Of a DNA stretch of 64,000 nt, positions 1-64,000 are shown piece after piece. The translations under genes were made by a program, and so were the position numbers. The notes beneath the pieces were generated by a model. That model made no database searches. It was not told the origin of the DNA and saw only the letters and a list, made by a program, of their open reading frames with translations. The DNA is taken from NCBI RefSeq assembly GCF_029960785.1, contig NZ_JASBQE010000057.1, positions 1 through 64,000 on the forward strand, written 5' to 3'. The stretch is from Polyangium sp. 15x6. Lineage in GTDB: Bacteria > Myxococcota_A > Polyangia > Polyangiales > Polyangiaceae. Positions within the stretch are counted from its first letter, which is position 1. Each line of letters begins with the position of its first letter.

Positions 1-2
1 GA

Positions 3-149
3 CCAGAAGACGATCCAAACCATTATCAGCCGTCAGGCGACCTGTCCGATATGCACCCTGGCGGCCATGGGAACACGAGCGGCCACGACCTCTTCGACGG
101 GCTCGCGATCGACACCAGCCACCTAGGTCAGCGTACTGTCCGCGCATGA
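3..149 (+). CDS. C-terminal tail of an unidentified protein (5' end outside window)
   Basis: The third forward frame is open from the window edge to a TGA at 147-149, giving 48 residues rich in His, Asp and Gly (for example GGHGNTSGHDLFDG). The other two forward frames translate to Arg/Pro/Thr-rich noise, so this is the best coding frame, although GC3 is only moderately high in its first half. I do not recognise the family. It lies just upstream of transposase debris, so the parent gene may be intact outside the window or may itself be a remnant. Confidence 0.35.
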   Translation, partial: PEDDPNHYQPSGDLSDMHPGGHGNTSGHDLFDGLAIDTSHLGQRTVRA

Positions 150-614
150 GCGGCGCTTAGGACAATCTGGCAGGCGGCCGAGCGCGCGCCGCGACCTCGA
201 CCGTCGGGCACCTTCGCCACGCCCCCCGGGGGGCACTCCTCCAGGGGGGGCCGCGCGAACGAAACTCTATTGGCGCGCTATCGCAGCCAACAGCTTGCCG
301 ACCGCCGCGTGTGCGTCGTGCGCAGCCTCGATCGAGGGATTTCCAACGGGCATCCCTTGGAGCAATGGCGTCGCCGCATCGTGCGCGACGACTGCCACGT
401 CATGAGCGGAGGCGGAGGCGGAGGCGGAGGCGGGGGCGGAGGCGGAAGCGGCAACAGGAATCTGTTTGTGTACCGTTCTTGAGGAAGGCGGGGGCAGGTC
501 GAGCGTCAGGTGGGCGGTGGACCTTGCCAGGTGTGGCGACCGCCATGGCGGAGGGGGGCGGCCGCCAGGGAAGATCGGGGAAGTGCTCGGTAATCGGCGT
601 CCCTTTCTTTTGGC
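150..614. other. Intergenic stretch with hexanucleotide tract, no intact gene
   Basis: This stretch contains no convincing complete gene. Positions about 398-450 are a run of GGAGGC-like hexamers, followed at about 460-476 by AATCTGTTTGTGTAC, the reverse complement of a short motif seen again at 3660 and 8772. On the minus strand the frame ending at 267 reads a plausible C-terminal peptide (PSIEAAHDAHAAVGKLLAAI) that enters the hexamer tract upstream, so it may be the tail of a truncated gene, but no family could be recognised. Confidence 0.4.
398..478 (-). repeat. Hexanucleotide tract with GTACACAAACAGATT cap
   Basis: Read on the minus strand the element is GTACACAAACAGATT followed by a short linker and then about eight CCGCCT/CCGCTT-type hexamers. 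The same arrangement occurs at 3658-3718 and, nearly without hexamers, at 8771-8812. Translated, it always gives a TVHKQI-like peptide followed by Ala-Ser repeats, which is a consequence of the DNA repeat rather than evidence of a protein. Confidence 0.6.
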
Positions 615-1001
615 ATGGCGCGCGCGATGGGGACGCGCGTGGGGCCTTCCGGTTCGCTTTCTGCACTGCATGGCGACGGCGACCGCTACGAGCGGCATCG
701 ACCTGAGGAGACGGTTCTCTACCGAGTCGTGCGTTCGTATTGGGACTCGTTTCGGGAGCGCGTGGAGCCGATTGGGAGTTTGCCGCGATTCGTCGTGCGC
801 GAGGTCGAGGAGTATCTGCGCTGCGGGATTCTCGAATACGGCTTCATGCGCGTGGAATGCGAAGGGTGCGGATTCGAGCGACTGGTCGCATTTTCGTGCA
901 AGCGACGTGGGTTCTGTCCATCATGCCTCGGACGGCGGATGAGCGATGGCGCTGTGCATCTGACCGAGGAGGTATTGCCGGAGGTACAACTTCGCCAATG
1001 G
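615..1001 (+). pseudogene. IS91-like transposase, N-terminal zinc-binding fragment
   Basis: The frame encodes the N-terminal region of an IS91-family (Y2) transposase. It has the conserved PEETVLYRVV segment and the zinc-binding cluster with two CxxC pairs (CEGC, CPSC) around FSCKRRGFC. Similarity stops after VQLRQW at about 1001, and the frame then runs into unrelated sequence, so the catalytic HUH/Y2 domain is missing and the gene is dead. Two shorter, internally deleted remnants of the same reading frame lie at 7701-7746 and 10216-10345 on the other strand. Recognition of the zinc-binding domain is confident; assignment to IS91 rather than a related Y2 element is inference. Confidence 0.75.
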
Positions 1002-1205
1002 GGCTCGACTTTCCGCGCGAGGCCCACGCGTGGTGGCGTCATGCCGTAGTCGGGGATACGGCCGCGGCGGGGGGCGGCGGGGCGACGGTTCCTGCTCGAG
1101 GGTGAAATTGGCTGGTTATTTGCCCTAAGCGCTGATTGGTTGCCCTAAGCGCTCGAGTTTGCCGCCGCGCATTGCGCGCTCGCCGCGGCGAAGCTCCTTC
1201 CGAGC

Positions 1206-1730
1206 TCAATACCGCGAAGTGCAGACTCCGTCTTTACAAATGGGCACGAGCATAGGGCACGAGGGAATCGGAATGGGTACGAGCTTGTCGCAGCCGCTCT
1301 TGGTCCAAGATTCACAAGCTGGCTCCGTGATACGTTTTCGGTCCGCCTCGTACGTGGCCCGCGCGGCTTTGGCGATGCTGACGCCGCAGCTCGCGGCCAT
1401 GCAGATGCCATCCGAAAGAATCTCGCAATCGGCTTCGGTCTTGCAAGCGGCGGATTTGGCTTGCGCTTTGCCCAAAGCGTCGCGGACCTCGGCACGAAGC
1501 GTATCGCATGCTGCGGTGGAGGGCGGCGCAGCGGCCGGCGGTGAGGAGCCTGCTTTTGTTTCGGCGGACGGCGTCACGGGGGCGTTTTCCGAAGGCGGCT
1601 TGGCGCCTGCTTTTGTTTCGGTGGACGGCGTCACGGGGGCGTTTCCCGAAGGCGGCTCGGCGCAGGCTACCCAAACGAGGGGCGTAAGCACGGCGAGCCC
1701 GACGAACATGAGGGGGGACAACGATCGCAT
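1206..1730 (-). CDS. Small Cys-rich lipoprotein with internal repeat
   Basis: The 174-aa product starts with MRSLSPLMF, has a hydrophobic signal segment and a lipobox-like WVAC at about residue 24, so it should be a lipid-anchored envelope protein. After the Cys comes a low-complexity linker in which a 19-residue unit (PP.NAPVTP..ETKAG) occurs twice; the underlying 57-bp DNA repeat is at about 1550-1664. The C-terminal domain has about eight Cys, including the pattern CKTEADCEIL, which is seen in myxobacterial secreted proteins. The ATG at 1730 is chosen because longer forms run into an upstream hexanucleotide repeat. Function is unknown. A short ArsC-like fragment lies 44 bp upstream on the same strand. 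Confidence 0.75.
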   Translation of the reverse strand: MRSLSPLMFVGLAVLTPLVWVACAEPPSGNAPVTPSTETKAGAKPPSENAPVTPSAETKAGSSPPAAAPPSTAACDTLRAEVRDALGKAQAKSAACKTEADCEILSDGICMAASCGVSIAKAARATYEADRKRITEPACESWTKSGCDKLVPIPIPSCPMLVPICKDGVCTSRY

Positions 1731-1774
1731 CGGCGAGAGATAGCCGGTCGGGACGGCAAAGTCGAGCCGCCCGC

Positions 1775-1987
1775 TTACGGTTTGGTCGCCTCCGCAAACG
1801 CCTTCCAAGTCACCTCGGCGGGGCCCACGGCCGCGCGGGCGCCGTCGCGTACGATGGGCGTGCGAAGCAACATCGCATCCTCCAAAAATAGCTCCGCGAG
1901 GCGTGTTTCGCTCGGGTCGAGGTATTGAAGGCCGCGTTCTTTCACGCGAGGCCTGTCTTCGGCATAAAGCGCGCGCATGCCGCCCAC
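1775..1987 (-). pseudogene. ArsC/Spx-like protein, truncated C-terminal fragment
   Basis: The 70-residue frame ends with the pattern typical of the ArsC/Spx thioredoxin-fold family: an FLEDAMLLRTPIV segment, then RDGARAAVG and a WKAF tail. The usual N-terminal CxxC/CxxS strand of a roughly 115-aa protein is missing. In another frame just upstream a peptide (GRFHGLRKTRR) could be the preceding part, which would require a frameshift near 1990, and beyond that lies a GGAGGC repeat (2045-2105). The gene therefore appears truncated by the repeat tract or by deletion. Family assignment rests on the C-terminal motif only. Confidence 0.4.
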
Positions 1988-2044
1988 GGCGGGCGGCGCG
2001 TCTTGCGCAGGCCGTGGAAGCGCCCCTTGGGATCGACCTCGTTA

Positions 2045-2140
2045 AAGGAAGCGGAGGCGGGAGCGGAGGCGGAGGCGGGGGCGGAGGCGGAGGCGGAGGC
2101 GGAGGCGCAAACGTAAAACGCAAACGCAAACGCAAACGCG
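2045..2140 (+). repeat. GGAGGC hexamer tract followed by CAAACG hexamer run
   Basis: Positions 2045-2106 are built of GGAGGC/GGGAGC-type hexamers and are followed at 2107-2138 by four to five CAAACG-type hexamers. This is a low-complexity microsatellite. The proline- or glycine-rich peptides it encodes in different frames are not evidence of a gene. Confidence 0.7.
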
Positions 2141-2297
2141 AGTGGGACGGGTTTGCATGGATTCCGCTCGGGGACGGCGATCGTACCGTCGTGCTCGGCC
2201 TCTTCAAGGCCAAGCCGTGCTCGCCGTCCTCGCGCTTCGCGCTCCGGGCGGCTCCGCGCGGTGCTGCGCAGCCTTGAAGAGGCCTGCGCGCGACGGA

Positions 2298-2480
2298 ATG
2301 GGGCAGAACAGGATCCTGACGATCGGCGTCGCAACACAGTGGATCGCAGAGCTCGGCGGCTACACGGGTAAGTCCTCTGGTGGCCCGCCAGGATCCATCA
2401 CCATCGGTCGAGGGCTCGAACGCTTGGCTCCCGCAGCAGAAACGCTGCGACAGCTCGATGAGGCAGGGCTGTTGCGATGA
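2298..2480 (+). pseudogene. IS4-like transposase, C-terminal fragment
   Basis: The last 60 residues of this frame contain the pattern WIAELGGYTGKSSGGPPG followed by IGRGLERL, which matches the C-terminal end of IS4-family DDE transposases as I know them (aromatic residue, GGY.G.....PPG, then a GL..L helix). No catalytic DDE region is present upstream, where the sequence is a GC-rich repeat region. It is therefore a 3' remnant. A Cys-rich gene begins 5 bp downstream. Confidence 0.6.
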
Positions 2481-2485
2481 GATGA

Positions 2486-3058
2486 ATGGTCAGGGCCAAC
2501 GAGAAGTGCGATGTCAAGCCATCGCCTATCATCAAGGCCGGAGGAACGAAGATCACGGAATGGGAGACTGGCGCGCTCGCCTGCCGGTCGAGCCTCGACA
2601 CGTCGCTCTGTGGCTCGGGGGATAAGCTCTGCGTTCCGAAGGTGCTCTACCCCTACCGTCAATGCATCTGGCAGAAGGGGAAGCATACGAAATGCCCCAA
2701 GCCCTACAATTGGGAGCTTCCCCGGACCATGTACCCGTTTCAGCCGAAGGACTCGCGCGAATGCACGGCATGCACGTGCGGCGCGCCGCAAGGGGGTGCG
2801 TGTGTTGCCACGTTGCGGCTGTTCGATGATGGGGCGTGCGCTTCGGAGTTCCTGAAGCAGCCGATTTCCTCGCTCGGTGGAGACTGCGATCCGATCTTCC
2901 CCGCGGGCCGTGCGATGGGCGGAAAGTCGGTCACGGATCACGCGTACGTCGCGGGGACATGCGAGGCCGGCGGGGGGGAGCCCATCGGGGAGGCGGTCGA
3001 AGACGACGAGAACGCAGTGACGGTTTGTTGTCGACAATCGTACATTTTTGATTTCTGA
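2486..3058 (+). CDS. Cys-rich secreted-type hypothetical protein, possibly 5'-truncated
   Basis: The 190-aa product has about 16 Cys, including CTACTCG and a terminal CC pair, in a layout I associate with extracellular disulfide-bonded proteins of myxobacteria. No signal peptide is visible after the first Met (MVRANEKCDVKPSP), and the start is only 5 bp behind the IS4 remnant, so the original 5' end with its signal peptide may have been lost. Codon use is somewhat less GC-biased than in neighbouring genes. Function unknown. Confidence 0.6.
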   Translation: MVRANEKCDVKPSPIIKAGGTKITEWETGALACRSSLDTSLCGSGDKLCVPKVLYPYRQCIWQKGKHTKCPKPYNWELPRTMYPFQPKDSRECTACTCGAPQGGACVATLRLFDDGACASEFLKQPISSLGGDCDPIFPAGRAMGGKSVTDHAYVAGTCEAGGGEPIGEAVEDDENAVTVCCRQSYIFDF

Positions 3059-3143
3059 CGAGTAGGCACCGCGTTGCATGGCGCCCAGCCGACGCTCCCT
3101 CGTTCATGTTCTCGATGCAAGCAGCCTGCCGTATACTGAGCTT

Positions 3144-3467
3144 ATGAGCGGCCGGAAGATCGTCCTCGACAGTACAGGTCTCGGGCCAAACCCACAGGCG
3201 GCATGTCCCCAGTGCGGCGCGGCTCTGTCTTCCGTGAGCCCCGCGACGCTGCGGCCAATCGCGCACAATCTCTTTCGGTGCGCTTCGGGCCAGCATCCTC
3301 GCCTATTCGAGGCCCGCTGCGGGGGCTGTGGTCGCATCCTCATTGTACAGAGGAGCGATGGCAGCCTCGTCCTGGTTCCCGGGGACCAAGACGGACTCTT
3401 GCGTCAGATCCGTGAACTCGATCGCGAAGACGTTCCACTCGGCCGTCGTGGCGGTCACGACGACTGA
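3144..3467 (+). CDS. Small zinc-ribbon hypothetical protein
   Basis: The 107-aa product begins MSGRKIVLD and has two Cys pairs, CPQC near residue 20 and CGGC near residue 60, consistent with a single zinc ribbon. The last 40 residues are charged and soluble. A longer form from 3078 is possible but adds a non-conserved-looking leader. Function unknown; such short ribbons often bind nucleic acid or act as adaptors, but nothing here shows which. Confidence 0.5.
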   Translation: MSGRKIVLDSTGLGPNPQAACPQCGAALSSVSPATLRPIAHNLFRCASGQHPRLFEARCGGCGRILIVQRSDGSLVLVPGDQDGLLRQIRELDREDVPLGRRGGHDD

Positions 3468-3861
3468 CGGAGGCTTGGCGCCGCGCGTCGCGAGCGCCCC
3501 GACGACCATGCCTGCCGTGCGCCCTGCGTCCGCGCCGAGTGCCGAGCGCCCCGAGGGCTGCGCCAAGCGCCCGCAAGGCTTCCGCCCGTGACCGGATGGA
3601 TCATGCAAATCTTGTTGAAGATCGCGTCCTTAGTCCTCGCTCTGGCCTCCGAAACGGTACACAAACAGATTTCGCTTGCCGCCTCCGCTTCCGCTCCCGC
3701 TTCCGCTTCCGTCGAGGTCGCGCCGGAGCCTGCGCCCGCGATCGATCCGGAGACCGTCACGATCGAGCGTTACGCCACCATCTCGGCCGAGATTGGGGCC
3801 CATCACGCACTTCGAGATCCGGCACCACGACGGCTCGGATGCGGGGACTACGTTCGCGCCT
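3468..3861. other. Gene-poor stretch with repeat and possible gene debris
   Basis: No intact gene is seen. Positions 3658-3718 carry the GTACACAAACAGATTT motif followed by CCGCTT hexamers. Immediately downstream on the plus strand a short in-frame peptide (PETVTIERYATISAEI) looks like real coding sequence that shifts frame soon after, suggesting a dead gene fragment. Family not identified. Confidence 0.35.
3658..3718 (+). repeat. GTACACAAACAGATTT motif with CCGCTT hexamer tract
   Basis: The motif GTACACAAACAGATTT is followed by CGCTTGCCGCC and about five CCGCTT/CCGCTC hexamers. It is the clearest of three copies; the others are at 398-478 (reverse strand, more hexamers) and 8771-8812 (nearly no hexamers). 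Confidence 0.6.
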
Positions 3862-4695
3862 TCACGAGAAGTACGTGCTGTGCGACACGTCCTTCCAGGC
3901 TTGGTACTCCGCGCGCTGGGCGTCTAGCTTCGCCATGATGCCTGTCCAGCTGTCAGCGCCGAGGCTGAGCCGCTGCGGCATCTCTCCAGAATCCACGAGT
4001 TTGACGAGGATGTCGGCCATGCGAGCCGGATCGCCTGGCGCGAGAGAGCCGTCCTTGTCGTTCACCAGCATATCCATGACGGCATGGGCCGTGGCGCCAT
4101 ATGCATCGATCCTCGGGCTCCGGAGATTCCGTTCGACGATGCCCGTTCGGAAGCCGCCCGGTTCGACCAACATGACCTTGAGACCAAGCGGCGCGACCTC
4201 TTGCGACAGGGCTTCCGTGAGTCCTTCGAGTGCGAACTTCGAAGCGCTGTAATAGCCGAGGGCAGGCATGGCGACGACGCCGTTCATGGACGAGATGTTC
4301 ATGATCGTGCCGCGCCCCCGAGCGCGCATGCCGGCGAGAGCTGCCCGTAGGGTCGACGCGACGCCGAAGAAGTTCGTCTCGAAGACCGTCCGAATCTTCT
4401 GGTCTTCTCCCTCTTCAATCGCGGCGAGGTAGCCGAGTGCGGCGTTGTTCACGAGCACGTCGATGCCGCCACGCCACGCCTCGGCGGTAGCCACCGCAGC
4501 CTCGATCTCGGATGGTCTGGTGAGGTCCATCGAGAGGGGGAGCACAGCGTCGGGATAGGCCTCCACCAGCGCGTTGAGGCGGGAGCTATCGCGCGCGGTG
4601 ACGGCCACATGATGACCAGAGCGAAGGGCGGCGCTCGCGATTGCGGCTCCCAGCCCGCTTGATGCTCCGGTGATGAACCACGTCTGGATGCTCAT
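3862..4695 (-). CDS. Short-chain dehydrogenase/reductase
   Basis: A 277-aa classical SDR. The cofactor motif TGASSGLG is at residues 9-16, NNA at 83-85, and the catalytic Tyr/Lys pair in YYSASK at Y149/K153, with the catalytic Ser in the preceding NISSMNG strand. Length is normal for the family. The protein should be a soluble NAD(P)(H)-dependent oxidoreductase; the substrate cannot be read from the sequence. It is the last gene of a minus-strand group: LysR regulator, medium-chain dehydrogenase, then this gene after 32 bp, which suggests co-transcription and common control by the LysR protein. Confidence 0.9.
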   Translation of the reverse strand: MSIQTWFITGASSGLGAAIASAALRSGHHVAVTARDSSRLNALVEAYPDAVLPLSMDLTRPSEIEAAVATAEAWRGGIDVLVNNAALGYLAAIEEGEDQKIRTVFETNFFGVASTLRAALAGMRARGRGTIMNISSMNGVVAMPALGYYSASKFALEGLTEALSQEVAPLGLKVMLVEPGGFRTGIVERNLRSPRIDAYGATAHAVMDMLVNDKDGSLAPGDPARMADILVKLVDSGEMPQRLSLGADSWTGIMAKLDAQRAEYQAWKDVSHSTYFS

Positions 4696-4727
4696 CTTTC
4701 TGTTCCTTTCGATTGCGGCGTTTTCGC

Positions 4728-5792
4728 CTAGGCTCGGACGCGCACGACGACCTTCCCGAAGGCGCCGGCCTGCAGATGGTTCATGGCCGCCTGGAGATCG
4801 GCGAAGTCATAGGTCGCCGCCACCGCAGGGCGGATCTCGAGGCTGTCGATCGCCCGGATCATGTCCTCGAGCGCTCGCCGCGGTCCGACGCCGATGGCGT
4901 TGATCGTCGCACGACGCAGAAGCAGGGGGCCGACCGGGGTCGAGACGCGGTCACTGTCCAGCAGCCCGACCAGCAAGATCCTTCCGCCGTAGGCCAGGGC
5001 CTCGACGGACGTCGCGAGGTTCTCGCCCGCCGCCATCTCGATCACCGCGTCGGCTCCGCGCCCCCTCGTGAGCGCCATCACTTCTCGATCCCAATCGGGA
5101 TGGGTGCGGTAGTTGACGCCGGCGCGCGCGCCGAGGGTCAAGCCGAGGGCCAATTTCTCGTCGCTGCTGGAGGTCAGGATCACCGTCGCCCCGTGCGCCG
5201 CCGCGAACTGGAGCGCGAAGAGCGAAACCCCGCCCGTGCCCTGGACGACCCAGGTCTGCCCCGCCCGGACGCGACCCGTTTCGACCACAGCCATCCAGGC
5301 GGTCAGCCCCGCGGTCGGAAGCGTGCTCGCCTCCTCCGGGCTGAGGGTTTGGGGCGCCGCGACCAGCATGTCTTCGCTGACGACCACGAACTCCGAAAGG
5401 CGGCCGGAGACGGCGATGGTGTTGGTGTGGCGCCCGGGCGCCGCGCCGTCGATCCAGTCTTCGATGTCGACGCCGATCACCCGCTCGCCGATGGAAAACC
5501 GCGTCGCAAACGGCCCGAGCTCCACGACCTCTCCAGCAAAGTCGCTTCCGGGGACGAACGGTTGGGCCAACTCGCCCATGCGTCCTTCCCACATCAGGAT
5601 ATCGCGGTAGTTCAGCGACACCGCCTGGATTCTCACCAGGACCTCGCGAAGCCCAGGCCGCGGCCTGGGAACATCGCGGAGCGCCAGGTTTCGCACGCCT
5701 GGGGCGTCGAGCTCCCAGCGCCGCATAGGGGGATCGAGCGGTGCCTGGGCGTTTTCAGAATACATGGGCGTCGCAAGGACTGTACTCGTCAT
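4728..5792 (-). CDS. Zinc-free medium-chain alcohol dehydrogenase/quinone oxidoreductase
   Basis: The 354-aa MDR-superfamily protein has the N-terminal GroES-like barrel (VSLNYRDILMWEG, FVPGSDFAGEV) and a Rossmann domain with GTGGVSLFALQFAA. The catalytic zinc Cys is replaced (NYRD rather than C at the usual place), as in zinc-independent quinone reductase-like members. The ATG at 5792 is chosen because an AGGAGG sequence sits 6 nt upstream. It lies between the LysR gene and the SDR gene on the same strand. Both enzymes probably act on related small carbonyl or alcohol substrates, but the substrate is unknown. Confidence 0.9.
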   Translation of the reverse strand: MTSTVLATPMYSENAQAPLDPPMRRWELDAPGVRNLALRDVPRPRPGLREVLVRIQAVSLNYRDILMWEGRMGELAQPFVPGSDFAGEVVELGPFATRFSIGERVIGVDIEDWIDGAAPGRHTNTIAVSGRLSEFVVVSEDMLVAAPQTLSPEEASTLPTAGLTAWMAVVETGRVRAGQTWVVQGTGGVSLFALQFAAAHGATVILTSSSDEKLALGLTLGARAGVNYRTHPDWDREVMALTRGRGADAVIEMAAGENLATSVEALAYGGRILLVGLLDSDRVSTPVGPLLLRRATINAIGVGPRRALEDMIRAIDSLEIRPAVAATYDFADLQAAMNHLQAGAFGKVVVRVRA

Positions 5793-5931
5793 GTCGCGCC
5801 TCCTGCGCATCGATGAGCCTTTGTCGTCGCCAGATGTAGCTGTCGGAGCTGCGGCGCGGCAGTGGGCTAGATTGTGATGCTCCCTCTCGAAATGTGAGAG
5901 GCTGGGGTGGCCTCGACGAGCCGCCAGGCGC

Positions 5932-6861
5932 CTAGCGTCTCGGCGGCCCCGCGGGCGCCCCGACACCTTCAGCGGTCAATCGGCCGCGCAGCCGGGGCGC
6001 CATCCAGTCCAAAAAGGCGCGCACCTTGAGCGGTAGGCGGCCCTGACCGGAGAAGACGAGGTGGATCGGAAGAGGAGCCACTTCGAAGGCTTCCAGGAGC
6101 GGCGTGAGCGCTCCGGTCCGCAGCTCCGGCGTGATCTGGTAGTCCAGGGCTCTCGTGATCCCGAGGCCGGCCTTTGCCGCCACCAGCGCCGCGGCGGGCG
6201 AATTGACGGCGACCCGCGCGCGGGGTTCCGCGACCACCTCCGCGGCGTCCCGCACGTACCGCCAGCGTGAGGGCACGAATCCGCGATAGGTCACCCCATC
6301 GCGCTCCGTCAGGTCCTCCGGCGTCTGGGGCTCGCCGAACGCGCGCAGGTAGCTCGGGCTCGCACAGGTGATGGAGCGCGTGGCCCCGACACGTCTCGCC
6401 ATCAATGAATTGTCCTCGATCTCTCCGATCCGGACCGCCACATGCACGTGCTCCTCGACGACGTTCACGATGACGTCCGTCAGGAAGAGGCGCAGATCGA
6501 TCCTCGGGTGCGCCGCAAGAAACTCGCTGGCGATCGGCAGTACGTACAACTCGCCGAACATGGTCGGTGCCGTGACGGTCAGCTCCCCTCGGGGCTCCTG
6601 ATATTCGCCTGCGGCGGCCTGCTCGGCTTCTTGCAATTGCTCGAGTATGTGCCGCACCGCAATGGCGTACTCGCGCCCGGCCTCGGTCAACTCCACGCGG
6701 CGGCTGGTGCGGATCAGAAGCTGCGTGCCGAGATGACGTTCGAGTTCCGCGACCTTACGGCTGACGGTAGGCAGCGGCGCCCGCAGCCGCCGCCCCGCCG
6801 CCGACAGGCTGCCAGTTTCGACCACGGCCAGGAAAACGAACATGGCGTCGAGCCGGTCCAT
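5932..6861 (-). CDS. LysR-family transcriptional regulator
   Basis: The 309-aa protein has a winged HTH at residues 1-60 (MDRLDAMFVFLAVVETGSLS, then AAGRRL and VSRKVAELE) and a periplasmic-binding-like effector domain from about 90 to 295. Length and architecture are those of CrgA/AaeR-type LysR proteins, which control neighbouring dehydrogenases. Two dehydrogenase genes follow on the same strand after a 139-bp gap, so it probably regulates them. The C-terminal extension is Pro/Gly/Arg-rich and probably disordered. Confidence 0.9.
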   Translation of the reverse strand: MDRLDAMFVFLAVVETGSLSAAGRRLRAPLPTVSRKVAELERHLGTQLLIRTSRRVELTEAGREYAIAVRHILEQLQEAEQAAAGEYQEPRGELTVTAPTMFGELYVLPIASEFLAAHPRIDLRLFLTDVIVNVVEEHVHVAVRIGEIEDNSLMARRVGATRSITCASPSYLRAFGEPQTPEDLTERDGVTYRGFVPSRWRYVRDAAEVVAEPRARVAVNSPAAALVAAKAGLGITRALDYQITPELRTGALTPLLEAFEVAPLPIHLVFSGQGRLPLKVRAFLDWMAPRLRGRLTAEGVGAPAGPPRR

Positions 6862-7344
6862 GGCCTCTCATAGCACGGAAGGGCGGTGCCGGACTGAGGG
6901 TTCGCGATGGGTCGGCCGAACCTTTCGCGCAGGCGAGAGTCAGGAGCGGTCATCGGCTCCGATCGGAAGAATCGCAAGAACGACGCTCCTTCGACCGGCG
7001 GACCTTCGCACGTGCTCGCACGTGGCCGATGCGCTGGCTTTCGGTAAAGACGTCCCGACCCTTTCCATATGGCCACAATTCAACCGTAAGTTGATTGGTA
7101 GGCATTTTTCGCCCGCGCCGCTATGGTGACGTTGAACGCCGTTCGGCGGCCCTCCCGGGCGGTGCTCGAACGGGTGTCGGCAAACGATGCGAATCTCGGG
7201 GATCAACCGCGCAGGGGGCCTGCCTGCAGGTCGCCGAGGCGCTCGGGTACGTGGACGCGCTCGATGACGAGATCATGGGCTCGCTCGACCGCGCCCGCCT
7301 CCGCTTCCGCTATCCCAGCCACAGCATAACCTGCTGGTGCAATG
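6862..7344. other. Non-coding stretch upstream of the LysR gene
   Basis: No supported gene in either direction. The part next to 6862 should carry the LysR promoter. The rest gives only short arginine-rich translations. No repeat or terminator was recognised. Confidence 0.4.
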
Positions 7345-7680
7345 TTATTCGCAGCCGCAGGCATTGGAGAAGAAGTTCTGCGGCGGCTCGCAGCGATACT
7401 TGATGAGCATGCACTTTTCCCTGTCGCCGAGGTATCTGCGGTGCGGTTCTTTGGCTGGATCGCACCCGCTGGCCGCGGGGACCTGCGTGCCTGCTGTATT
7501 CGTGGGTGCGGTCTGCTGCTCGCCGACCGTCGCGGTGGGCTGCGGCTCAGGCGCCTGGGTTGGCTGCGGGTCGAATGCGTGCTGCACGGGGAAAGGCCCC
7601 CGCGCGCGCACCGACGCGCCGTGCGTGGTGTCGTTCGCCGCGCACCCCGCTGCCGCTGCCGCATCCGCTGCCGCTTCCAC
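7345..7680 (-). pseudogene. Cys-rich secreted protein, 5' end replaced by repeat
   Basis: The C-terminal part looks genuine: a Pro/Thr/Gln linker, then CDPAKEPHRRYLGDREKC and a tail ending CGCE, a pattern I associate with small myxobacterial lipoproteins. The N-terminal part consists only of Ala repeats from a GCGGCA/GCGGAT hexamer tract (7650-7700) and has no proper signal peptide; directly upstream lies an IS91-like scrap. The original lipoprotein start therefore seems lost to a rearrangement at the repeat. It may still be expressed from a GTG, but export would fail. Confidence 0.5.
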
Positions 7681-7700
7681 TCCCGCATCCGCGTCCGCTT

Positions 7701-7746
7701 TCTCCGGTCGATGCCGCTCGTACGGTCGCCGTCGTTATGCACTGCG
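7701..7746 (-). pseudogene. IS91-like transposase scrap (about 46 bp)
   Basis: On the minus strand this segment is nearly identical to about 663-710 of the larger IS91-like remnant, including ACGGCGACC, then TACGAGCGGCATCGACC, with two single-base gaps. It abuts the hexamer tract that replaces the start of the neighbouring Cys-rich gene, so it marks a deletion or recombination endpoint. Confidence 0.6.
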
Positions 7747-7770
7747 GGACGCGCGGCTTATGTTGTTCGA

Positions 7771-8577
7771 ATGATGGGCCGTCTCTGTTGGTGCTGCCTG
7801 CTCTTGGCGCTCCCGTCGTGCGGCCAAGCTTCCACCCCGCCTGCCCCCGAGGACGAGCCGCCGGACGCCCGCATCGAGAGCGTCTCTGCGCCGCCGCCCG
7901 CCGTCCGCGACGACTCTGCCGAGGCGCGCACCCTGCGCGAGGACCTCGTCCGCGAGATCCTCCGCAGCTCGCCCTGGAGCGGCGCCACGTGGGACGGGCG
8001 CGTGCTCGGCGCCTTGCAAGCGACCCCCCGCCACCTGTTCGTGCCGGACGCACCCCTCGCCCTTGCGTACGAGGACCGCCCGCTGCCCATTGGCCATGGC
8101 CAGACGATCTCCCAGCCGACCGTCGTCGCGATCACGACGAACGCCCTCGAGCTCCGGAGTACGGAGCGCGTGCTGGAGATCGGCACGGGTTCGGGATACC
8201 AGACGGCCGTGCTCGCGCTCCTGGCGCGGCGGGTCTTCACGATCGAGCTCGTCGCGCCCCTCGGCGAGGTCGCGCGAGAGCGTCTCGAAGAGCTCGGTTA
8301 CTCCAATGTCGAGGTCTGCATCGGCGATGGATACGCAGGCTGGCCCGAGCAAGCGCCGTTCGATCGGATCCTGCTCACGGCCGCGCCACCGGAGATCCCG
8401 CGCGCCCTCCTCGACCAGCTCGCAGAGGGCGGGATTCTGGTGGCGCCGGTGGGCGGGGAGGACGAGCCACAGGAGCTCGTGCGGTTGACGAAGCGCAGCG
8501 GGCGAATCGCGAAGGAAAACCTGGCGCTGGTGAGGTTCGTGCCGATGGTGCCGGGCAACGCGAAGCCGAACCCCTGA
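7771..8577 (+). CDS. pcm: Protein-L-isoaspartate O-methyltransferase, lipoprotein form
   Basis: The 268-aa product has a signal peptide and lipobox (LPSC, Cys17), an acidic/Pro linker to about residue 45, and then a full PIMT domain: the family signature RHLFVPD...AYEDRPLPIGHGQTISQP in pieces, the SAM-binding strand VLEIGTGSGYQTAV, and a Rossmann C-terminus. PIMT transfers methyl from SAM to isoaspartyl carboxylates to start repair of aged proteins. Cytosolic PIMT is the rule; here the lipobox predicts placement at the cell envelope, where SAM is not normally available, as also seen in some other proteobacterial periplasmic PIMTs. The gene stands alone. Confidence 0.9.
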   Translation: MMGRLCWCCLLLALPSCGQASTPPAPEDEPPDARIESVSAPPPAVRDDSAEARTLREDLVREILRSSPWSGATWDGRVLGALQATPRHLFVPDAPLALAYEDRPLPIGHGQTISQPTVVAITTNALELRSTERVLEIGTGSGYQTAVLALLARRVFTIELVAPLGEVARERLEELGYSNVEVCIGDGYAGWPEQAPFDRILLTAAPPEIPRALLDQLAEGGILVAPVGGEDEPQELVRLTKRSGRIAKENLALVRFVPMVPGNAKPNP

Positions 8578-8865
8578 GCTGCCCGGACCGAGGAAGAGGC
8601 GGAGGAAAGGGCATCACGCACGCGGCGGGGGCCGGGACGTCAATCCCCGCTGGATCCGCGTCCTGCTGACGGCGGATCGGCGCCTCTGTCCCGTTCACCA
8701 GGGGGCTCATCATGCGCTCGGGAACCGAGCGTCCAATGACGGTGGCCGGGGCGGGGGGAGCCGCGGGAGCGGTACACAATCAGATTTCGCTTGCCGCCTC
8801 CGTTCCCGTAGAGGTTGAGCGGCCATGCGCGGGGCTGTCGAGGGACGGGGCCTCGAGAGGCGACC
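8578..8865. other. Intergenic stretch with degenerate repeat
   Basis: No gene is supported. Positions 8771-8812 carry the GTACACAATCAGATTT version of the motif seen at 3658 with a single CCGCCTCCG hexamer remnant. No terminator was recognised after the PIMT gene. Confidence 0.4.
8771..8812 (+). repeat. GTACACAATCAGATTT motif, hexamers nearly lost
   Basis: It matches the 3658-3718 copy for about 33 bp with two differences (an A to T in the motif and CCGTTC in the hexamer part) and then ends at a TAG. It shows that the non-hexamer cap is conserved independently of hexamer number. Confidence 0.55.
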
Positions 8866-9273
8866 TCAGGAAGGCGCTTTTTTCTCGTCGCGATAGGCCG
8901 CCGTCGCGACGTACCGAAGGATTCTTCCGCAATCGTGCGTGCTGGACCGTCCCGGGCAAGACCGCTCGCCTTCGAAGACGGTGCGGCGATATGCGAGCGC
9001 AGCGAGGAACTCGGCCGTCACGTCATAACCGCCATTTTCGCACCGCGGATCGGAGCACGGCAGCTCGAAGAGGGCGGGCGCCGATGCGATGACGACGCGC
9101 CGGATGTAGCGCGTGCCGCCGACGGCGGTGCCGCTCCTCGGCGTCTCGTCGATCGAAATGTAGAAGTCTTTCAAATCGGGAGCGTGCACGGAGAGCTTGC
9201 CTGCCGCGTCTTCGCGAGCCAGCCGCTCTGCATGACGGGCTTTGCGCTCGAGGTTCTTGCGGTAATTCATCAT
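8866..9273 (-). CDS. Conserved-type hypothetical protein with paired Cys
   Basis: The 135-aa soluble protein has a basic N-terminus (MMNYRKNLERKARHAER), a central beta-rich segment, and a C-terminal half with CSDPRCENGGYDVT and two further Cys (SCPG and HDCG). The four Cys could form a zinc site. No signal peptide. GC3 is high and the frame is consistent throughout, so it is very likely real. I do not recognise a named family. Confidence 0.65.
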   Translation of the reverse strand: MMNYRKNLERKARHAERLAREDAAGKLSVHAPDLKDFYISIDETPRSGTAVGGTRYIRRVVIASAPALFELPCSDPRCENGGYDVTAEFLAALAYRRTVFEGERSCPGRSSTHDCGRILRYVATAAYRDEKKAPS

Positions 9274-9460
9274 CCCCCCTCCATCGACGCGGGTTCGACA
9301 CTCATCGAGCGAGCGGCCGAAGCTGTTTCCTCATCTTTTGATGAAGGTCTCGGGGCATTTCAGCCATGGGTCACTTCTCGGCCGCGGACATGGAAAACGG
9401 CGCGGGCGCGGCTGCTCTTGCGAGCTGCCGCGGCCCGCGCCGCACGTCATGCTTTTTCGA

Positions 9461-9823
9461 TCAGTATCGGCCGCCGCCGCGACCACCGCGACCACCGCCG
9501 CCGCCGTAGCCGCCGCCACCGCGACCACCGCCGCCACCGTAGCCGCCGCCACCGCCGCCGCCGCCCGTGCGCGGGGGACGCTCTTGCGCCTCGTTGACCT
9601 TGAGCGCGCGCCCGTCGAGCATGAGCCCGTTGAGCTGAGAGATCGCGTTGAGCGCCTCGTGCGCGTTCCCCATCGTGACGAAGGCGAAGCCGCGGGGTTG
9701 CCCGGTCTCGCGATCGATCGGCATCGCGACCTCGCGAACCTGGCCGGCCGCGGCAAAGGCGCTCTCGAGCGAGGTCTGGGTGGTGCTGTACGAGAGGTTT
9801 CCGACGTAGAGACGATTTCCCAT
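9461..9823 (-). CDS. Glycine-rich RNA-binding protein (RRM)
   Basis: The 120-aa protein has one RRM at residues 1-80 with RNP2 LYVGNL (5-10) and RNP1 RGFAFVTM (44-51), followed by a Gly/Tyr/Arg tail (GGGGGYGGGGGRGG repeats). It belongs to the small bacterial Rbp/cold-inducible type. The RRM binds single-stranded RNA and the RGG-like tail commonly adds non-specific RNA contacts or self-association. It is a single gene. The repetitive tail codons (CCGCCGCCACC on the plus strand) make it prone to length variation. Confidence 0.92.
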   Translation of the reverse strand: MGNRLYVGNLSYSTTQTSLESAFAAAGQVREVAMPIDRETGQPRGFAFVTMGNAHEALNAISQLNGLMLDGRALKVNEAQERPPRTGGGGGGGGYGGGGGRGGGGYGGGGGRGGRGGGRY

Positions 9824-10215
9824 GGTGTTTTCCTGTGGCTTCTCAAAGCGTCCAGGGAGACGCCTTCACACCGACCGTTCGAAGAAGCCGCATCAAAGCC
9901 GAACGGGGTGTGCAGAGACGCGCGAAGCACCCAACTTGGGAACGTCACTCGCCTCGGCGCACGTTTGCGTCATCCAGTCTTCCGAGCGAGCCGCATTCTG
10001 GAAGAGGAGCGACGTGCCGAGAGCGAGCCAGAAACGTTTGCGTGTCGGCCGACAACTTACCTCATCGGCCGACCTTTGGCAAGGTGAAAGATGCTCGTCG
10101 CCCAAGATCATCCAGAGCGGCGTGCGTTCGCCCCGAGCAGGCGGGCGAGACGGAAGGGCGCGGGCCGCGTGTCGAGGGCTTCACGACACACCCAATGCCG
10201 CCGGGCCCGCGCTCC
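9824..10215. other. Upstream region of the RRM gene, no gene found
   Basis: This 390-bp stretch gives no coherent protein on either strand. The first 150 bp upstream of 9823 should hold the promoter and leader of the RRM gene. It is less GC-rich than most of the window. No cold-shock leader motif was recognisable by eye. Confidence 0.35.
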
Positions 10216-10345
10216 TGCAGAATCCTCGTCGCTTGCACGAAAACGCGACCGAACGATTACATTCCACGTGCATGAAGCCGTACTCGAGGATCCCGCCATG
10301 CAATGCGGAAAGCGCGTTGGAAGAACCCACGCGCGGTGCCATCGC
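10216..10345 (-). pseudogene. IS91-like transposase remnant with internal deletions
   Basis: Read on the minus strand the segment follows 624-923 of the larger remnant: the leader before the transposase start, then a junction to GILEYGFMHVEC, then FSCKRRGFC. About 165 bp and about 20 bp have been deleted in between. It ends where a CCTCCG hexamer tract (10358-10410) begins upstream. It is a dead fragment. Confidence 0.65.
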
Positions 10346-10356
10346 GAGCCCGCTTG

Positions 10357-10412
10357 CCACCTCCGCCTCCGCCTCCGCCCCCGCGGCGAGCGGAAGCGGA
10401 GGCAGAAGCGTC
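10357..10412. repeat. CCTCCG/GGAAGCGGAGGC inverted hexamer tract
   Basis: The tract reads as CCTCCGCCTCCG-type hexamers followed by GCGAGCGGAAGCGGAGGC, so its two ends are inverted relative to each other. It directly follows the IS91-like remnant and precedes the stop codon of the next minus-strand gene. Confidence 0.5.
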
Positions 10413-10417
10413 AGCAC

Positions 10418-11209
10418 CTAGCCCACCGGCATCTCGGCCGTCGGCTCTTCCGCCTTCTTCTTCGACCGTCGCGTCGCGCGGGTGGCAGCGACCGCCTTGG
10501 CGTGCGCCATCGCGTCCGTCAGCGGAGCGAGGAGCGTCCGACCTTCGAGGGACCGCTCGACCTCCCCCGCGGACGCGCGGCTCTCCACGTACTTGCGCAG
10601 CCGACCCACCACATCGAGCCAATCGGCCTCCGCGTCTTTCCCGAGATTCACGTGATGACCGGCCGTCCCTCGCGCCGAAGCCCGCTCGGCATAGGCCAGG
10701 TCGCTCTCGCCGACCGCGAATTCGAGGCGGTCGATCCACTCCATCGGGAACGAGATCCCGGCGAGCGTCGCCGCGTGCTCCGGGGCGCGCAGGATGGCGA
10801 GGATCCGGCGGATCTCGGCGTTTTCCTCGGGGACGCGCGCGTCGAGGAACGCGCGACCCGCGGGGAATGCGGCGGCGTGAATCGCTCGGACCGCGGCGAC
10901 GTGGGGCCCCTGGCGGCGACGGCTTTCGTTGCCGAGGTAACTTTCGATGTGGCAGGCCACGGTATCGACCTCGTCGTCGGCCTTCTCGACGCGGTCGGCA
11001 TGCGCGGCGCGCGCGGCGCTGGCGGCGTGTTTGCCGGCCACGTGGGCGTCGAGCCGCGTGGCGGTGGCGTCGAGCTGCGGGATGAACGCGTCGAGCGCGG
11101 GCTCGGCGGGGCCCATCTGGGCGCGGGCGACGAGGTTGTCGTGCAGCTTGCGGCAGATGGCGGCTTTTTCGGCGCGGGAGAGCTTGGCGGTAGAGGGATG
11201 ACTGGCCAT
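10418..11209 (-). CDS. Hypothetical alpha-helical protein
   Basis: The 263-aa protein begins MASHPSTAKLSRAEKAAICR. The ATG at 11209 is taken because the frame upstream runs into a tandem repeat. It is soluble, helical and contains no Cys-rich or catalytic motif that I can recognise; regularly spaced His and Glu occur in the central part (HVAAVRAIHAAAF). The C-terminus is Lys-rich. Function unknown. Its upstream region is occupied by the 43-bp minisatellite at 11375-11745. Confidence 0.7.
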   Translation of the reverse strand: MASHPSTAKLSRAEKAAICRKLHDNLVARAQMGPAEPALDAFIPQLDATATRLDAHVAGKHAASAARAAHADRVEKADDEVDTVACHIESYLGNESRRRQGPHVAAVRAIHAAAFPAGRAFLDARVPEENAEIRRILAILRAPEHAATLAGISFPMEWIDRLEFAVGESDLAYAERASARGTAGHHVNLGKDAEADWLDVVGRLRKYVESRASAGEVERSLEGRTLLAPLTDAMAHAKAVAATRATRRSKKKAEEPTAEMPVG

Positions 11210-11315
11210 GGGAAACACCTCGCTGGTTCCGGCGCGACGGGATGTCGCGCGGCGGGTTCGGGAGGTGTCATGGCAAGAGCCGTGCCCCTCCGGAATCCAC
11301 GGAAATCCAGGTCGA

Positions 11316-11383
11316 TGCTCCAAAACGGAGCGGGGAGGTGCTCCAAAACGGAGCGCGGGGTGCTCCAAAACGGAGCGGGGAGG
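11316..11383 (+). repeat. Three 22-23-bp units TGCTCCAAAACGGAGCG
   Basis: The unit TGCTCCAAAACGGAGCG plus a G-rich tail starts at 11316, 11339 and 11361. Each unit has a short CTCC/GGAG inverted repeat. The run leads directly into the larger 43-bp array. Confidence 0.75.
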
Positions 11384-11745
11384 CCCCAAAGTGAGGTCCC
11401 GGCGGTGGGAGTGCATCATGGGGAGCCCCCAAAGCGAGGTCCCCGCGCTCGGAGTGCGTCATGGGGAGGCCCCAAAGCGAGGTCCCGGCGTTGGGAGTGC
11501 GTCATGGGGAGGCCCCGAAGCGAGGTCCCGGCGGTCGGAGTGCGTCATGGGGAGGCCCCAAAGCGAGGTCCCAGCGTTCGGAGTGCGTCATGGGGAGGCC
11601 CCGAAGCGAGGTCCCGGCGCTGGGAGTGCATCATGGGGAGGCCCCGAAGCGAGGTCCCGGCGCTGGGAGTGCATCATGGGGAGGCCCCAAAGCGAGGTCC
11701 CGGCGGCGGGAGTGCATCATGGGGAGGCCCCAAAGCGGAGTGACC
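11375..11745 (+). repeat. Minisatellite with exact 43-bp period, about 8.5 units
   Basis: The marker ATGGGGA occurs at 11418, 11461, 11504, 11547, 11590, 11633, 11676 and 11719, always 43 bp apart. Each unit contains GGGGAGGCCCC (a GGGG/CCCC inverted repeat), then AAGCGAGGTCCCGGCG and GGAGTGC. Units differ at a few positions (for example CAAAG/CGAAG, GCGTC/GCATC). As 43 is not a multiple of three, all frames stay open by chance; it is not a protein. It lies between the divergent 11209 and CHAT genes. Confidence 0.95.
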
Positions 11746-11875
11746 CTACGCAACCGGAATTTGGGGTGACACTTTGCCGTGGCGAAAGGTCGCGCTCACA
11801 CCGGGTGCGATTCGCGAAGGCTTGGCGCGTGCAGGGCGTTTCTCCCGAGCGCCGGTCGTCGGTGTACGATGGGCA

Positions 11876-12609
11876 ATGGTCCGGATGCCGGGGGAGTCCT
11901 TCGACGACAGCATCTACAGCATCGAGCGGCAGCGGCACGAGGGCTTCGTTCTGTTTTTGGCCGCCACCCCGGGGGGACCGTCCGGATCGCGCTCGACGAG
12001 GAGGCGCGCGCGATCCAGGAGGCGCTGGAGCGCAGCCGGTTCCGGGACCGCTTCGAGCTGGTGACGCGCTGGGCGACGCAGCCCGACGATCTGCTCCGCG
12101 AGCTCGTCAACCTCCAGCCAACGGTGGTCCACTTCAGCGGTCACGGCGGCGGGGACGCCGGCGGCGAGCACCGGACCGGTCCGCGCAGAGAGTTCGTCGC
12201 AGAGCCCGCGACGGCCGGCGGCCGGGAGCAGGGTCTGGTCTTCCATCACGGCGAGGGCCGCGCCCAGCTCGTCTCGAGCGACGCACTCGCGAAGGCGTTC
12301 AGCGCAGCGGGGGCCTCGGTGCGGCTGGTGCTCCTCAACGCCTGTCACAGCGAGGACCACGTCGAGGTGCTGCGAGCGCACGTCGACTGCGTCATCGGGA
12401 TGAGCGGTTCAATCCACGACGTCGCCGCGCGGCGATACGCGAGCAGCTTCTACACCGGCCTCGACGCGCGTCAGTCGGTCGCGGCGGCACACGCCCAGGG
12501 GTGCGCCGCGATCAGTCTGGCAGGGCTGCCCGACGCAGACCTCCCGCGCCTCTGCGTGCGCGCCGGCGTCTCGGCAGAGCGGCTCGTTCTCGCCGAGGGT
12601 TGTCCGTAG
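11876..12609 (+). pseudogene. CHAT-domain (caspase-like) protein, one-base frameshift
   Basis: The first 32 codons (start MVRMPGESFDDSIY) lead to VLFLAATP, the normal first strand of a stand-alone CHAT protein. At a run of six G (11971-11976) the frame breaks, and the sequence continues in the next frame as GGTVRIALDEEARAIQ through the His motif VVHFSGHG and the Cys motif LLNACHSE to the stop at 12609. One extra G would restore a complete protein of about 245 aa with both catalytic residues. CHAT proteases act in bacterial defence and signalling. The break may be a true mutation, a sequencing error, or a phase-variable or slippage site. Confidence 0.7.
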
Positions 12610-12640
12610 GCGCGTGCAGCGTCTCTTCTGGGAGGCGCTT

Positions 12641-12802
12641 CGCCGGGGCTCTGCCCCGGGCCCCGCGGGGGCTGTCCGCCCCTCGACCCGGACCAGCGCA
12701 AGCGCTGGACCTCAGGGGGAAGAACTGCGCGATGCGCAGTTCTTCCCACAGGTCGGTGGCAAGACCAGGGACGGCGTTGCCGGTCACGGCGGTCTTGGTT
12801 GG
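12641..12802 (-). repeat. Hairpin-rich dispersed element, left part of a split copy
   Basis: This is one half (12641-12747) plus about 55 bp of central spacer of the 318-bp element described at 22239. Hairpins: CCGGGGCTCTGCCCCGG, GGGGGCTGTCCGCCCC, CCAGCGCAAGCGCTGG, and GGGAAGAACTGCGC pairing with GCGCAGTTCTTCCC. Compared with 59157-59472 the match, in reverse orientation, runs to GGTCTTGGTTGG at 12802 and then stops abruptly. The other half is found at 13505-13634. Confidence 0.85.
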
Positions 12803-12979
12803 GTAGTGGCGGGATATCAGCAAGAGTGGCTGGATACCGTCGCGGGTCCTAGAGCCGGCTATCGGCTGGCAAGCGCTCGGAATGACCGAAAGTGCATGAT
12901 TCCTATGGCGATGGTGTGCTGAGCGGAGCCACACGAAGGGGCACGAGTCTTGCGGCCTGTCCTTTTCGAGGAGGTCTCT

Positions 12980-13363
12980 ATGGGCATCTCGATACAGGCG
13001 AATAAGATCTGCATGAGCGCTGTGGCAAGTCTCGTCATGGCGTTTGCGTCTGGATCAGCCAGCGCCGCCGATCTAACCGGCTGCTGGTCTGTCAACGGAG
13101 GTGGCACCTACTATATCGCCCAGCATGGCTCATCTTTGTTTTGGATGGGGATGAGCGATGATGGAGGGCGTCAATGGACGAACGTCTATTACGGCACCAT
13201 CTCTGGCAACGCGATCACGGGGAACTGGTCCGACGTCCCGCGTGGCCGCAACGCCCTCTGGGGGACGCTCTCGCTTCACATCGACAATGATTCTAGTTTC
13301 TCCACGACAAGCCAGACGGGAGGGTTTGGAGGACTATCATGGAGGAAGATCACCTGCCCGTAA
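12980..13363 (+). CDS. Small secreted protein of foreign base composition
   Basis: The 127-aa product starts MGISIQANKICMS. A GAGGAGG site 5 nt upstream decides the start at 12980. A Sec signal peptide ends at about ASA/AD (residue 29/30). The mature part, about 97 aa, has aromatic and Gly-rich strands: FWMGMSDDGG, NVYYGTISGNAITGNW, DVPRG and a Cys near each end. I recognise the GNxW.DVPRG segment as a recurring motif of uncharacterised bacterial secreted beta-sandwich-like domains. Codon use (TCT, TTA, ATA, CAA) is much less GC-biased than in all neighbours, and the gene sits inside a split dispersed repeat, so it has probably been acquired. Confidence 0.8.
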   Translation: MGISIQANKICMSAVASLVMAFASGSASAADLTGCWSVNGGGTYYIAQHGSSLFWMGMSDDGGRQWTNVYYGTISGNAITGNWSDVPRGRNALWGTLSLHIDNDSSFSTTSQTGGFGGLSWRKITCP

Positions 13364-13504
13364 GCCGTGGATGGCAATGCCTCACGCCGCGTCGGCGCCG
13401 AGGCGTATGTCGATGAGTGGGGGCACGGCCGAGCACTCGTAGACAAAGCCGCGTGGGGGTCGTGGTCAAGGTGCGCCGAGTGGTCATCCTCCACCCTCCC
13501 GCTC
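13364..13504. other. Tail of the inserted segment, possible gene scrap
   Basis: This is the remainder of the foreign-looking insert between the two halves of the split repeat. On the minus strand a peptide GFVYECSAVPPLIDIRLG ending in a stop at 13386 looks like a real C-terminal tail but is preceded by a stop codon within 30 residues, so it is at most a fragment. No terminator was recognised. Confidence 0.3.
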
Positions 13505-13634
13505 CCCTTGCCTCGACCTGCTCGATGAACTGCGCATCGCGCAGTTCATCGACCCCGGGTCCAGCGCTTGCGCTGGTCCGGGTCCAGGGGTGGACAACCC
13601 CTGGTGGGGCCTGGGGCAACGCCCCAGCGCAGCG
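13505..13634 (-). repeat. Hairpin-rich dispersed element, right part of the split copy
   Basis: Reverse-orientation first half of the 318-bp element: about 17 bp of spacer, then CGATGAACTGCGC/GCGCAGTTCATCG, then CCAGCGCTTGCGCTGG, CCAGGGGTGGACAACCCCTGG in two arms (CCAGGGG and CCCCTGG), and CTGGGGCAACGCCCCAG. Together with 12641-12802 it makes one complete copy interrupted by about 700 bp. Confidence 0.85.
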
Positions 13635-13706
13635 GCCCCAATGGGCGCCGCCGCAGCTCGTTTGCTCTCGGCTGGACGCGGTCTCGAGAGTCCGATACGG
13701 GGGGCC

Positions 13707-15002
13707 ATGCGAGCCATCCGTCCTCCTCGGATCGTGGCCTGGCGCAGCGGTCGACGCCCTGTTGGGCCCTCGCTGCTCGGGGTGGCGCTCGCGCTGACGA
13801 CGGGCTTCGCCCTCGGTGACGAGCTGAAGAGCACAGGCCCCGCGGTCGAGGACGCGGCGGCGCGGCCCGTGCTCGTCCTGCTCGTCGCGAAAGGCGTGCG
13901 CTCGCCGCTCGAGGAGCGGGCTGTGACGCTCGTCGCTGCGCATGTCCGCTCCGCCGGCGTGACGTTGAAGCGGGTCGAGCGCCCCGTGAGCTCCCCCGAT
14001 ACGGGCGACCGTATCGCCGACGCGCGCGCGGTCGCGGATGACGAGGGCGCGAAGGGGGTGCTCTGGGTGGGGATCGGGAAAGGGGACGAGCTCGTCCTCC
14101 ATCTCCTCGAAAAGGAAGGCGGGCGCGTGTTTCGCCGCGGCGTCCCCGCGCCCGCCGGCCAGACCTCCGCGGCGCTCGAGGCGCTCGCGAACATCGCCGG
14201 CTCGGCCGCGGCGGAGCTGGTCGTCGAAGGGCACGTCGTCACGATGACGTCCCTGGAGGTCGCCGACCCCGCGTCCTCTCCCGCGCCCGCCGCCGAGGCA
14301 GCCCCGGTCTCCGCGCCGCCTCCGCCTCCGCCACCCCCTCCGCCACCCCCTGCCACGACGGCGCCTGCGCCTCGGGTGATGCCTCCGCCGGAGGCTCCCG
14401 CGCGGCCGAGCTTTCGGCGGCTGCTCCTCTCCGCGGGATATACGGGCGGCACCTTCGCGCGCGAGGCCTCCTGGCAGAGCGCCCTCGCGCTCTCCGCGTG
14501 GTGGGCGCCCGCGCCGAACGCGCGCGTCGGCCTCGGCTACGAGATGATCTTCGAAGAGTACGTCAAGGGCTCGAGCTCCGCGCTCGACGTCGACCTGTCC
14601 CGTCACCCCATCGTCTTCGGCGGCGGATATCGCTTCCTCTTCGGCGGCCGCTGGGACGTCGATCTGGGCGCGCGTAGCACGGTCGACATCGTCGTTCGCG
14701 ACCCGCACCCCGTTTCTTCTTCGGCTCCTCCTGCTCCCACGCCGCCGCCGCCGACCCCGCTGCGGCACGCGGTCGACGCGCTCGTGAGCATCGCCCCCAC
14801 GGTGGGCCTCGGCTTCCGGATCGTCGACCGGCTCCGCGTCGGCGCCTGGGCCGGCGTGGACGTGCCGCTGAACCGGCTCTCCACGACGAATCAGCCCCCG
14901 GTCGACCTCCAGACCGACCCGGCGAGGTTCCTCGGCGGCCTCGAGCTCCAGGTGGATCTGATCGAGCCCACGATCCCGCGTCCTGCCCGGGCGGGACGAT
15001 GA
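13707..15002 (+). CDS. Probable outer-membrane beta-barrel protein with N-terminal sensor-like domain
   Basis: The 431-aa product (start MRAIRPPRIVAW) has an N-terminal hydrophobic segment ending near residue 36, an alpha/beta domain to about 190 (PVLVLLVAKGVRSPLEERAV ... GVLWVGIGKGDELVL), a proline run (APPPPPPP) near 205-225, and a C-terminal 200 residues of alternating beta-strand pattern ending in an aromatic/hydrophobic strand, typical of a small outer-membrane barrel. The ECF sigma and TPR genes follow on the same strand (73 bp, then ATGA overlap), so the three probably form one envelope-related operon. Family unnamed. Confidence 0.7.
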   Translation: MRAIRPPRIVAWRSGRRPVGPSLLGVALALTTGFALGDELKSTGPAVEDAAARPVLVLLVAKGVRSPLEERAVTLVAAHVRSAGVTLKRVERPVSSPDTGDRIADARAVADDEGAKGVLWVGIGKGDELVLHLLEKEGGRVFRRGVPAPAGQTSAALEALANIAGSAAAELVVEGHVVTMTSLEVADPASSPAPAAEAAPVSAPPPPPPPPPPPPATTAPAPRVMPPPEAPARPSFRRLLLSAGYTGGTFAREASWQSALALSAWWAPAPNARVGLGYEMIFEEYVKGSSSALDVDLSRHPIVFGGGYRFLFGGRWDVDLGARSTVDIVVRDPHPVSSSAPPAPTPPPPTPLRHAVDALVSIAPTVGLGFRIVDRLRVGAWAGVDVPLNRLSTTNQPPVDLQTDPARFLGGLELQVDLIEPTIPRPARAGR

Positions 15003-15075
15003 CGAAAAAAAATGACCCGCTCCCGGGGGCGCGCGGAACCATGCGCCCGTGCCTGCGGGTGGAAAGTCGAGCTTG

Positions 15076-15696
15076 ATGAGCGCGAGCGTCCTCGGGCGGT
15101 CACAGGCCGGCCGAGACGAGGCCGCGGTCGTGGCCTCGCCCCTGGATCTCGATCGGGCTCGCCGCGCCGGCGCGGGCGAGCCCGCGGCCCAGGCGTGGCT
15201 CGTGATGGAGCTGCTCCCGAGCGTCCGGCGGATCGCGCGGGCCTTCCTGCAGAGCCCCGCCGACGCGGACGACGTCGCCCAGCTCGCGCTGCTCGCGATC
15301 CTGAGGAGCGCCGCGACCTACCGCGGCGAGGCCAGCCTCGCGACCTGGGGGCGGCGCATCGCCGTGAGGACCGCGCTCAAGTACGTCCGCGCGGGGCGGC
15401 AGCGCGAGGCCTTGATCGCCGGTGACGAGTCGGCCGCCGACGACGTGCCCGCGTCGTCGCCCGGTCGCGACGCCGAGGCCCTGCCTCGCCATGTGCGCGA
15501 GTACCTGGACGAGCTGCCCGAGGCGCAGCGCGAAGTGATCATCCTCCACGTCGCGCTGGAGCACACGGTGGACGAGGTCGCCGAGATGACGGAGGCCAGC
15601 CGCGATACCGTGAAGAGCCGGCTGCGCCTCGGGATCGAGGCGCTGCGAAAGCAGGTCCGACAGGATATCGCCGTCGGCCGCAGGAGGTCCGCATGA
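15076..15696 (+). CDS. ECF-type RNA polymerase sigma factor
   Basis: The 206-aa protein has sigma region 2 (DADDVAQLALLAILRSAATY, then WGRRIAVRTAL) at about 60-110 and region 4 (LPEAQREVIILHVALEHTVD, EVAEMTEAS, DTVKSRL) at about 145-195, and lacks regions 1 and 3, as in ECF sigma factors. It directs RNA polymerase to a specific promoter set. A start at 15076 is preferred to 15049, which adds a non-homologous leader. Its stop overlaps the ATG of the next gene (ATGA), and that gene has the topology of a membrane-anchored anti-sigma partner, so the pair probably works as a surface-stress switch. Confidence 0.85.
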   Translation: MSASVLGRSQAGRDEAAVVASPLDLDRARRAGAGEPAAQAWLVMELLPSVRRIARAFLQSPADADDVAQLALLAILRSAATYRGEASLATWGRRIAVRTALKYVRAGRQREALIAGDESAADDVPASSPGRDAEALPRHVREYLDELPEAQREVIILHVALEHTVDEVAEMTEASRDTVKSRLRLGIEALRKQVRQDIAVGRRRSA

Positions 15697-16673
15697 AGCC
15701 GATGAAGCGTGCCTCGGACGAGGAGCGCTGGATCTCCCTCGTGGCGGCCCGGGGCCGTGGGCAGCCGCTCACGCCCGAGGAGGTCGAGTTCGTCCGTCAT
15801 CAGGAAGAGGCCGATCCGGAGCTCGCCGACGAAGCGGCGTTGTGGGCCGAGATCGGCCGGCTGGGGTCGCCGCGCGGGGAAGGCGCCGAGGTCGACGACG
15901 GCGTGATGGCCTCACGGGTCCTCGCGAAGATGCAGGAGGAGCGTGCCCCGTCGTCCGTGGAGCTCTTTCCGGAGCCGCGCCCGCGATCCCTCACGCGCCC
16001 CATGACGAGGCGCGGGGTCGCGGGGCTCGCCGCCGCGGTCGCCTTCGCGGCGGCGCTGGGCGCCTTCGCGGCCACGTGGGTGAACACGCGCTTCGGGGGG
16101 CCGGAGCCGCGCCCGATCGAGGGCACCGACGCCGGACCGCCTCCGTCTGCTCACACGACCGCGCCGCCGAAGCCGGTCGAGGTCGTGGCGCCGATGCCTT
16201 CCTCGGTCGAGGCGCCCGTCGCGAGCGTGGCCGAGGCGCCCGTCGCGGCGGCCCCGCCCCGGGTGGCGGATCAGGACGGGAAGCGCGGCAAGGTGAGCGC
16301 AGGATCGAGCGCCGACGAGCTCCTGGGCGAAGCGCAGGCCGCGCTCGCCGCGGGCCGGACCCGGGACGCGATCACGACGTATCAAACGCTGCTCGCGCGT
16401 TACCCCGAGAGCTCCGAGGCGCGGGCCGCGCTGGTATCGCTCGGGCGCCTCTCACTCGCGGGCGGGAGCGCAACCTCCGCGCTCGGCTATTTCGATCGTT
16501 ACCTGGCGAGCGGGGGCGGCGCGCTCGTGATCGAGGCCCACTACGGTCGCATCCAGGCGCTCCAGCAGCTCGGGCGCGCCGGCGAGGCGCAGGCGGCGAT
16601 CGACGATTTCCTCACTCGTCACGGCGACAGCGTGTACGCGACCCGGCTGCGCGAGCAGCGCAAAGGGCATTAG
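15693..16673 (+). CDS. Single-span membrane protein with TPR tail, probable anti-sigma partner
   Basis: The 326-aa protein has a cytoplasmic helical N-terminus (1-105), a single transmembrane helix at about 108-130, a Pro/Ala linker, and C-terminal TPR-like repeats (ELLGEAQAALAAGRTRDAIT, then YPESSEARAALVSLGRL and RYLASGGG...) similar to tol-pal YbgF-type tails. The ATGA overlap with the sigma gene and this topology point to an anti-sigma role in which the N-terminus holds the sigma factor and the periplasmic TPR part senses the envelope. No classical ZAS Cys motif is visible, so this role is inferred from context. Confidence 0.75.
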   Translation: MKPMKRASDEERWISLVAARGRGQPLTPEEVEFVRHQEEADPELADEAALWAEIGRLGSPRGEGAEVDDGVMASRVLAKMQEERAPSSVELFPEPRPRSLTRPMTRRGVAGLAAAVAFAAALGAFAATWVNTRFGGPEPRPIEGTDAGPPPSAHTTAPPKPVEVVAPMPSSVEAPVASVAEAPVAAAPPRVADQDGKRGKVSAGSSADELLGEAQAALAAGRTRDAITTYQTLLARYPESSEARAALVSLGRLSLAGGSATSALGYFDRYLASGGGALVIEAHYGRIQALQQLGRAGEAQAAIDDFLTRHGDSVYATRLREQRKGH

Positions 16674-16712
16674 AGCTCTCGACGAGATTCGAGCGCCCTC
16701 GGTTCTTTTTTT
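16664..16712 (+). terminator. Possible rho-independent terminator after the sigma/TPR operon
   Basis: AGGGC (16664-16668) can pair with GCCCT (16694-16698), enclosing a second imperfect stem GCTCTCGA/TTCGAGC, and is followed by a run of seven T at about 16706-16712. The stem overlaps the stop codon region. The stem is imperfect, so confidence is limited. Confidence 0.4.
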
Positions 16713-16813
16713 GACCCGCTCTCGCGCCCCCCGGGCACGAGGGCGGCACAGAGCGGCGGGGGCATGTCCGAACACGCCTGTCGAGCGTCACGCTCCAAAG
16801 GACCCGAGGAAGC

Positions 16814-18808
16814 ATGGTCATGTTCAACAAGTTCACGATGCAGGGGATTTTCGCATTGGCGCTGGGTTCGTCGCTCGCCGCGTGCGGCGCCGAGGAGACG
16901 GGTGTAGGGGACACCGAGAACGTCGGAGAGAATGCCCAAAAGCTCCAGTCCTTCGCCGCGCCGTTCCGGGACGGGTCGACGATGCGCGGCAGCTCCGCGG
17001 ATTGGGATCCCCAACACGGCAAGGCTTCTTGCGCCCCCGGCGAGGTGGTGAGCGGCATCAGCGTGTCGCCCACGGATCACCAAGGCCGGAGCGCGCTCTG
17101 CAAGGAGGGCGACGCCGCGAAATTCACGGGGAACGTGGTGGAGACGATGGTGCTCGCCGACGCGGACGAGCGCCGGGCGTCGCGCCTCGGCGACTGGGCG
17201 CCCGGGTTCTACAAGCTCGAGTGCGGCTACGGCGAGTACGTGAGCGGCGTCAGCGAGAACGCCGCGCAGTACCAGGGCAACAACAAGTTCCACGGGCTCC
17301 AGTGCGCGCAGGGGGTGGGGTTCACCGAGGACACGGCCTGCACCGTGCGGACCTTCGACACCCGCGACGATCGCGGAGACTGGACGCGCTTGGAATGGGA
17401 CTACGGCGGGTACAAGGGCGAGTGCGCGATCAATGAGCACGTGGCCGGCGTGAGCATTTCGCCCTCGAGTGGTGGCCCGCATTCGATCCTGTGCTGCCAG
17501 AGCTCCGGGCCCGCGCCCACGATGTCGCCCGGCGCGACGTTCTGGGGAACGGGCCCGCTCATGACGTTCACCGCGCAGACGGCGACGGAGTGTTACACCC
17601 CCTGCCTCGAAGACGCGTCGTGCACGGGCGGTACCTTCAATCCGGACAAGCAGGCCTGCTGGCTCCGCACGGGGAGCGCGACCGTCGGCGACGGGCTCGT
17701 GTCGGACAACGCGTTCACGGTGTCGTCGAGCCTGCGCGACGCGTATTACCTGTCGCTGATGCACGCGGGTCGGACCTTCTGGGGGGCGGGGGGGACGGCG
17801 AGCCCGGGGCTCCGCACCTTCTCCACGCCGAGCGCGGCGGTGTGTTATCAGGCCTGTCTCGTGGACCCGTCGTGCGCGGGCGGTACCTTCAATCCGGACA
17901 AGCAGGCCTGCTGGCTCCGCGCGGGGCAGGCGGACATCGGCGACGGGCTCGTGTCGGACTTCGCGTTCGTGATGCCCTCCGCCCAGCGCGACGAGGCGCT
18001 GCGCTTCTTGGGTGAAAAGTTCGCGCCGCGGCTGCGCTTCGACGGGGCGGCCAACGGTTACCCCATGTCCGCGCAGGCGTTCTACGACAAGGCCATCACC
18101 CAGAACGCGGGCATCAGCGTGAACGACGACGCCGCCTCGCTGTCCACGGGCGCCATCCCGACGTATTACCAGACCATCACTTGCGGCGCGCAGGTGCGGC
18201 TCATGTACTGGTTCTTCTACGGCTACCAGGAGGACTGCGACGGGAGCTCCGGCTCCCACCCCGGCGACTGGGAGCGGGTCATGGTGACCCTGAGCGAGGA
18301 TCGGAGCCGGATCGCCGCCGTCACCTACTGGATGCACGGCAAGTCCTACACGCGGCTCCCGGCGCGCGGCTCGGTCGCCATCGAAGATGTCACCCACCCC
18401 GTCATCTACATAGGCAAAGACTCGCACGCGGCCTTCTACAACCAGGGCGGGAGCAGCAACACCTGCCTGCCCTGGGAGGAGTTCCGCAACAACAGCACCG
18501 GCGTTCACCTCGATACATGGAACAAGCTCGTCAGTCTCGACGGGAACGAGGAGCCCTGGATGCTCCACGACCGGCAGGGCGGCTTCTCCTGGGGCAACGG
18601 CGGCGTGGGCACCCACCCGACCCAGGCCGGACCGAGCTGCAACATGGCCGCGGCCACCTGGGACGACGCTATCCCCACCTGGTGGCACGCCGACTGCGAG
18701 TACGGGGATACGGAGGCATTGGGCACCTGCTGGACGTCGGGTTGGGACTCGTACACCAAAGCCTGGACCATCGGCATCACGGACCGAGGCCTCATCGTGG
18801 GGAACTGA
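16814..18808 (+). CDS. Lipoprotein with two PAN/apple-like modules and a Vps62-like domain
   Basis: The 664-aa lipoprotein has a lipobox LAAC (Cys24). Residues about 50-230 contain repeated GEVVSGISVSP/GEYVSGVSEN-type segments with paired Cys. Residues about 240-385 hold two near-identical modules, each with FWG...CY..CL.D.SC.GGTFNPDKQACWLR, a PAN/apple-like layout. Residues about 395-660 resemble the Vps62 family: HPGDWERVMVTL, YIGKDSHAAFYNQGG and a final WHADCEYGD segment. The domain's biochemical role is unknown even in fungi. The protein is probably displayed on the cell surface. Confidence 0.8.
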   Translation: MVMFNKFTMQGIFALALGSSLAACGAEETGVGDTENVGENAQKLQSFAAPFRDGSTMRGSSADWDPQHGKASCAPGEVVSGISVSPTDHQGRSALCKEGDAAKFTGNVVETMVLADADERRASRLGDWAPGFYKLECGYGEYVSGVSENAAQYQGNNKFHGLQCAQGVGFTEDTACTVRTFDTRDDRGDWTRLEWDYGGYKGECAINEHVAGVSISPSSGGPHSILCCQSSGPAPTMSPGATFWGTGPLMTFTAQTATECYTPCLEDASCTGGTFNPDKQACWLRTGSATVGDGLVSDNAFTVSSSLRDAYYLSLMHAGRTFWGAGGTASPGLRTFSTPSAAVCYQACLVDPSCAGGTFNPDKQACWLRAGQADIGDGLVSDFAFVMPSAQRDEALRFLGEKFAPRLRFDGAANGYPMSAQAFYDKAITQNAGISVNDDAASLSTGAIPTYYQTITCGAQVRLMYWFFYGYQEDCDGSSGSHPGDWERVMVTLSEDRSRIAAVTYWMHGKSYTRLPARGSVAIEDVTHPVIYIGKDSHAAFYNQGGSSNTCLPWEEFRNNSTGVHLDTWNKLVSLDGNEEPWMLHDRQGGFSWGNGGVGTHPTQAGPSCNMAAATWDDAIPTWWHADCEYGDTEALGTCWTSGWDSYTKAWTIGITDRGLIVGN

Positions 18809-18851
18809 GCGACCACGCGCCCACGGTTCGTATGGGCGAAATCGGCGGGCG

Positions 18852-19685
18852 TCAGGGCAAACGCGCCGTCGCCTTGGCAGCCAGGCGCTCGAGTGCGTCG
18901 AACACGCACGTCTGCTGCCGCGCATTGAGGGTCACGACCATGCTGACGCGGCCCTTCGCCACCGCCACACGGCACAACGAGCCCGTCACGAGATGTTGTG
19001 CCGCGTCGCCCAGGCCGGACACGAGTTTCACCTGCGTCGCCTGCTCGTGAGGACCTGTCACCATGGCCGTGGCTTCCGTCGCGGTCCGGTGCGATCGAAG
19101 ATAAACGATCACGAATCGCCCATCCTCCGCGTGGAAGTCTCGACTGCAGTTGTTTTCCGTCGAGGGCGGCTCTTCGTCGGCTGACGGCCTCACGGAAATG
19201 CCGAGGTCCGCTTGGATGTCCTCCGGCGTGAGCAATCGATCGCAATCGAGGGGAACGCTCGCAAAGGGGTGGCTTTCTTCGCAGGCGAGGACGGCGTCGC
19301 CTGTCTTCGCGGCGAGGAAGCAGGCGGCACGGCCTGCCCAGCGGTCCTTGTCATCAGCCCGTCCAGCCGACTCCTCCTCCAGACACTCCCGAATGAACTC
19401 TTGCTCTTTGCCTTCGTTCTCCGGGCGCCCGGCGGTCGAGAGCTCCTGCGAAATGACGGAACGCAGGTGCTCACATACCTCCCGCGGGCCCGGCGGTTGG
19501 GCTGTGGGAGCGCCCGTCGCATCCGTGGCGTCCGCGGGGGGAGGGGGCGCAGCGCCGCCGCACGCACTGAAAGCCGCGGGGAGCACGAGGACACACGCCA
19601 GGAGCCTCACGAGTGTTCGCCGACAGACCGTGTCAATGCATTCGGAGGAGCGATGAAAGAAGCCGTATGAAAGGCTGTTCGTCAT
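18852..19685 (-). CDS. Lipoprotein, hypothetical
   Basis: A lipoprotein of up to 277 aa. The signal segment VRLLACVLVLPAAFSAC ends in a lipobox at the Cys; the true start may be the ATG at 19685 or a GTG closer to the signal. After a Pro/Ala linker the mature part has six or more Cys and the segment CDRLLTPEDIQADLGISVRP, then a beta-rich C-terminus (RFVIVYLRSHRT ... TGSLCRVAVAKGRVSMVVTL). This resembles DUF3558-like lipoproteins in layout, but I cannot confirm that. It converges with the Vps62-like gene (43 bp apart). Confidence 0.7.
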   Translation of the reverse strand: MTNSLSYGFFHRSSECIDTVCRRTLVRLLACVLVLPAAFSACGGAAPPPPADATDATGAPTAQPPGPREVCEHLRSVISQELSTAGRPENEGKEQEFIRECLEEESAGRADDKDRWAGRAACFLAAKTGDAVLACEESHPFASVPLDCDRLLTPEDIQADLGISVRPSADEEPPSTENNCSRDFHAEDGRFVIVYLRSHRTATEATAMVTGPHEQATQVKLVSGLGDAAQHLVTGSLCRVAVAKGRVSMVVTLNARQQTCVFDALERLAAKATARLP

Positions 19686-19801
19686 GGCGGCGCCATGGGT
19701 AGCACGGCACACGCAAAAAGGACACGCATATCGCCCCCCAAGAAGAGACCAAGGGCGACGGCTCGGGCCGATCCTCGCGCGCCCATGCTATAGGTTCGCG
19801 C

Positions 19802-20632
19802 ATGCAGGTGTACATCAGCGTCGACATGGAAGGGGTCGCCGGGGTGGTCCACGTGGACCAGACGCGGCGGACGGGGGCCGATTACGAGCGGGCGCGCCGG
19901 TGGATGACGGACGAGGCCAACGCTGCCGTGATGGGGGCATTCGAGGGCGGCGCGACGAGCGTGCTCGTGAATGATTCGCATGGCGACATGCGGAATCTCC
20001 TGCTCGACGAGCTCGATCCGCGGGCGGAGATCGTCACGGGATCGCTGAAGCCGCTCTCGATGGTGCAGGGCATCGCGCCCGGCTTCGGTTGCGCGCTCTT
20101 CGTCGGGTACCACGCGGGCGCTGGGAGTCGCGCGGGCATCCTCGACCATACGTTTTTTGGTCGGGTGGTGGCGCGCTGTCGCGTCGGCGGACGCGATTTC
20201 AACGAGACGGCCATCAATGCGGCCGTGTGCGGCGCGCTGGGGATCCCCGTGGCGCTCGTGACGGGGGATCAGACGGTATGCGCGCAGGCGCGGGACATCC
20301 TGGGCGAGGTGGAGACGGTGCAGGTGAAGGAGGCGATCACCCGGTATGCGGCGCGGAGCCTGTCCCCGATTGCCGCGCGGAAGCGCATTCGTGATGGAGC
20401 GTCGCGGGCCGTGCAGCGTGCGGGCGAAGGGGCGTTTTCGCCGTTCCGTCCGGCTTTGCCGCTCGATCTGGAGATCGACTTCGTCAATTCGGCGTGCGCG
20501 GACGTGGCGGAGCTCGTGCCGTTCACGGAACGGCGGTCCGGTACGGCGTGCGGGTATCGGGCGCCGGATGCGGCGACGGTGGTGCAGGTGATCGAGGCGT
20601 GGACGATTCTGGCGGCGTCGACGATGATTTGA
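19802..20632 (+). CDS. dppA: D-aminopeptidase, DppA family (M55)
   Basis: The 276-aa protein matches Bacillus DppA throughout. The zinc ligands are visible: D8 and E10 in SVDMEG, H60 in NDSHGDM, H104 in GYHAG; the His of ILDHTF at 116 corresponds to the catalytic His, and the NETAINAAVCG segment carries the last ligand Glu. Length is standard. DppA forms a decameric ring and hydrolyses D-Ala-containing di- and tripeptides, here probably peptidoglycan-derived or antibiotic-type D-peptides. It stands alone between a divergent lipoprotein gene and another lipoprotein gene. Confidence 0.93.
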   Translation: MQVYISVDMEGVAGVVHVDQTRRTGADYERARRWMTDEANAAVMGAFEGGATSVLVNDSHGDMRNLLLDELDPRAEIVTGSLKPLSMVQGIAPGFGCALFVGYHAGAGSRAGILDHTFFGRVVARCRVGGRDFNETAINAAVCGALGIPVALVTGDQTVCAQARDILGEVETVQVKEAITRYAARSLSPIAARKRIRDGASRAVQRAGEGAFSPFRPALPLDLEIDFVNSACADVAELVPFTERRSGTACGYRAPDAATVVQVIEAWTILAASTMI

Positions 20633-20823
20633 CGGGTGGGATCGACGCGCGACGTCGGAAGTCAAGCTGCAAGCAGCCTTCGTTTTTGCATTCCACCTCC
20701 GCTGCCGGAGGACGACGGTGGTGCAATGCGTAGGCGACCTTTTCGGCGGATTCTCCACCTCGAGCCACTTCACGTCGCGCGCCGCGGTTGACCCGCCTCT
20801 CGTCGCTGGGTATTCAAACCGCC

Positions 20824-22089
20824 ATGCGCAACATCGGCTCATTGGCCATTTCGCTCCTTCTCTACGCCTCGATCGTCGGATGCGGCAGCTCGAACGAGAA
20901 TCCACCTTCGTCAACGGATGGAAGCGGGGGGAATGGGGGCGCGGGCGGCTCCATGGGCGAAGGGGGCGCGGGCGGCGCGGGCGGTGAAGCCGGCGCGGGC
21001 AGCGTGTGGGGGACCTTCGAAAAACCCTTCGCTGCGGACTCGCTCTGGAACAGCCACCCCAAGAACCCCGTCCTGGGCGACTACCAGATTCCGCCGACGC
21101 CCAATCCGGCCTTTTATCCCTCGGTGGGCGGAGGCGCTTTCTCGACGACCATCTTCCGCGCGTCGGAGAGCGACCCGCCGATGCAGGTGCTCGGCCAAGG
21201 CGGCGCCGCGGGCCCGAGCTGCCCCGACGTCGGCGGATCGTGCACCGTGACCATTCCCCACTGGCCCGCCTCGGTCGAGGGCGCGTCGGGGAGCGATGGG
21301 CACGCCGACATCGTCGACGAGAAGGCGGGCATCATTCATTCGTTCTGGCAGCTCAAGAAAGACGCCGCGGGCGCCTGGACCGCGGCCATGTATTCATGGT
21401 CCCCCCTCGGCGGCTCGGGCTGGGGCGATCCGGCGCATTACTCCCAGGGGGCGCGCGCTTCCGGCGTGTGCACCGCCGCCGGCCTCATTCGCGTGCACGA
21501 GGCCGACGACGGGGAAGAGATGTTCCACCACGCGCTGGCCCTGTCGCTGGATGGCACCGCGATGAAGACGGGCTTCGTCTTTCCGGCCACCCTCGAGGAC
21601 GGCGATAGCGCGTCGGGCTACAAGGGGCAGATTCCGATGGGCTCGCTCCTGATGCTGCCGCCGGATTACGACACGTCGAACGTCACGTCGCCGGGTCTCT
21701 TGAAGGTCATCAAGACGCTCCAGGTCTACGGGGCCCGCCTCGTCGACAGGAACACCGATACGCCGTTCGTCATCTACGTGGAGAACGGCAGCAAGTTCAC
21801 GGTCTCGACGAAGCCGCCCGGCGAGTGGGACAGCGTGGTGGCCCATCAGCTCTTCGACGTCGCCCACGCGCTGCGCGTGATGACGGGCTCCGACGGGTAC
21901 ATCGACGGCGACGGCAAGGAGTTCGTGCCGAACATGAACCTCAATCGCATGTCGATGCGGGGCCCCTGGAATGGCGCCGGTGGGGCCTTCGGCTTCGTCA
22001 TGCCCGCGGACAACGGGTATCCGATCCTCATCGCGAAGAGCGGCGTCGGTCAGGCGTCCTCGGTGCGGGGCATTCTCGTCGCCGAGTGA
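20824..22089 (+). CDS. Secreted lipoprotein with Gly-rich linker, unknown function
   Basis: The 421-aa product (start MRNIGSLAISLLL) has a lipobox IVGC near residue 20, then a Ser/Gly linker (GGNGGAGGSMGEGGAGGAGG) to about 60 and a single large domain. The domain begins KPFAADSLWNSHP, has a central SDGHADIVDEKAGIIHSFWQ, and ends SVRGILVAE. I have seen the PFAADS.WN opening in other uncharacterised secreted proteins with a predicted beta-sandwich fold. The ATG at 20824 is chosen because it directly precedes the signal peptide. Function unknown. Confidence 0.75.
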   Translation: MRNIGSLAISLLLYASIVGCGSSNENPPSSTDGSGGNGGAGGSMGEGGAGGAGGEAGAGSVWGTFEKPFAADSLWNSHPKNPVLGDYQIPPTPNPAFYPSVGGGAFSTTIFRASESDPPMQVLGQGGAAGPSCPDVGGSCTVTIPHWPASVEGASGSDGHADIVDEKAGIIHSFWQLKKDAAGAWTAAMYSWSPLGGSGWGDPAHYSQGARASGVCTAAGLIRVHEADDGEEMFHHALALSLDGTAMKTGFVFPATLEDGDSASGYKGQIPMGSLLMLPPDYDTSNVTSPGLLKVIKTLQVYGARLVDRNTDTPFVIYVENGSKFTVSTKPPGEWDSVVAHQLFDVAHALRVMTGSDGYIDGDGKEFVPNMNLNRMSMRGPWNGAGGAFGFVMPADNGYPILIAKSGVGQASSVRGILVAE

Positions 22090-22092
22090 GGC

Positions 22093-22210
22093 GTCGCCGT
22101 TCCAGCCGATTTCGAGCCCGTCGAAGTTCCAGCTCTTCTCGATCCGGTAGCGCATGATCGAGGAAGGATCGAACTTCGTATCGTTCGTATCCTCATCATG
22201 TCCCCTTGGA
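22093..22210 (-). pseudogene. Possible astacin/matrixin-like metalloprotease scrap
   Basis: A 38-codon minus-strand stretch reads FDPSSIMRYRIEKSWNFDG followed by LEIGWNGD, which looks like the Met-turn region of an M12-type zinc metalloprotease (SIMRY). The zinc-binding HExxH part is absent on both sides, with a gene end on one side and the 318-bp repeat on the other. It would be a short remnant left by a rearrangement. Confidence 0.3.
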
Positions 22211-22238
22211 AACTGCGGAGAGCCTCGTTGACGTGAGG

Positions 22239-22556
22239 CGCCGCGCTGGGGCGTTGCCCCAGGCCCCACCAGGGGTTGTCCACCCCTGGACCCGGACCAG
22301 CGCAAGCGCTGGACCCGGGGTCGATGAACTGCGCGATGCGCAGTTCATCGAACAGGCCCGAGGCAAGACCAAGGGCGACCCTGCCAGCCAAGACAGCCGC
22401 GCTGCCCTTTCGACGGGCAAGGCTCTCTCACGGGCCCGTTGGAAGAACTGCGCATCGCGCAGTTCTTCCACCTTCGGTCCAGGCCGTGCCTGGTCCGGGT
22501 CGAGGGGCGGATAGCCCCCGCGGGGTCCGGGGCAGCGCCCCGGCGCGGCGTCCCCC
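22239..22556 (+). repeat. Dispersed 318-bp element of eight hairpins, full copy
   Basis: First half (22239-22350): CTGGGGCGTTGCCCCAG; CCAGGGG/CCCCTGG; CCAGCGCAAGCGCTGG; CGATGAACTGCGC/GCGCAGTTCATCG. Spacer of about 90 bp. Second, inverted half (22441-22556): GGAAGAACTGCGC/GCGCAGTTCTTCC; CCAGGCCGTGCCTGG; GGGGC/GCCCC; CCGGGGCAGCGCCCCGG. Full copies with the same order are at 27924-28243 and 59157-59472. The stems are conserved as pairs while their sequences differ. It lies between two same-strand genes. Confidence 0.95.
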
Positions 22557-22641
22557 AAAGGCGCGCGCTGGATTTTCGGGGAGAGCCCATTGCGCCGTGA
22601 AGGCCGGACACAACATTCGGAAATGGGAAAGGGGGTGCCGT

Positions 22642-23337
22642 ATGGCCGTGAGAGGTCAAAAGGAAAGGTCCGCTCTTCGGAGCGCCAAACGATTCGTCGC
22701 CGAGGAACTGGACGAGAGGCTCGAAGCGGAGCCCGTCGTGCTGGACGAGGTCGATCCCTCCGAGGGCACGCAGCCGCCCGAGGATTGGGACACTCATGCC
22801 CACCAGGACGACGAAGACGTCTGGGAGGGCGTGGAGACGAGCGCCGCGCCGGGCAAGTCGAGCTTCGAGGCCGCGCCGGCGAAGGGGCGATCCATCAATG
22901 GATTCAGCGTGGGGCCCGCGAAGCGCATCGGGGTCAAGACGTACCGCGTCCCGGGCACGAACGTGTCCTTGTCGGTCCGCGCGATCATCGCCCCGCTGCT
23001 CATCGGCTTCGCCAAGGAATTCCACCAGAAGGTGGAGAAGCTCCGCAAGGGCTGGTGCTGGGGGCACGCGAATCGCAACATCCGCGGCTCGAAGCGGCCC
23101 TCGTTCCACGCGGCCGGCATCGCGATCGATCTGAACGCGCCGAAGCACCCGCTGGGGCGCGCCAACACGTTCAGCGTGGCCCAGCGCAAGACGATCAACG
23201 CGCTTTGCAAGAAATACGGCCTTCGCTGGGGAGGCAACTACCGCCGCCGCAAGGACGACATGCACTTCGAGGTGATCCTGCCCCGCGCGAAGGCGGTGGC
23301 GCTGGCGAAGCGGATCCAGAAGGGCGGGGCGCGGTAG
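22642..23337 (+). CDS. M15-family D-Ala-D-Ala carboxypeptidase/endolysin-like protein
   Basis: The 231-aa protein (start MAVRGQKERSALRS; purine-rich GGGAAAGGGGG upstream) has a charged disordered N-terminus to about 85 and an M15 (VanY/endolysin) domain after it. Zinc-site signatures: HAAGIAIDLN (H and D ligands) and DDMHFEV (catalytic Asp/Glu and third His). No signal peptide is seen, so export would need another route, as for phage-type endolysins or contractile-system cargo. It precedes an MBL pseudogene and a large protease-GH19 protein on the same strand, making a local group of lytic functions. Confidence 0.8.
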   Translation: MAVRGQKERSALRSAKRFVAEELDERLEAEPVVLDEVDPSEGTQPPEDWDTHAHQDDEDVWEGVETSAAPGKSSFEAAPAKGRSINGFSVGPAKRIGVKTYRVPGTNVSLSVRAIIAPLLIGFAKEFHQKVEKLRKGWCWGHANRNIRGSKRPSFHAAGIAIDLNAPKHPLGRANTFSVAQRKTINALCKKYGLRWGGNYRRRKDDMHFEVILPRAKAVALAKRIQKGGAR

Positions 23338-23368
23338 CGCCGGAGGTGAATTGAGAGGGGGGGCGGCC

Positions 23369-23632
23369 ATGCGAAGGGGCGCGCAAAACCCGTTCACGAT
23401 CACGTTGCTCGACGTCGGAGCCGAGCAATACGGGGATGCCGTGCTCTGCCGGTTCGGGGGGATCTCCGTGCTGATCGATGGGGCGCACCCGGGCGATGCC
23501 CGCCGCAAGGCGGGCACCTCGCGCTCCAGGAGCAGCTCCGGCCGCTCCTGCCCACGCGGGAGGGCGCGTCCGTGGTGATCCTCCTTCTCATTTCGCACGC
23601 ACATCAGGACCACATCGGGGGGAGGGGAGCGC
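23369..23632 (+). pseudogene. MBL-fold hydrolase, frameshifted and truncated
   Basis: The first part (RRGAQNPFTITLLDVGAEQY, GDAVLCRFGGISVLIDGAHPGD) is the beginning of a ComEC/Rec2-like MBL-fold protein. Near 23516 a one-base loss shifts the frame, and the sequence continues as GHLALQEQLRPLLPTREG to the metal motif ISHAHQDHIGG at about 23588-23620. It then ends where the next gene starts, so two thirds of the domain are missing. It is a dead fragment, probably left after a fusion or deletion that placed the 23636 gene here. Confidence 0.65.
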
Positions 23633-23635
23633 GTC

Positions 23636-25843
23636 ATGAACGAGAGGGGAGCATCGCCGAACGAGGCAGGCCGCGTGAGCGGCGGCCACGAATCCCGCGC
23701 GAGCGAGCAGGAGCCCGTTTCGTGCACGGCCACGACCGAGGCGGCCGCGGTCGGGAGACCCGCGGGCCTGCTCGAATACGTGCCGGGGTATCAGCGGCCG
23801 AGGGACCCTGACGCCGCGGCCCCGGAGCCGTCCGGGAGATTTCTCCTTCCCCCGCGCCTCACCCACAGCGCGGCCCCGATCTTGCGGTCGATCGACGCTC
23901 CGCGGGAGGCCACGGAGGCTTTCCGGATGCACGCGGCCAGGGGCCGTCAATTCGTCGTGTTCGGCCCGGATGATCGGGTCCGGATCACGCGGACCCAGGA
24001 GGCTCCTTACCGGGCGATCTGCGCGCTCCGGATCACCGGCGCCAATGGCGTGCCGCATGTCGGCACCGGATGGCTCATCAATCCCCGTACCGTGGTCACG
24101 GCGGGGCATTGCTTGTACGATTGCGAAAAGATGGGCGGGTGGGCGACGTCGATCGAGGTGATTCCGGCGCTCGACGGGACCCGAAAGCCCTTCGGTTCCG
24201 TGGTGGCGAAGCGCTTTCGCCTGGTGTCCGGGTGGCTCGAAGACCGATCCCCGGAGTACGATTACGGCGTGATCCTGCTCGACGAGCCGGTCCGGCTGGA
24301 CGAGGGCTTTTTCATGCCCGAGGCGCTGCCCGAAGCGGAGCTCGAGGGCGCCCTGGTCAACATCGCGGGATATCCGCAGGAACCCGATTTCGCCACCCGG
24401 TTGTATTATCACGCGCGCGCGCTGAAGGGCGTCGGGGCCCGCGTCGTCGAGTACGACATCGACACATTCGGCGGGCAGAGCGGGGCTCCGGTCTGGTTGA
24501 CACGCCCGAACGGCGAGCGCGTCGTGGTCGCGATTCACACGAGCGGCCCTCGCACCGGTATCCTGTGGAACTCGGGCCTGCGCATCACGCCGCAGGTGCT
24601 CGCGAGCCTCAGGCAATGGTCCGAGGAGGCGACACCCGGGCGGCGCGCCCGGCGTCGTGGTTTCTCGGCCCCGATGGCGGACCTCGCGGTCGAAAGCGCG
24701 CGCGCGCCGTCACCGGCGGCGCCCGTCAAGGAAATCACGGGTAAAGTCGTCGACCAGAACAACCGCCCGCTCGCCGGCGTCACCGTCACGATCAACCGCC
24801 CCCGCCGTCCGGGGCCCACGATTGCCACGACCTCCGCCGCGGACGGCTCCTTCTCCTTGCCCATCACCCATCCTGGGCCTCATATCCTGAAAGCGGTTTC
24901 CAGCGATGCGGTTGCCCTCAAGAGGGTCACGGAAAGGCAAGCGTTGCCGGTGACGCTCGTCCTCGAGCCGCTGGCCGAGATTCCGGCGAAGAGCACCGAG
25001 GCGGCCGCGGCGAAGCCTGCCGGTCCGCTGGCCGGAACGACGTTGCCCGGGACCAACCTGAAACGCGGCGCGAAAGGCGCGGGCGTGAAGGCCCTGCAAG
25101 CCGCGCTCGTGAAGCTCGGCCACATGACGCAAGCCGAGATGAACACGGCCCCGGGAAGGTTCGGCCCGAAGACGGAGGCGGCGCTGAAGAAGTTCCAGGC
25201 CCGACGCGGCGTCCCGAGCACGGGCACTTATGGGCCGAAGACGCGCGCCGCATTCGCGAAGCTCGGCGCGAAGATGGGCCCGGCCAAGCCCGCGCCCCCG
25301 AAGAAGGGCCCGGCGCGGGGCAAGGTCACGCTGGCGGAGCTGCGCGCCATCATGCCGAACCTCGCGGCGGCGCGGGCGCGAAAATGCTTGCCGCACCTGA
25401 ACAAGGCCATGAAAGAGTTCGCCATCGACACGAAGAAACGAATGGCGGCTTTCCTCGCGCAGCTCGCGCACGAGAGCGGCGAGTTCCGGTATTTCGAGGA
25501 GCTCGCGTCCGGCGCTGCCTACGAGGGGCGCAAGGATCTCGGGAACACCCACCCCGGCGACGGCAAGCGGTACAAGGGTCGAGGCCCGATCCAGATCACG
25601 GGGCGCAGCAACTACCGCGCAGCAGGCAAGGCCCTGAAGATCGACCTGGAAAAGAGCCCGAAGCTCGCCGCTCGTATCGACGTGGGCTTCCGCATCGCAG
25701 GGTGGTACTGGAAGTCCCGCAAGCTGAATGCCCTCGCGGACCGGGGTGACTTCAAGAAAATCACGTACCGCATCAACGGCGGTTACCGCGGGCTCGCGCA
25801 ACGGACCGCGTATTACCGTCGTGCGTTGCGGGTCCTCGCCTGA
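23636..25843 (+). CDS. Trypsin-like protease fused to PG-binding and GH19 lysozyme/chitinase domains
   Basis: The 735-aa protein has four parts. Residues about 120-330: a V8/trypsin-like serine protease with triad H158 (TAGHC), D209 (YDYGVI) and S282 (GGQSGAP). About 362-440: a carboxypeptidase regulatory-like beta-sandwich (EITGKVVDQNNRPLAGVTV). About 470-545: a peptidoglycan-binding domain (LKRGAKGAGVKALQAALVKL). About 560-735: a GH19 domain with catalytic Glu in AHESGEF and the motif GRGPIQITGRSNY. It could cut both protein and cell-wall polymers of prey or competitors. No N-terminal signal peptide is seen. A GGGAGGGG site about 8 nt upstream supports the ATG at 23636. Confidence 0.88.
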   Translation: MNERGASPNEAGRVSGGHESRASEQEPVSCTATTEAAAVGRPAGLLEYVPGYQRPRDPDAAAPEPSGRFLLPPRLTHSAAPILRSIDAPREATEAFRMHAARGRQFVVFGPDDRVRITRTQEAPYRAICALRITGANGVPHVGTGWLINPRTVVTAGHCLYDCEKMGGWATSIEVIPALDGTRKPFGSVVAKRFRLVSGWLEDRSPEYDYGVILLDEPVRLDEGFFMPEALPEAELEGALVNIAGYPQEPDFATRLYYHARALKGVGARVVEYDIDTFGGQSGAPVWLTRPNGERVVVAIHTSGPRTGILWNSGLRITPQVLASLRQWSEEATPGRRARRRGFSAPMADLAVESARAPSPAAPVKEITGKVVDQNNRPLAGVTVTINRPRRPGPTIATTSAADGSFSLPITHPGPHILKAVSSDAVALKRVTERQALPVTLVLEPLAEIPAKSTEAAAAKPAGPLAGTTLPGTNLKRGAKGAGVKALQAALVKLGHMTQAEMNTAPGRFGPKTEAALKKFQARRGVPSTGTYGPKTRAAFAKLGAKMGPAKPAPPKKGPARGKVTLAELRAIMPNLAAARARKCLPHLNKAMKEFAIDTKKRMAAFLAQLAHESGEFRYFEELASGAAYEGRKDLGNTHPGDGKRYKGRGPIQITGRSNYRAAGKALKIDLEKSPKLAARIDVGFRIAGWYWKSRKLNALADRGDFKKITYRINGGYRGLAQRTAYYRRALRVLA

Positions 25844-25869
25844 ACGAGCCGCGTTTCGCTGGGGCCTGC

Positions 25870-26214
25870 TCAGTGCGTAACCGAACTGGAAAAGACGTTG
25901 ACGACGATGACCCCCACGACGATGAGGCCGAGTCCAATCACCGCGGCCAGGTCGAGGCGCTGGCGAAACACGACGTAGCCCACCATCGAAATGAGGACGA
26001 TGCCGAGGCCGCTCCAGATGGCGTAGGCAATGCCTATGGGAATGCTCTTGAGCGCATGCGAAAGAAAGTAAAATGCGCCGAAGTAGCAGGCGGCCATGAT
26101 TGCGGTCGGAATCGGCTTGGTGAACTGCTCCGACTTCTGCAAGCACGACGTGCCGACGACCTCGAGCAGGATCGCGAGCCCCAGCGCCCCGTAGGCTACG
26201 TGTGAATGGTTCAT
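25870..26214 (-). CDS. Small multidrug resistance (SMR/EmrE-like) transporter
   Basis: The 114-aa protein (start MNHSHVAYGALGLAILLEVV) has four predicted membrane helices and the essential membrane Glu in helix 1 (LLEVVGTS, E18), plus GIAYAIWSGLG in helix 3 and a WxG motif, as in SMR proteins. These dimerise in the inner membrane and exchange cationic drugs, or guanidinium in the Gdx subtype, for protons. The exact subtype cannot be set by eye. It is convergent with the GH19 fusion gene (26 bp apart). The start at 26214 is preferred to 26232 because helix 1 then begins normally. Confidence 0.9.
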   Translation of the reverse strand: MNHSHVAYGALGLAILLEVVGTSCLQKSEQFTKPIPTAIMAACYFGAFYFLSHALKSIPIGIAYAIWSGLGIVLISMVGYVVFRQRLDLAAVIGLGLIVVGVIVVNVFSSSVTH

Positions 26215-26274
26215 GGCAGGTAGGAGCGGCATGGTGGCACCGCAGCGCGTTTCACGCCAGCCTGCGGCCGATCC

Positions 26275-26955
26275 TCAATCGGGCGGGCGCTCGCACTCGA
26301 AGATGTGCCCCCAGCGTGGATCGAGCGACAGCCAGACCGGAGACGAGCTGGGGGTGAGCGCTCCGCTGCCGAGCGGGAGCGCGCCCTCCCAGACACGCTC
26401 CGTGATGCATCCGTCGAGGCCGAGGTCCGCGGGGGTCGCGCGGAAGGTCGATCCATCGGGGCACACGAGCGTGAGGGGCATGCCCGACGTGAACGAAATC
26501 GTCGCGCCGCTCGGCCCCTCGAGGACGTGTACCCGGGGAGTATCCTGCGCCAACCCCGTCTCCGGGCCCGTGTCGCGATAGCGGAAGCAGGTCTTGTTCG
26601 CGACACGGACCTCGATGTCGAGCGCCCAGGGGCTCGCTCTCGCCAACTCGGGCCGAAAGAGCACCTCCGCGTTCGAGGCCGCGCAGGTCTTTCCGTCACG
26701 CGCGAGCATGCCCTCGATCGGGAGAGGGCCGAGGCAGGCGCGGATCTCGCGTTTCATCGGCTGCCAGCAGTTGTCCTCGTCGCGGACCCATTCGCAATCG
26801 AGCGGCTTCGAGGCGTCGTTCGGCGCCGGAGGCGCGGGCGTTTCGTCGGAGAGCGGGGGCGGCGCGCCCCGCGGAACGGCGTCTCTCGTGCAGCCGAGGA
26901 AGGACGCGGTGAGCCAGAGGATGGGGGCGAGCAGGGCTCTCGAGCGCGGATGCAT
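26275..26955 (-). CDS. Lipoprotein, hypothetical
   Basis: The 226-aa product has a signal peptide with lipobox FLGC (near residue 22), a Pro/Ala-rich linker and a mature domain with six Cys (CEWVRDEDNCW, CLGP, CAAS, CFRY, LVCPDG, GCITE, ECERP). The pattern suggests several disulfides in a beta-rich fold. No named family is recognised. Upstream, 46 bp from its start, begins the second 43-bp minisatellite. Confidence 0.7.
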   Translation of the reverse strand: MHPRSRALLAPILWLTASFLGCTRDAVPRGAPPPLSDETPAPPAPNDASKPLDCEWVRDEDNCWQPMKREIRACLGPLPIEGMLARDGKTCAASNAEVLFRPELARASPWALDIEVRVANKTCFRYRDTGPETGLAQDTPRVHVLEGPSGATISFTSGMPLTLVCPDGSTFRATPADLGLDGCITERVWEGALPLGSGALTPSSSPVWLSLDPRWGHIFECERPPD

Positions 26956-27000
26956 GGTAGGTCGTGGCCGAGGAGAGCCCTAGCAAAGCTACCGCGAGGA

Positions 27001-27387
27001 GGGAACGTTCCTGGTTGCCGCCAAGCCAGGCTAGGAGCCCGGGGGGAACGTTCCGGGGAGCTTCCGAGCCTAGCTACAAGCCCGGGGGGAACGTTCCGGG
27101 GAGCTTCCGAGCCTAGCTACAAGCCCGGAGGGAACGTTCCGGGGAGCTTCCGAGCTTGGGGAGGAGACCGGGGGGAACGTTCCGGGGAGCTTCCGAGCCA
27201 GGCTACAAGCCCGGGGGGAACGTTCCAGGGAGCTTCCGAGCTTGGGGAGGAGACCGGGGGGAACGTTCCAGGGAGCTTCCGAGCTTGGGGAGGAGACCGG
27301 AGGGAACGTTCCAAGCTGCCTCCTAGCCTCGGGAGAAGGTCGAGGGGAACGTTTCGAGCTCGATTCCAGCGAGGCGAGGAAGGTCCA
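27001..27387 (+). repeat. Minisatellite with exact 43-bp period around GGAACGTTCC palindromes
   Basis: GGGAACGTT starts at 27001, 27044, 27087, 27130, 27173, 27216, 27259, 27302 and 27345, so nine units with a strict 43-bp step. The first ten bases contain the perfect palindrome GGAACGTTCC in all but the last unit (GGAACGTTTC). The rest of the unit (GGGGAGCTTCCGAGC, then either CTAGCTACAAGCCC or TTGGGGAGGAGACC) exists in two alternating types and decays towards both ends. It lies between a divergent gene pair (26955 minus, 27459 plus). Confidence 0.97.
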
Positions 27388-27458
27388 GCGACCCGCCCAC
27401 CTCCGCCCACCTGTCCGATTTTTGACGCTCACCCACGGTCTTCGCGTATCGTAGTCGC

Positions 27459-27923
27459 GTGTCCCTGGAAACGATGCGTGTTCCACCGAGCGAGCGATGG
27501 GAGGCCTTTGGCACGCACCTGCACAGGATCGAGCACCCCGACCTGTACTTCGTCCGCATTCGAGGAGACGTGCTGGGCGACGACATGCGCACGCAGATCG
27601 CCGCCCTCCGAGCACTCGCCAAGCGCTCCGGGGGCAGCGTCTTCTGGATGGCAGACGTCACGGCGATGGGCACCGTCACGACAGATGCGCGGCGCGCGAC
27701 CGCAGCGCACGAATTCGCAGCCGTACGCGCAAGCCTCGGTGGCTCGGCCATCATCGGCGCCTCGTTCACGGCGCGCGTCGTGTCAACCCTCATCATGCGC
27801 GCCGTACGCGCCCTGGAGCCCCACGGAATCCGCCCCGTGGCATTCGTCGAAACAGAAGCCGAAGCGCGCGCCTTTCTAGACCCGTTCCGAAGGCCCGGCG
27901 CCGACGTCGCGATCACCCCGTAG
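27459..27923 (+). CDS. STAS-like (SpoIIAA-type) small protein
   Basis: The 154-aa soluble protein has alternating strands and helices: YFVRIRGDVLGDD, then VFWMADVTAMGTVT, SAIIGASFTARVV and a C-terminal VAFVETEAEARAFL. This is typical of the SpoIIAA/STAS-like proteins common in myxobacteria. The GTG at 27459 or the ATG at 27474 could be the start; neither has a strong ribosome-binding site. Its stop codon is immediately followed by a full 318-bp dispersed element. The partner protein is unknown. Confidence 0.7.
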   Translation: MSLETMRVPPSERWEAFGTHLHRIEHPDLYFVRIRGDVLGDDMRTQIAALRALAKRSGGSVFWMADVTAMGTVTTDARRATAAHEFAAVRASLGGSAIIGASFTARVVSTLIMRAVRALEPHGIRPVAFVETEAEARAFLDPFRRPGADVAITP

Positions 27924-28243
27924 GCCGCCGCGCTGGGGCGTCGCCCCAGGCCCCACCAGGGGCTATCCGCCCCTGGACCCGGACCAGCGCAAGCGCTGGA
28001 CCCGGGGTCGATGAACTGCGCGATGCGCAGTTCATCGAACAGGCCGAGGAACGACCCCTGCCAATCGAGACAGCCGCGCTGCCATTTCGACCGGCAACGC
28101 TGTCCCTGGTCTTCCAACGGGCCCGTTGGAAGAACTGCGCGGAGCGCAGTTCTTCCACCAAAGGTCCAGGGCTTGCCCTGGTCCGGGTCGAGGGGCGGAC
28201 AGCCCCCGCGGGGTCCGGGGCGGCGCCCCGGCGCGGCGTCCCC
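27924..28243 (+). repeat. Dispersed hairpin element, full copy between convergent genes
   Basis: Same architecture as 22239-22556. First half: CTGGGGCGTCGCCCCAG, CCAGGGG/CCCCTGG, CCAGCGCAAGCGCTGG, CGATGAACTGCGC/GCGCAGTTCATCG. Second half: GGAAGAACTGCGC/GCGCAGTTCTTCC, CCAGGGCTTGCCCTGG, GGGGC/GCCCC, CCGGGGCGGCGCCCCGG. It begins at the base after the TAG of the STAS-like gene and ends 15 bp from the stop of the convergent lipase gene, so it fills the whole intergenic gap. Confidence 0.95.
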
Positions 28244-28257
28244 AAGCGAGACGCGCG

Positions 28258-29079
28258 CTACATTCGCGCCGTCATCCACGCGACGATGTCGCGCAGTACG
28301 TCTTCCTTGCCGAAGTCGGCCAGGAGATCGTGGAAATGGCCCTCGTAGAGCTTGAGGGTTTTGTCCTTCGAGCCGGCTTTCTCGTGGAAGAGCTGGCTGC
28401 CGTGGGGCAAGGTCACGCGGTCCTCGGTGCCGTGCATGATCAGCACGGGCAGCGTGATCTGCGGGAATTCGCGCTTCAGCCGCTCGTCTGCGCGCACCAT
28501 TTCGGCCACGGTCTGCGTCGGGTAGCCTGCGCGCTCGATGAGCGGATCGTTCTTCATTTGCTCCACGAAGCTCGTGTCGCGCGAAAAATTTTCGTCCTCC
28601 AGCTTCAGGACGTGGGCGTGCGGCACGATGTGGCTGAGACCCTTGAGGATGGCCAGCGCGAAATCTGGCGCTGGCACCTCGTGTGCGAAGCTCTCGCAGA
28701 TGAATCCTGCGAGCTCCTCGCCGTGCTCCAGCGCGTAGATGCTCGAAATCACCCCACCGGCGCTGTGACCCAGCAGGAACACCGGGAGCCCCGGCTCGCG
28801 CGATTTCGCCAGACGCACGAGCGTGTGCACGTCGGCCACGTAGTCGCTGAACTTGTCGACGTAGAGCCGCTCGCCCTCCGAGCGCCCGTGCCCGCGGTGA
28901 TCGAGCGCGTACACCGCGAATCCATGCTCGACGAACTGCTCCGCCGCCCACTCGTACAGACCGCCATGGGCCTTGAAGCCGTGGACCAGCACCAGCACGC
29001 CGCGCGGCGTCCCCGGGCGCCACGAGCGCGTGAAAATCTTCAGCCCACCTGTGCCCTCGAACGTCTCTTCTTTTTTCAT
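28258..29079 (-). CDS. Monoacylglycerol lipase-like alpha/beta hydrolase
   Basis: The 273-aa protein belongs to the serine aminopeptidase S33/lysophospholipase group. It has the oxyanion segment LVHGFKAHGG, DHRGHGRSEG, the nucleophile elbow GHSAGG at about residue 105, the acid in HGTEDRVTLP and the His in EGHFHDLL near the C-terminus. No signal peptide, so it is cytosolic or membrane-peripheral. It probably hydrolyses monoacylglycerol or similar esters. It is divergent from the histidine kinase gene. Confidence 0.9.
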   Translation of the reverse strand: MKKEETFEGTGGLKIFTRSWRPGTPRGVLVLVHGFKAHGGLYEWAAEQFVEHGFAVYALDHRGHGRSEGERLYVDKFSDYVADVHTLVRLAKSREPGLPVFLLGHSAGGVISSIYALEHGEELAGFICESFAHEVPAPDFALAILKGLSHIVPHAHVLKLEDENFSRDTSFVEQMKNDPLIERAGYPTQTVAEMVRADERLKREFPQITLPVLIMHGTEDRVTLPHGSQLFHEKAGSKDKTLKLYEGHFHDLLADFGKEDVLRDIVAWMTARM

Positions 29080-29240
29080 CTCGACCGTCCCTTGGTTCTC
29101 GCGTTCATCACGCGCTCAGGGGCGCGGGTATGGACGGAATCCTCGGCGGAAGAAACCCGACCAAAGGCGGGTGTCATGCCCCTTCGTTCGGACGATCTCG
29201 TACAGCTCCGTAGGAAAAACGGGTAAGGTAGGGGTTCGAC

Positions 29241-31262
29241 ATGCGCCCCGTTGTGCCAGCGAAAGAAGCCCGCTTGCAGGCTGGAGGCGAGCTACGCGGC
29301 ATCCTCGACGAGCTGCCTGGCCTCGTCTGGGGCGCCCGTCAGGACGGATCGCTCGAGCTCTTGAGCCGCCGGTGGGGTGAGTACACCGGCAAGGCCGACG
29401 CGGCGCTCCTCGGGTGGGCGTGGACGGAGACGGACCTGTTCCACCTCGACGATCGCGCGAGGGTCATCGAGACGTGGGCCGCGTTCCGCGCCTCCGGCAA
29501 GGAGGGGCGCATGGAGGCGCGTCTCCGACGCGCCGACGGGGTCTATCGCTGGTTCCAGATCCAGGCCGGGCCCGTGCTCGACGACCACGGCGACGTCGTG
29601 GCGTGGTGGGGCCTCAACACCGACATCGACGATCAAAAGCAGGCCCAGGCCCAGGCCAGAGGCGAGCAACACCTCCTCGAGATGGTCACCCGCGGCGAGC
29701 CGACCTCCGCCATCCTCGAAGGCGTCGTGCACCTCGTGGAGCGTGGTTCGGGTGGCCTCCGTGCCTCGATCCTCCTGCTCGACGAGAATGGGCGCACGTT
29801 GCGGCACGCCGCGGCGCTCACCCTGCCGCGGAGCTACACCGAGGTCATCGACGGCGCCCCGATCGGCCCCGAGGCGTTCTCGTGCGGCACGGCGGTGTGG
29901 CGGCGCGAGCTCGTGGTCATCGCCGACATCGAGACGGATCCGCTCGGCGCTCTCTTTCGCGCGAACGCGCTGGCCCACGGCCTGCGCGCCTGCTGGTCGC
30001 TGCCGATGCTCTCGTCCGACGGCCGGGTGCTCGGCGCGTTCGGCATCTACGCCACGGAGCCACGAACGCCGTCGAAGCCCGACCTCGAGCTGCTCGAGCG
30101 ATGCTGCCGCGTCACGAGCATCGCGATCGAGCGCAGCCAGTCGGAAGACGCGCTGCGGCGCAGCGAGGCCTACCGCGCCGAGGCGGAGCGCTTGAGCCGC
30201 ACCGGGACCTTCAGCGTCGACCTCCGGCGCCGCGAATTCGCCATGTCCGACGGCATCTGCGAGATCGTCGGCTTTCCGAGCAAATCCAGGCCCACGCTCG
30301 AGCAGATCTTGAGCCGCATCCACGACGACGACCGCGAGCGCATCGCGGACGTCGTGCGGCAAGCGCTGCGCGAGGGCGCCAACTTCGATTACGAGCACCG
30401 CCTCGTGATGGAGGATGGAACCGTCAAGCTCGTCCGCGTCGTCGGCCGATCCCGCGTCAACGCCGCGGGGCAACCCGAGATCGTCGGCGCCGCGACGGAC
30501 ATCACGGCGAGCCGGCAGGCGGCCGACGAGCTGCAACGCGCGCAGGCGGCCCTCACGCACGTCTCGCGCGTCACGACCCTCGGCGAGCTCGCGGCGTCGA
30601 TCGCCCACGAGGTCAACCAGCCGCTCGCGGCGATCATCGCCGACGCGAACGCCGCGATGAACTGGCTCGCCGCCGATCCGCCCAACCTCGCGCGGGTGCG
30701 CGAGTCGCTCACCGCGATCATCGGCGACGGCGAGCGCGCCGGCCAGGTGCTCCTGCGGATCCGCTCGCTCCTGTCACGATCGCCGCCCCGCCATCGCCCG
30801 TGCTGCCTCAACGACGTCGTCCGCAAGGTCGTCCCGCTCGTCGCGCCCGAGCTCGCGCGCCACGGGCTCGTCGTGAAGCAGGTCCTATCGCCCGATCTGC
30901 CGCAGGTGTCGGGGGATCCGGTGCAACTGCAGCAGGTGGTCCTGAACCTGATGCTCAACGCGGCCGAGGCCTCGAAGGACATGCCGCTGGAGCGGCGCCG
31001 CGTCGTGATTCGCACCTTCGTCGAGCGGCGCGCGAGCGGGGCCTTCGTGCACGTCGCAGTCGAGGACGCCGGCGCCGGGCTCGACCCCGCGATCGACATG
31101 GCGCGCCTCTTCGACGCGTTCTACACGACCAAGGAGAACGGACTCGGCATGGGCCTATCCATCAGCCGCTCGATCCTCGAGCGGCACGGCGGCAAGCTGT
31201 GGGCACGCCCGAACGAGACATTCGGCACGACCTTCGCGTTCGCGCTCGGGGCGGCGTCATGA
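29241..31262 (+). CDS. PAS-GAF-PAS sensor histidine kinase
   Basis: The 673-aa protein has no transmembrane helix, so it is a cytosolic sensor. Domains: PAS 1 at about 14-130, GAF at about 150-300, PAS 2 at about 310-425, then a NtrB/FixL-type dimerisation domain with phospho-accepting H456 in SIAHEVNQPL and an HATPase with LNLMLNAAEAS (N box), EDAGAGLD (G1) and GLGMGLSISRSI (G2). It should phosphorylate the response regulator encoded directly after it with an ATGA overlap. The signal is unknown; no heme-PAS signature was recognised. Confidence 0.93.
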   Translation: MRPVVPAKEARLQAGGELRGILDELPGLVWGARQDGSLELLSRRWGEYTGKADAALLGWAWTETDLFHLDDRARVIETWAAFRASGKEGRMEARLRRADGVYRWFQIQAGPVLDDHGDVVAWWGLNTDIDDQKQAQAQARGEQHLLEMVTRGEPTSAILEGVVHLVERGSGGLRASILLLDENGRTLRHAAALTLPRSYTEVIDGAPIGPEAFSCGTAVWRRELVVIADIETDPLGALFRANALAHGLRACWSLPMLSSDGRVLGAFGIYATEPRTPSKPDLELLERCCRVTSIAIERSQSEDALRRSEAYRAEAERLSRTGTFSVDLRRREFAMSDGICEIVGFPSKSRPTLEQILSRIHDDDRERIADVVRQALREGANFDYEHRLVMEDGTVKLVRVVGRSRVNAAGQPEIVGAATDITASRQAADELQRAQAALTHVSRVTTLGELAASIAHEVNQPLAAIIADANAAMNWLAADPPNLARVRESLTAIIGDGERAGQVLLRIRSLLSRSPPRHRPCCLNDVVRKVVPLVAPELARHGLVVKQVLSPDLPQVSGDPVQLQQVVLNLMLNAAEASKDMPLERRRVVIRTFVERRASGAFVHVAVEDAGAGLDPAIDMARLFDAFYTTKENGLGMGLSISRSILERHGGKLWARPNETFGTTFAFALGAAS

Positions 31263-31903
31263 GCTCGAGAGCTCCCGTGGTCTTCATCGTCGACGACGAC
31301 GAGTCCGTGCGCGACGGGATCGGCCGGCTGCTCGGCTCGATCGGGCTCACGGTCGAGGCCTTCCCGACCGCGGAGGCGTTCCTCGACGCGCGGCGGGACG
31401 ACACCCCCGGCTGCCTCGTGCTCGACGTGCGGCTGCCGGAGCTCGGCGGGCTCGAATTGCAGCAGCGGCTGCTCGAGGCCGAGGTCCCACGGTCGATCGT
31501 GTTCATCACCGGGCACGGCGACATCCCGATGTCCGTCCGCGCGATGAAGGCCGGCGCGATCGAGTTCCTGACGAAGCCGTTCCGCGCCGAGGAGCTCATC
31601 CGCGCCATCCGCGAGGCGCTCGCGCAGGATCTGGTCGCGCGGGAAGAGGCGGAGCGGCTCGCCGGGCTCAGGCGCCGGTACGAGAGCCTCTCGGCGCGCG
31701 AGCGCGAGGTGATGGCGGGCGTCGTGGCAGGGCGCTTGAACAAGCAGATCGCCGCGGATTTCGGGACGCGCGAGACGACGGTGAAGGAGCAGCGAGCGCA
31801 GGTCATGCAGAAGATGCAGGCCTCGTCGGTCGCCGAGCTCGTGCGATTCGCCGCGCAGCTCTCGGAGGACACGCGGCGCTCGCCGTCCTCGCGGCGCGGG
31901 TAG
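31259..31903 (+). CDS. FixJ/NarL-type response regulator
   Basis: The 214-aa protein has a receiver domain (VVFIVDDDESVRDG, phospho-acceptor D56 in VLDVRLP, TKPF near 108) and a LuxR-type HTH at about 145-205 (LSAREREVMAGVVAGRLNKQ, then ETTVKEQRAQVMQKM). This layout is that of FixJ/TtrR. It overlaps the kinase gene by 4 bp (ATGA), so the two form a cognate pair. A hydrolase gene starts 67 bp later on the same strand and could be a target. Confidence 0.93.
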   Translation: MSSRAPVVFIVDDDESVRDGIGRLLGSIGLTVEAFPTAEAFLDARRDDTPGCLVLDVRLPELGGLELQQRLLEAEVPRSIVFITGHGDIPMSVRAMKAGAIEFLTKPFRAEELIRAIREALAQDLVAREEAERLAGLRRRYESLSAREREVMAGVVAGRLNKQIAADFGTRETTVKEQRAQVMQKMQASSVAELVRFAAQLSEDTRRSPSSRRG

Positions 31904-31970
31904 GCTTACATCGACACCCGACTTTGGTCGGGTATTCGGAGGCGGTCCGGTTGCGATACACGCTTCCTCC

Positions 31971-32822
31971 ATGACTGCGACCACTGCCATCACCACGCCC
32001 AATCTGTTCGTCGAGTCCAATGGCCGGCGGATCGCTTACCGCTCCCTCGGGACGGGCAAGCCGATCGTGCTGTGCACGCGCTTCCGCGGCAACATGGACG
32101 TCTGGGATCCGGCCTTCCTCGATGCCCTCGCGGCGCGCGGCTTCCGGGTGATCACGTTCGATTACAGCGGCCTCGGGCTCTCGACCGGCGAGAAGAATTA
32201 TTCGCCCGTCGCGCTCGCCCAGGACGCGCGGGATCTGATCGAGGCGCTCGATTTGAAGAGCGTGGTGATCAGCGGCTGGTCGCTCGGCGGGCTCGCCGCC
32301 CAGGTGGTGGTGGCGCTGTATCCCCACCTCCTGAGCCACGCCGTCCTGATCGGCACCTCGCCGCCCGGCCCGAACGTCAAGCCCGCGGAGCAGCTCTTCT
32401 ACGACACGGCGGGGAAGCCCGTGAACAGCTTCGAGGACGAGATCATCCTGTTCTTCGAGCCGCGGTCCCAGGCGAGCCGGGAGGCCGCGCGGCGCTCGGC
32501 GGATCGAATCGCGCAGCGCACCGAGAATCGCAGCGTCCCGGTCCCCGCCGACTGGGCGGCGTCCGTTCTCGGCGACAAGCCGAAGAGCCCGCTTTTCCCC
32601 GCGGATCCCATCCTTCAGGCCTTGAAGGCCACGACCTTGCCGATCCTGCACGTCGGCGGGGATCACGACATCATCTTCCCGGTCGAGAACTGGTACGCGC
32701 TGAACCAGGAGCTGCCGACGGTCCAGCTCCTGACCTACCCGCGCGCCGGCCACGGGCCGCACCACGAGTACCCCGAAGCCACGGCCGAGCACATCGCGAC
32801 CTTCGTGCGCAGCACGTCGTGA
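31971..32822 (+). CDS. Alpha/beta hydrolase
   Basis: The 283-aa protein shows the alpha/beta hydrolase core: FDYSGLGLSTG, nucleophile elbow GWSLGG at about residue 103, acid in GGDHDIIFP and a late His in GHGPHHEYPE. No signal peptide. It resembles haloperoxidase/epoxide hydrolase-like members; the oxyanion HG motif is altered to CTRFRG near residue 38. It lies 13 bp before the isochorismatase-like gene and just after the two-component pair, so the four genes may be one transcription unit. Confidence 0.85.
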   Translation: MTATTAITTPNLFVESNGRRIAYRSLGTGKPIVLCTRFRGNMDVWDPAFLDALAARGFRVITFDYSGLGLSTGEKNYSPVALAQDARDLIEALDLKSVVISGWSLGGLAAQVVVALYPHLLSHAVLIGTSPPGPNVKPAEQLFYDTAGKPVNSFEDEIILFFEPRSQASREAARRSADRIAQRTENRSVPVPADWAASVLGDKPKSPLFPADPILQALKATTLPILHVGGDHDIIFPVENWYALNQELPTVQLLTYPRAGHGPHHEYPEATAEHIATFVRSTS

Positions 32823-32835
32823 CGGAGCGGGAGCC

Positions 32836-33453
32836 ATGACCACGAAGGTTTACCCGGCCGACGCGACCGGCATTCTGTTCATCGACCCGTACAACGACTT
32901 CCTCAGCGAAGGAGGGAAGCTCTGGCCGCGTCTGAAGGAGACGATCGAGGCGAACAACGTCCTCGAACACCTGCGCCAGATCGTCGCGGCCGCGCGGAGC
33001 GCCGGCATTCGCATGTTCGTCGTGCCCCACCACAAGGCCGAGCCCACGGACTTCGCGACCTGGAAGCATCCGACCCCGTACCAGCTCGCGTCCGCCAAGC
33101 TGCAGGTCTTCCAGAAGGGCTCGTGGGGAGGGGAGTGGCACCCGGATTTCGCGCCGAAGGAAGGTGACGTCGTCATCAAGGAGCACTGGGCGCAAAACGG
33201 ATTCGCGAACACCGACCTCGATCAGCAGCTCAAGCAGCACGGCGTTTCGCGGGTCATCCTCATCGGCATGGTGGCAAATACGTGCGTCGAAGCCACGGCG
33301 CGATTCGCGATGGAGCTCGGCTATCACGTGACGCTGGTGACAGACGCGACGGGCGCCTTCGGGCCCGAGATGATGCACGCCGCCCACGTGCTCAATGCGC
33401 CGACGTTCGCACACGCGATCGTCACCACGTCGGAGCTCTTGGCCTCGCTTTAG
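32836..33453 (+). CDS. Isochorismatase-like cysteine hydrolase
   Basis: The 205-aa protein has the family triad: Asp17 in FIDPYNDFL, the Lys of VVIKEHW near residue 115 and Cys150 in MVANTCVEATAR. The cis-peptide region GMVANTC is typical. Such enzymes hydrolyse isochorismate, nicotinamide or other amides; the substrate is not deducible. It is 13 bp downstream of the alpha/beta hydrolase gene, probably co-transcribed. Its stop codon overlaps by 4 bp the stop of the large convergent gene. Confidence 0.88.
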   Translation: MTTKVYPADATGILFIDPYNDFLSEGGKLWPRLKETIEANNVLEHLRQIVAAARSAGIRMFVVPHHKAEPTDFATWKHPTPYQLASAKLQVFQKGSWGGEWHPDFAPKEGDVVIKEHWAQNGFANTDLDQQLKQHGVSRVILIGMVANTCVEATARFAMELGYHVTLVTDATGAFGPEMMHAAHVLNAPTFAHAIVTTSELLASL

Positions 33454-36095
33454 TACGCCTTCTCGGACAGCTCCGACTCCGGATATCCCACGCCGGCCCG
33501 GTGATACAGGGCCGGCCCGGCATTCTCCAGCAGGCACTCCCGCGTCCAGCCGACCTCGAGGAGGAAGCTCCCCCAGAGCTTTCGGCTCTTCTCGTCCGTG
33601 AGCAGATCCGACCGCTGGAAATGCCACCACTCCATCCCGATCGGCTGCCCCGGCGCGGGCACGGTGATCGCGTCGCCGGGCATGATCAGCACGCTCGCCG
33701 ACACGCCCGCCGGATCCGCCGGCGTCGCATACCCGATCTCGAAGATCGGGTTCAGCGTCACCGTGAAGCTACTGGTCTTCGGCTTGGCCGAAGGCACCGT
33801 CGCGCCGGTGTTTTGCTTGACGTTCTGATTCGCGGGCGCCTCTTGCTCCAGCGCTTGCGGCCGCTCCTCGATGTATTTCGCCCACGCCTCGCCCGATTGC
33901 ACCGGCGGCTGCGACTCGTCGGAGACGATCCCGTAAAACGGCTTGTCCGCGTATTCGCGTAGCTTCGCCGCGACTTTCTTCGCGTCCTCGATCTTCGCCG
34001 CCGACCAGGAGAGCGTCACCGTGAGCTGCGGCGTGTTCGTCTTGACGCTCTTGGCGATCTCCTTTTTCGCGTCCTTCAGCGTCCCGGCCCATCGGCGCAT
34101 GAAGTCGGCGTCCAGCGCGGGCACCGTCGACGCGAGCTTCGTCGATTTCCCGCGCGAGACCCTCACGACGTCGTCGTCCGTCTTGCTCGTCTTCGCCTTG
34201 TCGAGCGCGTCGGCGAGCGTGACGAGCTCGGCTGCCTTCACCGTCTTCGTGGTTTGTCCCCAGCCCGATTTGAACGAGCTGATGCGGCCGAGGTTCAAAA
34301 GCTCGCCGACGGCCGTGATGTCGAGGTACGCGCCATGATCGCCCGCCTCTGCCGCCTTCGCGGGCTCGTGCTCGGCGAAGAACTCGGACGCGGTCATCGT
34401 GGCGCCCTTGATCCCGCCTTCCGGGTGCCAGGCGTCGTACATCCACCGCTCGATCGAGGCCCGGTAATACTTCGCGAAGAAGCCCGCGGGATTCGCCTGG
34501 ATCTCCGCGAGGAGTTTTTCGAGCGCTGGGAGGAGCATTGCCGCCGCGATGGGCGTCTTCGATTGCTCGTCCCGCAGCGCCACGAGCCGCTCCACGATGG
34601 GCGCCGCGTGCGCCGCCGCGTCCGCCGCGCCGGGGAGCGATTGCTTGGCCGAGCCGTGGAGCCGCCATTTCACACGGCCATCCGCGACCTCACGCGTGTA
34701 CGCCACCGGCCAGCCCGAGACCGTGTCCACGAAGCCGCTCGCGATGCCGAGATCCATGGCGAGGCCCGTCTTGTGAATGGACCGCGCGCTCCGCCCATAT
34801 CCGGCCTTGCCGATGTCGACCTGCGCGCTGCGGAACGTGTGGTTCACGCAGATCCCGTGCTCGAACCCGAGCGCCTTCACGAGCTCGCTCCAGCCGTGCA
34901 GCGATTGCGCCGCCTCGGGCCGCATCCAGTTCAGCCAGCCGCGCGGATCGATCATCGAGACCAGGATCGCCCCCGGCTTGCGCAGGCCCTGCTCGAGCCA
35001 CGTCTTCAGCGCCTTGCCCGTCGCCGCCGTCACCACGCCGTCGGCCGCGTCCGGTTTGTCCGTCGGCGCCGCGATCTCGCTGCCGTCGAGGTAGGCCCAT
35101 GCATTCGCGATGTTCGTCGCGGTCTTCACGTCGGCCTGCTCGGCCTTGATCTTCCCGTCGAGCGTGATCTTTTGCTTCTTCTGATCGTCGGTCAGCCCCT
35201 TCTGCTTCTTCAGCGCCTTGAGCTCCGCCTGCATCGCCGAGAGCGCGCCGCGATCGACCTTCGGCGCGAAGTTCGCCCCGTAATCGACGTACGCCGCGTG
35301 CGGGCCCGAAGCGCCGCCGCCATTCACCTGGAATGCCCGCGACCGCGCGTCCTCTTGATACCGATAGACCGCGTTCATCGTGCGGACGTCGAAGATCCCG
35401 TCGTTCACGCCGCCGGATTTGTCGGCGTCCGTGCCCGCGTCCGGCAGGTAAGGGAAGTTCGACGTGCCCACCATGTACCGGAGCGCGCCGAGGTGCGCTT
35501 GCAATCGCTGCACCTGCTTTTTCACCGGCTCGCACGCCGCGAAGGGCATGTCCCGGAAGAGCACCCAGCCTTCATAGAGATCCGCGCCGGCCGGCAGGAG
35601 GCCCTTCGATTCCTCGGGCACCTCGAGCGTCGGCGCATCCGCGCGCACCGTGAGCGCCCTCGGCTCTCCGAAGGCCTTCGATCCCGCGTTGATCTCCGCT
35701 TCGATCCGCGACGCGAGATCGAGGCTCGGGTGCTGGATCAAATACACGTCGTAGGATTGCCCCTGCTGGAGCTTGTACGCGTCGGGGACCTGATCGAAGC
35801 ACGTGGGCGAGGAATGATCGATGGGCGGGCCGAGATATCCGGTCGCGTCCGTCATACCGAGCACGTACGGCGGCACGGGCCCCGCGGGCGTCTCCTCGCT
35901 CGTCCACAGCGCGGCGATCTTGCTGCCAATCGTGGGATCCGCGGGTTTCGGTGGGGTTTTTCGGAACAGGACGAAGAGGTTCGGCAGCACGTGGCCGGCG
36001 GTGCACGCGACCTTCGTGATCTTCAGCGTCGGGACGCAATACGTGGTCACGGCGCTCGACGCGCCGCCGCCCGGGGTTCCGCCGTCGCCGCTCAT
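33450..36095 (-). CDS. 881-aa protein with M15-type peptidase motifs, probable secreted effector
   Basis: The large protein has no signal peptide. The N-terminal 220 residues are unrecognised. The metal-binding motifs of an M15 D,D-/L,D-carboxypeptidase are present but far apart: SIHKTGLAMDLGI (His and Asp ligands, about residue 440) and GMEWWHFQ (catalytic Glu and third His, about residue 820), so about 380 residues are inserted between them, containing helical Lys-rich segments. It is the last of three overlapping minus-strand genes with a LysM/PG-binding adaptor and a small linker protein. This arrangement resembles type VI or eCIS effector modules. Target would be peptidoglycan; this is inference. 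Confidence 0.75.
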   Translation of the reverse strand: MSGDGGTPGGGASSAVTTYCVPTLKITKVACTAGHVLPNLFVLFRKTPPKPADPTIGSKIAALWTSEETPAGPVPPYVLGMTDATGYLGPPIDHSSPTCFDQVPDAYKLQQGQSYDVYLIQHPSLDLASRIEAEINAGSKAFGEPRALTVRADAPTLEVPEESKGLLPAGADLYEGWVLFRDMPFAACEPVKKQVQRLQAHLGALRYMVGTSNFPYLPDAGTDADKSGGVNDGIFDVRTMNAVYRYQEDARSRAFQVNGGGASGPHAAYVDYGANFAPKVDRGALSAMQAELKALKKQKGLTDDQKKQKITLDGKIKAEQADVKTATNIANAWAYLDGSEIAAPTDKPDAADGVVTAATGKALKTWLEQGLRKPGAILVSMIDPRGWLNWMRPEAAQSLHGWSELVKALGFEHGICVNHTFRSAQVDIGKAGYGRSARSIHKTGLAMDLGIASGFVDTVSGWPVAYTREVADGRVKWRLHGSAKQSLPGAADAAAHAAPIVERLVALRDEQSKTPIAAAMLLPALEKLLAEIQANPAGFFAKYYRASIERWMYDAWHPEGGIKGATMTASEFFAEHEPAKAAEAGDHGAYLDITAVGELLNLGRISSFKSGWGQTTKTVKAAELVTLADALDKAKTSKTDDDVVRVSRGKSTKLASTVPALDADFMRRWAGTLKDAKKEIAKSVKTNTPQLTVTLSWSAAKIEDAKKVAAKLREYADKPFYGIVSDESQPPVQSGEAWAKYIEERPQALEQEAPANQNVKQNTGATVPSAKPKTSSFTVTLNPIFEIGYATPADPAGVSASVLIMPGDAITVPAPGQPIGMEWWHFQRSDLLTDEKSRKLWGSFLLEVGWTRECLLENAGPALYHRAGVGYPESELSEKAY

Positions 36096-36583
36096 CGCTC
36101 ACCCTCTTCGAAAAAGCCGTCGTTCACGTCCACGAACTCGCCGAGCTCCTCCTCCTCCGGCGCCTCCTCGGGCGGATCCTCGGCGGGCGCCTCGGCCTTC
36201 TCCTCGGCCACGCTCTCGGGTTCGGTCCCGAGCTTCTTGTCGCCGAGGAACGCGCCCTCCTTCGACACCACGAGCCCCGTCACGACGTCGAGCCATTTCT
36301 CGGCCCCGATCCGCACGGAAATGCGATACGCGCCCGGCGGCACCAGGCGGAACGTGTAGAGCACGAGCCGCCTCTCGGGGTCGGGCTTCGCGTCCGCGTC
36401 GCTCGCGAGGAGGATTTTTTCGTAATGGCCGTCCTCGCTCCGGAGGCGGACCTCGTCGTCCTGGAGCGGATCGTCGTCGAGGTCCATCTCCAGCGGGACC
36501 GTGAGATCCACGCCGGAGAGGACGATCGTGTTGAAATCCTTACCCCGCGGGTTTCCGAATGCGACGTCGTGGGTTCGCTCCAT
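36092..36583 (-). CDS. Small acidic linker protein of the effector module
   Basis: The 163-aa protein begins MERTHDVAFGNPRGKDFNTI, has a beta-rich N-terminal domain of about 100 residues (VLYTFRLVPPGAYRISVRIG) and a very acidic tail (EEAPEEEELGEF). No signal peptide. It overlaps the 881-aa gene by 4 bp (ATGA) and follows the LysM gene after 22 bp. I have seen similar middle genes between LysM adaptors and putative effectors in myxobacterial genomes. It may be an adaptor or chaperone. Confidence 0.7.
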   Translation of the reverse strand: MERTHDVAFGNPRGKDFNTIVLSGVDLTVPLEMDLDDDPLQDDEVRLRSEDGHYEKILLASDADAKPDPERRLVLYTFRLVPPGAYRISVRIGAEKWLDVVTGLVVSKEGAFLGDKKLGTEPESVAEEKAEAPAEDPPEEAPEEEELGEFVDVNDGFFEEGER

Positions 36584-36605
36584 CGTGCGTGCCTTTTTGG
36601 TTCCG

Positions 36606-37247
36606 TCAGGAGCCGTGTTTCTCCTCGAGCTTCTTTTTCGTCGCGTCGTCGAGATCGCCCGTGACCTCGAGCTTCTCGTCGTGCTGGAAGAGCGCGAGCG
36701 CCGTGCGCGTGCGTTTCCCGAGCACCCCGTCCGCCGGACCCGGATTGTATCCGAGGTTCACGAGCCGCCCTTGCGCCCCGGAGACGCCGCCGTCCTTGGC
36801 GTCGAGCGGGTTCAGGTGCCCGAGCCGGAGGTGAATCACGCGCCCCGCGATCGTGAGTTTTCCCGTCGTCTCGGAGACGGGGACCTTCTGTTCGAGTTTC
36901 CCGCCGCCGTCGGTCTTGCCCTCGTGTTTCTCGCCCCCGACCTCGAGCACGTACGCCTCGCCCGCGAGGGGGTTCCCGTCGTGGCCTTCGAGCTTCAAGC
37001 GGAGCTCTTTTTTCGGCCGGCGCAGGCGGAATCGATGGAGCTTGCCGGTCGCGAGGCCCTCCTCGACCTTGAGCTCCTTGTCGGGGATCACGATGCGATC
37101 GCCGGGCTCGAGCACGTTCGGGTTCGCGCGTTTCTTCTTCAGCTCGGCGTTGTCGGGGTGATCGTAGAGGACCCGATAATCACCGAAGCCGTATCGCTCG
37201 GCGATCTTGGTAAAGCACTCGCCTTGCTGAACGACGTGGATCGGCAT
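36606..37247 (-). CDS. LysM and peptidoglycan-binding adaptor protein
   Basis: The 213-aa protein has an N-terminal LysM domain (HVVQQGECFTKIAERYGFGD, then DRIVIPDKEL), a central beta-sandwich (KLEGHDGNPLAGEAYVLEVG), and a C-terminal peptidoglycan-binding fold (GVSGAQGRLVNLGYNPGPAD). No signal peptide. Proteins with this exact combination commonly precede putative T6SS or eCIS-associated effectors, where the LysM part docks in the baseplate or spike. It is first in the three-gene module and diverges from a Ser/Thr kinase gene. Confidence 0.82.
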   Translation of the reverse strand: MPIHVVQQGECFTKIAERYGFGDYRVLYDHPDNAELKKKRANPNVLEPGDRIVIPDKELKVEEGLATGKLHRFRLRRPKKELRLKLEGHDGNPLAGEAYVLEVGGEKHEGKTDGGGKLEQKVPVSETTGKLTIAGRVIHLRLGHLNPLDAKDGGVSGAQGRLVNLGYNPGPADGVLGKRTRTALALFQHDEKLEVTGDLDDATKKKLEEKHGS

Positions 37248-37456
37248 GGTTTTTCCGCTCGCGAGACGGGGGCGAGTCTCTCGACGGTATCATGCCCCCG
37301 TCTTCGTCGTAAACGATCGGGGATGTGATCCGCCCCGCGTGGACGAGTCCTCGTGTCAGGAGCGTCGGAACGAATGTGTCAGGAAGCCCCCGGTGCGAAC
37401 GGTCCGTCGCACTGCTTGTACAACTCCAGGGAAACATTGTAAGGGATGTGGAGGGC

Positions 37457-38830
37457 ATGCAGACCTTGCCGGTGTTGCACGACGCGCCGACCGAGCTTGA
37501 CGACGCTGTCACGCGTCGTGCGCAGGCGCGCATCGGCACGGTGCTGCGATCCAAGTGGCGCATCGATCGTGTGCTCGGGATCGGCGGCATGGCCACGGTC
37601 TACGAGGGCACGCATCGGAACGGCAAGCGCGGCGCCATCAAGATGCTGCATCTCGAGCTCTCGGTGGACCCCGAGGCGCGCGCGCGCTTCCTCCGCGAAG
37701 GGTACGTCGCGAACAACGTGGGCCACCCCGGCGCCGTGAGCGTGCTCGACGACGACGTGGCCGAAGACGGCTCGGTCTTCGTCGTGATGGAGCTGCTCGA
37801 AGGCAAGACCGTCGAGGCGCTCGCCGCGCAAAGGCCCACGGCTCGCCTCGGGATCACCGAGTCGTTCCGCCTCGCCGATCAGCTGCTCGACACGCTCGCC
37901 GCCGCGCACGACAAGGGGATCGTGCACCGCGATCTGAAGCCCGAGAACATGTTCCTCACGAAGGACGGCGCGCTCAAGGTGCTCGACTTCGGGATCGCCC
38001 GCATGCGCGAGGTGCAGTCTTCCGCGAAGATGACGAAGACGGGCAACGCGATGGGCACACCCGCGTTCATGCCGCCCGAGCAGGCCCTCGGCGAGTGGAA
38101 CCGCGTCGACGCGCGCTCGGATCTGTGGGCCGTGGGCGCGTCGCTGTTCACGCTGATGACGGGCCGCCACGTGCACGACGCGCCGACGCTGAACCAGCTC
38201 CTGCTCAAGGCGATGACGCAGCCGCCCCAGCCGATCCGCGTGATTCTGCCAGGTTTGCCCGCGGAGGCGGCCGAGGTCGTCGACAAGGCGCTCGCCTTCG
38301 ACATGAACGCGCGGTACCAGGACGCGCGCAGCATGCAAGCCGCAGTGCGCAAGGCGCTCGCGTGGCTCGACAAGCACGGCGAGCCGCAGAACCTCGCGCC
38401 CGTCGCCTCGCCCGGCACGACGAGCCCCGGCGCGGTCGACAGCCACATGGTCACGCTGAGGCGCGATCCCTCGGCGCCGATGCTGACGCCGACGTACGCG
38501 ACGCCGGCGCGGGGGCTGATGATCGGCGGCGCGATCGGCACGCTCGTGCTCGGCGGCGTGCTCGCGCTCGTGGTCTTCGGGCGTGGATCCGCGGAGGAGC
38601 CGACGCCTCTGCCGGCCTCGTCTGCGACGGCGACCGCGACCGCGGGCAGCGCGCGCGTGGAGGCGGCGGCGCCGAGCACGCCTCCTTCGGTTTTGCCGGT
38701 CGGTCCGGCGCGCGTGGTGAACGAGGACGCGGGCGCCCCGCCGCCGCCCGTCCCTCCGGCAACGGCCAGCGCGACGAAGAAGGGGCCGAGCGTCAAGAGC
38801 GGGGCGGACTTCGGCGAATGGGGAAAATGA
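37457..38830 (+). CDS. Membrane-anchored Ser/Thr protein kinase (Hanks type)
   Basis: The 457-aa protein has a kinase domain at about 33-310: GIGGMATVYE loop, Lys62, HRDLKPEN (D159), DFG 177-179 and a PPEQ in place of APE. A Pro/Thr linker leads to one membrane helix at about 352-375, followed by an Ala/Pro periplasmic tail without a PASTA domain. GGAGGG upstream supports the ATG at 37457. The next gene overlaps by ATGA and codes a TPR-containing secreted protein, the same order as in the pair at 45961-48383. The kinase probably reads an envelope signal. Confidence 0.92.
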   Translation: MQTLPVLHDAPTELDDAVTRRAQARIGTVLRSKWRIDRVLGIGGMATVYEGTHRNGKRGAIKMLHLELSVDPEARARFLREGYVANNVGHPGAVSVLDDDVAEDGSVFVVMELLEGKTVEALAAQRPTARLGITESFRLADQLLDTLAAAHDKGIVHRDLKPENMFLTKDGALKVLDFGIARMREVQSSAKMTKTGNAMGTPAFMPPEQALGEWNRVDARSDLWAVGASLFTLMTGRHVHDAPTLNQLLLKAMTQPPQPIRVILPGLPAEAAEVVDKALAFDMNARYQDARSMQAAVRKALAWLDKHGEPQNLAPVASPGTTSPGAVDSHMVTLRRDPSAPMLTPTYATPARGLMIGGAIGTLVLGGVLALVVFGRGSAEEPTPLPASSATATATAGSARVEAAAPSTPPSVLPVGPARVVNEDAGAPPPPVPPATASATKKGPSVKSGADFGEWGK

Positions 38831-39840
38831 CCACACCCGTGCGGAGCCTCTTCCGGGGCGCGTGTTTCGTCGCCGCGCCGCTCGCGCTGGCGCTCGTGAT
38901 CGGCGGCGCCGCGTACGCGGACGAGAAGGACGACAAGGCGCGCGCGCAGAAGCTCTTCGTCGAGGGGCGCAAGGCGATCGAGGCCGGCGACAAGGCCACG
39001 GGCTGCGCGAAGATGCGCGAGAGCATGGGGCTCTTCGCCGTGGCGAACACGCTCTTCAACGTGGCGCAATGCGACGAGGGCGAGGGCAAGATCGCCGGGG
39101 CGCTCGAGCACTGGGAGCGCGGGCTCGCGCTGATCGACGCCAAGGATCCGCGCGCGAAGGTGGCGAAGGAGCGCATCGGCGAGCTCTCGCCGCGCGTGCC
39201 GCGGCTGCGCATCGTGGTGCCGCCGGGGCAGCCGGTGTCGGCCGTCGTGCTCGACGGTACGGAACTCTCGCCCACGACGCTCTCGGCGCCGCTCTACGTG
39301 GAGCCCGGGAGCCACACGATCGTGGTGCGCTCCGAGGGGCGCCCGGACCGCAAGCACGAGCTCACGCTGGCCGAGAAGGAGCGCACGGAGTTCGTCGCGA
39401 CGCCGGCCGCGCCGGGGCCGGCGGCATCGTCGTCGGCGAACGGGGTCCCGACGGCGTCGGCGACGTCGACGGGGGGCGGGACGCCACCGCCGCCTTCGAG
39501 CTTCCGGCGCACGGCGGGGTTCATCGTGGGCGGCGTGGGCGTGGCCGGGCTCGTGGCGGCGGGGCTGACGGGGGCCGTCATCATGGCGAAGGCGAGCACC
39601 CTCGACGATTGCAAGGCAGTGGGGTGCCCGAACAATCAGGACGACATCAAAACGTACAAGTCGCTCCTCGTGCCGAACACGGTGCTCTGGGGCGTGGGGC
39701 TCGCCGGGGTGGGGGCGGGGCTCGTGCTCGTCTTGACGGCGCCGTCGTCGTCGGAGGGGGAGGTGGGGAAGGCGGCCATCGTGCCCGTGCCCATGGTGGT
39801 TCCGGGCGGGGGAGGAATGGGTTTGTCCGGGAGGTTCTGA
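38827..39840 (+). CDS. Secreted TPR/PEGA-like protein, kinase partner
   Basis: The 337-aa protein has a signal peptide (ending near AYADEK), a TPR-like helical region (KLFVEGRKAIEAGDKATGCA, NTLFNVAQCDEGEG), a PEGA-like beta domain (LRIVVPPGQPVSAVVLDGTE, VEPGSHTIVVRSEG), a Pro linker and two C-terminal hydrophobic helices (AGFIVGGVGVAGLVAAG, VLWGVGLAGVGAGLVLV). It overlaps the kinase gene by 4 bp and the next lipoprotein gene by 1 bp. It is a paralogue in layout of 47427-48383 and is probably an envelope sensor or substrate for its kinase. Confidence 0.88.
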   Translation: MTTPVRSLFRGACFVAAPLALALVIGGAAYADEKDDKARAQKLFVEGRKAIEAGDKATGCAKMRESMGLFAVANTLFNVAQCDEGEGKIAGALEHWERGLALIDAKDPRAKVAKERIGELSPRVPRLRIVVPPGQPVSAVVLDGTELSPTTLSAPLYVEPGSHTIVVRSEGRPDRKHELTLAEKERTEFVATPAAPGPAASSSANGVPTASATSTGGGTPPPPSSFRRTAGFIVGGVGVAGLVAAGLTGAVIMAKASTLDDCKAVGCPNNQDDIKTYKSLLVPNTVLWGVGLAGVGAGLVLVLTAPSSSEGEVGKAAIVPVPMVVPGGGGMGLSGRF

Positions 39841-41462
39841 TGCGAATATCTCTTGTCTTTGCGGCCGCTTGGAGCCTCGTGACGCTCGGCGGCTGCATTC
39901 TCATTTACCACAGCGACGATTACGACGGCGCGGGTGGGGCGGCCGGGGGTGGCGCCGACGGGAGCGGGGCGGCCGGGGCGGGCGCGACGACGATGGCGGG
40001 CCCGGGCGGGTCCGGCGGGTCGGGCGGCACCGGCGGCGGGGGCTGCGGCGTCGATTCCGTCGAGCGCTGCGACATGCCCTGCATGTCGAGCGCGTGTCTC
40101 ACGCCGCAATGGGCCAAGCGATTCGGAAATGCCGAAGACGACCAGGGCGCGCGGGCCGTGGCCGTGGCTGACGACGGCACCATCGCGGTGGTCGGATCCT
40201 ACAAAAAATCCGGTTTCCTGTTCGGTATGCATTCCCTGACCGGGTTCGCGTCGGGGCAAGAGGGATTCATCGGCCTGCTCGACGCCGAGGGGAATTCGAC
40301 CTGGGTCGACAACGTGTCCGACAAGGTCAACAGCAACTCGCCGCGCGAGGCGCATGGCATTGCTATCAGCGCGAGCTCGATCTTCGTGGCCGGGTACGTC
40401 CTCCCCAACGCGGCCATGGATCTCGACGCGGTCGTCATGCGGTACGACCGGGCGGGCCTCGGAAACGATACGATCATCGCGCACATGTTCGGCGGCGCGG
40501 GCGACGACGACGCCGTCGCGGTGAGCACGGACGGGCAAAATGCCTACGTGCTCGGAAAGATGACCGCCCCGGGGGCCAAACCGCCGATCGATTGCAGCGG
40601 CAATCCGACCACGCCTGCCGACGGGATGTTCGTGATGAAGCTGAACGGGTTCGGCGGCTGCGAATGGGTCCGGATCTACCCCGGGATGGCCGTCCGGCCC
40701 GCCGCGATCTCCGCGCGCAAGGCCAGCACACAAGGCGTCTGGTTCACCGGGGGATTCAAGGGCAACCTCGGCCTCGGCGGACCCTCGCTCGTCACCGGCG
40801 CGGAGGACGAAGCGATGTTCCTGATCCAGGTCAACGAGACCGGCGAGCTAGGCCAGTCTTTCAAGTTCGCCGGGATGAAGAATGGCGCGCGCGTGGAGGC
40901 GCAGGCTGTCGAGGTGAGCGACGACGGCACGGTGTACGTCGCGGGAGGGCTCGTGGGCCAAACCGACATCGCGTCCATGTCGGCCCCCAAGAGCGCGGCC
41001 TTCGTCGCCGCGTTTCCCGGAGCGTCGAACCTGGAGCCCGAATGGTCCGTCGTCTTCCCGGGCGGCGACAACGCCGTCGAAGGCGCGCGCGCGACCGGCG
41101 TGGTCATCGCCGACACGCATCTCTTCGTGTCCGGGGTCTTCGGCGGGTCCATTCTGTATCCCCAGGGGAAGGCCGGCGGGATGGTCATTGAGGAGTCCGG
41201 GATGGGCGCGCCGTTCCTCGCCCGGGTCGATCGCAACGACCCTCACGGCGTGATCTCGTTCGATCATTTCCCCGGCGGGGGCGAGTCGTTTTTCACGGCA
41301 AACATCGCCATGGCGAAGCACCCCCAGGGAGGCGTGGTCCTCGCGGGCGCGTGGCGCAAGACCCTCGATTTCTCGACGCCGACGCAGCCATTGAAGCTCG
41401 ACGAGCTGCCCAACACCACGAACGGCGACGTCATCGTCGCCAAGCTTCTGCCCTCGCCCTGA
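39840..41462 (+). CDS. Large lipoprotein with beta-propeller-like repeats
   Basis: The 540-aa protein (lipobox LGGC near residue 19, Gly/Ala linker to about 75) has repeated blocks such as GTIAVVGSYKKSG, SIFVAGYVLPNAA, GVWFTGGFKGNLGLG and GTVYVAGGL, spaced about 45-60 residues, as in SBBP-type propellers. It has several Cys in the N-terminal part. Its ATG overlaps the stop of the TPR gene (TGATG), so it is translationally coupled. It is about equal in layout to the next gene. Surface role unknown. Confidence 0.8.
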   Translation: MRISLVFAAAWSLVTLGGCILIYHSDDYDGAGGAAGGGADGSGAAGAGATTMAGPGGSGGSGGTGGGGCGVDSVERCDMPCMSSACLTPQWAKRFGNAEDDQGARAVAVADDGTIAVVGSYKKSGFLFGMHSLTGFASGQEGFIGLLDAEGNSTWVDNVSDKVNSNSPREAHGIAISASSIFVAGYVLPNAAMDLDAVVMRYDRAGLGNDTIIAHMFGGAGDDDAVAVSTDGQNAYVLGKMTAPGAKPPIDCSGNPTTPADGMFVMKLNGFGGCEWVRIYPGMAVRPAAISARKASTQGVWFTGGFKGNLGLGGPSLVTGAEDEAMFLIQVNETGELGQSFKFAGMKNGARVEAQAVEVSDDGTVYVAGGLVGQTDIASMSAPKSAAFVAAFPGASNLEPEWSVVFPGGDNAVEGARATGVVIADTHLFVSGVFGGSILYPQGKAGGMVIEESGMGAPFLARVDRNDPHGVISFDHFPGGGESFFTANIAMAKHPQGGVVLAGAWRKTLDFSTPTQPLKLDELPNTTNGDVIVAKLLPSP

Positions 41463-41501
41463 CGCACGGCCGCCGACCGACGCAGGCTCCAGGGAGGTTT
41501 C

Positions 41502-43091
41502 ATGCAAAAGGTTCTCGCGATCCTCGGTGGTTTTTTCCTCTCGGCGCTCAGCGGCTGCATCGTCCTGTACCACCTCGACGCCTACGACGATCCTGCGGCG
41601 AACGCCAGCACGGGCGGCGCGGGGGGGCTCGGCGGCGCAGGGGGAGCCGGAGGCGAAGGCGGGCAAGGGGGAGGGACCTGCCGCGTCGAATGGTGCCATA
41701 CCATGGACCCGGAGGCGTCGCCTTGCGCCGTTGCTTGTCCTTCCTTCGAAAGCAAGCGCATCGAGGCGGCGTCCGATCAGGATGTCCGTGGGATCGCCGT
41801 CGGATTGGATACCGGCGACGAGCGCATCTATGTCACCGGGCGCTACCGCAGCACATTGATGATCGGCGGCGTGAGCGTCACGAGCGAGAGCGGACCCGGG
41901 GATGACGACGCGTACGTGGCCGCGTTCGACCCCATCCTCGGGGGCGTGAACGTGAAGGGCCTCCATGAAGTGGACGCGCAGGGCACGAAGCTCGACGCGT
42001 TCCCCCGGATTGGATTCGACGTCGCCCATGGCGCAGGGAAACAGGTGATCGTCGGAGGCTGGTACAGCAAGGATGGTCATGGGCTGAACGCGTTCGTCCG
42101 TGCGTATTCGTCGGACCTCGCGACGGCCTCATGGACGCGGACCCTCGGGGGCATCGGGACCGACGGCGTCGTGGCGGTCGCGACCCATGAAACGAAGGTC
42201 TTCGCGCTCGGCTTTCTCGGCTCGGGGGAGATGATGCCGGGCGAAAACAGCGTGCCGTGCGCGGCCGGCTCGACGCTCGTCCCCGCGGGCGAATCCCACA
42301 TGTTCCTCATCGCCTTCGATTCGGGGGGGACGTGCCAATGGGTCAAGCACTTCTCCGGCGGCGTGCACGAGCCGAAAGCCATGGCCGTGAACGGCAGCGG
42401 GGACATCTTCATCACGGGTACGTACAAGAACGAGCTCGACGGGACGGAGAAAAACCCGCCGCCCCCGACCAACATGGGAGGAGCCCCGTCGATGTTCGTG
42501 ATGAAGCTGGGATCCGAGGACGGGAACGTCGCGTGGGTCCGGAGCCACGGCGGAGGCAGCGATGCGGCGAACCCGCGCGGGATCGCGGCGACCGTGGGTG
42601 AATCCGTGCTCGTGACGGGATCCATGACCGGAGCCGTCGATTTCGGCAGAGGTACGATCGTCGCCGACAAGAAGAGCCCGTTCGTCGTGTCGATCCTGGA
42701 TGGCCAGACCACCCATTGGAGCACGGCCATCACCAGCGCCGACTCTACCGCCACGGGGGATTCCGAGGGGATCAACGTCGTGCCGAACGGCATCGGCGGG
42801 GCGCTGATATCGGGCACCTACGCGAGGGATATCGACTTCGATCCCAAGAACCCCGGACCCGACGTCGAGGACCCGCTCCAGGGCGCGTTCCTGGCCCGGT
42901 TCGACGACGCCGGGCAACTGCAATGGTTCCAGAACCTCGGCGGGGGTGAAGCGCCGCAGGAGCGCTGGCTCCGGCTGGCCGTCGGCCAGTCGGGAATTTA
43001 CATGGGCGCGGGCTGGACACCGGCGTTCCTGTTCGAAGAACAGACCGCGCAGACGGGGCTCGATATCGTGATCGCCAAGATCACGCCCTGA
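41502..43091 (+). CDS. Large lipoprotein with beta-propeller-like repeats, second copy
   Basis: The 529-aa protein (MQKVLAILGGFFLSALSGC; lipobox Cys19) has a Gly-rich linker, a CRVEWCHTM...CAVAC cluster and propeller-type blocks (DERIYVTGRYRSTL, KQVIVGGWYSKDG, GDIFITGTYKNEL, ESVLVTGSMTGAVDFG). It is a diverged paralogue of the preceding gene, 39 bp upstream. It is the last gene of the kinase operon, followed by a strong bidirectional hairpin terminator at 43206-43241. Confidence 0.82.
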   Translation: MQKVLAILGGFFLSALSGCIVLYHLDAYDDPAANASTGGAGGLGGAGGAGGEGGQGGGTCRVEWCHTMDPEASPCAVACPSFESKRIEAASDQDVRGIAVGLDTGDERIYVTGRYRSTLMIGGVSVTSESGPGDDDAYVAAFDPILGGVNVKGLHEVDAQGTKLDAFPRIGFDVAHGAGKQVIVGGWYSKDGHGLNAFVRAYSSDLATASWTRTLGGIGTDGVVAVATHETKVFALGFLGSGEMMPGENSVPCAAGSTLVPAGESHMFLIAFDSGGTCQWVKHFSGGVHEPKAMAVNGSGDIFITGTYKNELDGTEKNPPPPTNMGGAPSMFVMKLGSEDGNVAWVRSHGGGSDAANPRGIAATVGESVLVTGSMTGAVDFGRGTIVADKKSPFVVSILDGQTTHWSTAITSADSTATGDSEGINVVPNGIGGALISGTYARDIDFDPKNPGPDVEDPLQGAFLARFDDAGQLQWFQNLGGGEAPQERWLRLAVGQSGIYMGAGWTPAFLFEEQTAQTGLDIVIAKITP

Positions 43092-43205
43092 TCGCGGCCG
43101 TTTGCCTCGCTACACGCCTGGAGGTCGTTCCAGCTCTCGTGGTAGCCTCCGCCCTGGTCAACGGAGGTGGTGGAGGGTCGGCAGGGCGGCTCGTGCCGTG
43201 GTCCT

Positions 43206-43241
43206 CGGGGCCCTCGATTTCTGAAGAATCGAGGCGCCCCG
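43206..43241. terminator. Bidirectional stem-loop terminator between convergent genes
   Basis: CGGGGCCCTCGATTTCT pairs with AGAATCGAGGCGCCCCG over 16-17 bp with a 2-base loop and one mismatch or bulge. TTTT follows on the plus strand at 43243 and there is a less clear T-rich side on the minus strand. It sits between the stop codons at 43091 (plus) and 43255 (minus). Confidence 0.75.
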
Positions 43242-43254
43242 GTTTTCCTCGCCG

Positions 43255-43809
43255 TCAGCGCGCGGCGAACGTCATGTTGAAGACGGGCAATTCCTTGTCG
43301 CCGCCTTCGAGCTTCACCGTGCGCTTCGTCGCGTAGAGCGCGTCGAGCACCGCGACGATCTCCCGGAACGGCGTGCGGTTGTCCGTGTGCAAGATCGCCT
43401 GATCGAGCTTCTTGTCGCTCGGATCGCGGTGATTCGCGTTCGCCTGCCATTCCGCCGCGAGCTTCTTCTCGAGGTCGGGGTATTGCACGAGCTCGCCGGC
43501 CTGCTGCGAGGTCTTCGGAATGCGGATCTCGCTCACGACGGTCGCGCCCTGCTTCCACACGAGCGCGAAATCACTCTCGCCGATGTGCACGTTCAGCACT
43601 TTTTCCGGCGGAGTGATGGTGAGCGGGTCCGGGCTCGGAGGCCCGGGGACCTGCGCGTCCGCATTGATGCGGGAGTTCGTCACCCAGACGGCCGTGATGA
43701 GCAGGAACGCGATCGTGCACATCAAGAGGTCGATGAACGGGACCATGTTGATCTCCGCATTCGTCGCCTTCTTCTTGCCGCCCTCGCTGCCAACGTCGAC
43801 GCCGCCCAT
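43255..43809 (-). CDS. exbD: ExbD/TolR-family protein
   Basis: The 184-aa protein has one membrane helix near the N-terminus (IDLLMCTIAFLLITAVWV, with the conserved Asp in PFIDLL) and a periplasmic domain with FREIVAVLDALYATKR near the end, as in ExbD/TolR proton-channel subunits. GGAGAAGGAG upstream fixes the ATG at 43809. No ExbB/TolQ or TonB gene is adjacent; the neighbour upstream is hddA, 149 bp away. It may pair with an ExbB coded elsewhere, powering gliding or outer-membrane transport, both ExbBD-type functions in myxobacteria. Confidence 0.88.
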   Translation of the reverse strand: MGGVDVGSEGGKKKATNAEINMVPFIDLLMCTIAFLLITAVWVTNSRINADAQVPGPPSPDPLTITPPEKVLNVHIGESDFALVWKQGATVVSEIRIPKTSQQAGELVQYPDLEKKLAAEWQANANHRDPSDKKLDQAILHTDNRTPFREIVAVLDALYATKRTVKLEGGDKELPVFNMTFAAR

Positions 43810-43958
43810 GGTGAATCTCCTTCTCCTCCGTCGTGCGCGAAGTCCGGTCGCGCTCGGGGAACGGCGAGAAGACACCGACCTCGCCGCCAGGTTCCGCGTT
43901 TTTTTCGACATCGGCGGGCCGGGAGATGTTTCCGGTACGGCTACGATTTTCCGCTCGG

Positions 43959-44954
43959 TCAGGATCGATGCATGTTGGCCATGATGCGGGCGCCATCCAT
44001 GTCGAAGCGGAAACGCAGCGGGCGCAGGCCCCGGGCGATCATGGTCTCGAGCACGCGGCGCCGATCCTGGGGGCGGACGTAGAACATGAAGAAGCCGCCG
44101 CCGCCCGCGCCCATGAGCTTGCCGCCGATCGCGCCGGCGTTCCGCGCCGCCTCGTAATGCTCGTCGATGACCGAGTCCGTCATCTTCGAGGCGAGCTTGC
44201 GCTTGTGCGACCAGTGCACGTGGAGGAGCTCGCCGTACTGATCGATGTCGCCGCTCGTGAGGATCCGGTAGGTCTCGTGGCCCATCTCCTTGATGCGGTG
44301 CATCGACTCGATCACGGGCGGCTCGAGCTCGCGGAGCCTCTGCCCCTGTTCGCTGAGGACGATGCGCGCCGGGCGCTCGATGCCGGACCAGATGATGACG
44401 AGGTTCGATTCGAGCTCGTCGAGCACCTCGTCCCGGACGGGCACGGGCTCGACGTGCACGGTGCCGTCGGGGTTGAAGCGGAAGGCCGTGACGTTGCCGA
44501 AGGCCGAGATGTACTGGTCCTGCTTGCCGATGGGCTCGCCGAGCCGCTCGATCTCCAGGGTGCACGCCTCCTCGGCGAGTTTTTCCGAGGAGACGAACTC
44601 GCGCTTGTACGTGTGGAGCGCGTTCAGGAGCGCGACCGTGAACGCGCTCGACGAGCCGAGGCCCGAGTTCGCCGGGAGATCGGCCACGCTCGTGAGCTCG
44701 ATCGAATGGTCGATGCCCGTCATCCGCAAGGCCTCGCGGAAGATCGGGTGCTCGACGCGATCGACGCTGGAGACGATCTCGGTCTTCGAATACGCGAGGC
44801 GGATGTCGCGGTGGAACCGCTTGTTCGCCGTGACGTAGATGTATTTGTCGATGGCCGCGGAGACGAGGTATCCCCCGAAGCGCGTCGAATACGCCGGGAG
44901 ATCGGTGCCGCCGCCGCCGAGCGAGAAGCGCACGGGCGCGCGAGAAATGATCAC
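43959..44954 (-). CDS. hddA: GHMP kinase, D-glycero-alpha-D-manno-heptose 7-phosphate kinase-like
   Basis: The 331-aa protein starts with a GTG (VIISRAPVRFSLGGGGTDLP) and has the GHMP motif LPANSGLGSSSAF near residue 100 and a C-terminal GGKLMGAGGGGFFMF motif. The opening and length match HddA, which phosphorylates heptose 7-phosphate to the 1,7-bisphosphate in GDP-heptose synthesis for surface polysaccharides or glycoproteins. It overlaps the nucleotidyltransferase gene by 4 bp (GTGA). No HddB phosphatase or GmhA is adjacent, so the pathway is only partly represented here. Confidence 0.85.
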   Translation of the reverse strand: MIISRAPVRFSLGGGGTDLPAYSTRFGGYLVSAAIDKYIYVTANKRFHRDIRLAYSKTEIVSSVDRVEHPIFREALRMTGIDHSIELTSVADLPANSGLGSSSAFTVALLNALHTYKREFVSSEKLAEEACTLEIERLGEPIGKQDQYISAFGNVTAFRFNPDGTVHVEPVPVRDEVLDELESNLVIIWSGIERPARIVLSEQGQRLRELEPPVIESMHRIKEMGHETYRILTSGDIDQYGELLHVHWSHKRKLASKMTDSVIDEHYEAARNAGAIGGKLMGAGGGGFFMFYVRPQDRRRVLETMIARGLRPLRFRFDMDGARIMANMHRS

Positions 44955-45715
44955 GTGGAGACCTCCGCCCGGGCGCCGAGATGCGCTTCGAGCTCCTGAT
45001 AACCGGATTCGGATCCGATTTCGTAAAACCTCTGCGTCACGGCGAGCGCCCGGAGCGCGCCCGACGCGGCGAGCCGCGAGAGCACGGGGGCGAGGTCGCT
45101 CGGGCCCTCGGGCAGCGCCGCGATGACCTCGCGGCGGAGCGCGATCGCGCCGTAGTCGATGTGATCCAGGGCAGGATCACGCGCCTCGCCGGGCTTGCGT
45201 TTCTGGTAGCGGAGGACGCGGCCGCCCACGATCTCGCAGTTCGAATCGTCCCAGCGATCTTCGTTGCGGTAGACGGACATCGTGCCGCGCGCCTCGGGGT
45301 GCGCTTCGAGATCCGCGAGCGGCGCGGCGTAGTCGAAGGGCAGGTACGAGTCGCCGTACGTCACGAGGAACGCCTCGCCGAGATGCGAAAGCGCGCGCCG
45401 GAGCGCGCCCGCCGTGCCGAGTCGGGTCTCGCCCTCGTCGGCGTAGGCGACGCGCAGCCCGAAGGCCGCGCCGTCCCCGATGGCCGCGCGGATCGCGTCG
45501 CCGAGGTGTCCGATGCAGAGCACGACCTCCTCGTAGCCTGCCTCGGCGAGCCGCGCGAGCAGGTGATGCCCGAACGGACGGCCCGCGATCGGGAGGAGGA
45601 ACTTCGGCATCTCGAGCGTGCGCGGGTACATGCGCGTGGCGAGGCCTCCGCAGAGGACCACGGCTTGCCGGCGCGCGGGCGGCGCGAGGGGAGCGTTCGA
45701 AGGGACGTTCGGCAC
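44951..45715 (-). CDS. hddC: Sugar-phosphate nucleotidyltransferase, HddC-like
   Basis: The 254-aa protein has the NTP-transferase signature LCGGLATRMYPRT followed by PKFLLPIAGRPF, and GTAGALRRAL, YGDSYLPFDY and DHIDYGAIA downstream. Its coupling to hddA (4-bp overlap) suggests D-glycero-D-manno-heptose 1-phosphate guanylyltransferase activity; alone, the sequence would only say glucose-1-phosphate nucleotidyltransferase-like. The GTG at 45715 is taken as start because the frame upstream becomes Arg/Pro-rich; it lacks a clear ribosome-binding site, so the start is uncertain. Confidence 0.78.
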   Translation of the reverse strand: MPNVPSNAPLAPPARRQAVVLCGGLATRMYPRTLEMPKFLLPIAGRPFGHHLLARLAEAGYEEVVLCIGHLGDAIRAAIGDGAAFGLRVAYADEGETRLGTAGALRRALSHLGEAFLVTYGDSYLPFDYAAPLADLEAHPEARGTMSVYRNEDRWDDSNCEIVGGRVLRYQKRKPGEARDPALDHIDYGAIALRREVIAALPEGPSDLAPVLSRLAASGALRALAVTQRFYEIGSESGYQELEAHLGARAEVST

Positions 45716-45960
45716 GGCGCGGGCGGAGCTTAGTCGGGTTTGGCCGCCGAGGAAAAAACACGCGGCACGCCCGGAGCGGTGAAACCCCGTCCAGGCCACA
45801 GTCCCGTAGATTTTTCGCTTCGGGGGTCGATACGCGGCGCGGCAAACCGGGAGGGTCGGGCATCGAACGAGAGCGCATGGGCGAGAGAGCTCCGGGGGAC
45901 GGGAGCGCGGTTCGGCTTTCCGAGCAAAGCCCCCGAGGGTCGAGAGGGGGGACGTGTGCG

Positions 45961-47430
45961 ATGAACGAGCCGTCGTTCGCGCGTGTATCGGTGGGAGACG
46001 TGCTCTTTGGAAAGTACCGGGTCGAGCGCGTCCTCGGCGTCGGCGGCATGGGGATCGTGGTCGCGGCGAGGCATACCCAGCTCGACGCGCTCTACGCCGT
46101 GAAGCTGATGCACCCGGCCGAGATCGGGAACCGGCAAGCGCTCGCGCGCTTCTTCCGGGAAGCACGGGCGGCCGCGAAGTTACGTAGCGAGCACGTGGCG
46201 CGTGTCTTCGACGCAGGCAGGACGCCGAGGGGCATCCCGTACATCTTGCTCGAGTACCTCGAAGGCTGCGATCTGCAGCAGCTCGGCAAGAAGCGCGAGT
46301 GTTTGCCCGTGGCCGAAGCCGTGCTCTACGTGATGCACGCCGCGACCGCGCTCGTCGAGGCCCACGCGGCCGGCATCATCCACCGCGATCTGAAGCCGGC
46401 AAACCTCTTCCTCACCCACAGACCCGACGGATCGCCCTGCGTCAAGGTGCTCGATTTCGGCATCTCGAAGCGCTGCGACGCCCGCGCGCCCTCGGGGATG
46501 ACCCGGACGACCGACATCCTCGGCTCGCCGCTCTACATGTCGCCGGAGCAGATGCGCTCGACGCGGGACGTCGACGCGCGGACGGATCTCTGGGCCCTCG
46601 GCGCCATCCTGTACAGGTTGCTCGCAGGAGAAGCGCCTTTCGCGGCGCGGAGTCTTTCGGACGTGTACGAGGGGATCCTGGAGCGAGAGCCGCGGCCGCT
46701 CTCGGTGCGTCGGCCCGACGTGCCCCCGGCCCTCGACGCGGTGGTGCGCCGCTGCCTGCGGAAAAACCCCGACGATCGTTTTCCCTCGGCGCTCGAGCTC
46801 GCCGCGGCGCTCGCGCCGTTCGTGCCCGAGGAGGAGACGCCGCGCAGCCTGCGCAAGCAGAGGGTGTCCTTGCCCTCGTCGCCGGCCGTGACCGTCCTGC
46901 CCGCGACGCTCCCGACGGATCCGGCGCCGGACGACGTGCCGACGTCGCCCGACTGCCGCGCCGCGATGAAGAGCGCGCCGACGCTCCGCTCCGTGCAGGA
47001 GCCGCCTCCGCCGAGCTCGACGTCCGAGCCGACGGGGGCCGCGTGGGGCGGTACGTGGACGGTTTCGGCGCGGGCGCGGGAGCACGGGTCACGCGTGGTG
47101 GTCGCGGCGCTGCTCGTCGCGGCCGTGGTGGGCGGCGGGACGGGGATCTGGGCGTCGCGGGAGGACCGGATCCTCGCAGCGCGTGCGCTCCCCGCGAGCG
47201 CCGCGGTGGATGAGGCGCAGGCGGCCCCGATGAACCTCGCGCCCGTCGCCCAGGCGCTCGCCGCACCCGCGGTCCCGTCCGAGAGCCCGAAGGTGCCCGC
47301 GCCGCCGACGAGCGTCGGTCTCGACGGATGCACGGACGAGGCGGAAGCGCCCCGGAGCGGGAGCGCGCAAGCCTACAAGAAAGAGCCGCTCAAGCGAGCG
47401 GCCGATCCTTTTGGTCGTTCACGCAAATGA
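45961..47430 (+). CDS. Membrane-anchored Ser/Thr protein kinase (second copy)
   Basis: The 489-aa protein has a kinase domain at about 20-290: GVGGMGIVV loop, Lys48, HRDLKPAN (D143), DFG 165-167, SPEQ. A Pro/Ser linker leads to one membrane helix at about 381-400 (VVVAALLVAAVVGGGTGIW) and an Ala/Pro-rich extracytoplasmic tail. The ATG at 45961 begins MNEPSFARVSVG, directly after GGGGGGACGTGTGCG. The next gene overlaps by ATGA and codes a TPR/PEGA-like secreted protein, repeating the arrangement of 37457-39840, although kinase sequences differ greatly. Confidence 0.92.
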   Translation: MNEPSFARVSVGDVLFGKYRVERVLGVGGMGIVVAARHTQLDALYAVKLMHPAEIGNRQALARFFREARAAAKLRSEHVARVFDAGRTPRGIPYILLEYLEGCDLQQLGKKRECLPVAEAVLYVMHAATALVEAHAAGIIHRDLKPANLFLTHRPDGSPCVKVLDFGISKRCDARAPSGMTRTTDILGSPLYMSPEQMRSTRDVDARTDLWALGAILYRLLAGEAPFAARSLSDVYEGILEREPRPLSVRRPDVPPALDAVVRRCLRKNPDDRFPSALELAAALAPFVPEEETPRSLRKQRVSLPSSPAVTVLPATLPTDPAPDDVPTSPDCRAAMKSAPTLRSVQEPPPPSSTSEPTGAAWGGTWTVSARAREHGSRVVVAALLVAAVVGGGTGIWASREDRILAARALPASAAVDEAQAAPMNLAPVAQALAAPAVPSESPKVPAPPTSVGLDGCTDEAEAPRSGSAQAYKKEPLKRAADPFGRSRK

Positions 47431-48383
47431 AACCTTATCTTCGGAAGAGCTCGATCCTCCTGGTCTCGGTCGTCTCGATGGTCTCGTCGTTCGCGCGGCC
47501 CGCGGCGGCCGAGGGGACACGCGAGCCGCTCGCCGAGGAGCGGGCGGAGGCCTTGTTCCGCCGCGCGCTCGAGCTGATGGACGAGGGCAAATACACGCGG
47601 GCCTGTCCGATGCTGGAGGAGAGTCGGCGGCTCGATCCAGCGATGGGGACGATGTTCCGCCTGGCCGAGTGTTACGAGCACACGGAGCGGCTCGGCGAGG
47701 CGTTCATGCTGTACCAGGATGTGGCCGCGCAGGCGCGGCAGCGTCACGCCGAGGAGCGCGTCGAGGTCGCGCGGGCGCGCCTGTCCGCGCTGAGCCCGCG
47801 GGTCGCGGTGGTGAACCTGAGCGTGCCCGAGGAGGTCCTGCGCGATCCGGAGCTCGCCATCACCTGGGATGAGCGCGCGATCGATCGGTCCCTGTGGAAC
47901 GCGGGCATCGTCGTCACGACGGGGACACACGTGCTCGAAGCGACCGCGCCGGGGAAGCGGTCGTTCCGGCGCGAGATCACGGTGGCGGAGGCGGGGACGC
48001 TGGTCGACGTGGAGGTGCCTCCGCTCGTGGACGAGGTCACGCGGCAGCTCATCGTGCTGCACCCCGATCCGCTGCCGCGGCCGATGACCTTCGAGGATCG
48101 GCGGTTTCTCTCGCTCGGGGCGCTCGTGGTGGGTCTCGGCGGGCTCACGATGGCCTCGATCGCAGGGCTCTCGACGTGGCTCGAGACGAGCGGGACGGCC
48201 GGCGAGCCGGAGGCAGCAGGGGCGCCCGTGACGAACGCAGCGGCGATCGTGGGGATGAGCCTTGCAGGGGCAGGGCTGTTCGCGGCGGGAACGCTTTGGC
48301 GCCCAGCGCCGGCCGGGGACGTGCGGTTCGCTATCGCGCCCGGGCCGGGCGGTGGGGCAGGGGTCGTTCAGCTCTCGTTCTGA
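47427..48383 (+). CDS. Secreted TPR/PEGA-like protein, partner of second kinase
   Basis: The 318-aa protein has a signal peptide ending near AAAEG, a TPR-like helical block (EALFRRALELMDEGKYTRAC, MFRLAECYEHTERLGEA), a PEGA-like strand region (LWNAGIVVTTGTHVLEATAP) and two C-terminal hydrophobic segments (FLSLGALVVGLGGLTMASI; AAAIVGMSLAGAGLFAAG). The stop is followed after 4 bp by a half copy of the dispersed hairpin element. It overlaps its kinase gene by 4 bp. Confidence 0.88.
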   Translation: MKPYLRKSSILLVSVVSMVSSFARPAAAEGTREPLAEERAEALFRRALELMDEGKYTRACPMLEESRRLDPAMGTMFRLAECYEHTERLGEAFMLYQDVAAQARQRHAEERVEVARARLSALSPRVAVVNLSVPEEVLRDPELAITWDERAIDRSLWNAGIVVTTGTHVLEATAPGKRSFRREITVAEAGTLVDVEVPPLVDEVTRQLIVLHPDPLPRPMTFEDRRFLSLGALVVGLGGLTMASIAGLSTWLETSGTAGEPEAAGAPVTNAAAIVGMSLAGAGLFAAGTLWRPAPAGDVRFAIAPGPGGGAGVVQLSF

Positions 48384-48387
48384 AGCG

Positions 48388-48499
48388 CAGCGCCGGGGTT
48401 TCACCCCGGGCCCGACCAGGGGCTGTCCGCCCCTGGACCCGGACCAGCGCAAGCGCTGGACCTTTGGTGCATCGGCCGCGATGCGGCCGATGCAAAGGT
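48388..48499 (+). repeat. Dispersed hairpin element, single half copy with altered hairpin
   Basis: Hairpins in order: CCGGGGTTTCACCCCGG, CAGGGG/CCCCTG, CCAGCGCAAGCGCTGG, and then, in place of the usual GAACTGCGC arms, TGCATCGGCCGC pairing with GCGGCCGATGCA. No spacer or second half follows; the stop codon of the convergent lipoprotein gene is at 48504. It fills the gap between two convergent genes. Confidence 0.88.
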
Positions 48500-48503
48500 G
48501 CCG

Positions 48504-49859
48504 TCAGGGCGCGGGGAACCTCGCGAGGTAGAGGTCGCAGTCGCCCGCGGTTTCGAGCGGGCCCTGGCCGAAGTCGATCGTCCCGTAAAACGAGCCCGTG
48601 ATGGCGGCGGCGCCGGTCCGGTCGACGGCGACGCCGCCGGCGAGCTGGTAGCTCGCATCGCCGATCGCGCGGCTCTGGACGTGTTTGCCCGTGGCGTCGT
48701 AGCGCGCGAAGTAGACGTCGGTCTGTCCGGCAGCTTCGAGCGCCAGGCCGCCGAGGTTCACGGCCTCGGTGAACGTCCCCGTCACGACGAGCCCGCCCTT
48801 GGGATCGGCCGCGATCCGGGGCGCCGAGTCGTCCCACTCCGCGGAGGTGAGCCGGAACGTGCGCGTCCAGAGCTCGGCGCCGGTGGGATCGAGTTTTCCG
48901 AGGAAGAGATCGCGGCCCTGGCTGGCGAGCTCGCCGCTGCCGAAATCGAGCCGGCCCTCGAAGAGCCCGCCGAAGAGGATGTTTCCCTGCGCGTCCGTGG
49001 CCACGGCCTGGATGACCTGGTCCGCGACGTCGCCGAAGGTCTTCGTGAAGACGTGGTTGCCGTCCGCGTCGAGCTTCACGAACACGGCGTCCACGCCGCC
49101 CGCGATCGTCGTCGGCCCGCCGCCGAAATCGACCGGCGCGAGCATGCCGCCGCCGAGGAGGACGTTTCCGCTCGCGTCCACGGCCACATCCATGCCGGAC
49201 TCGAGGCCCGCGCTGCCGAAGGATCGAGCCCAGACGACCGCGCCTTTCCCGTCGAGCTTCGCGACGAACACGTCCGTCGCGCCCACGCTCGTGAGCGTCT
49301 CGTCGCCGAGGACGAGCGTGCCGCTGAAGCTGCCCGTGACGACCAGCGTGTCGCCCCCGCCGGCGGCCATCCCGGACACGGTCGCGCCGAGCATGGTGCT
49401 GTAGACGTGCTTGCCGTCCGCGTCGAGCTTGCCGATCGCCGCGCCCGCCGCGCCCGTGGGCGTGAGCAGCCCGCCGCCGAGATCGAGCTCGGACTGCGTG
49501 TTCACCGCGATCACCCACGCGTCCTCGCCGGCGGCGATGATCCGCGGGATGCCGTCTTGCGAGGCCGATCCGAAGCGCATGCTCGCGCCGGGTTTGCCCT
49601 CGGCGTCCCACGTGGCGAACGCGATGTCGGTGCTGCCGGCGGAGACGAGCGGGCCGCCGCCGAAGTCGACCGTCCCCTCGAAGGTGCCGACGAGGGCGAC
49701 GTCGCCGCTTCCGCTCGTGGCCACCTCGATGCCGCGGTCGCAGCTCGTGCTGCCCGCGCGGATGCTGAAGGCGTTTCCCGCGGGCGGCGGGCTCTCTTCG
49801 GGAGTGCAGCCGACGGCGAGGGCCGCGCAGGCGAGAAGCAAGGTCGGTATCTTCATCAC
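48504..49859 (-). CDS. Lipoprotein with SBBP-type beta-propeller repeats
   Basis: The 451-aa protein has a lipobox AVGC (Cys18) and at least seven blocks of about 50 residues ending in patterns such as GTFEGTVDFGGGPL, GSFSGTLVLGDETL, GLFEGRLDFGSGEL and GSFYGTIDFGQGPL, each followed by a TDVFVAKLD-like strand. This is the SBBP/beta-propeller type common in myxobacterial surface lipoproteins. A start one codon later (49856) is equally possible. Ligand unknown. The next minus-strand gene lies 68 bp upstream. Confidence 0.85.
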   Translation of the reverse strand: MMKIPTLLLACAALAVGCTPEESPPPAGNAFSIRAGSTSCDRGIEVATSGSGDVALVGTFEGTVDFGGGPLVSAGSTDIAFATWDAEGKPGASMRFGSASQDGIPRIIAAGEDAWVIAVNTQSELDLGGGLLTPTGAAGAAIGKLDADGKHVYSTMLGATVSGMAAGGGDTLVVTGSFSGTLVLGDETLTSVGATDVFVAKLDGKGAVVWARSFGSAGLESGMDVAVDASGNVLLGGGMLAPVDFGGGPTTIAGGVDAVFVKLDADGNHVFTKTFGDVADQVIQAVATDAQGNILFGGLFEGRLDFGSGELASQGRDLFLGKLDPTGAELWTRTFRLTSAEWDDSAPRIAADPKGGLVVTGTFTEAVNLGGLALEAAGQTDVYFARYDATGKHVQSRAIGDASYQLAGGVAVDRTGAAAITGSFYGTIDFGQGPLETAGDCDLYLARFPAP

Positions 49860-49927
49860 GCGTATCCTTTCGGAAGAAGGGGGGTGTTCGGCCCCGCGAC
49901 CGAAGGATACGCGTTTCTCGACGCCCC

Positions 49928-51322
49928 TCAGGGCGCGGGGAAGCCCTGGGCGAGTTCCGCCGGGCCGACCGGCGTTCCCCAGATCTCACTCACGATCGCG
50001 CTCACGAGCTCCGGCCCGGCTTTCATCTGCATCGTTCCGAAGTCGTAGGCGACGACGCGTGGATCGAGCAGGTCCGCGAGCGCGGGCGAGGCGTACGTGA
50101 TGTCCTTGCCGTCGACCTGGGCGTCGTGGACCGTCTGGAAGAAGACCCGCAGCGCGGCGTCGTCGTAGTAGGCGAGCACCACGTCGGATTCGGTCGCGAG
50201 GGAGAGGTGCAGGTGCAGAAACCCGAGCGTTCGTGACGACGGGAAGCCGGGCTCCTGCTCCAGCGCGCCGTGGGCCAGGTGAATCGCCGCGTAGTCCACG
50301 GGCGTGCGGCGACGCCAGAAGAGCCCCCGCGCCTTGTCGCCGCACGCGGCCAGGAACGACTCCGTCTGCGCGACCGGCACCAGCGTGTCCCAGTCGTCCT
50401 GCGGGATCATCACGTCGCCGTCGAGCCCCGCGCAGAGCGCGTCGCGCCGCCATGTTCCGAATGCCGCCTCGTTTTCCGCCGGCGGGCCGCCCGTGGTCGT
50501 CTCGATGCGTCGCCGATATGCCTCGAAGAAGCCGAGCTCGTCCTTGTACGGATACACCGCGGGGAGCGTGCTCTTCCAGTAATCGTAAAAATCGACGAAA
50601 TCGGTCGGGGGATTGGCCGCGGTCACGGCGCGGATCGATTGCCCCGCGGGGCGCCTGCCGATGCCCGCGAGCGCCATGAAACCGCCCCACGAGTTCCCGT
50701 GCACGCCGATGCGCTCCGCGTCGAAATCGGCCGCGTGCGCCGCGATGTAATGGAACGGCGCGGCGGCGTCGGCGGCGTCGTCCGCGAGCGCACCGCCCGC
50801 ATAAAACCGGCCGAACGCGACGATCACGGAGTGGCCGTTCAGCAAGTGAAATGCCTCGCCCTGGATCTGCGTCTCCGCGGGCACGAAGCCGTACGCGCAG
50901 TTCTCGGTCGACGGCGGGTCGAGCGGCGCGTCCGTGTCCGGATAGAAGCTGAAGGGCCCGGCGTGCTCGGTCGCGTGGCGGGTATCGACCTCCTCGCCCG
51001 TCCAATCGATCCCCGTGTACGGCGCCATGTCGACGATGACCGGGGCCTTCGTCTTCGCGGCCGGGATCACCATCAGATACGACGTCCCGCCGTCGGATCG
51101 ATGCGCGGCGACGAGGCTGGCCTCGTAGGTCGTCATGTCCACGGTCGCGCTGCGGGGGCCGATCGTTTCGAATTCGTAGGTGATCGCGTCCGAACCGCCG
51201 CCCCCGCCCGCGCCGCCGGCGCCGGAACCGCCCGATCCCGCGGAGCCACCGGCGCCCGAGGGCTCCTTCCCCCCGCACGCCGCGAGGAGCCCGAACAAAC
51301 CGATCAAGGAAAGGAATCGCAT
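49928..51322 (-). CDS. Lipid-anchored alpha/beta hydrolase (dipeptidyl-peptidase/esterase-like)
   Basis: The 464-aa protein has a lipobox LAAC (Cys16), a Gly/Ser linker (GSAGSGGSGAGGAGGGGGS) and an alpha/beta hydrolase domain with nucleophile elbow GNSWGGF at about residue 210, a VMIPQDDWDTLVP segment that may carry the acid, and IHLAHGALEQE with the likely His. No lid is obvious. It should be a surface-attached esterase or peptidase. It diverges from the TetR-controlled operon at 51459. Confidence 0.82.
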   Translation of the reverse strand: MRFLSLIGLFGLLAACGGKEPSGAGGSAGSGGSGAGGAGGGGGSDAITYEFETIGPRSATVDMTTYEASLVAAHRSDGGTSYLMVIPAAKTKAPVIVDMAPYTGIDWTGEEVDTRHATEHAGPFSFYPDTDAPLDPPSTENCAYGFVPAETQIQGEAFHLLNGHSVIVAFGRFYAGGALADDAADAAAPFHYIAAHAADFDAERIGVHGNSWGGFMALAGIGRRPAGQSIRAVTAANPPTDFVDFYDYWKSTLPAVYPYKDELGFFEAYRRRIETTTGGPPAENEAAFGTWRRDALCAGLDGDVMIPQDDWDTLVPVAQTESFLAACGDKARGLFWRRRTPVDYAAIHLAHGALEQEPGFPSSRTLGFLHLHLSLATESDVVLAYYDDAALRVFFQTVHDAQVDGKDITYASPALADLLDPRVVAYDFGTMQMKAGPELVSAIVSEIWGTPVGPAELAQGFPAP

Positions 51323-51375
51323 GGCGCGAGCATACCGCGGGCAGGGGAGTCCGAGGTGCGCCCGGTCGCAATGCC

Positions 51376-51430
51376 TGTTGACTTCCCAGCCTGATCTCTG
51401 GTACGCAGGATCTTAACGAACGATCGTTCA
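51376..51430 (+). promoter_or_regulatory. Promoter region and TetR-type operator of the hydrolase operon
   Basis: TTGACT at 51378-51383 is a plausible -35. The perfect palindrome GAACGATCGTTC lies at 51418-51429 in the context AACGAACGATCGTTCA (51415-51430). Fourteen of these sixteen bases match the operator in front of the TetR gene at 53293-53308. It lies 29 bp before the ATG of the hydrolase gene. Confidence 0.65.
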
Positions 51431-51458
51431 GTGATCCGGATCGCGGTCGAGGTGAACG

Positions 51459-52283
51459 ATGCCGCACATCTACGTTGATGGGTGTGAGATCCAGTACGAA
51501 GTGAAGGGGCGAGGGGAGGTCGTGCTGCTCTTGCACGGCCTCGGTTCGAGCCTGCTCGATTGGGAGATGCAGGTCCCGGCGCTCGCGGAGCGATACACGG
51601 TCGTCGCCGTCGATCTGCGTGGCCACGGCCGCTCGGGGAAGCCCCCGGGTCCGTATCGGATCGCCACGTTCGCCGCCGACGTGGCCGAGCTCCTGCGACG
51701 GCTCGCGCTCGGCCCGGCCCACGTCGTCGGCTTCTCGATGGGCGGCATGATCGGCTTTCAGCTCGCCGTCGACGCGCCCTCGCTCGTCCGATCGCTCGTC
51801 GTGGTGAACAGCGCCCCGGCCTTCGTGCCGCGCACGTGGCGCGAGCACCTCGCGGTCGTGCAGCGCCTCGTCGCTTTGCGCTTGCTCGGCGTGCGAGGGT
51901 TTGCCCGGAAGATCGCCGCCATGAACTTCCCGCGCTCGGACCAGGAGGCGCTGCGCCAGAAGCTCGCCGCGCGCCTCGGGCAGAACGACGAGGCCGCGTA
52001 TCTCGCCGCGACCAAGGCGATCCTCGGCTGGAGCGTGGCCGAGCGGATCGGCACGATCCGGTGCCCGGTCCTCGTCGTCACGGGAGACAAGGACTACACC
52101 CCGGTCGCGGCGAAGGAGGCCTACGCCGCCCGGATTCCGCGTGGCCGCGTGGCCGTCGTCGCCGACTCGCGGCATTGCACACCGATCGATCAACCGGAAG
52201 CGTTCAACCGGCTCTTGCTCGATTTTCTGGAGGAGCAGGCGACGGCGCCGGCAGAACACGAGGAGGTTTGTCATGGTGCGTGA
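51459..52283 (+). CDS. Alpha/beta hydrolase of TetR-controlled operon
   Basis: The 274-aa protein has LLLHGLGSSLLDW (oxyanion HG), DLRGHGRSGKP, nucleophile elbow GFSMGG at about 92-97, acid in VTGDKDYTP and His in SRHCTPIDQ. No signal peptide. Typical of 3-oxoadipate enol-lactonase/haloperoxidase-like hydrolases. It overlaps the next gene by 11 bp, so both are co-translated. The operator upstream suggests repression by the TetR protein encoded at 53321. Confidence 0.9.
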   Translation: MPHIYVDGCEIQYEVKGRGEVVLLLHGLGSSLLDWEMQVPALAERYTVVAVDLRGHGRSGKPPGPYRIATFAADVAELLRRLALGPAHVVGFSMGGMIGFQLAVDAPSLVRSLVVVNSAPAFVPRTWREHLAVVQRLVALRLLGVRGFARKIAAMNFPRSDQEALRQKLAARLGQNDEAAYLAATKAILGWSVAERIGTIRCPVLVVTGDKDYTPVAAKEAYAARIPRGRVAVVADSRHCTPIDQPEAFNRLLLDFLEEQATAPAEHEEVCHGA

Positions 52284-53274
52284 AGTTTTCCGTTTCTTGA
52301 TGCCGCTCGTCGTCCTCGCCGGCGGATGCAACATCAACATCGAGCCGCCCGGCGAAGGCTCCGAGGCCTCGAGCTCCAGCAGCAGCGTCGGCGCAGGCGG
52401 GGGAAGCGGCGGCGTCGGCGGAAGCGGAGGCGGCGGTGTCGGGGGAAGCGGCGTCGGCGGAAGCGGCGGCGTCGGCGGAAGCGGCGGTTCCGCGGGCGCG
52501 GGCGGCGGCGCCGAATCGCGCTGTACGGTCTCGCCGCAAGAGGTCGCGTGTCCTTACGAGACCCAGAGCATCCCGGCGCAATCGGGGATTCTGCGGGACG
52601 TCGCCTGGCAGGTGCCGCTCGGGACGCCGCCCGCGAAGGGGTTTCCCGTCGTGCTCCTGTTCCAGGGCTCGTTTTATGGTCCCCCGAAGATGTTCAAGGG
52701 CGCCGTGGACGGCCCCCACGGGGTCTATCACCTGGCGCTCACCATCAAGGGGCTCCTCGACGCGGGTTATGCCGTGCTCGCTCCGGAGGCGCATGCGGAG
52801 GGCTCGACGTTCTGGGACACGAACGTCCCTCCATATTCGATCGCCTGGTCGACCGCGCCGGACCACGACTTCATGCTCTCGATCTTCGATTCGATCGCCG
52901 CGGGCTCGTTCGGCCCGCTCGACAGCGCGCGCATGTACGCGACGGGGATCTCGAGCGGCGGCTACATGACGAGCCGGATGGCCGTGAGCTACCAGGGGAA
53001 GTTCCGCGCGCTCGCGATCCACTCCGGGTCCTACGCGACGTGCAGCGGCCCGCTTTGCGTCCTGCCCGACGCGCTGCCGGCGGATCACCCGCCGACGCTC
53101 TTCCTCCACGGAGAGGCCGATCTCGTCGTCCCCATCGGCACGATGGAGAAGTACAACGCGCGCCTCGTCACGGAGGGCAAGGAGACGCGCGTCGTCACCG
53201 AGCCGGGCGTGGGGCACGATTGGCTCGCGGCCGGTCCCGAAGAGGTCGTCGCCTGGTTCGATGCGCATCCCTGA
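52273..53274 (+). CDS. Lipid-anchored PHB depolymerase-type esterase
   Basis: The 333-aa protein has a lipobox LAGGC (Cys19), a Ser/Gly linker (SVGAGGGSGGVGGSGGGG and similar) to about 80, and an esterase domain with nucleophile elbow GISSGGYMTS at about residue 227, acid in HGEADLVVPI and His in GVGHDW, as in the Esterase_PHB group. AGGAGG 6 nt upstream decides the ATG at 52273. It would act on polyesters or aryl esters at the surface. It is second in the TetR-linked operon. Confidence 0.85.
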   Translation: MVREVFRFLMPLVVLAGGCNINIEPPGEGSEASSSSSSVGAGGGSGGVGGSGGGGVGGSGVGGSGGVGGSGGSAGAGGGAESRCTVSPQEVACPYETQSIPAQSGILRDVAWQVPLGTPPAKGFPVVLLFQGSFYGPPKMFKGAVDGPHGVYHLALTIKGLLDAGYAVLAPEAHAEGSTFWDTNVPPYSIAWSTAPDHDFMLSIFDSIAAGSFGPLDSARMYATGISSGGYMTSRMAVSYQGKFRALAIHSGSYATCSGPLCVLPDALPADHPPTLFLHGEADLVVPIGTMEKYNARLVTEGKETRVVTEPGVGHDWLAAGPEEVVAWFDAHP

Positions 53275-53284
53275 GGCGAACCCG

Positions 53285-53314
53285 TTGACAGAAACGAACG
53301 TTCGTTCCGACAAT
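53285..53314 (+). promoter_or_regulatory. Promoter of the TetR gene with operator between -35 and -10
   Basis: TTGACA (53285-53290), 18-bp spacer, GACAAT (53309-53314), and the 14-bp perfect palindrome AACGAACGTTCGTT at 53293-53306 occupying the spacer. The ATG follows 7 bp after the -10, so the mRNA is probably leaderless or has a very short leader. Binding here would block the polymerase, giving autorepression. Confidence 0.75.
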
Positions 53315-53320
53315 CGGCCC

Positions 53321-53980
53321 ATGAGCTCCCTCAGGGCCTCTCGTTTGCGGGCTGCAAAGGCGACCCTCCCTCCGTCCTCCGTGCCCGACGGCACGCGGCG
53401 GCGCATCCTGGAGGTCGCCTTGCAGCTCTTCGCGAACGAGGGCTTCCACGGCACCTCGGTCCGCGACGTGGCGAAGGCGCTGGATCTGCAGCCGAGCGCG
53501 CTCTACGCACACTTTCCCTCGAAGGACCACGTCCTCGCGGAGCTCGTCCGCGTGGGCCACGAGGTGCACGCATCCGGCCTGCGGGCGGCGCTGGCCGGCG
53601 CGTGCGACGATCCCATCGATCAAATCTGCGCGCTCGTCCGGGCCCACACCCTCGTGCACGCGTGTTATCCGCACCTGGCCGTGGTGGTCAATGAGGAAAT
53701 CTACGCCCTGACCGCCGATCTCGCCGCGCCGGCGCTCGCGATTCGCGCGCAATCGATGGCGCTCCTCCACGGGGTCCTCGAGCGCGGGGTGGCGATGGGG
53801 CGGTTTTCCGTGCCCGACAAGGCGGCGACCGCCGCGGCGCTCTCCGCGATCGGCGTGCGGATCCCGTATTGGTACGAGCCGACCGAGGCGCTCTCGCTCG
53901 ACGCGCTCGCCGACGTACATGTCGAACTCTCGCTTCGAATGTTGCGCGCCTACAGGAGCCCTGACGGACGGAGGGCCTGA
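53321..53980 (+). CDS. TetR-family transcriptional repressor
   Basis: The 219-aa protein has a TetR HTH at about 25-72 (TRRRILEVALQLFANEGFHG, SVRDVAKALDLQPSALYAHF) and a helical effector-binding domain. The matched palindromes in front of its own gene and of the 51459 operon indicate autoregulation and control of the two hydrolases. The natural ligand may be a fatty acid, polyester fragment or similar; unknown. It follows the esterase gene after 46 bp. Confidence 0.93.
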   Translation: MSSLRASRLRAAKATLPPSSVPDGTRRRILEVALQLFANEGFHGTSVRDVAKALDLQPSALYAHFPSKDHVLAELVRVGHEVHASGLRAALAGACDDPIDQICALVRAHTLVHACYPHLAVVVNEEIYALTADLAAPALAIRAQSMALLHGVLERGVAMGRFSVPDKAATAAALSAIGVRIPYWYEPTEALSLDALADVHVELSLRMLRAYRSPDGRRA

Positions 53981-54042
53981 CGGACGCGCGTCGAATTCGA
54001 GGGGAACGACGGCGAAAGCCAGCAAAGAGGACACCGGTTTCC

Positions 54043-55932
54043 ATGAACGGCGAACGATTGCTTGTCGGGCCGTGGCCGCGCCACGCCCTCTTCCTTACCA
54101 TGTGCTTGACGATCGCGGGCTGCGGCGGTGAAACCCCGTCCGCGCCTTTCATCGCCCCGGCCGAGGAGGCGCAGGAGGCGGATTTCCCGGTGGGGATCGA
54201 TTCGCTCGTCGCCACGCAGCAGGCGAAGCTCCTGGCGAGCGACGGGGCCATGAACAACCGTATGGGCGGCGTGGTCGCGCTCGCGGGGGACACGGCGCTC
54301 GTGGGGGGCTACGGCGGTGCAAACGCGGCCTACGTGTTCGTGCGGAGCGGCGGCGTCTGGACCGAGCAGGCGAAGCTCGTGGCGAACGACGGCACGGGGG
54401 TCGATCAATTCGGCAGCGCGGTCGCGCTCGTGGGGGACATGGCGCTCGTGGGCGCCCTCGGCAAGGGCCCCGGCGCAGCGTACGTGTTCGTGCGGAATGC
54501 GGGCGTCTGGACCCAGCAGGCGAAGCTCGTCGCGAGCGACGGGACGACGGGTGATTCGTTTGGCAATCACGTCGCGCTGTCGGAGGACACGGCGCTCGTG
54601 GGGGCGTTCGGGGACGACCCCAAGGGCGGAAACAGTGGCTCGGCCTACGTGTTCGTGCGGAATGGGGGCGCCTGGACCCAGCAGGCGAAGCTCGTGGCGA
54701 GCGACGGGGCCATGCAGGACTATTTCGGCGATTCGGTCGCGCTGTCGGGGGACACGGCGCTCGTGGGCGCGCTCGGCGACGACGACAAGGGATCGTACTC
54801 CGGCTCGGCCTACGTGTTCACGCGGAGCGGCGGCGTCTGGACCGAGCAGGCGAAGCTCCTGGCGAACGACGGGGCGGCGAACGATGCATTCGGCGATTCG
54901 GTCGCGCTGTCGGGGGACACGGCGCTCGTGGGCGCATATGGGGACGATGACAAGGGCATGGATTCCGGCGCGGCGTACGTGTTCGTGCGGAATGGGGCGA
55001 CGTGGGCGCCGCAGGGGAAGCTCGTGGCCCAGGACGGGGCGGCTGGGGACCAGTTCGGCGCGTCCGTCGCGCTGTCGGGGGAAACGGCGCTCGTGGGGGC
55101 GTACCTCGACAGCGACCAGGGCGCGGAGGCCGGCTCGGCCTACGTGTTCGTGCGGAGCGGCGGGGCGTGGGTCGAGGAGGCGAAGCTCCTCGTGCAGGGC
55201 GGGGCGGGGGACCAGCTTGCTTCGTCGGTCGCGCTTTCGGGAAATACGGCGCTCCTCGGAGCGCCCAGCGACGCGGACAAAGGCCAGAATGCCGGCGCTG
55301 CATACACGTTCGTCCTGGCGTCGAGCCTGGGGGATGCGTGTGCGGCCGCGGCGGAATGCGCGAGCGGCTTCTGCGTGGACGGCGTCTGCTGCGACACGGC
55401 GTGCGGCGGAGGCGCGACCGGCGATTGCCAGGCGTGTAGCGTCGCGGCGGGAGCGGCGATGGACGGGACGTGCGCGCCGCTGTCGGCCGGTGTCGAATGT
55501 CGTGCTTCCGCAGGCGTGTGCGACGTGGCCGAGGCGTGTGACGGGCAAACCGTGGCGTGTCCCGCGGACGGTTTCGTGGTGGATGGAACGCCCTGCGCGG
55601 ACGGCGTGTGTGAAGCCGGCGCGTGCATGACCGGTATGGGCGGCATGGGCGGCGCTGGTGGTATGGGCGGCGCGGGCGGTGCCGGTGGCATGGGCGGCGC
55701 CGGTGGCGCCGGTGGCGCAGGCGGCGCAGGCGGTATGGGTGGCACCGGCGGCGCAGGCGGTGCGGGCGGCGCAGGCGGCGCAGGCGGCGCAGGCGGCGCA
55801 GGCGGCGGCCAAACCTCCGAGGAGGGCGGCTGTGGATGCCGAACCTCCCCGCAGACGGGAAGCGCCCCCGCGCTCTCCATGCTCGCGCTCGGGCTCCTCC
55901 TTGCCTCGCGGAGGCGCGTCCGGCGCGCGTGA
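54043..55932 (+). CDS. FG-GAP repeat surface protein with MYXO-CTERM-like tail
   Basis: The 629-aa protein has a signal/lipobox region (IAGC near residue 28), then about seven repeats of 55-60 residues, each with a variant of FGDSVALSGDTALVGA.GDD.KG and AYVFVR..G.W..QAKL, an integrin-alpha-like FG-GAP propeller. A Cys-rich EGF-like block (SGFCVDGVCCDTACGGG) follows, then a Gly/Ala repeat (GGAGGMGGAGGAGG), and finally GCGC, a hydrophobic helix (LSMLALGLLLA) and SRRRVRRA, the pattern of a MYXO-CTERM sorting signal. It should be displayed on the surface. Confidence 0.88.
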   Translation: MNGERLLVGPWPRHALFLTMCLTIAGCGGETPSAPFIAPAEEAQEADFPVGIDSLVATQQAKLLASDGAMNNRMGGVVALAGDTALVGGYGGANAAYVFVRSGGVWTEQAKLVANDGTGVDQFGSAVALVGDMALVGALGKGPGAAYVFVRNAGVWTQQAKLVASDGTTGDSFGNHVALSEDTALVGAFGDDPKGGNSGSAYVFVRNGGAWTQQAKLVASDGAMQDYFGDSVALSGDTALVGALGDDDKGSYSGSAYVFTRSGGVWTEQAKLLANDGAANDAFGDSVALSGDTALVGAYGDDDKGMDSGAAYVFVRNGATWAPQGKLVAQDGAAGDQFGASVALSGETALVGAYLDSDQGAEAGSAYVFVRSGGAWVEEAKLLVQGGAGDQLASSVALSGNTALLGAPSDADKGQNAGAAYTFVLASSLGDACAAAAECASGFCVDGVCCDTACGGGATGDCQACSVAAGAAMDGTCAPLSAGVECRASAGVCDVAEACDGQTVACPADGFVVDGTPCADGVCEAGACMTGMGGMGGAGGMGGAGGAGGMGGAGGAGGAGGAGGMGGTGGAGGAGGAGGAGGAGGAGGGQTSEEGGCGCRTSPQTGSAPALSMLALGLLLASRRRVRRA

Positions 55933-55952
55933 CGCGCCTGCCCCTCGGCTCG

Positions 55953-56900
55953 TCAGCTCCCGTCCTCGCCCCGGGCGAATCGCTCGATCGCCCGCACCTC
56001 GTCTGCCGGCAGAAACGGTAAAACCTCTTCCACCGCGCCCGGCTGCATCGGCGCCGCGCCGAGCCGGAGCGCCGCCGCCTTGCCCACGGCCGCGACGAAC
56101 GGGCTCGGGCTCATGCAGAGCGTGAGCACCTCCGAAAGCAGCTCCCGCGTTCCCAGCATGGCCGCGAGCATCGCGGCGAGCGGCCCCTCGTCCACGGCGC
56201 GCCGATGCCCCACGAGCGCGCCCCGCAGGATGGACGCCGTCTCGTGCCCCGGCGTCCGCGACGCCACCCCTCGATACCCCGCCGCTGGCATTCCGAGCTG
56301 CGCCGCTCCATCCGGCGACTCCAGCATCCGCCGCGCCCGGCCCCAAAGCTCCGCGAACGTCGCCCGCGTTCCTTCGATCGACACCGCGCCGTCGAGATCC
56401 AGCGCCACGGGCCGCTCCGCCGCCGCGACGTACCCCGGGAAAGCCACGGGCAGCACCGTGATGGGCGCCGAAGCGGGACAAACCGCGCGATACGTCCGGC
56501 GGCCGACCTCCACGAAAAACATCTCCACGGACCCCTCGCTCATCGCGATCGTGCGGTGCCGGATCTGCGAGATCCGCGGCCACGGGAGGACCTTCTGTTT
56601 GCCCTCGGGATCCAGCACGAACCCCCACGGCTCGATCCGCATGGCCACGCGGCGGCCGAACGGGCTCAGATCTTTGGCGATGACCACGCCTCGAAGGGCC
56701 CCGATGAGCGGGAGGCCGAACGCGTACCAGGCACTGCCTTTGCTGACGGCGTAAATCCCCGCGCTCGCGCCCGCGAGGACCACCGTATTCACGGCGGCCT
56801 GGATCCACGGCCCCGCCCCGGGACCCGGCTCGAGCTCCACGTGGCGCAGCTCGTCGATGACGACCACGCGAGGCTCGGGGCGGGCAAGCGGCTTGGTCAT
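55953..56900 (-). CDS. Membrane protein of unknown function
   Basis: The 315-aa protein (start MTKPLARPEPRVVVID) has two N-terminal hydrophobic segments (IQAAVNTVVLAGASAGIYAV; WYAFGLPLIGALRGVV) and then a PH-like domain (GFVLDPEGKQKVLPWPRISQI) and a helical C-terminus with charged residues. It overlaps the NHL-like lipoprotein gene by 4 bp (ATGA), so both are translationally coupled. Function unknown. Confidence 0.75.
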   Translation of the reverse strand: MTKPLARPEPRVVVIDELRHVELEPGPGAGPWIQAAVNTVVLAGASAGIYAVSKGSAWYAFGLPLIGALRGVVIAKDLSPFGRRVAMRIEPWGFVLDPEGKQKVLPWPRISQIRHRTIAMSEGSVEMFFVEVGRRTYRAVCPASAPITVLPVAFPGYVAAAERPVALDLDGAVSIEGTRATFAELWGRARRMLESPDGAAQLGMPAAGYRGVASRTPGHETASILRGALVGHRRAVDEGPLAAMLAAMLGTRELLSEVLTLCMSPSPFVAAVGKAAALRLGAAPMQPGAVEEVLPFLPADEVRAIERFARGEDGS

Positions 56901-57988
56901 TGGCAATCGTATTTCTGGTAGCTCACGCCCTGCTCGGTCCGCACCGAATACACGACGCCGCCCTCGTCGAGCACCGCCATGTCGCGGAACGTCTCCTCGG
57001 GCATCGTATTCACGGGAAGGACCGCCGTTCCCGTCGGAATGCCCTTGAGCGGCTCGTGGCAAGACAGGACCACGGACTCCTGGTCGTTCTGCACGAGGAG
57101 CGTGGCCAGATAAATGGTCCCCGTCTTGTCCGTGTCGAGCAGCAAGATCCCGCGGATCTCGCTCCCTTGCCGGATCTCGCGCGTGTACCGGTGCTGCATC
57201 GTCGACCGATCGACCGACGAGATGTACATCCGCCCGGCCTCGGGCTCGATGATCCCGGCTTTGATGTAGCTCAGCCCGTCGCGCGTCGGCCGTCCCGGGA
57301 CCTCGGTGCGATCCGCCGCCTGCCCGTCGGTCGTCCCGATTCGCAGGAGCGGGCCGTGTTCCTTTTCGACGTACACGTCCTTGCCGTCGACGAACACCCC
57401 CGTGACGAACCCGAGCTCGTCGAGCCCCTCGCCCTCGAGCGGCACCTCGCCGAGCACGCCGCCCTTCTCGTCGTACATCACGATCGATTTGCTGTTGTAT
57501 CGATCCAGCACCGCGACCTTGCCGTCGTCGGTCACGGCCATGTCCTGCGCCGCTTCTTGCTGTTTCAGCGGGATCACGGATTCGGGTTTGCCGTCCGGCC
57601 CGATACGCACGACCCGGCCATTGACCTGATCGAGCACGAACATGTTGCCCTTGGCATCCATCGCCAGGCTCATCGGCGCCTCGGGGTTCGCCTCGTCCGG
57701 GCGCGACCGGCCGAGCTCATTCATCCGACTCCCGCCCCACGTCGCCGAGAACAGGACTTCCGGCCCCTTCTCGGGCGACGGTGCCGACGCGTCCACCACG
57801 ATGGTCACCGCCGAGCCCGTGGGCCGCGGCGCGTCGTCCGGCGAGGACCCCGACGCGGGCTTCTCGCCGTTCGGGTTCGCCGGCCGCGCCTCCTTCGACG
57901 TCCCGTCACCGGAGCACCCGCGCGCCACCACCACACCCGCGGCGGCCGCGGCAAGGACGGCCACGAGCGCCACCACCTTCTTGCGCAT
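56897..57988 (-). CDS. NHL-type beta-propeller envelope protein
   Basis: The 363-aa protein has a signal-like N-terminus (MRKKVVALVAVLAAAAAGVV) with a Cys in the position ARGC near residue 25, a disordered linker to about 70, and propeller-like repeats: MSLAMDAKGNMFVLDQVNGR, DMAVTDDGKVAVLDRYNSK, FVTGVFVDGKDVYVEKEH. Such folds bind peptides or glycans. It is transcribed with the membrane protein gene downstream. It diverges from the SH3-NlpC gene. Confidence 0.8.
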   Translation of the reverse strand: MRKKVVALVAVLAAAAAGVVVARGCSGDGTSKEARPANPNGEKPASGSSPDDAPRPTGSAVTIVVDASAPSPEKGPEVLFSATWGGSRMNELGRSRPDEANPEAPMSLAMDAKGNMFVLDQVNGRVVRIGPDGKPESVIPLKQQEAAQDMAVTDDGKVAVLDRYNSKSIVMYDEKGGVLGEVPLEGEGLDELGFVTGVFVDGKDVYVEKEHGPLLRIGTTDGQAADRTEVPGRPTRDGLSYIKAGIIEPEAGRMYISSVDRSTMQHRYTREIRQGSEIRGILLLDTDKTGTIYLATLLVQNDQESVVLSCHEPLKGIPTGTAVLPVNTMPEETFRDMAVLDEGGVVYSVRTEQGVSYQKYDCQ

Positions 57989-58273
57989 GGGCCCGTTCTA
58001 CCAGAGCCGCACACGCAAGGAAAAGCCCGCGCCAAACACCGGGCTGGATAAACAAAGATCCACCCGGTGGGGGAAGATGGATCCAACCCTGGAATGCGAG
58101 GGTCGCCGCACGGAATCCCAAGTCGGCTTACCTCGTCTCGATCGGTTCCATCGTCGCCGAAGTTTTCTCGCTCGGTTGTGGCATTGGTCGCGGAACACCC
58201 TTGCGCGAGGCCATGGACGCGTCTGGCACGGGGCTTGTACGATGGCCTTTCCACGTCCAGGAGCCAAAGCCCA

Positions 58274-59140
58274 ATGAAGACCAACGCTCGCCGCATGTCG
58301 CTGTCGATTGCAGCCGCCGCCATCGCCCTTGGAATGGGCATGCTTCCCGCATGCTCCGGGGACGACTCGTCCGAGGAGCTCATCGGCGCCAACGAGGATC
58401 TCGGCTCGACCAGCGAGGGCGTGGCCGGCACGATCTCCGTCGGCACGACGCTCAAATCGACGACGGACGTCAATCTCCGCACCGGCCCCGGGACGAGCTA
58501 CTCGGTCCTCCACGTCGTGCCCACGGGCGCGAAGGTCACGGTCGAGGCCGCCGACCCGAAGAACGGGTTTTACAAGATCAAGCACGACGGCACGGTCGGC
58601 TGGAGCTCCGGCAAGTATTACGCGACGGTCTCCTCGGGCGGCGGCGGCTCGAGCGACCTGAGCGCCGCGCAGCAGGGCGCGATCAACCGCGGCAAGTCGG
58701 TGAAGGGCTTTTCGTACTGGTGGGGCCACGGCCGCTGGAAGTCGGATGGGCCGACCTCGTCGACGAAGGGCTCCTGCTCCGGGAGCTGCCCGAGCTGCTC
58801 GCACAGCGGCTCCTACGGCGCGGACTGCTCGGGCTTCGTTGCCAAGGCGTGGAAGGTCCCCTCGTCGAACGACGACGTCGCGGTCGACTCGCACCCCTAT
58901 GGCACGATCCATTTCGTGAAGGATTCGTCGAACTGGAAGACGGTCTCGCGCTCGAACGTGAAGCCCGCCGACGCCCTGGTCTACAACTCGGGCGGCGCCG
59001 GCCACATCATCCTCTTCGAGAAGGGCGACGGCTGGGGCTCGATGTACGCCTACGAGTGCAAGGGCTGCTCCGCCGGCTGCGTCTACGGCCTGCGCACGGC
59101 CTCCTCGTCGTACAAGGCGATCCGCCGCGCCGGCTGGTGA
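58274..59140 (+). CDS. Secreted SH3-NlpC/P60-type peptidoglycan hydrolase
   Basis: The 288-aa protein has a signal/lipobox region (LPAC near 27), a bacterial SH3 domain (TDVNLRTGPGTSYSVLHVVP) at about 60-120, and an NlpC/P60-like domain with Cys185 in ADCSGFV and His in GAGHIILFE; extra Cys (CSGSCPSC, CKGCSAGC) suggest disulfides. Such enzymes cut D-Glu-mDAP bonds in peptides. It could act on its own wall or on prey. A full dispersed hairpin element follows its stop by 16 bp. Confidence 0.85.
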   Translation: MKTNARRMSLSIAAAAIALGMGMLPACSGDDSSEELIGANEDLGSTSEGVAGTISVGTTLKSTTDVNLRTGPGTSYSVLHVVPTGAKVTVEAADPKNGFYKIKHDGTVGWSSGKYYATVSSGGGGSSDLSAAQQGAINRGKSVKGFSYWWGHGRWKSDGPTSSTKGSCSGSCPSCSHSGSYGADCSGFVAKAWKVPSSNDDVAVDSHPYGTIHFVKDSSNWKTVSRSNVKPADALVYNSGGAGHIILFEKGDGWGSMYAYECKGCSAGCVYGLRTASSSYKAIRRAGW

Positions 59141-59156
59141 CCTGTCTCATCGGGGA

Positions 59157-59472
59157 GCCGCCGCGCTGGGGCGTTGCCCCAGGCCCCAGCAGGGGCTATC
59201 CGCCCCTGCACCCGGACCAGCGCAAGCGCTGGACCCGGGGTCGATGAACTGCGCAACGCGCAGTTCATCGAACAGGCCGAGTCAAGACCGGCGACGACCC
59301 TGCCAACCAAGACCGCTTTGACCGGCGACGCCGTCCCTGGTCTTGCCACCGGCCTGTGGGAAAAACTGCGCGGAGCGCAGTTTTTCCCCCCGAGTCCAGG
59401 GCTTGCCCTGGTCCGGGTCGAGGGGCGGATAGCCCCCGCGGGGTCCGGGGCAGCGCCCCGGCGCGGCGGCCC
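59157..59472 (+). repeat. Dispersed hairpin element, full copy between convergent genes
   Basis: First half: CTGGGGCGTTGCCCCAG, GCAGGGG/CCCCTGC, CCAGCGCAAGCGCTGG, CGATGAACTGCGC/GCGCAGTTCATCG (apical bases AAC). Second half: GGGAAAAACTGCGC/GCGCAGTTTTTCCC, CCAGGGCTTGCCCTGG, GGGGC/GCCCC, CCGGGGCAGCGCCCCGG. In the b hairpin GCAGGGG/CCCCTGC replaces CCAGGGG/CCCCTGG: a paired G-C to C-G change. It lies between stop codons at 59140 (plus) and 59497 (minus). Confidence 0.95.
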
Positions 59473-59496
59473 AAAGAAGAGACCCATGCTCAGGGC

Positions 59497-60876
59497 TCAG
59501 CGCCCCCCGGATCCCGTTTTTCGTGACACACCATTGCGGGATCGCATCGCGTGCGCGATCCCGGCCTTGAGCGTCCCTTTCGTCACGATCGATCCGAGCT
59601 CGGCCCCGAGCTCGACCAAGGTCCGCGCCACCTCCGGCCGGATCCCCGTCAGCACGACCTCCGCCCCGAGCAGCGACACCGCCTTCGCGGCCTTCACGAC
59701 GAGGTCCGCTGTCTGCGCCTCGACCTCCGGAACGCCTGTCACATCGAGGATCACCGCGCGCGCCCCCGTCTGCGTCACGCCTTCGAGCAGCGTCGTGAGC
59801 ACCCGATCCGCGCGCCGCCCGTCGAGCCCGCCCACGAGCGTCATCGCGAGGATCTCGTCGTCGATCGGCACGAGCGGCGTCGAGAGCGCGAGCAAGCTCT
59901 CCTCCTGCGCCTCGAGGACCCGCTCCCGGAGCTGGGCCTCGGTGCGCTCCGCCTCGGCGCGCTTCAGGTCCGTGATGTCCATCGTCACGCCGCGCAGGCC
60001 AATCGACGCCCCCGACTCGTCCCGGATCGCCGTCATCCGGCAGTTCACCCAGAGCGTCTGGCCATCCTTGGTGATCCAACGATACGCGGACGAACCGCTC
60101 CCCTCCGCCGAGGCGCGCTCTGCATCGGCCTGGGCGTGCGCTTGATCCTCGGGGTGAACGAGCACGCGCCAGAAATCCGGGCGCCCCCAGTCCTCGGACG
60201 TGTACCCCGTGATCGGCAGGACCGCGTCGCTCACGTAGTTCGTCCGGTTTCCGCTGGGATCAAAGATGAAATAACTCTCCCACGCGACGCCCGGTACGTT
60301 CGCGACGAACCCGTCGAGCCGCTGCCGGAGCGCGCGCTCTTTGAGCAGGGCCTCCTGCGCGTTTTGCTCGGCGCAGGCCCGGCGGTTCACGTCGAAGACC
60401 ACGCTGTGGAGCTTGGCCGGGCGCCCTTCCTCGGCCGGCTCGTACAGGAAGTGTGTATCGACCCAGGTATGACCGCCGCCCTTGCGGAGCATTCGATGCG
60501 GCGAGAGGTGCGACTCGCCGTCCTCGAGAAACCGCATCGCCTCCGCGTGCGCCTGGGCCCGATCGTCGGGGTGAATGAGCGACGTGAAGAAGTCGGGCGT
60601 GCTCATGCAATCCTCGACCGAATAGCCGAGCATCGTCTGGAGCCCGATTCCGCCGATGAACGTGGGCCGAAATTCGCCGGAGGGCTCCTGTTCGAACTCC
60701 AGGACGATCCCGGGCACGAGCGCGATGAGATCCTCGAGGACCGCCGCGCGCTCCTCCGCGAGCCGCGCCCGCTCCTCCGCCGCCGCGAGCTCGGCGCGCA
60801 AGGACTCGATCGTATCGTTCGACTGCCCCATGGTCTGGATGCTCCTCCGGAAGAATTTGACCATATCAGAACTCAA
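59497..60876 (-). CDS. PAS-PAS-STAS stressosome-like protein
   Basis: The 459-aa protein has an N-terminal coiled coil (about 18-50), PAS 1 (IALVPGIVLEFEQEP ... FTSLIHPDDRAQAH) at about 48-170, PAS 2 (FVANVPGVAWESYFIFD ... RVLVHPEDQAHAQA) at about 190-310, and a C-terminal STAS domain (PIDDEILAMTLVGGLDGRRA, ARAVILDVTGVPEVEAQTAD) at about 335-445, as in RsbR-type stressosome proteins. The DVTG motif has the expected position of the phosphorylated Ser/Thr. No RsbS/RsbT gene is adjacent. It is convergent with the NlpC gene. Confidence 0.9.
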   Translation of the reverse strand: MSSDMVKFFRRSIQTMGQSNDTIESLRAELAAAEERARLAEERAAVLEDLIALVPGIVLEFEQEPSGEFRPTFIGGIGLQTMLGYSVEDCMSTPDFFTSLIHPDDRAQAHAEAMRFLEDGESHLSPHRMLRKGGGHTWVDTHFLYEPAEEGRPAKLHSVVFDVNRRACAEQNAQEALLKERALRQRLDGFVANVPGVAWESYFIFDPSGNRTNYVSDAVLPITGYTSEDWGRPDFWRVLVHPEDQAHAQADAERASAEGSGSSAYRWITKDGQTLWVNCRMTAIRDESGASIGLRGVTMDITDLKRAEAERTEAQLRERVLEAQEESLLALSTPLVPIDDEILAMTLVGGLDGRRADRVLTTLLEGVTQTGARAVILDVTGVPEVEAQTADLVVKAAKAVSLLGAEVVLTGIRPEVARTLVELGAELGSIVTKGTLKAGIAHAMRSRNGVSRKTGSGGR

Positions 60877-61049
60877 TCCAGGGCTCGGGCTTTTTCGGGG
60901 AGCGCGGCGGGAGGCGACGGGCGCGACGGATCACGGCCGAGCGTGCGCCCGCCTTTGCGTCGCTCGTCCGCTCGCTGCACACGTGGCGAGCGGCATCGCG
61001 CGTGCATTGACGGCAAGCCGAGCAGAAGGTCCTCCGGACCCGCGCCCGA

Positions 61050-61128
61050 GGGGGCGTCCCCGCGCGCCGGATCTCGCGTCGAAAGTCGCGTCCTCCGAAG
61101 GGGACGCCCCCCTTTTTTTTCGCGAGAT
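61050..61128 (+). terminator. Plus-strand hairpin with T8 run and alternative pairing
   Basis: GGGGGCGTCCCC (61050-61061) pairs with GGGGACGCCCCC (61100-61111), 12 perfect base pairs with a 38-nt loop, followed by T8 (61113-61120). Alternatively ATCTCGCG (61071-61078) pairs with CGCGAGAT (61121-61128), which cannot form together with the first helix in a simple fold. Both flanking genes are on the minus strand, so no plus-strand gene uses it. Confidence 0.55.
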
Positions 61129-61132
61129 TCCT

Positions 61133-62071
61133 CTAGCCGAAGACCTCGCGCGCGAGCGCCTCGATGGCCATGCGGACGGCGTCGTCGCTGGAATGGCGCA
61201 CCCGGAAACCTTTGGCCGCGAGCTTGTCCGGGCTCATCGAGGAGCGGGGCACGTCGCCGGGCCAGCCGCGATCGCCGCCGGTGAAGCGGATCGTGGCATC
61301 GGGGTAGGGGGAGGCCTTCACGCAGAGCTCGGCGATGCGGGCGACGGAGGTCTGGTCGGGCGGGGCGAGGTTGTAGAGGCCGAGCCGCTCCTCGGCGTGA
61401 TCGAGCCCGAAGAGCATGCCGTCCGCGCAGTCCGAGACGTGGAGGTAAGGCTTGGATTGCCGGCCGTCGCCGAGCACTTCGAGCTCGATCTTCCGGTCGC
61501 GTAGTTTTTTCAGGAAATCGAGCGCGGCGCCGTGGGTGCCGCGGGGGCCGACGACGTTGCCGAAGCGGAAGATGGTCGCGTGCAGGCCGAAGCACTCGAC
61601 GAACGCGCTGATGAGCGCCTCGCCCGCGAGCTTGCTCGCCCCGTAGAGCGAGATCGGCAAGTGGCCGATGTGGCCCTCTTGGCACGTCTCCGGCGTGTCT
61701 CCGTAGACCGTGCCGGACGAGGAGAAGACGAGCCGGGAGACGCCGGCGCGGCGCATCGCTTCGAGCACGTTGTACGTGACGATCGTGCCTTGTTCGAGGT
61801 CGAGCCGGGTCCGCTCGAGACCCCAGCGCGCCTCGGGGTTCGCCGAGAGATGGAAGACGACGTCGTGGCCGGCGGCGGCCGCCGTGAGCCGCTCGAGGTC
61901 GAGCGCGTCCGCCTCGACGAGCGTGACGCGCCCCGTATCCAGATGTTCCTTTACGAAGGCACGTTTCCCGACGGAAAGGTTGTCGTACACGGTCACGGGC
62001 CCGCGCCTGACGAGCCGGTCCACGAGGTGGCTGCCGATGAACCCGGCACCACCGACGACGAGCGTCTTCAT
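61133..62071 (-). CDS. NAD-dependent sugar epimerase/dehydratase
   Basis: The 312-aa extended SDR has GGAGFIGSHLVD (7-18), HLSANPEAR, the catalytic SSSGTVYGD with YGASK (Tyr/Lys) near 144-148 and RFGNVVGPRG, as in UDP-glucose 4-epimerase-like enzymes. It follows the methyltransferase gene with a 4-bp overlap, so the pair probably works on a surface sugar or glycolipid. The exact nucleotide sugar is unknown. Confidence 0.9.
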   Translation of the reverse strand: MKTLVVGGAGFIGSHLVDRLVRRGPVTVYDNLSVGKRAFVKEHLDTGRVTLVEADALDLERLTAAAAGHDVVFHLSANPEARWGLERTRLDLEQGTIVTYNVLEAMRRAGVSRLVFSSSGTVYGDTPETCQEGHIGHLPISLYGASKLAGEALISAFVECFGLHATIFRFGNVVGPRGTHGAALDFLKKLRDRKIELEVLGDGRQSKPYLHVSDCADGMLFGLDHAEERLGLYNLAPPDQTSVARIAELCVKASPYPDATIRFTGGDRGWPGDVPRSSMSPDKLAAKGFRVRHSSDDAVRMAIEALAREVFG

Positions 62072-62700
62072 GTGTTCTCCATCCCTGAGACGTGCTCGAT
62101 CCGTGCCGCGAACTGAAGCTCGTCACGTGTGACGAGCCGCATCGGGGCGTCGTGGATGCGCAGCGGCCAGCGGAGCTCGGTGATGCGCCCGCGCGCTTCT
62201 CGCACCATGTCGATCCACTCGGCCGGCGAGAAGTACGTCCCCCGCACGAGCACGCCCGCCTCCGCGTTGCCCACGACGTCCATCGCCAAGAGCAGCGCCT
62301 GCGAGACCGCGCCGAAGCGGAAATGATCCTTCACGAGCACCGCGCGGGAGGCCACGCGCAGGCACTCGGCGAGCACCTCGGCGGGCGCCTCGCAATGATG
62401 CAGGACGTCGGAGATCGTGACGATCTCGAACGCGCCGTCGGGGAACGGCAAGCGCCGGCCGTCGTAGGGCACGACCTCGATCACCGTGCGGGGACGAACC
62501 AGCACGTCGACGCCCGCGACCCGGCGCGCGCCCACGCGCTCGGCGACGGCCTCGGCGATGGCCCCGTCGCCCGCGCCCACGTCGAGCAGCGACGCCGCCT
62601 GTCCCGCGAGCTCGGCGAGCGCGTCCGTGATGCGCCGGGCCCGCGGGAGCGTCACGGCGCGCCGGTGCAGCGCGAAGAGGGCCTTGTCGATCCCCAGCAC
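62068..62700 (-). CDS. Class I SAM-dependent methyltransferase
   Basis: The 210-aa protein has SAM motif I (LLDVGAGDGAIAEAV), the acidic loop in AGVDVLVRP and a methyltransferase-11 core (PFPDGAFEIVTISDVLHHCE). The GTG at 62700 (VLGIDKALFALHRR) is chosen because further upstream the frame is Arg-rich and overlaps the divergent gene. Overlap with the epimerase gene is 4 bp. Probably modifies a lipid- or sugar-bound intermediate; substrate unknown. Confidence 0.85.
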   Translation of the reverse strand: MLGIDKALFALHRRAVTLPRARRITDALAELAGQAASLLDVGAGDGAIAEAVAERVGARRVAGVDVLVRPRTVIEVVPYDGRRLPFPDGAFEIVTISDVLHHCEAPAEVLAECLRVASRAVLVKDHFRFGAVSQALLLAMDVVGNAEAGVLVRGTYFSPAEWIDMVREARGRITELRWPLRIHDAPMRLVTRDELQFAARIEHVSGMENT

Positions 62701-62758
62701 GGACGGCGGCTTAGCCGAGGCAGCCCGGCGTGGCAACGTGCTAACGTCCGCGCCGCTC

Positions 62759-64000
62759 GTGGACAAGGCCGCCCTCTCCCTTCCGCGTCGCTTGCTTGCC
62801 GCTGCGCGGCGTGATCCGCCCCGCGCCGCCGCCGCGCTCCTCGCGGGCCTCTCGATGCTCGCCGCCGTCGTCGTGGTCTTGCTGCCGTGGCTCGTCAAGA
62901 CGCACACGTTCGGCTTCCACGACTGGGACGTGCAGACCTCGCACCGCTACCTGGTCAAGAAGAGCTTGCTCGATCACCACGAGATGCCCTTCTGGAATCC
63001 GTACGCGTGCGGAGGATTTCCCGCGTGGGGGTACGTCGAAGCGGGGACTGTCGTCGTGTCGCCGTGGCTCTTCGCGTACCTGTTCTTGCCGATGAACCTC
63101 GCGATCCGGATCGAGGTCGTGGGCATGGCGCTCCTCGGCGCGGCGGGCGCGTACGCGGCCGGATCGCGGTTCACGAAGAGCCACGGGGCGCGGGCGCTCG
63201 TGGCCGCGCTCTGGGCGGTGAACGGGCGCTGGGCGCTGCAAACGGCCTCGGGCCACACCTGGCACCTCGCCTACGCGTTCCTCCCGTGGGCGCTGTTCTT
63301 CTTCGAGCGCGCGCGCGAAAAACCGCACCGCGCACTCGACATCGTCTTGCTCGGGGCCACGTTCGCCGCGCTCGTCTACGCGGGCGGCATCTATCCGCTC
63401 CCGCACACGGTGCTCGCGCTGGGGCTTTATGCGATCGCGCTCGGCGCGCTCGAGAAGAGCGCGCGGCCGCTCGTCGTGCTGGGCGCATCGGGCCTGCTCG
63501 GCGTCGCGCTCGCCGCGCCGAAGCTCCTGCCGATGCTCGACGTCTTCGGCAAGGCGCCGCGGCTCGTGCCGTCGACCGAGGCGATCGACATGGGCGCGCT
63601 CTTCGCGATGCTCACGGCGCCGGATCAGGGCTTTCATTCGCGGCCCGTGCGCGTGCCGGCGTACGGGTGGCACGAGTGGGGGATGTACATCGGGCTGCCC
63701 GGCGTGCTGATCCTCGCGCTCGGGCTGCTCCTCGTGCAGGGCAAGCGAGAAGCGGCGCTCAAGGTCGTGGGCGCGATCTTCGGCCTGCTCGGGCTCGGGG
63801 CCTTTCACCCGAACGCGCCGTGGACGCTCCTGCACGAGCACGTGCCGGTGTTCCGATCGCAGCACGTGCCCTCGCGGTTCCTCTATCCGGCGGTGCTGAT
63901 CCTCTCGATCGTGGCGGCGAGCGGGATCGGCCGGCTCGTGGAGCGGGCGGGCCGACGGCGGCCCTTGCTCGACGCGGCGCTCGCGGCGGTCGTGTTTCTC
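62759..64000 (+). CDS. YfhO/GT39-like integral membrane protein (runs off the window)
   Basis: The first 414 residues of a large multi-spanning protein (GTG start; an in-frame GTG at 62738 is an alternative). After an Arg-rich N-terminus come a membrane helix (AALLAGLSMLAAVVVVLLPW) and the loop FHDWDVQTSHRYLVKKSLLD, then HHEMPFWNPYACGGFPAWG, typical of YfhO-like/GT-C glycosyltransferases, followed by at least eight more helices. Asp residues in the first loop correspond to the catalytic position of GT-C enzymes. It likely transfers sugars from polyprenyl donors to lipids or proteins. The gene is divergent from the methyltransferase. Confidence 0.82.
   Translation, partial: MDKAALSLPRRLLAAARRDPPRAAAALLAGLSMLAAVVVVLLPWLVKTHTFGFHDWDVQTSHRYLVKKSLLDHHEMPFWNPYACGGFPAWGYVEAGTVVVSPWLFAYLFLPMNLAIRIEVVGMALLGAAGAYAAGSRFTKSHGARALVAALWAVNGRWALQTASGHTWHLAYAFLPWALFFFERAREKPHRALDIVLLGATFAALVYAGGIYPLPHTVLALGLYAIALGALEKSARPLVVLGASGLLGVALAAPKLLPMLDVFGKAPRLVPSTEAIDMGALFAMLTAPDQGFHSRPVRVPAYGWHEWGMYIGLPGVLILALGLLLVQGKREAALKVVGAIFGLLGLGAFHPNAPWTLLHEHVPVFRSQHVPSRFLYPAVLILSIVAASGIGRLVERAGRRRPLLDAALAAVVFL

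Follow-up and report, generated by a model that had tools for sequence, protein, structure and literature searches.

How does a small gene of foreign appearance come to lie inside a repeat? An intergenic hairpin element, present in many copies in Polyangium genomes, stands in Polyangium sp. 15x6 with its two halves 704 bp apart and such a gene between them. The original prediction proposed that the element is either a preferred insertion site or a carrier of cargo between its inverted halves. The window, i.e. the whole stretch of 64,000 nucleotides that was analysed, is contig C228 of a draft genome of 13.4 Mb in 275 contigs (G000). It was compared with other Polyangium genomes, among them P. 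fumosum (G001), another Polyangium (G002), Polyangium sp. y55x31 (G003) and Polyangium sp. 6x1 (G004). The features of the locus are collected in Table 1.

Table 1. Features of the split element and of its neighbourhood (positions in the window)
Feature	Position	Strand	Basis and remarks
43-bp tandem array	11291..11806	.	related array in P. fumosum
Left neighbour, CHAT-domain gene	11851..12609	+	PF12770, E 3e-11; ORF opens at 11779, start by eye; stop just before the L half
L half with about 55 bp of spacer	12626..12802	+	94-97% identity to best other copies
Insert, 704 bp, in place of 16 bp of spacer	12803..13506	.	composition; alignment
GAGGAGG, likely RBS of the inserted gene	12968..12974	+	by eye; 5 nt before the ATG at 12980
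Inserted gene, 127-aa protein, signal peptide by eye, family also on cyanobacterial plasmids	12980..13363	+	ORF; tblastn; alignment of three
R half with the remaining spacer	13507..13640	+	best other copies 98%; alignment
Right neighbour gene	13707..15002	+	ORF opens at 13590, start by eye

The element itself is an inverted doublet of about 318 bp. Exact matches to its hairpin AACTGCGCNNNGCGCAGTT number 488 in G000 and 217 in G002, the reversed control giving none in either, and elements with this hairpin were also found in P. fumosum DSM 14668, Polyangium sp. y55x31 and Polyangium sp. 6x1 (at least 77 loci, among the matches listed). Intact copies of the window include 22237-22557, 27923-28246 and 59154-59480; for the last of these, RNA folding predicts a single long, branched hairpin at -270 kcal/mol (z -20, with 0 of 100 shuffled sequences as good). 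As a candidate terminal inverted repeat of the MITE type, the sequence CTGAGCAYGGGTCTC marks the outer ends in part of the copies, and TGAGCATGGGTCTC is found at 12 places in 1.10 Mb when one mismatch is allowed. A candidate target-site duplication is seen at a single site: an element of a relative (L189) has CTAG on either side while the corresponding empty site of G000, on contig C200, has one CTAG. Halves without a partner match the element at 68-98%. A thin search of the open-access literature on myxobacterial and Polyangium repeats, which is no proof that the family is unpublished, gave no description of it among the entries listed.

The position of intact copies relative to genes was analysed with neighbours called by a simple in-house codon-usage script. 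Two called neighbours are present for 56 of 59 intact pairs, the other three being located at contig edges; 35 of these neighbour pairs are convergent, 14 codirectional and 7 divergent. Intergenic gaps of at least 200 bp free of elements are convergent in 62 cases out of 350, a far lower proportion than the 35 out of 56 for elements (Fisher p 2e-11). In the convergent cases the median distance from stop codon to element is 12 bp on each side. These results fit a role at gene ends, in termination or 3'-end protection, or simply a site where the element is tolerated. The split copy is preceded by a stop codon on its left and faced by a gene start on its right.

The two halves, originally predicted at 12641-12802 and 13505-13634, were recovered by homology with the bounds of Table 1, in the order and orientation normal for a single element. 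The inner part of the L half (12721-12802) reaches 98.8% identity to other copies. The spacer was aligned in 15 rows, corresponding to 14 distinct copies as one was entered twice: the L side of the split copy reaches GGTTGG, its R side begins with CTTG, and 16 spacer bases present in most rows are absent. The spacer varies at this very place, with 17 bases in two rows and one copy without 12 of the 16. The absence of a target duplication at the junctions, noted at first reading, held when they were examined by eye, and the loss of 16 bp stands in its place. An inverted repeat pairing both ends of the insert was looked for and none was found, and the insert has no second DNA copy among the loci compared. 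The L half reaches 55 bp into the spacer, as opposed to 8 of 9 unpaired L halves which end at the arm end (element position q129 or before); the spacer side is kept in 8 of 16 unpaired R halves, so that the intact inner end of the R half is no special sign.

The low GC content attributed to the insert was confirmed. With 60.2% GC it lies at the 0.63% level among 6,226 windows of 704 bp, and the gene (57.0% GC, 69% GC3) ranks at the 0.18% level when compared with 11,440 windows of 384 bp, whose median is 68.75%. The gene is AT-rich for its genome, in the lowest 0.2% of such windows, and a composition typical of the genome, which would have spoken against a foreign origin, was not observed. Its own ribosome-binding site and signal peptide, the latter ending in ..SASA, were both recognised by eye as initially described.

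Relatives of the gene are rare. A tblastn search of 72,556 plasmid records gave two matches at E<=0.01, both on plasmids of Nostocales (Calothrix sp. PCC 7716, E 3e-16; Nostoc sp. C057, E 2e-13), each with 46.8% identity across 61-69% of the query; alignment of the three proteins leaves 28 invariant columns. The gene is present in one copy in its own genome, which is the sole match among 183 genomes of the order, and is absent from the 5 other genomes of the genus and from the 376 other genomes of the phylum (all at E<=0.001). At E<=1, 115 of 377 genomes of the phylum give a match, the best besides its own having E 0.00135 and 29% identity, which was taken as noise. No relative was found in phages at E<=0.1, in viral contigs, or in a scan of chromosomes outside the phylum; as this last scan was sensitive to close relatives only, the plasmid matches do not tell which organism was the donor. 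The product has no Pfam match at E<=1, and matches to NCBIfam (E 0.08), to PDB (E 0.12 or more) and, for region 12301-14000, to Rfam (E 0.96) were taken as chance. A small secreted beta-rich domain would be our guess. The foreign composition and distant origin of the gene are supported by these results.

The simplest reading of the spacer alignment is the split of one element. We favour, with moderate confidence, the view that a single element broke near its hairpin tip and that foreign DNA with one gene for a small secreted protein was captured there. The element of about 318 bp would originally have stood after the CHAT gene; its strongly folding hairpin would have been broken near the tip and the break repaired with captured DNA, a foreign piece of about 0.7 kb thereby entering the spacer and replacing 16 bp. 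Since terminal repeats and a target duplication are missing and a small deletion is present, the joining would have been an illegitimate end joining, with no transposase. A hairpin tip that is prone to breakage and was repaired illegitimately would account at once for the small deletion, for the missing end repeats and for an insert lying in the spacer. In E. coli, chromosomal rearrangements have been described as arising from interrupted palindromes (PMC3315005), and a profile search places Ku over the cut-off in the own genome; a break followed by Ku repair is the likely, putative mechanism. Where the gene came from, that the hairpin broke, how it was repaired and in which order all this happened are matters of inference. 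To account for the split copy, it suffices that one acquired gene landed by chance in an intergenic repeat as common as this.

The main alternative is that the L and R halves belonged to two elements, which deletions or translocations brought together on either side of a foreign gene. The flanks indicate that the site is, on the basis of these alignments, a rearranged one. The right flank is conserved in G002 (13652-18844, 88% identity, the homology starting just after the R half) and in P. fumosum (13670-18811, 80% identity), and in both genomes it stands with neither element nor gene and with a different left flank. In neither genome do the flanks of the split copy adjoin: a distance of 2.35 Mb separates the CHAT gene from the right flank in G002, and in P. 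fumosum the left neighbour is different again. Homology of G002 to both flanks stops at the outer edges of the composite, so a rearrangement is also involved. In P. fumosum the right flank is preceded, at a distance of 85 bp, by an array resembling 11327-11739, hence the stretch made of the CHAT gene, the L half, the gene and the R half looks inserted relative to this species. The CHAT gene is also shorter than in G002, whose homologous region holds an extra 2.9 kb with a tandem repeat of 378-bp period.

The halves themselves give a divided answer. For the seven copies closest to the split one in the R half (95-98%), similarity in the L half is only 72-80%, hence the halves could derive from two elements. 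On the other hand the L-R concordance of the split copy (rank 12 of 56) is not unusual, and an origin from two elements requires that two truncations occurred independently and that their ends in the spacer are only 16 bp from each other. The loci of the former G002 neighbours, found in G000 on contigs C264 and C225, also lack any half element at the junction; beyond that of C225, an intact element occurs at about 0.6 kb. The same placement led us to reject a reciprocal recombination between two elements. On balance we regard an origin from two elements as rather unlikely.

The proof originally proposed for an insertion, namely a relative whose element is uninterrupted at this site, was not found. 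In DNA searches of the 5 other genomes of the genus (best 40 candidates per genome), the right flank was matched only in P. fumosum and G002, among the matches listed, and both lack the element there. With no intact orthologue, insertion into a pre-existing element rests on the continuity of the spacer. Elsewhere, a 2.3-kb segment of the P. fumosum locus L141 (3186-5445) is absent at 33441-33457 of the window, with a 17-bp overlap of the flank matches which could be a target duplication.

The search for other separated pairs of halves, suggested along with the prediction, was carried out and gave further long-gap pairs, mostly with tandem arrays, plus one other gene. Over the initial 1.10 Mb surveyed in the own genome, the halves are separated by -7 to 82 bp in 48 of 51 collinear L-R pairs, and gaps between 82 and 478 bp do not occur; with 9 L and 16 R halves unpaired, simple arithmetic gives about 0.07 L-R pairs within 1 kb by chance. 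The final survey covered 1.89 Mb of G000 (13 contigs or parts) and yielded 168 halves, of which 42 are unpaired and the others form 63 collinear pairs; the gap is -7 to 82 bp in 59 of them and 347 (C133), 478 (C23), 599 (C7) and 704 bp (the split copy) in the remaining ones. C7 and C23 had been chosen as already looking split or solo, and C228 is the finding itself; without these three contigs, which hold 13 pairs, inserts above 300 bp concern 1 of 50 pairs of the own genome. The 77 loci of relatives (581,660 bases, chosen by their R hairpin) contain 71 pairs: 65 with gaps of at most 99 bp, one of 120 bp, and five of 390, 391, 454, 560 and 1536 bp. A further pair of G004 (L013), outside the census counts, has a 451-bp gap with a 43-bp array. 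All long inserts with readable ends lie in the spacer or at its edge. A control for split arms gave four candidates, two of them at the edge between arm and spacer and two with a weak piece. That the element is a preferred insertion site, the first branch of the original proposal, is in line with the readable inserts; since independent events are few and inserts within an arm are harder to detect, the preference is suggestive only.

The content of the other long copies is mostly repetitive. The insert of C23 contains a 43-bp array, and in that of C133 a CACGTGT motif recurs about every 43 bp by eye. C7 was rejected as a clean split: an element terminus comes right after its L half and the R piece measures 47 bp, so that it was read as a truncated element beside an array. 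Four P. fumosum loci (L125, L136, L146 and L198) carry homologous inserts with 22- or 64-bp arrays, themselves homologous (77-96% over aligned parts) to inserts of G002 at 1.306 and 2.855 Mb (L049 and L050), next to which the R piece measures just about 52 bp. To judge by these sequences, an enlarged array-bearing form, with a middle of 390-560 bp, has multiplied and is a repeat family in P. fumosum and G002. Non-coding tandem arrays are common in the own genome: under a lenient period rule, 24 of 31 arrays have periods near multiples of 21.5 bp (often 42-43 bp) with units that differ, another such array being present at 26955-27384 of the window. A link of 43-bp arrays to elements was not retained, as in the 1.89 Mb a half is found at less than 1 kb from 6 of 24 arrays and from 18% of the non-coding bases, which is no clear enrichment.

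One long copy contains a gene. In Polyangium sp. 6x1 (L175, 474-4171), a single long open frame of 493 codons, with a loosely defined start, lies between L and R with no array. In G000, G002 and G003 this gene has the same flanks and no element directly beside it, although in G002 and G003 element copies occur beyond one flank; in 6x1 a second copy, 80% identical, stands next to it outside the element. The arrangement can be read either as a gene copy which entered the spacer or as halves which came to flank a native gene, and under the latter reading it favours the joining of two elements at our locus as well.

If the capture that we favour for this locus were general, the spacer would be a recurrent point of capture: tip breaks would be healed with the DNA at hand (arrays of 43-bp period, copies of native genes, foreign genes), some enlarged forms would spread again, and the repeat would act as a natural gene trap at gene ends. 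We hold this extension to be quite unlikely as a whole.

That the gene travels between the inverted halves of a non-autonomous composite moved in trans appears very unlikely. The repeated array-bearing long form, at four loci of P. fumosum and two of G002, fits the idea that the element can carry cargo, and elements vary by species: at six comparable sites, two have a shared element, two show no more than a single half in G000, and two none. This part of the original proposal does not extend to the gene, which is found in one copy only and in none of the 5 other genomes of the genus. The transposase search (Y1 only) gave a single Y1_Tnp match for the genome, the 3.2-kb locus around it being free of elements, and mobilisation by a RAYT was rejected on this ground. 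Finally, a misjoin of draft contigs inside a high-copy repeat is barely credible: contigs do end inside elements (C7, C77 at both ends, C198, C231 and C228) in this 275-contig draft, yet both insert junctions link unique sequence to spacer, and a misjoin could alter the outer flanks but hardly split an element.

Among known systems, the closest likeness is to REPINs, doublets of REP sequences with a 16-mer core described in Pseudomonas fluorescens (PMC3116915). As presented there, REPINs share with the Polyangium element a high copy number, an intergenic location, the inverted-doublet structure (here 59 short-gap pairs out of 63, and 488 exact hairpins against 0), a less conserved spacer, a hairpin fold and the occurrence of single units. 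They differ from it in their 16-mer core, the Polyangium element being about 318 bp long with several hairpins per half, and in their cognate RAYT, the one Y1 match here having no element beside it. TIMEs (PMC4133298) and mobile insertion cassettes (PMC5444012) are described as transposase-less elements with inverted repeats able to hold passenger DNA, as does the split copy; in Polyangium, terminal repeats and a target duplication are at most candidate features and a movement of the gene would be hypothetical. The same passenger at several loci, as expected of such cassettes, is seen for the array-bearing long form and not for the gene. REP sequences are moreover reported as insertion targets, often between convergent genes, ISPsy8 always breaking the REP at the same point (PMC1525189). 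The likeness is a palindromic repeat typical of convergent gene ends and interrupted by other DNA. In the cases reported there an IS inserts, whereas here the gene is not an IS gene (its product has no Pfam match at E<=1), end repeats and a visible duplication are lacking and 16 bp are lost. If the interior of the repeat regularly accepts DNA without harm to its neighbours, it would offer these very large genomes a natural landing pad for new genes, an idea that can be tested with natural strains. The element family is a giant REPIN-like hairpin, often packed between convergent stop codons.
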